This document shows positions 1 to 14,263 of a stretch of DNA of 14,263 bases, in pieces; the stretch's first letter is position 1, and each line of letters begins with the position of its first letter. The translations under genes were made by a program, and so were the position numbers. Under the pieces are notes generated by a model. That model saw nothing but the letters and a program-made list of their open reading frames with translations. It was not told where the DNA came from and searched no databases. Source of the stretch: Deltaproteobacteria bacterium (GTDB taxonomy: Bacteria; Desulfobacterota; DSM-4660; Desulfatiglandales; Desulfatiglandaceae); assembly GCA_013349725.1 (NCBI GenBank), contig DUZB01000050.1:1-14263 (forward strand). Direction: 5' to 3'.

Positions 1-392
1 CCTGATAGAAATGAAAGGGTTTGATCTGAAGGATCAGATAGAACGATATGTACGATGGTGGAAGGAGGGTTACCTCAGCAGCAATGGCAGTTGTTTCGAC
101 ATCGGAAACACGGTTCGAAAGGCTCTGGAAGATTTTGAGAGGACAGGCGACCCCATCTCAGGCCCTCTGGGCCTTCTGCCATTCCACTTCTTTTAAAGAC
201 GGTTGTCTCCTGGCCGTCAACCTGGGCGATGACGCAGACACCACCGGCGCCGTGTATGGTCAACTGGCAGGGGCATTTTACGGAGTAGATGATATTCCTG
301 GCGACTGGCTGGGAAAAATCGCCCACAGAAAATGGATTGAACGTCTTGCCGAAAAGCTTTTTGATCTCAGCGGCCGTATTCAACCGTCGTAA
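1..392 (+). pseudogene. ADP-ribosylglycohydrolase (DraG-like) pseudogene, 5' end outside window
   Basis: Two family segments lie in different frames. From base 2 to about 158, in a frame open to the left edge, the protein reads [21 protein letters not shown]...[15 protein letters not shown], typical of the first half of ADP-ribosylglycohydrolases. From about 155 to the stop at 390-392, in the next frame, it reads [11 protein letters not shown] followed by [22 protein letters not shown], the C-terminal metal-binding GDDxDTxGA motif. The family normally has roughly 100 or more residues between these blocks, including an NGSxMR motif; none of that is present, so an internal deletion plus frame change has fused the two ends. 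Intact enzymes remove ADP-ribose from proteins or small molecules using two Mg ions. This copy should be inactive. The assignment to family is firm; whether a sequencing artefact contributes cannot be told here. Confidence 0.8.
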
Positions 393-470
393 ATCCTAAG
401 GAGCCAGATACGGAATTCTCTTCTGAAGAAATGTCCCGCCTTAACTATTATAAAACAGTGAGGAACACCC

Positions 471-776
471 ATGATTAAGCCCGGTTCACGAGATATCAAA
501 GTCGATATGCTTATTGATGGCGAGGAACTTGAGGAGTTACAAAAGCATACCTGGTCGATGGTGGAAGCTTTTGGTCTTGATCGCCGGATTGAAAAATATA
601 AGGGAAAAAGGCCCATAGGTTTTTATCGTTGGGATATGGACTGCTTGATTGATGTACTGAGCATAGCACTGGATGATCCAAAGGAATACCCAGATCACAA
701 AAGTTCAGGTTACCTTGCACTGAAAAAACTATCTGAAAAGCTGAAAGCTGAATATGAAAGAAATTTCGAAGAATGA
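471..776 (+). CDS. small protein of unknown function (101 aa)
   Basis: The ATG at 471 follows a GAGGAA ribosome-binding site 6 nt upstream. The protein is soluble and highly charged with no signal peptide or membrane segment. It begins MIKPGSRDIKVDMLIDGEEL and ends in a Lys/Glu-rich, probably helical tail (LKKLSEKLKAEYERNFEE). Around residues 45-60 it has a YRWDMDCLIDVLSIALDD stretch. I do not recognise the family. It lies 78 bases after the ADP-ribosylglycohydrolase pseudogene and 28 bases before the methyltransferase-like gene, on the same strand. Good RBS, sensible composition and lack of a competing long frame support it being real. Confidence 0.6.
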   Translation: MIKPGSRDIKVDMLIDGEELEELQKHTWSMVEAFGLDRRIEKYKGKRPIGFYRWDMDCLIDVLSIALDDPKEYPDHKSSGYLALKKLSEKLKAEYERNFEE

Positions 777-804
777 GCTCTATTGTCGAAAAATAAACTG
801 AGAT

Positions 805-1350
805 ATGAGCATGTTCAAGTTAATCGCTTTCGCTGTACTATCCATCTGCCTCATTTTTATATCCTGGCGCTCACTCCGTGCGCTGCGCTCACATGGCTTC
901 TATCGTTTCTTTGCGTGGGAGTTTATCCTTGCCCTGTTCCTGTTAAATGTAGATGCCTGGTTCAGGAACCCGTTTTCGTTGCACCAATTGGTTTCATGGT
1001 TCCTGCTTTTTGTTTCTATCATCCCGCTTGTATTCGGGGTTCGATCTTTAGCCAGTCAAGGAAGAGCAGGGAAACACCGACAAGATGAACCGGGACTTTT
1101 GGCCCCCCCTTTGGTCGACACGGGTATTTATCATTACATTCGCCACCCTCTGTACAGCTCTTTGCTATTACTGGCCTGGGGAATATTCTTTAAAATTCCA
1201 AGCTGCTCAGGACTACTCCTGGCGCTGATTGCGACGTTGTTTCTATTTGCCACAGCCAAGGCGGATGAGGCCGAATGTATTCGCTTCTTTGGCCCGGAAT
1301 ATGAGAAATACATGAAACGAACGAAAAGGTTTGTGCCGTTCTTGTTCTGA
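805..1350 (+). CDS. isoprenylcysteine carboxyl methyltransferase / phospholipid methyltransferase-like membrane protein
   Basis: This 181-residue protein has about five hydrophobic segments (near residues 4-20, 35-50, 61-80, 117-130 and 135-150). It carries the family signature in its C-terminal half: GIYHYIRHPLYSSLLLLAWG with RHP at 113-115, then a pair of acidic residues (E155, E158) and the closing pattern FFGPEYEKYMKRTKRFVPFLF. These correspond to the SAM-binding RHPxY and ExxxxxxxGxxYxxYxxxxxRxxP motifs of the ICMT/PEMT/NnrU-like superfamily. It is probably an inner-membrane SAM-dependent methyltransferase; the substrate is unknown, since bacterial members act on lipids, thiols or nothing yet defined. 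Start: ATG 805; the ATG at 811 is a possible alternative, and neither has a strong Shine-Dalgarno, with CTGAG the best available. It appears intact among decayed neighbours. Confidence 0.8.
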   Translation: MSMFKLIAFAVLSICLIFISWRSLRALRSHGFYRFFAWEFILALFLLNVDAWFRNPFSLHQLVSWFLLFVSIIPLVFGVRSLASQGRAGKHRQDEPGLLAPPLVDTGIYHYIRHPLYSSLLLLAWGIFFKIPSCSGLLLALIATLFLFATAKADEAECIRFFGPEYEKYMKRTKRFVPFLF

Positions 1351-1938
1351 TGATTCGGTGTGTCCTGAATTGTCGATGCGGCTCCGTAGCAGTTGCGGTG
1401 CTCAGCAAGTAAATCGGGTCGGCTCGTTATATTCGTGGCGACCTGAGGTATACTTTCGAAAACATATCATTTTGATTTTCTCTCTTTCATGATAGATTAC
1501 CTCTGTCGGGGCTATTGAAACTTGCTCCTGGCTTACTCTGAAATCCAAACTGGACACTCTGGCCTTGATATAAGTTTTCTAATACCATTTGTATCCTGGA
1601 ATATTCCAAAAATTCAGGATAATGCAAGAATTCCCTTTGTGAAACTGGATTATCTGAAAACTAACAAATCCGCACATATTGTGCCAGGCAAAACATCATT
1701 GAGTGCCGGTATCCCCGATCACATCTCCCAATATTGTGAGCCATAAATACCCTTGACAGATCAAAGAATATAGGTGAATATTTTATTCGTGGTCGGGGCG
1801 TGTCTGTCCCATCCAAATAAAACCTTTACAGGTGAACTCCTTATGCTGTTCCGGAGTTACACCAAGTGGGCGAAGTTAGAACCAAGCCCAAAAGTCTAAT
1901 TATGCATTAACTCCCCTAAACGAATTGGTTACACTGAA
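1351..1938. other. 588-bp non-coding stretch
   Basis: No convincing gene on either strand. A TTG-started frame at 1522-1746 has no ribosome-binding site and no recognisable protein features, so I do not call it. The stretch holds a perfect 12-bp palindrome TGGAATATTCCA at 1597-1608 and a TTGACA box at 1753-1758. Base composition is AT-richer than the flanking genes. It may contain remnants too decayed to identify. Confidence 0.6.
1753..1782 (+). promoter_or_regulatory. weak candidate sigma-70 promoter
   Basis: A perfect TTGACA at 1753-1758 is followed after 18 bp by AATATT at 1777-1782, a 4/6 match to TATAAT. It points toward the solute-binding-protein fragment that starts at 1939. The -10 is poor and the spacing slightly long, so this could be chance in AT-rich DNA. 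Confidence 0.2.
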
Positions 1939-2313
1939 ATGATATGCAAAACTATATTTTATTTCGTTTGGATCACATTGATCATTATTACCACGCCGTG
2001 CTTTGGCAACGATTCAAAATTACAGTTGAGCTCTGAAGAAAAAGCTTGGATAGGAAAAAATTATACAGTCAGAGTCCGTATCGGCCATGCTCCGCCATTT
2101 ATGTTAACAGAAGGAAAAATCGGAGGGATATCCATAGACTATTTGACACACATATTCAACCGTAATGGGATAAAATTTCAGTATGTTGACCAAAACGAAG
2201 TGACTTGGCCCCAAGCCCTTAAATATATAGAAAGAAACTGTGATATCATCATTGGAGGGGGCGGACCGAGGGTTGAGAAATTCGTGGAATTGGCCGTTTT
2301 TTGGAGGATATAA
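1939..2313 (+). pseudogene. truncated periplasmic solute-binding (SBP family 3) domain protein
   Basis: The 124-residue product starts with a signal peptide (hydrophobic residues 4-22, cleavage near CFGND). It continues with the N-terminal lobe typical of family 3 solute-binding domains, also found as sensor domains of BvgS-type kinases: LSSEEKAWIGKNYTVRVRIGHAPPFM, GGISIDYLTHIFNRNGIKFQYV, WPQALKYIERNCDIIIGG. Family domains run to about 220 residues, so about half is missing. A stop at 2311-2313 follows immediately after the region where PxREKFVxF is usual. In another frame just beyond, EDIKLVITPTYLR resembles the next conserved block, hinting at a frameshift, but nothing recognisable continues past about 2370. 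No strong ribosome-binding site precedes ATG 1939. A short genuine secreted protein is the less likely alternative. Confidence 0.6.
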
Positions 2314-2768
2314 AACTTGTGATTACTCCAACGTATCTCAGGTGCGGTCTCAAATGAGAGCGGGCAGGATATTCAGAAAAACTGTAGGCCGGTGAGCTCA
2401 TAAAATCAGAATGTGACGACTACCACATCTTGTGGTTGCGCCGCTCATCGATCATTAATCCCAAATTCCACAATCCCTATATTAATCTTCTGTTGAGCTC
2501 GGAACCTGGAGGCCTGAAATAAGCACCTGCCTGGAACGAATTGTTTTGGTGCAGGATGGAGAAGGATGGCAATTCAATTCTTCCGTTTTGAAACCTGAAG
2601 ACACGCCCGCAAATCATCGAAAGCCACCCATCACAGTCTTGCCCATACCACAATATCTTGGGGGTCCTGATCTCAAAAGAAATTCTGTGGTGGTGCCTAT
2701 CACATGCATCGCAGGTGTTGTGAGAGCTCAATATAATACCTGTTTCAGGATGAACAGCCCTGCTTCTT
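2314..2768. other. 455-bp non-coding stretch between two gene remnants
   Basis: No supported gene. A reverse-strand frame covering 2477-2983 overlaps the dehydrogenase remnant in another frame and shows no family features apart from a chance-looking CDACDRHHH run. A small perfect inverted repeat ACCACA-TCT-TGTGGT lies at 2422-2436, with no U-tract after it. The stretch joins a truncated + strand gene to a truncated - strand gene, so it probably contains a rearrangement junction. Confidence 0.55.
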
Positions 2769-3119
2769 TTAGAAGTGGGCGAGGTACCCACCATCAACCG
2801 CCAGCACATGACCCGTGACATAAGATGCGGACGGAGAAGCCAGAAACACAACGGCGCCTGCAATTTCGTGAGGCTTCCCCCAACGGCCGATAGAGGTGCG
2901 TTTGGCCAGCCGGGGGGCGATTTCAGGATTAGCGATGAGGTCCGCGTTGGTTTCTGTGGTAAAAACCCCTGGAGCAACGGCATTGACCGTGATGCCGGAA
3001 GGCCCTAATTCGGCGGCTAACGCCCGGGTGAGGGCAAGAATGCCTCCTTCGTGATGTATATTGGCGACCCGATCAATTCCCGAGCGGATATACGTGCCGG
3101 TGGTGATGAAAAATAGCAC
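2769..3119 (-). pseudogene. short-chain dehydrogenase/reductase C-terminal remnant
   Basis: From about base 3060 down to the stop at 2769 the reverse strand encodes a textbook SDR C-terminal half: GGILALTRALAAELGPSGITVNAVAPGVF, then a GRWGKPHEIAGAVVFLAS block and YVTGHVLAVDGGYLAHF at the end. It resembles gluconate 5-dehydrogenase-type members. The family should have about 250 residues with an N-terminal TGxxxGIG NAD-binding motif and a YxxxK catalytic pair; here the Rossmann half is absent. The position of YxxxK directly before GGILALTRA reads NIHHE, so both Tyr and Lys are lost. Upstream residues (MLFFITTGTYIRSGIDRVA) do not match the family well. The gene is therefore a decayed 5'-truncated fragment facing the MmgE/PrpD operon. 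Confidence 0.75.
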
Positions 3120-3172
3120 TGTGTCTTTTTGTTCCTCATAGAAACTTCACGCTAATCCGCAATGAACCACTA

Positions 3173-3200
3173 TTGCAAGCCTTTTGTGTGTGATGATAAT
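3173..3200 (+). promoter_or_regulatory. candidate sigma-70 promoter of the MmgE/PrpD operon
   Basis: TTGCAA at 3173-3178 (4/6 to TTGACA) and GATAAT at 3195-3200 (5/6 to TATAAT) are separated by 16 bp. Transcription would start near 3207, giving a leader of about 98 nt to the ATG at 3305. It is the best -35/-10 pair seen in the 3120-3304 gap. Confidence 0.35.
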
Positions 3201-3304
3201 TGCTTTTAATGGGGAATTGTGCAATAGGAATTTGCAGGGCAGTAAATGTCTTTATCGTTCTATCCTATTCACCAGAGACGTATATGATGCTGGAGGACAT
3301 TATC

Positions 3305-4648
3305 ATGACCATAGCAGATCAAATTGCCGAATTCGTAGCCGAAACGACCTTTGATGATATCCCGGCGGAGACGGTTACTTTTGTAAAGCATCTGTCTTCC
3401 AAGATTATTGCCGCCATGCTTACCGGTTCCACCACGCGGGCGGGGATGAAGACCGCGGAGTATGTAAGATCGAAGCAGGGCCCGGCAGACGTGGGTGTGA
3501 TCGGGGCAGGGTTTCTTTGCGAGCTCGAGGATGCGGTCTTTATTAACGGCATCACTTCCCATGCCGCGGAACTGGAAGATGACCAGTTTCCTTCGGCAAC
3601 CAGCGATATTACCGTCTTTCCCGTCATATTTCCCATGGCCGCAAAATTAGGGCTCACGGGCAAAGAGGTCATCACTGCCTCGGCCCTGGGTCTGGAGATT
3701 ATGAATCGGGTAGGCATGTTCCCCCTGTCTTTTAAAGGCTATACGGATCTTCCTTTTTATGGGGTAATTGGTGCAGCAGTTACTGCGGGAAAGGCCCTTA
3801 AACTCAATCCCGAACAACTGAAACAGGCTATGGGGATCTCCATGGGAAGGGCAAGCGGTTATATTGTCAACTTCGGGAGTGACGCTCACTACATCGAATC
3901 TGCCGGAGCGTGCAGGGATGGGCTGATGGCCGCCTTATTAGCCCAGAAAGGGTTGACCGGCAACCCGAACATCGAGAAATGGCTGGTGGATCTCTATGCA
4001 GGGTCCGAGCATGCAATAGATACCCAAAAAATCGTGCAGGGTCTTGGCGGTTCCGAATGGCGGGTGCATGAGATATGGATCAAAAAATATCCCTGCTGTT
4101 TCCTGACCCACCGTCATATAGATATGATGCTGGATATCCTGGCTGAACAGAAAGTCTCTTATGGGGATATAGAACGGGTCGGGATTGACGTGGGACCGGT
4201 GGATTATACGTGCAATCGCCCACAACCAAAAGATCCCGAGGACGCGAGATTCAGTTTTCAACATATCATGGCCGCGTTAATGCTCGATGGCGATATTGAC
4301 AGCTATCACTTTACTCCTGAAACACTCTCCGACAATCGATTCCGGAATGCATGGCCAAGAGTATCGGTAACCAACCACCCGGACTGGCCCGCCGAATTCA
4401 TGAGTGGCGTGGCCCGTATAACCGTCTCGTTGAAAAACGGGGAACAGGTTGTTAAAGAAAAAAAACAGGCCCTGGGCGGGCCACAGTTCCCACTGACGCA
4501 GGACCAGTTCAAAGAACTTTACCATAAGTACACTAAAAGCGTTCTGACCCCAAAGGAGATGGAAGAAACATGGCAGGTCCTTTCCAATCTTGAAAAAGTG
4601 GAGGACATGACCGGTTTCCTGAAAAAAATTGTCTTTCCCGGGAAATAG
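3305..4648 (+). CDS. MmgE/PrpD family protein
   Basis: This 447-residue protein matches the MmgE/PrpD family along its full length, which is the usual 440-490. The start is ATG 3305, set by a GGAGG at 3292-3296 (8 nt spacing); the open frame begins earlier at 3200 but those residues do not look like family sequence. Family features: N-terminal helical domain (TIADQIAEFVAETTFDDIPAETV), the active-site region INGITSHAAELEDD with H86 and D92/D93, FPVIFPMAAKLGLTGKEVITASALGLEI, and KKYPCCFLTHRHIDMM near residues 257-272. Known members include 2-methylcitrate dehydratase and cis-aconitate decarboxylase, but many homologues in anaerobes have no defined substrate. No methylcitrate synthase or lyase gene is nearby, so PrpD function proper is not supported. 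It is the first gene of a four-gene cluster, 9 bp ahead of the next. Confidence 0.88.
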   Translation: MTIADQIAEFVAETTFDDIPAETVTFVKHLSSKIIAAMLTGSTTRAGMKTAEYVRSKQGPADVGVIGAGFLCELEDAVFINGITSHAAELEDDQFPSATSDITVFPVIFPMAAKLGLTGKEVITASALGLEIMNRVGMFPLSFKGYTDLPFYGVIGAAVTAGKALKLNPEQLKQAMGISMGRASGYIVNFGSDAHYIESAGACRDGLMAALLAQKGLTGNPNIEKWLVDLYAGSEHAIDTQKIVQGLGGSEWRVHEIWIKKYPCCFLTHRHIDMMLDILAEQKVSYGDIERVGIDVGPVDYTCNRPQPKDPEDARFSFQHIMAALMLDGDIDSYHFTPETLSDNRFRNAWPRVSVTNHPDWPAEFMSGVARITVSLKNGEQVVKEKKQALGGPQFPLTQDQFKELYHKYTKSVLTPKEMEETWQVLSNLEKVEDMTGFLKKIVFPGK

Positions 4649-4657
4649 GTTGGAGCA

Positions 4658-5776
4658 GTGAATCAGCATACCAAAAAGAGATGGCGTTTTCTTGAGGTCG
4701 ATTGGCTGACCTATGCCCGGACGGCCGTGTTCCGGCCCACCCTCTTAAAGGCGGTAAGCGAACGTATTGTGCCTGCCACATTGAGCTTCTGCAGCTTTCC
4801 CAGGCCGAGCGTTATCCTCAATTATTTTAATGATCCGGACAAGGACATCGACCTCCACTTCTGCAGGGAGAGAGATATCCCTGTCTACCGTGTTATTTCG
4901 AGCGGGGGTCCTATTTTCGGGGATACGGGATATACCTTCGCCTTTATCCATGCAGAAAGGGGCAGCCATGGCATACCATCCACCGTAGAAGAGATGTTTG
5001 CCAAAACGCTTTCGGGCATTGCCCATGGCCTGAGTGAACGCTTTGACATTGAGGTCCGGTTCAGGCCCCTAAATGACCTGGAAGCCAGAGCTTCGGACGG
5101 CGTCTGGCGTAAGATCGGCCCCTCCTCCTGTTTTTTTGACAAGCAGGCCATTCAAATGGGCTCAGGCATTCAGATACACCGGCCCGATCTCGATCTGATG
5201 GCAACCATCATTACCCCACCCCCGGAAAAATTCCATGATAAACAGGCAAAAAGCATTCAGGAAAGGGTGACATGTCTGGATGATATCGTGGGCAGGAAAG
5301 TGGAGATAAATGAAGTCAAGCAGGTCTATGTTGCTCAGATAGAAAAAACATTCGGCGTGGAGCTGAGCCACGGGGAATTGAGCCGGCAGGAACTGGATTA
5401 TTTCAAGGAATTCGAGGAGGAATATACCTCTGAGGGTTTTCTTATGGACCGGTCCGAAAAACGCCTTGATCCACTTCCCCGGGGGACCCGGCGCCGGCAA
5501 ATGCAGTACAAGATCCCGGGTGGACCGTTGATAAGAATCATATGCTTTATCAAGGGCAGCAGGATATGGCGCATCATCATTACCGGATCTATTCATGCCA
5601 GCCCTCTTCAGCCCTCTTCTCCCGTGCATGAGATGGAGAATGCCCTTATGGAAACACCCATTGATGGCAAGGTTATACGGGACAGGCTGAACCACGTGAT
5701 GAATAGACCCAATTATGAAATGCCGGGGGTCATGCCGGAAGAACTGGCCGAAAAAATCATGAGGTGCTGTCAGTGA
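4658..5776 (+). CDS. lipoate-protein ligase A-like protein (BPL/LPL fold with C-terminal domain)
   Basis: The 372-residue product begins at GTG 4658, 9 bp after the MmgE/PrpD stop; GGAG lies unusually close (2 nt), so translation may depend on coupling. Residues 8-100 follow the LplA catalytic domain: WRFLEVD, PATLSFCSFPRPSVIL, then RVISSGGPIFGDTGY at 78-92, matching the RRxSGGGAVxHDxGN motif. WRKIGPSSCF at 150-159 aligns with the KxxGxA segment, with K152 as the likely ligase lysine, followed by DLDLMATIITPPPEKF. Residues about 280-345 (GGPLIRIICFIKG...IITGSIHASPLQP...ENAL) resemble the bacterial LplA C-terminal accessory domain. The motifs are divergent: RVIS replaces RR and GP replaces the third Gly region. 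It may therefore transfer lipoate, octanoate or another acyl group to a carrier, or be a non-ligase paralogue. No lipoyl-domain protein is encoded in this window. Confidence 0.75.
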   Translation: MNQHTKKRWRFLEVDWLTYARTAVFRPTLLKAVSERIVPATLSFCSFPRPSVILNYFNDPDKDIDLHFCRERDIPVYRVISSGGPIFGDTGYTFAFIHAERGSHGIPSTVEEMFAKTLSGIAHGLSERFDIEVRFRPLNDLEARASDGVWRKIGPSSCFFDKQAIQMGSGIQIHRPDLDLMATIITPPPEKFHDKQAKSIQERVTCLDDIVGRKVEINEVKQVYVAQIEKTFGVELSHGELSRQELDYFKEFEEEYTSEGFLMDRSEKRLDPLPRGTRRRQMQYKIPGGPLIRIICFIKGSRIWRIIITGSIHASPLQPSSPVHEMENALMETPIDGKVIRDRLNHVMNRPNYEMPGVMPEELAEKIMRCCQ

Positions 5777-5898
5777 AATGTGGTTCCATCGCATCCTATG
5801 CAAATTGCCTGGTAACCCATTTTAGATTCATCAAATCCATTAATGCCAGGGTTTTTGAATAAGATACGTTCCATCTCGTTTGAAAAAGAGGGAAACGA

Positions 5899-7116
5899 AT
5901 GGGTAAAAAGAGATTGCCGGAAGGTCTCAGGACACAGTTAGACTATTTATACGGGCTTGATTTTTATCGCAAAAAAATGGATGAGGCGGGCATTGTCCCC
6001 GGGGATATCCTCTCTTTAAAAGACTTTGAAGGGTTCCCATTTACCACACACGGGGAATTTGTGAAAGAGATGGACCGGAAAAATCCTCCTTACGGTTCTT
6101 TCTATCCTCCCGGGGTGGTTCGAATAAATTTGACCCCATCGGGAGATCATCTGTTGCCCATCTTTCATACTGCCGGAGACCTGGAGTGTATGCACCAGGT
6201 CTGTCATCGATCGCTGGAGGCGGCAGGGGTTACTCGTAACGATATTTGCGCCGTTACCTTTGGCTACCATCTCTTCATTGCAGGCCTGTTCTATCAGGGC
6301 CAGCTTGAGACCTACGGCGCCAAGGTGATACCCGTAGGGCCCGGTGAGACGGACAGGGCAGTGGACATCATCAACCGACACGGCGTTACGGTGCTCGTGG
6401 CCAACCCGAGCTTTGCTCTTAAACTGGGCTCCTCGGGCATGAACAGGATCAAAATCCTCTTTGCCGGCGGCGAACCCTTGACCTCCGTTTCGGGCTATAA
6501 GGACAGAATCCGTCAGGCCTTGGGCCGGGACCTGGTTATCATAGACTCCTACAGCATGAGCGAATGTATTCCCATTGCCCGTAACTGCGCCATGGAAACA
6601 GGGCTTCATATAATGGATGAATTTGTCTATGCCGAGATCATAGATCCCGAAACAGGGAAAAATCTTGAAAATGGGCGCATGGGTGAACTGGTGTTGACAC
6701 ACATAAAAAAGGAAGCCCAGCCGCTCCTTCGATACCGGACCGGTGATCTTGCGGAATTGGTGGAAACTCCCTGCAATTGCGGCAGGCACGTGACAATGCC
6801 CAGGGGGATATCCGGTCGAACCGGTGAGATGCTCAAGGTGAAGGGGGTCAAACTTTATCCGTCGCAGATCAAAACCATTATCAATGAGCACGGAACCGGG
6901 ACCGGTTTCAGGCTGACAATCCGTTCAGAAAAAGGGGTCGACAGACTGATCCTGACCCTTGAGGATATACCGGGAGCACGGCCAAAACTTAAAAATCTCC
7001 GTCATGCCCTCAGGAAGGCTACGCTTCTGAATTTTGATGAAATAGCGTTCCGGGGCCACCTGGAGGAAGGCCCGATGGTTTCGGATGAACGGGACGTTCT
7101 TTCCTCTACCCTCTAA
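5899..7116 (+). CDS. phenylacetate-CoA ligase (PaaK)-like adenylate-forming protein, divergent
   Basis: ATG 5899 follows a GAGGG ribosome-binding site about 6 nt upstream. The 405 residues follow the PaaK layout: LDFYRKKMDEAGIVPGDILSLKDFEGFPFTTH at 20-51, Rossmann-like middle, FAGGEPLT at 188-195, YSMSE at 218-222 (A5-like), YRTGDL at 279-284, CNCGR at 292-296 and GRTGEMLKVKGVKLYPSQI at 306-324. Two canonical elements are missing. The phosphate-binding SSGTTGKP loop reads NLTPSGDHLLP at 77-87, and the C-terminal lysine region expected near the end contains no lysine (HLEEGPMVSDERDVL). PaaK-type ligases join an aromatic acid to CoA via an acyl-adenylate; here activity is uncertain. It is part of the cluster from 3305, after a 122-bp gap without a clear terminator, and 19 bp before the next gene. 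Confidence 0.8.
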   Translation: MGKKRLPEGLRTQLDYLYGLDFYRKKMDEAGIVPGDILSLKDFEGFPFTTHGEFVKEMDRKNPPYGSFYPPGVVRINLTPSGDHLLPIFHTAGDLECMHQVCHRSLEAAGVTRNDICAVTFGYHLFIAGLFYQGQLETYGAKVIPVGPGETDRAVDIINRHGVTVLVANPSFALKLGSSGMNRIKILFAGGEPLTSVSGYKDRIRQALGRDLVIIDSYSMSECIPIARNCAMETGLHIMDEFVYAEIIDPETGKNLENGRMGELVLTHIKKEAQPLLRYRTGDLAELVETPCNCGRHVTMPRGISGRTGEMLKVKGVKLYPSQIKTIINEHGTGTGFRLTIRSEKGVDRLILTLEDIPGARPKLKNLRHALRKATLLNFDEIAFRGHLEEGPMVSDERDVLSSTL

Positions 7117-7135
7117 CAGAGTGGATCAAAAGTGT

Positions 7136-8071
7136 ATGGATAACAAAAGCAAAAAAGTCGGCTTTATTGGTCTCGGGGCCATGGGTTTTGGTATGGCCTG
7201 CAACATTGTCAAATCAGGGGTTCCCACAACCGTTTACGATATCGATGAGAAAAAAGTCCGTGCGGTTACGGACAGGGGCGCTATGGCCTCTGAATCGATA
7301 GCATTACTCGCCCGCAATAGCGACGTGGTGATAACCATTCTTCCCGGTGAAGGCGCTGTAGAAAAGGTGTATTTGGGACAAAGCGGCCTTGTTGAGGATG
7401 GCAAGAAAGGCAGCATCCTGATAGATATGGGGACAACTTCAACAGGGCTTCTCGATAAAATAAGTAAACAGGTTGAAAACAAGGGGATAAAGCTGTTGGG
7501 AGCGCCTGTGAGCGGTGGGGCCATCGGCGCCGAGGAGGCCACGCTTACTATCATGGTTGGTGGTGATAAAGATGCCTTTGATAAGTGTCAAGGCATTTTA
7601 CAGGCCATGGGGAAGAAAGTGGTCTATACAGGGCCCCTGGGGACTGCAACCGTGGTCAAACTGGTAAATAACCTTCTTCTCTTCGTAAAATGTGCGGCCA
7701 TTGCCGAAGGATTTGTTCTGGGAGTCAAAGCAGGGGTATCCACCGATGTCCTTTACGATCTGATTACCTCCAGCAGTGGAACAGACTGGGCCCTTGAGAC
7801 GATCTTTTCCAGGTACGCCTTTCGCGGCAAATTCACACCGCCCAGCTTTGCGCTGGCAGGCGTGTTGAAGGACTTGGGTCTTGCCCGGAAAATGGCAAAA
7901 GAACTGGATGTTTCCACCGTGCTGGCGGACCTCAGCTATGAGCTCTTTGAAAAGGCGGTTGATGCTGGAAAAGGGGAAATGGATTTTTCCGCCATTCTAT
8001 CTCTTCTTGAAGAGCAGGCAGGGGTGAAAGTCCGGTTTGGCGACCGAGAAGAGTCGAATTCTGAAAGTTGA
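7136..8071 (+). CDS. NAD(P)-dependent oxidoreductase, 3-hydroxyisobutyrate dehydrogenase family
   Basis: This 311-residue protein has every landmark of the beta-hydroxyacid dehydrogenase family. These are the dinucleotide motif KVGFIGLGAMGFGMACNI (GLGAMG at 12-17), SDVVITILP, ILIDMGTTS, the substrate-binding GAPVSGG at 122-128, catalytic lysine K175 in VVKLVNNLL, and the C-terminal KDLGLARKMAKEL (K245). Family enzymes oxidise 3-hydroxyisobutyrate or reduce tartronate or succinate semialdehydes in the cytoplasm. D35 in VYDIDEKK, at the end of the second beta strand, suggests preference for NAD, which is inference. ATG 7136 is chosen because homology begins there; in-frame GTG 7121 and ATG 7085 overlap the preceding gene and add no family sequence. 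No strong ribosome-binding site precedes 7136, so it may be coupled to the PaaK-like gene 19 bp upstream. Last gene of the + cluster. Confidence 0.9.
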   Translation: MDNKSKKVGFIGLGAMGFGMACNIVKSGVPTTVYDIDEKKVRAVTDRGAMASESIALLARNSDVVITILPGEGAVEKVYLGQSGLVEDGKKGSILIDMGTTSTGLLDKISKQVENKGIKLLGAPVSGGAIGAEEATLTIMVGGDKDAFDKCQGILQAMGKKVVYTGPLGTATVVKLVNNLLLFVKCAAIAEGFVLGVKAGVSTDVLYDLITSSSGTDWALETIFSRYAFRGKFTPPSFALAGVLKDLGLARKMAKELDVSTVLADLSYELFEKAVDAGKGEMDFSAILSLLEEQAGVKVRFGDREESNSES

Positions 8072-8134
8072 TTCGTGAGGAGGAACGAAATAATTCGGCA
8101 AGAAAAAGCATCTGTTTTTTCGGCCGGCATCCCG

Positions 8135-9469
8135 TCACGATCCGTTCTTTCTGATGCCTCCTTTTTTCATCTTGTACCTGAGTACCCGTTCACTGATGCC
8201 CAAGCGTTCTGCTGCCCTGGTCTGAATCCAATCGCTCTTTTCCAGGGCCGAAAGGATCATTTCCTGCTCCACTGCTTCCAGTCTCTCAGCAAGGGAACCT
8301 TCGGTGGCGGTCTGAAAATGACGAATCTCTTGAGGAAGGTCTCCCGGTGTAATGGAGCGTCCCCTTGTTAGCGTGACGGTTCGTTGTACAATGTGCTCCA
8401 GTTCTCGCACATTCCCCGGAAACGGGTATTTTATGAGCATATCCACCGCCTCGGGGGTGAAATGCAAGGGGGTAGCGGCATAACGATCCAGAAAAAAGTC
8501 TAAGAATGCGGATATCTCCTGACGACGGTGCCGCAGAGGAGGGACCTCGATCTCAAGAACCCTGATCCGATAGAACAGGTCTTCCCTGAACTGCCCTTCA
8601 TCGACCATTTTTTTGAGGTTGCGGTTGGTGGCGGCGATCAGACGGACGTCCACATCGATCTCCTCTTCGCTGCCGACGCGGCTGATTTTCCCTTCCTGAA
8701 CTGCCCTTAGAAGTTTGGGTTGAAGGGAGAGCGGCATCTCACCGATCTCGTCCAGCATCAACGAGCCCCCATGAGCCAGTTCAAACCGGCCTTTCCGGTT
8801 GTTCGTGGCCCCGGTGAAGGCGCCCTTCACGTGTCCAAACAGCTCGCTTTCAAAGAGGTTTTCGGGGATTGCCGCGCAGTTTACCACAATAAACGGCGCG
8901 TCGCCTCTGGGGCTTAAAAGGTGAATGAGATGTGCCACCAGTTGTTTTCCTGTCCCGGTTTCGCCCGCCACAAGAACCGGCCACTGACTTTGGGCTACCC
9001 GCCGCACCAGAGAAAGGACCTCTTTCATGGCCCGGCTTTCCGCCATGATCCTCAAGGGAAGGGGGACTTCTTCCATGGCTGCTTCAACCACCGCCACATC
9101 TTCATCTACCGCCGCCAGGTCTTCCATCTGCTGAATCTTTTTCAGGAGAACAGAGAGATCCACCGGTTTTTCCAGGAACTCAGAGGCGCCCAGCTTTAGG
9201 GCCGTCACCGCCATGTCCACATCCCCGAACGCCGTAATCATGATAACCCGTGCCGCAGGGTTTATGGCCTTCATTTTTTCCAGCACCTCATCCCCTCTGA
9301 GCCCGGGCATTCGGTGGTCTAACAGAACCAGATGGACCGGTTCCCGTTCAAAGAGCTTCAGGGCTTCCGGACCGTCCCGGGCCGCCAAAGTCTGGTAGCC
9401 CTGTTTGTCCAAAAAGCCCTTCAAAAGCTCCCTCTGGGTCGGATCATCATCTACAACGAGAATCTTCAT
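8135..9469 (-). CDS. sigma-54-dependent NtrC-family response regulator
   Basis: 444 residues in three domains. Receiver 1-115: acidic pocket DDD 7-9, phospho-acceptor D51 in LVLLDHRMPG, T79, K101. AAA+ domain about 138-375: Walker A GETGTGKQ at 169-176, sigma-54 contact loop GAFTGA at 216-221, Walker B SLMLDE, FREDLFYRIRVLEIEVPPLRHR, and FPGNVRELEH near 350-359. Fis-type DNA-binding helix-turn-helix at about 416-436 (TRAAERLGISERVLRYKMKK). The GAFTGA loop is intact, so it should activate sigma-54 promoters when phosphorylated. It starts at ATG 9469 behind GAGG (7 nt) and lies 38 bp after the histidine kinase, its obvious partner. It ends 63 bp from the convergent oxidoreductase gene. A sigma-54 promoter with an upstream palindrome at the head of this same strand (13689-13797) is its most likely target. 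Confidence 0.95.
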   Translation of the reverse strand: MKILVVDDDPTQRELLKGFLDKQGYQTLAARDGPEALKLFEREPVHLVLLDHRMPGLRGDEVLEKMKAINPAARVIMITAFGDVDMAVTALKLGASEFLEKPVDLSVLLKKIQQMEDLAAVDEDVAVVEAAMEEVPLPLRIMAESRAMKEVLSLVRRVAQSQWPVLVAGETGTGKQLVAHLIHLLSPRGDAPFIVVNCAAIPENLFESELFGHVKGAFTGATNNRKGRFELAHGGSLMLDEIGEMPLSLQPKLLRAVQEGKISRVGSEEEIDVDVRLIAATNRNLKKMVDEGQFREDLFYRIRVLEIEVPPLRHRRQEISAFLDFFLDRYAATPLHFTPEAVDMLIKYPFPGNVRELEHIVQRTVTLTRGRSITPGDLPQEIRHFQTATEGSLAERLEAVEQEMILSALEKSDWIQTRAAERLGISERVLRYKMKKGGIRKNGS

Positions 9470-9495
9470 GGGACGACCTCATATGAAACTTTGTT

Positions 9496-9530
9496 TCCAG
9501 TTTCCGGTTACCGGTTGCCAGTTGTCGGTT
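9496..9530. repeat. five tandem copies of a degenerate 7-bp repeat
   Basis: On the + strand the units are TCCAGTT, TCCGGTT, ACCGGTT, GCCAGTT and GTCGGTT, consensus NCCRGTT; on the - strand the consensus is AACYGGN. The kinase gene's stop codon (9508-9510) lies inside the array, so the last residues of the kinase (EPTTGNR) are encoded by repeat units and the rest forms most of the kinase-regulator gap. Confidence 0.75.
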
Positions 9531-11124
9531 CTCTCGTTCCCGCCGGCCTTTTTGCAGATTTGGGTGCGGGGAGGCAGACCGAAATTTCCACCATTCCCGT
9601 TTCCGGGACACTGACCTCCATATGCCCCCCGTGGGCCTCCACGATTCTTCGGGAGATGGTCAGTCCCAGACCGGTCCCGTCCGCCTTGGTAGTAAAATAG
9701 GGATCAAAAATACGATCCGCTTCTTCCGGTTTCAAGTCAAACCCGGCGTTTCTGACTCTGAAACAGGCATCCTCACCTTCCTTTTCCACCGTCAGTCGGA
9801 TAGAACCGCCCTCGGGCTGTGCCTCAATGGCATTTTTCAGGAGATTTTCCGCTACCTGCCCGAGAAGATCGGGATCACCTGACATCGATTCTTGGAAAGT
9901 GATCCGCCGCGACACGTAAATGCCTAACTCCCGGGCATGGGCAGAATAGAGATCGAGCATATCTTCCGCCAGCAGATCGAGACGCATGGCCCTTTTTGAA
10001 GCCCTCTGGGGACGTGCATATCTCAACAGGCCCTCCACACTGGCATTGGCGCGTTTGACGGAATCCAGCATCAGATCGACCAGATGCCGGTGGTCGTCCG
10101 GACTTTCTTCCCCCTCCATCCGGAGCCTTTGAAGACCCATCCCCAGGGCATTCAGAGGGTTCCGGATTTCGTGGGCAATCGCTGCTGCAGCCCGGCCTAA
10201 CGAGGCGTTTTCCCGCTCGGAAGAGATCTGCCTTTCAAACTGCTGGACCTGCATCAGGTGTGCGGCCTGGTAACGGTGAAGGAGCAGCGAAAGGATAACC
10301 CCCAGGGATGCAAGCGCTGCGCTGAAAAGAAAGAAATCGCGCCACAAACGTCCGATAGCCAGATGAAGATACCCCGCATCCAGTGCCACAGTAAGTTCTT
10401 TCCCCTCCATGGGCAAACGGGCTTCGGCAACCCTGAGATCGCCTTTATCTATAAAGGTTACGGCAGGCTCTCCCGGAAACCCTTTTCGGTCCGCAGAGGG
10501 TGTTTTCAGTTCCACATAACTCACACGGGGAATTCCTGCAATGGTCCTGATCACATTCTCCAGACCCAGGTGCTCCTGCATGATCCGGATCTGGGTGTCC
10601 GTGATCCCAACGGTTACGCACCCCGGACCCGCCTCTTTCGCCAACGAGAAGAGGTAGAGATGTTCCACCGGGTCGTGTTCGAGTTTGGAGGCCGGCATGC
10701 AGCCTGAGGGAGGTTTTCCCAGCCATCCGGTCGGACCCTCAACAATTTTTTCTCCCACCCTTTGTATGCTTATCCCTACCAGTCCAGCCTCTTTGGAAAA
10801 GGCGGCCAGCTCTTCCTGGTTAAAGGGCTCCACCTTATCCAGATAGTCCACAAAACGGGCCGTGTTTCCCAGAAAGGCCTCCAGAATGTCCTCTGCCGCT
10901 CTTTTGGAAAGGACACTTCCACGGGCACTGAGTTGGACCACCTCCGCCACCAGGACCGCATGTTCCCGGACATGTTCCAGGAAGTCTTTCCTGGCCTGCT
11001 GGACCTGCCACAGGAAATAGGCCATTACGGCACAGAACAGAAAGGCAAACACAAACAGATTGGCCATCCAGAGGGGGAACCTGCGTTTCCTATTTTCCAC
11101 GGCCTTTGCCACCTCCCCGGCCAC
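9508..11124 (-). CDS. membrane-bound sensor histidine kinase (NtrB/ZraS-like transmitter)
   Basis: The 538-residue protein has membrane segments at about 21-40 and 264-283 enclosing a roughly 220-residue periplasmic sensor region. This region has no named domain I can recognise; it holds two cysteines, C142 and C169. The cytoplasmic transmitter has the H box AIAHEIRNPLNALGMGL with H318, N box LLKNAIEA around N431, F box FDPYFTTK and G box DGTGLGLTIS at 482-490. This is the class that pairs with sigma-54 regulators. The GTG start at 11124 is preceded by GAGGA (7 nt) and overlaps the end of the preceding gene by 35 bp, indicating translational coupling. The C-terminus runs into a 7-bp tandem repeat, so the last residues are probably not functional. 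It presumably phosphorylates the regulator at 8135-9469 in response to an envelope signal. Confidence 0.92.
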   Translation of the reverse strand: MAGEVAKAVENRKRRFPLWMANLFVFAFLFCAVMAYFLWQVQQARKDFLEHVREHAVLVAEVVQLSARGSVLSKRAAEDILEAFLGNTARFVDYLDKVEPFNQEELAAFSKEAGLVGISIQRVGEKIVEGPTGWLGKPPSGCMPASKLEHDPVEHLYLFSLAKEAGPGCVTVGITDTQIRIMQEHLGLENVIRTIAGIPRVSYVELKTPSADRKGFPGEPAVTFIDKGDLRVAEARLPMEGKELTVALDAGYLHLAIGRLWRDFFLFSAALASLGVILSLLLHRYQAAHLMQVQQFERQISSERENASLGRAAAAIAHEIRNPLNALGMGLQRLRMEGEESPDDHRHLVDLMLDSVKRANASVEGLLRYARPQRASKRAMRLDLLAEDMLDLYSAHARELGIYVSRRITFQESMSGDPDLLGQVAENLLKNAIEAQPEGGSIRLTVEKEGEDACFRVRNAGFDLKPEEADRIFDPYFTTKADGTGLGLTISRRIVEAHGGHMEVSVPETGMVEISVCLPAPKSAKRPAGTREPTTGNR

Positions 11125-11497
11125 CGTACTGTCCTCGGCTCTTCCCGATACGCCGTCTTACCCCTGTCCGGTCCTGTCCATACCCCGTCTGTCCCAGGGC
11201 CTGCATATGCGTGGCGTTCAGCGCCCCTGTCTCTTGGCTATACCCCCCCCATACCCTGATCACATTGCCGGGCAGCAGGGATTTCGACAGACGGTCCGGG
11301 GGTATGGTCACTTCTACATTTTTCCTTCCATTTTCTCTGTTGTCCGGATTGTCCCCTTCATCCATGAGCTCCACGGAGATTTTTCCTGTGTCCCGGTCCA
11401 CGGAGAGGACGCGGCCTACAAAAAGATCCTCTGCTGACGCAGGAGAGACCAGGCCGTTTGCCGCGGCTAAGATCAGAAAGAATAGGATAGCCCGCAT
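11090..11497 (-). CDS. exported small protein, OB-fold-like, with Arg/Gly-rich tail
   Basis: 135 residues. A clear signal peptide (MRAILFFLILAAANGLVSPASA, cleavage after about residue 22) is followed by EDLFVGRVLSVDRDTGKISVELMD and VEVTIPPDRLSKSLLPGNVIRVWGG. This beta-strand-rich pattern resembles small exported OB-fold proteins. The final 30 residues are basic and Gly-rich (VRRRIGKSRGQYGGRGGGKGRGK). Its start overlaps the end of the beta-barrel gene by 25 bp and its end overlaps the kinase by 35 bp. No strong ribosome-binding site precedes ATG 11497, which fits coupling. Function unknown. The gene order suggests it is an envelope partner of the outer-membrane protein or a ligand or accessory of the kinase; this is inference. 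Confidence 0.72.
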   Translation of the reverse strand: MRAILFFLILAAANGLVSPASAEDLFVGRVLSVDRDTGKISVELMDEGDNPDNRENGRKNVEVTIPPDRLSKSLLPGNVIRVWGGYSQETGALNATHMQALGQTGYGQDRTGVRRRIGKSRGQYGGRGGGKGRGK

Positions 11498-12588
11498 TGA
11501 ATTACCGTCTGGGTATATGATTCATAATCGAGGGGGGCGTCTCCGGACTTCCACCCCAATTGACCGAAAAATTCCATATCTCCCCAAAACCTGCTGACCT
11601 GCAATCCGGCCGACCAACTGTAGTTGATACGTCTGACGCTGGTTATATTTTCCGGCACACTGTAGTATTGCGTCCGGTACCATGTTGCCTCAAACCCCAC
11701 CAGCCATAGCTCCGCCGGGGCCCAGGATAGGGCTGCTCCGGCCTGAATCTCTCTGAAAGATTCCATATCCAGAGAAGAATTCAGGTTTCCATATGCCCCG
11801 TACACCCGGCCGGTCAGGGTGGGCAGGATAAAGATATCGAGATCAACGCCCGTCACCATCAGGCGATTGTCCCGAGGGGGATAGGATTTGTTGAACTCAC
11901 TGTTCCCTTTGCCCTGATCCGACGGAGGTCCAGCCCATACCCACTCAGACCGGGTTGCCGCGGAAGAATTTTTTCCTCCGCCTCCGCCACCTCCTCCTTT
12001 GCCACCTCCTCCGCCATTATCCCCGTTTCTCCCCTGCCCTTTGCCGGAGAAGGGCTTTGCCCAGTTCAGATAGCTGAGCCATCGGAATGTCTGCTCAAAG
12101 CCCAACGTCAGTCTATTGGAGAGAATCCAGTCCGCTGCAACGCCGGCCATGGCCTCGTTGCGCTCGTCGGCTTCTATGAGCGCGTCACGGTATGCGGCCA
12201 CTTCTCCAATCAGAGAGGGCAGAAACCTTCCCTCTGCCAGGACATAAGAAAGTGCTGTCCCTGCCTGCAGACGGTAGTTGTCTCCCACGCTCCAGTAGTC
12301 CTGGTACCGTCCTTCCGCGGACAGATGCAGGGCCAGATCCTGGGACAGAACGAAGGAGTGCTGCGCTCCAAGGCCATAGACGGAAAATCCTGAGCCATCG
12401 GACGGATCAGTCAGGGCCGGATTGGAATCGTACCCCGCTGTCAGTTCAGCCAACAAGTCCACGGCTTCGGAAGGGGGTACCATCATAAAGAAACAGAAAA
12501 AGGCTGCGACCCCAATGCCTGAAAGGAAATAGTAATACGGCCTGCGCCGAGCAGGCCGTACGCGACGTACAGAGATCTTTTCCATCAT
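11473..12588 (-). CDS. outer-membrane beta-barrel protein with poly-Gly loop
   Basis: 371 residues. A basic N-terminus (RRVRPARRRP) and hydrophobic segment at about 20-40 ending PPSEA form a long signal peptide. The mature part begins VDLLAELTAGYDSNPAL, a start common in outer-membrane proteins. Alternating polar/aromatic strands follow (HLSAEGRYQDYWSVG, RLTLGFEQTFRWLSY, LVGFEATWYRTQYY, INYSWSAGLQVSRFW). The last residue is Phe in LSYSF, the BAM-recognised C-terminal signature. Between strands, residues 181-232 form a low-complexity insertion containing a near-continuous Gly run (about 192-205) flanked by Lys and Asn, probably an extracellular or periplasmic loop. The start has two adjacent ATGs (12588, 12585) without a good ribosome-binding site, and a strong hairpin lies in codons 10-18. 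I cannot name a family; a transport or anchoring role for the neighbouring secreted proteins is inference. Confidence 0.8.
   Translation of the reverse strand: MMEKISVRRVRPARRRPYYYFLSGIGVAAFFCFFMMVPPSEAVDLLAELTAGYDSNPALTDPSDGSGFSVYGLGAQHSFVLSQDLALHLSAEGRYQDYWSVGDNYRLQAGTALSYVLAEGRFLPSLIGEVAAYRDALIEADERNEAMAGVAADWILSNRLTLGFEQTFRWLSYLNWAKPFSGKGQGRNGDNGGGGGKGGGGGGGGKNSSAATRSEWVWAGPPSDQGKGNSEFNKSYPPRDNRLMVTGVDLDIFILPTLTGRVYGAYGNLNSSLDMESFREIQAGAALSWAPAELWLVGFEATWYRTQYYSVPENITSVRRINYSWSAGLQVSRFWGDMEFFGQLGWKSGDAPLDYESYTQTVIQCGLSYSF
12536..12560 (-). promoter_or_regulatory. perfect 10-bp-stem hairpin inside the start of the beta-barrel gene
   Basis: Arms TACGGCCTGC (12536-12545) and GCAGGCCGTA (12551-12560) pair perfectly around a 5-nt loop. 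It lies about 28 nt into the coding sequence, within reach of an initiating ribosome, and there is no U-tract downstream. It could limit translation initiation; it might also be a by-product of Arg/Pro codons. Confidence 0.5.
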
Positions 12589-12610
12589 AACTGATATACA
12601 CCCTGTAGCA

Positions 12611-12642
12611 GAAAAAGAAAAGGCCCCTCCCGGGGACCCTTT
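12611..12642 (-). terminator. intrinsic terminator-like hairpin
   Basis: On the - strand AAAGG-GT-CCCC pairs with GGGG-CCTTT around a GGGA loop (12642 to 12619), with a 2-nt bulge. It is followed by a T-rich run (TTCTTTTTC to 12611). It lies 44 bp after the end of the 12686-13123 gene and 23 bp before the beta-barrel gene. It would end or attenuate transcription from the upstream sigma-54 promoter and so lower expression of the downstream four genes relative to the two secreted proteins. Confidence 0.6.
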
Positions 12643-12685
12643 CCTGTTGCTTCAGATAAAAGTGTTGCGGTTATGGATGGTCACA

Positions 12686-13123
12686 TTATTCCGGTCGCGG
12701 TCCGTGTTTGCGCCACAGGGGCACACCCGTTTCAGGGTCACGTAAAAGAACCGTATCCTCTCCGACCGTTATGCTCGTTGCGATATTGCGCAGTTCATCA
12801 TTGTATTCGACCGCATATCCGCTCACGATAACGGTGTCACCCGCGACCGGCCGAATCACGCCTAATTCATCCCAGTAGCGCACGGGACCGATCCCGTAAA
12901 TGGTGACGTTTTCATCTGTGGTCGCAATAACCATTCCATCTCCCTGACATTCAGTCACATCACCCTGATAGGTAAAAGGCGTTCCGAGGGTAATGTCATG
13001 GATGGGACCGGTTCCGTTCCCGGCGCCATTGCCGCCGCCTTTCCCGTTTCCGGCAAGGCCCAGTCCTACACTCAAAAAGAACACCAACAATACGATCACG
13101 CTGCCTGTCAACATTTTTTTCAT
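12686..13123 (-). CDS. exported protein with Gly/Asn-rich N-terminus and beta-rich core
   Basis: 145 residues. Signal peptide MKKMLTGSVIVLLVFFLSVGLGLAG, then a mature N-terminus NGKGGGNGAGNGTG. A beta-rich core follows: TPFTYQGDVTECQGDGMVIATTDENVTIYGIGPVRYWDELGVIRPVAGDTVIVSGYAVEY, which looks like a small OB-fold-type exported domain (short strand, GD turn, DTVxVxGY). It then reads RNIATSITVGEDTVLLRDPETGVPLWR. The single mature cysteine sits in ECQGDG. ATG 13123 has GGAG 9 nt upstream. It follows the Gly/Ser-rich gene by 57 bp in the same direction and is followed by a terminator-like hairpin, so these two are probably the most highly expressed genes of the locus. Function unknown. Confidence 0.78.
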   Translation of the reverse strand: MKKMLTGSVIVLLVFFLSVGLGLAGNGKGGGNGAGNGTGPIHDITLGTPFTYQGDVTECQGDGMVIATTDENVTIYGIGPVRYWDELGVIRPVAGDTVIVSGYAVEYNDELRNIATSITVGEDTVLLRDPETGVPLWRKHGPRPE

Positions 13124-13180
13124 GATTCTCTTCTCCTTTTTCTTGGTTTGTAGGTTTTAAAAAAATCGTTCCATGAACTC

Positions 13181-13561
13181 CTAATTTGTCTGGTTTTTGC
13201 GTCCTTTTCCTTTGGACCCGCTGCCGTCACAATCGCCGGACCCTGAACCCTTCTTTGCGCCATACCCTGTTCCATCCTGGGGCCTTGGCGTAGATCCGCT
13301 CCCATCCTGGACGCCGTATCCGTTTCTGCTGCCGGAATTATCCCCTCCCTTTGATCCATTTCCTCCACTGCCGCTGCCGTCCCGGTTTCCACCGCGGGCA
13401 AGGACGACTGGCATCTGATCACAAACCTCTATGATTCCCGCCTTTTGGGAATTCCGATCGCCATCACCCGGAATCCCTGCCCAGCCTGCACCTTGATTGA
13501 TCCCGAAAAGCGCTGCCAGACCCAAACCTGCCAAAACCGCTATTTTTTTTCCCGTAACCAT
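13181..13561 (-). CDS. secreted Gly/Ser-rich low-complexity protein
   Basis: 126 residues from ATG 13561, chosen because AAAGGAGAAAG directly precedes it and the signal peptide (VTGKKIAVLAGLGLAALFGINQGAGWAG) then starts correctly; ATG 13609 would add 16 polar residues in front. After a short segment (IPGDGDRNSQKAGIIEVCDQMPVVLARGGN) the rest is low complexity. DGSGS occurs three times, with related QDGTGYG, GGNGSKGG and GSGSKGKGRK, and the protein ends QTN. Two cysteines, one before and one inside the repeats. No catalytic features. Probably an extracellular or cell-surface structural protein. It is the first gene behind the sigma-54 promoter and so the most direct output of the regulator. A mirror-image frame on the + strand (13197-13418) is Pro-rich and is a shadow. 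Confidence 0.75.
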   Translation of the reverse strand: MVTGKKIAVLAGLGLAALFGINQGAGWAGIPGDGDRNSQKAGIIEVCDQMPVVLARGGNRDGSGSGGNGSKGGDNSGSRNGYGVQDGSGSTPRPQDGTGYGAKKGSGSGDCDGSGSKGKGRKNQTN

Positions 13562-13580
13562 CTTTCTCCTTTCATTTGCT

Positions 13581-13596
13581 GCCGCTGTCAGGCGGC
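13581..13596 (-). promoter_or_regulatory. short leader hairpin before the first gene
   Basis: GCCGC-TGTCAG-GCGGC forms a perfect 5-bp stem with a 6-nt loop in the predicted 117-nt leader, about 10 nt upstream of the Shine-Dalgarno of the gene starting at 13561. It could stabilise the mRNA or modulate ribosome access; a chance repeat is possible. Confidence 0.3.
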
Positions 13597-13688
13597 TGTT
13601 GTTTCCCATAAAACCTTGGTAAAATTTAAACCAGAACAGTCCCTATCCCATCACCCAGCCGTCACCGGCCGTGTTTTCCAGTTATGAA

Positions 13689-13704
13689 AGCAAGACACAT
13701 GCCA
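13689..13704 (-). promoter_or_regulatory. sigma-54 (-24/-12) promoter
   Basis: Reverse strand from 13704 to 13689 reads TGGCATGTGTCTTGCT, against consensus TGGCACG-N4-TTGCW: a single mismatch, with exact GG-N10-GC spacing (GG 13703-13702, GC 13691-13690). Transcription should start near 13678, leaving a leader of about 117 nt before ATG 13561. It faces the operon that ends with a sigma-54-activating regulator. Confidence 0.85.
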
Positions 13705-13722
13705 TAAAAAGTATCGTAAATA

Positions 13723-13735
13723 TATCAGAATGTTA
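13723..13735 (+). promoter_or_regulatory. candidate IHF binding site
   Basis: TATCAGAATGTTA matches the IHF consensus WATCAANNNNTTR at all but one fixed position and lies in an AT-rich stretch between the upstream palindrome and the sigma-54 promoter, about 45-57 bp upstream of the predicted start. This is where IHF usually bends DNA at such promoters. The motif is degenerate, so chance is possible. Confidence 0.4.
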
Positions 13736-13757
13736 TATTGTATGGACCGTACATGGG

Positions 13758-13797
13758 ATTCGACAAAGAGCGACCGGACTCGACAATTTTGTCGAGT
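13758..13797 (-). promoter_or_regulatory. upstream activator sequence: palindrome plus half-site
   Basis: ACTCGACAA-TT-TTGTCGAGT at 13778-13797 is a perfect 9-bp inverted repeat with a 2-bp centre. A matching half-site ATTCGACAA begins at 13758, exactly 20 bp before the palindrome's own left arm, that is two helical turns, although its right arm is degenerate. The palindrome centre lies about 110 bp upstream of the predicted sigma-54 start, the usual place for an NtrC-family dimer pair. The natural candidate to bind it is the regulator at 8135-9469. No other TCGACAA palindrome was noticed in the window. Confidence 0.7.
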
Positions 13798-14018
13798 GTT
13801 TGGTACGGAAATAAAACCTGTTGAAGATTCTTTATATCAAAAATCGATTGGTTACCCCCCGCAGCCATTTCACTCCCTCTTTTCGGGGTTTCGTCGCTTG
13901 CTCTTTGCAAGAAGACGTCCCATGTTTTAAAATTTCAAGCATTCGTCCATTGAAAAAGATTTCTTGAATAAACCATTGACCAGGAAACCCGCACCCCTCA
14001 GGGAATTCCCGGTTAACC

Positions 14019-14263
14019 ATGAAATTCCGTGACTTCAGGCCGATTGTGCGCGAATTCCTGGGACGGGAGGCCACGGAGCAGGACGTCAGGCTTTGCCAGA
14101 TGAGCATCAGGGCGCAGTGTTTTGGTCCGCTCCTGCGCGAGCGACGAAGAAAGATGTCTATGGAGGGGCCGAAGCTTCCCGGCCTGGAACCGATCCTGGA
14201 TGAGGTGGAAATCTTAGCGGATCACGTAACGCACTTCAGCCTGGCGGGCATCCAGGAGGTCCG
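14019..14263 (+). pseudogene. C-terminal part of a TetR/CecR-like regulator, truncated at 5' end and by the window edge
   Basis: From ATG 14019 the frame reads MKFRDFRPIVREFLGREATEQDVRLCQMSIRAQCF, then PGLEPILDEVEILADHVTHFSLAGIQEV, still open at the window end. The closing pattern ADHxxxFSLAGI matches the ligand-binding C-terminal domain of CecR-type TetR regulators (formerly DUF1956). The N-terminal helix-turn-helix and about 100 residues that should precede it are absent: an in-frame stop lies at 13977-13979 and no HTH-like sequence appears in any frame upstream. The DNA-binding part has therefore been lost, or replaced by the regulatory region of the divergent operon. A short stand-alone C-terminal protein is possible but there is no ribosome-binding site. 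Confidence 0.65.

Follow-up and report, generated by a model that had tools for sequence, protein, structure and literature searches.

What kind of system is encoded by six same-strand genes that place small exported proteins and an outer-membrane barrel beside a membrane histidine kinase and an NtrC-type regulator? The set lies at 8135..13797 of the window, i.e. the whole stretch of 14,263 nucleotides analyzed here (positions 1 to 14,263 of contig DUZB01000050.1, assembly GCA_013349725.1), from a Deltaproteobacteria bacterium of the Desulfatiglandaceae. The original prediction regarded the set as one unit behind one sigma-54 promoter, sensing an envelope state and producing Gly-rich surface material. 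All six open reading frames were recovered, each on the minus strand, and the genes are kept together across related loci. Judged from sequence, the unit is probably a dedicated, self-amplifying envelope-response system.

Organization of the Unit

The putative sigma-54 promoter (−24/−12; TGGCATGTGTCTTGCT) lies at 13689..13704 on the minus strand with zero mismatches against TGGCAYRNNNNTTGCW, and no other exact match occurs in the window, where chance would give a mean of 0.01. At 13778..13797 there is a 20-bp palindrome (ACTCGACAAAATTGTCGAGT) with arms that are 100% complementary, which is predicted to be the upstream activating site (UAS) bound by the regulator and whose end is separated from the sigma-54 box by 73 nt. 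A second half-site, TTGTCGA, is found at 13760..13766 (minus strand), 29 nt past the start of the palindrome core. The palindrome was not named in the text of the original prediction, yet the end coordinate given there, 13797, is the palindrome edge.

The three small exported proteins (genes 1, 2, and 4) each begin with a signal-peptide-like segment, as judged by eye. Gene 1 (13181..13561, minus strand) encodes a Ser/Gly-rich protein with the motif PQDGTGYGAKKGSG; AAGGAG precedes its ATG at 13561, the frame being open to 13609, and in the 142-residue reading Gly amounts to 25%. A Pfam scan of gene 1 gave no match, and five loci (L001, L002, L018, L093, and L094) encode counterparts whose motif is identical or similar. 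Gene 2 (12686..13123, minus strand) is predicted by AlphaFold2 and Foldseek to be an OB-fold protein with a Gly-rich N-terminal arm, the ten-residue blocks from 51 to 130 averaging pLDDT 91–96 and YgiW (1nnx) being the first Foldseek match (E 1.2e-3). Its family, for which 68 relatives were collected, shares the motif YGIGPxRYW...LRDxxTGxPLWRG, and four of the relatives carry a precomputed PF26390 assignment, a presumably MamS/MamX-related family. Gene 2 itself is matched by no convincing Pfam or NCBIfam model; its profile found nothing in the PDB at E 1, its single sequence found plastocyanin only (E 0.9), and tblastn against a plasmid collection gave no match.

Gene 3 (11473..12588, minus strand) is predicted from its structural model to be an outer-membrane barrel, as had been proposed, with 14 strands and a Gly-rich insert of 66 residues (174–239) between strands 7 and 8. 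CymA and OmpG fit the model better than other barrels, and the gene 3 profile found nothing in the PDB at E 1. Between genes 2 and 3, at 12616..12644 (minus strand), lies an intrinsic terminator hairpin of −18.0 kcal/mol followed by TTTTCTGCT. Ten of 18 loci have a hairpin of −11 kcal/mol or lower with a T-run between these two genes, compared with 16 of 400 random 200-nt pieces. Because of this terminator, genes 1–2 and genes 3–6 may be separate transcription blocks, which qualifies the notion of one unit.

The Conserved Core and Its Exchangeable Cargo

Gene 4 (11090..11497, minus strand) ends in the motif TGVRRRIGKSRG and a Gly/Arg tail and possibly adopts an OB fold; its weak profile matches, which also include chains of other folds, contain two with an OB fold, uS17c (E 0.029) and ORF34P2 (E 0.094). 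Gene 5 (9508..11124, minus strand) is the membrane histidine kinase, whose start is probably GTG 11100, overlapping the end of gene 4, as inferred from the start in L002. HisKA and HATPase_c were matched, and the large unassigned periplasmic region originally described is seen as a sensor of about residues 40–262 without a Pfam family, touched solely by three matches at E 0.07–0.3. Whole-length scans of 24 kinase relatives added to the kinase domains only scattered weak matches (DUF4381 in three, best E 0.002), and searching the PDB with the sensor profile gave nothing at E 1. Of the 24 kinases, 15 have a Cys pair, seven lack Cys altogether, and two show other patterns; with the pair missing in nine, an essential redox switch is not supported. 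Gene 6 (8135..9469, minus strand) has the domains of an NtrC-type sigma-54 activator, with a receiver (PF00072), a Sigma54_activat AAA+ domain (PF00158) with the GAFTGA motif intact (ESELFGHVKGAFTGA in the sequence), and a Fis-type HTH (PF02954), all above Pfam cut-offs, and its recognition helix reads GISERVLRYKM.

A census with the sensor profile over 395 genomes (a phylum sample) found the sensor in 41, about one in ten, always as a single copy, and 40 of the 41 loci were read. Gene 4 adjoins the kinase in 36 of the 40 and the regulator does so in 39, the 40th ending at a contig end; the conserved core is thus gene 4, the kinase, and the regulator. The OB-fold gene 2 is present in 17 of the 40 loci (15 among the 31 that extend 2.5 kb or more upstream) and the barrel in 18 (12 of these 31), some absences being due to contig ends, and genes 2–3 were accordingly discarded as a mark of all members. 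On this distribution the two genes are regarded as interchangeable cargo. Elsewhere their place is taken by PF13801 Metal_resist proteins (L168, L170, and L180; among the neighbors scanned, just two loci out of the 40 in the census, L168 lying outside it), OmpA-like proteins (L133, L170, and L184), DUF2202 proteins (L156, L163, and L165), a DUF1104 protein (L161), or a PepSY protein ahead of gene 4 (L160, the sole such locus among the picked neighbors scanned). By eye, L171 and L183 have a phosphoglucomutase-like gene opposite the core, and L172 and L181 have a gidA-like gene upstream of it.

The Predicted Operator and Its Regulator

Across 66 loci (871,293 bases), the exact operator core TCGACN6GTCGA occurs 27 times, and 26 of these copies lie at most 800 nt upstream of gene 2. 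Within the 26 operator loci, the second half-site recurs at UAS+26 to +30 in 18, and a sigma-54 box with zero or one mismatch and intact GG/GC stands at UAS+76 to +99 in 14; by eye, a further ten have TGGCAY-N5-TTG without the final C and two have no good box, so that 12 in all lack the full GG/GC. A composite scan for site plus box, which misses boxes without GC, was run over 30 genomes picked as holders of gene 2 relatives and gave 15 matches, 13 of them at the unit, compared with one for a reversed-pattern control. The other two are the site of an OmpA-like lipoprotein in G043 (L133) and an unexplained one in G012; these apart, the composite pattern does not support the operator as the mark of a wide regulon.

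A blind scan for palindrome plus half-site over the 395 genomes gave 22 matches and none in the control. Seventeen adjoin a kinase–regulator pair of the same family (although in L168 the kinase is a distant one) and five do not, two of the latter (L159 and L167) being in genomes without a sensor match. When one mismatch is allowed, the site alone shows no excess over its reversed control in a number of genomes (e.g. G001, G003, and G005), and the operator is therefore informative only as an exact match in its proper context. Where the regulator carries the helix GISERVLRYK the operator is nearly always present, and Nitrospirae regulators bearing a different helix lack it; L126, however, combines a near-identical helix with no exact operator. 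The exact operator is missing from 12 of the 40 census loci, of which seven are cut upstream by contig ends and three have one-mismatch sites; the remaining two, L171 and L183, have neither form, the helix of L183 being nonetheless the usual one. Because of the operator placement, the near-uniqueness of the composite pattern within a genome, and the helix–site covariation, gene 6 most likely activates the first promoter of its own unit, in agreement with the original prediction.

Proposed Mechanism and Alternative Explanations

The kinase is envisaged to read a periplasmic condition via its 220-residue domain, with gene 4 probably acting as a periplasmic third component that would bind or gate it, whereupon phosphorylated gene 6 would open the promoter. 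With strong support from sequence, gene 6 is predicted to act from the TCGAC-N6-GTCGA palindrome, bound about 90 nt before the sigma-54 promoter, and to switch on the operon that encodes it, with few other targets in most genomes. The small exported proteins of genes 1–2 would be the first and most strongly made products; past the terminator only some transcripts would reach the channel, gene 4, the kinase, and the regulator, and this partial read-through would give moderate positive feedback. The exported cargo would buffer the envelope, with OB-fold and Gly-rich proteins acting in the periplasm and the 14-strand channel in the outer membrane, a role that ZraP-family, PepSY, OmpA-like, or DUF2202 proteins may take in sister loci. 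A sensor that stays constant while envelope cargo is swapped across species points to an envelope stress response, and this reading rests on the association with the cargo families: the ZraP-family, PepSY, and OmpA-like proteins make the predicted sensing of an envelope state plausible. In line with it, YgiW, whose fold is nearest to that of gene 2, is from a family placed under an envelope-stress two-component system in Vibrio cholerae (PMC5636140).

The production of Gly-rich surface material, with gene 1 as the exported structural protein and the barrel as its exit, finds some support in the Gly content of gene 1 and in the Gly-rich runs that each of the four exported proteins contains, and the terminator layout would favor genes 1–2. 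This part of the original prediction fared poorly and appears highly improbable, since genes 2 (OB-fold), 4 (possibly OB), and 3 (a CymA/OmpG-type channel) are predicted to be folded, their Gly-rich portions forming a loop or terminal heads and tails, and each of genes 2 and 3 goes unseen in over half of the 40 sensor loci, some being cut by contig ends. In addition, DUF1104-like proteins replace gene 1 in L103, L107, and L109 (the first two scanned, below cut-off), L006 and L023 leave only 35–38 nt between the box and gene 2, and none of the six genes encodes a secretion partner. The likeness of the barrel model to CymA and OmpG would suit substrate uptake, as would AtoS and AtoC, which are among the best NCBIfam scores, though below cut-off; the barrel would then be an oligosaccharide or organic-acid channel, the kinase an Ato-type substrate sensor, and genes 1, 2, and 4 periplasmic binding or docking parts. 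Such a role is quite unlikely given that only 18 of the 40 sensor loci show the barrel, the lack of a recurring transporter beside the core (by eye, in the loci inspected), and cargo of the ZraP, PepSY, and OmpA-like kinds, which matches it poorly.

Also unlikely is a role in metal or redox homeostasis, in which MamS/MamX-related OB-fold proteins and membrane proteins of the DUF4405 family, presumably with a haem role, would manage iron or some other metal while the kinase would sense metal or redox state, possibly via the Cys pair found in most relatives. DUF4405-like genes do lie near the OB gene in L007, L008, L015, L023, L025, L108, and L110 (Pfam was run on L015 and L023), in L010 DUF2202 follows the OB gene, as do genes judged by eye to be TolC-like and CusB-like, Metal_resist cargo occurs in sister loci, and the published MamS model is also YgiW-like (PMC3905215). 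Yet DUF4405 is present in only four of the 40 sensor loci and is absent from the window's unit, and the Cys pair is dispensable.

Beyond the envelope response itself, it is proposed more tentatively, with doubt slightly prevailing, that the trio represents an undescribed class of three-component sigma-54 envelope sensors, in which an OB-fold gene 4 (TGVRxR plus Gly/Arg tail) would be the obligate periplasmic partner of the kinase, and the trio would form one chassis across Desulfobacterota with cargo swapped behind a nearly constant operator. Envelope-stress signaling is known mainly from enterobacteria. If right, the envelope-response reading would mean that anaerobic sulfate reducers and their relatives share an envelope response contained in one operon, with an operator that can be read from sequence and a candidate third component, and would tie the uncharacterized gene 2, gene 4, DUF2202, DUF1104-like, and Gly-rich families to one function.

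Comparison with Known Systems

A literature search over open-licence papers found no description of the gene set either, consistent with the original failure to match it to a described system. Work on sigma-54 in Desulfovibrio vulgaris was considered as a prior description and set aside, the operator words and "outer membrane" being absent from the main text of PMC4641369 and its section 7 containing no unit like the window's; the frequent use of sigma-54 for functions at the cell exterior is described there (see also PMC3162934). The NCBIfam equivalogs of XrtA/PEP-CTERM PrsK/PrsR scored 84.2 against a cut-off of 300 bits and 375.5 against 502.6 bits, respectively.

Among single components, gene 3 is predicted to share the 14-strand barrel of the monomeric channels CymA, a cyclodextrin channel, and OmpG, from which it differs in its 7–11% identity, Gly-rich insert, and genomic setting. 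The gene 2 model is closest to YgiW within the YgiW/VisP (BOF) and MamS/MamX proteins, whereas its motif is its own.

ZraPSR is the zinc-responsive envelope stress system of enterobacteria, and like the unit it pairs a membrane kinase with an NtrC-type regulator; a further likeness is PF13801, to which ZraP presumably belongs, in the three sister loci. In ZraPSR, the sigma-54 promoters switched on by the regulator are those of the system's own genes and of the gene for a periplasmic protein (PMC4987338). Orthology to ZraS and ZraR is not indicated by the NCBIfam equivalogs (171.5 against a cut-off of 479 for the kinase, 368.1 against 760 for the regulator), ZraP (PF13801/LTXXQ) is absent among the window's six proteins, and the unit has an extra conserved gene 4 as well as OB-fold, Gly-rich, and barrel genes.

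In DbfQRS of Vibrio cholerae, a PepSY protein gates a kinase responsive to stress at the outer membrane (PMC12714742), and in the same species an envelope-stress two-component system, VC1639, has a YgiW-type OB-fold protein among its targets (PMC5636140); judging by gene order, VC1639 is probably DbfS. DbfQRS resembles the unit in having a small periplasmic protein adjoining the kinase–regulator pair and in positive autoregulation, which is predicted for the unit, and the PepSY protein of the sister locus L160 is a further likeness; in contrast, the unit's regulator belongs to the NtrC-type sigma-54 activators, and PepSY is absent among the window's six proteins, the candidate third component being gene 4 instead. 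The best reading of the unit is a putative Zra/Dbf-like envelope-stress response.

Organization of the unit

The six same-strand genes of the original prediction are all present on the minus strand of the window, and run from the promoter as gene 1 (13181-13561), gene 2 (12686-13123; predicted OB-fold protein), gene 3 (11473-12588; predicted barrel), gene 4 (11090-11497), gene 5 (kinase, 9508-11124, with a start probably at GTG 11100) and gene 6 (regulator, 8135-9469). They lie behind the sole exact match to a sigma-54 box within the window (13689-13704, minus strand), upstream of which stand a palindrome, ACTCGACAAAATTGTCGAGT (13778-13797), and a half-site, TTGTCGA (13760-13766). Genes 3, 4 and 5 have overlapping reading frames, with 38 nt between genes 5 and 6 and 97 nt between genes 2 and 3. 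A predicted terminator (a hairpin at least as stable as -11 kcal/mol, then a T-run) was found at the gene 2/3 junction, in pieces of varying length, in 10 of 18 loci, with an eleventh weak and seven without, compared with 16 of 400 random 200-nt pieces from the same loci; it would limit the transcript reaching genes 3-6. The plus-strand neighbours (3200-8071), by eye MmgE/PrpD-like, lipoate-ligase-like, phenylacetate-CoA-ligase-like and 3-hydroxyisobutyrate-dehydrogenase-like genes, encode four proteins for which the 27 related loci gave no hit scoring over 40 bits.

Conserved core and variable cargo

A profile of the kinase periplasmic region (A5; E 1e-8) detected this sensor in 41 of 395 genomes of the phylum, always as a single copy, and 40 of the loci were read, the partial match in G350 being omitted. 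The regulator adjoins the kinase in 39 of the 40 (the remaining locus is cut off) and gene 4 does so in 36 (exceptions L171, L178, L179 and L183), while an exact operator lies within about 4 kb in 28; of the other 12, seven have little upstream sequence, three carry a one-mismatch site and two show neither. Genes 2 and 3 are present in 17 and 18 of the 40 loci (gene 3 twice on the opposite strand); where the sequence extends 2.5 kb or more beyond the kinase on its upstream side (31 loci), they number 15 and 12. DUF4405 occurs in 4 of the 40. The proposed neighbourhood search with gene 2 did reveal co-conservation: among 26 gene 4 loci picked in this way, 24 have an adjoining kinase, 23 have the regulator after it and 18 have the barrel. 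Together, these counts indicate that what is conserved is the combination of gene 4, kinase, regulator and operator, the originally predicted gene set being one cargo version of it. Going by its position, gene 4 has about an even chance of being a partner of the kinase.

Among sister-locus neighbours chosen by eye, of which a subset was scanned with Pfam, Metal_resist (PF13801) was matched in L168 (1.6e-13), L170 (9.2e-10) and L180 (2.7e-10), PepSY in L160 (3.1e-8), OmpA in L133, L170 and L184 (all below 1e-26), DUF2202 in L156, L163 and L165, and DUF1104 in L161. In L103 and L107 the first gene matches DUF1104 below the cut-off, a similar L165 protein gave no DUF1104 match in Pfam, and L164 and L166 have DUF2202-like proteins, judged from sequence without a Pfam scan. 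These families have links to metals, to anchoring of the envelope or to stress in the periplasm (for PepSY, see also PMC12714742), and for this reason envelope or periplasmic stress is somewhat favoured as the system's job.

In L010 (4178-7679), the OB gene is followed by DUF2202 and, by eye, TolC-like and CusB-like genes, with a one-mismatch operator upstream. A DUF4405-type membrane protein clusters with the OB-fold gene in L015 (10364-11257; a Nitrospirae genome), L023 (12784-13371; Thermodesulfatator) and L025 (9063-9887; a Desulfofervidaceae bacterium); the clusters of L015 and L025 include another OB-type protein. Distant OB relatives (L124, 7291-7776; L125, 5354-5809; L127, 7556-8011) neighbour thioredoxin-like, CcdA-like and permease-like genes (by eye).

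Operator and regulator

Combining 27 genome loci with gene 2 relatives and 40 stretches around matches in the 395-genome sample (59 genomes matched), and removing the duplicates L095 (= L009) and L097 (= L010), gave 66 loci, window included. Exact TCGAC-N6-GTCGA occurs 27 times in their 871,293 bases, against about one expected by chance (a rough estimate from 4^-10), and 26 of the 27 lie no more than 800 nt upstream of gene 2. Past the palindrome, 18 of these 26 operator loci have a second half-site at 26-30 nt and 14 a sigma-54 box (0 or 1 mismatch, GG and GC intact) at 76-99 nt; another ten show, by eye, TGGCAY-N5-TTG with A, G or T at the next position instead of C, L008 has a two-mismatch box 126 nt away, and no box was found past the operator of L119.

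In several of 14 genomes, the palindrome alone, with one mismatch allowed, did not outnumber its reversed control. A composite in which a TGGC-N9-GC box follows the exact palindrome after 58-86 nt gave 15 matches in 15 of 30 chosen genomes (control, one), 13 of them at this unit, one in G043 (contig C5) upstream of an OmpA-like lipoprotein gene and one in G012 that looks accidental. A blind scan of the 395 genomes for palindrome plus half-site returned 22 sites in 21 genomes and none for the reversed pattern. Eight belong to units in which gene 2 accompanies the kinase and regulator. All of the other 14 were inspected, and nine adjoin a kinase-regulator pair of the same family with different cargo, including L168, whose kinase is distant (282 bits versus 462-578). 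Five lack an adjoining pair: L157 lies at a contig end with the sensor elsewhere in the genome, L162 and L169 stand by an ethylbenzene-dehydrogenase-domain protein in genomes that also carry the sensor elsewhere, and L159 (by a lipoprotein gene) and L167 (within a gene) come from genomes without a match in the 395-genome sensor search. The L169 protein (7292-8548), preceded by the operator-like site, has Gly/Asp/Met repeats, and the sensor of that genome (G306) is on the same contig. It is very probable that the palindrome is the operator and that the regulator controls its own unit.

The recognition helix G[IL]SERVLRYK is found in 33 of 35 readable census regulators, the other two differing by one residue. 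Nitrospirae regulators adjoining gene 2 relatives have GISLRSLQYK or GISLRTLQYK, and no TCGAC site was found at L015, L021 and L024; the same holds for L129 of the phylum sample. Judged from these sequences, helix and TCGAC site appear to vary together. As exceptions, only one-mismatch sites accompany the usual helix in L020, L180, L181 and L184, and L183 and L126 show no site despite the helix. TGCAA-type palindromes or repeats replace the TCGAC site before the OB gene in L003, L015 and L025, which suggests that regulators of a second class act there through a different operator.

Comparison with described systems

No prior description of the system was found in the open-licence literature. 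The nearest described design is ZraPSR; ZraR of Salmonella activates sigma-54 promoters from which zraSR and zraP are divergently transcribed (PMC4987338). In the V. cholerae DbfQRS system a PepSY protein binds the kinase sensory domain and the system answers outer-membrane stress (PMC12714742), VC1639 has a YgiW-like OB-fold protein under its control (PMC5636140) and PlrP likewise serves as a third, periplasmic component (PMC13001219). The system in the window would work like these designs but is not a member of them: its kinase and regulator miss the equivalog cut-offs for ZraS, ZraR, AtoS, AtoC, PrsK and PrsR.
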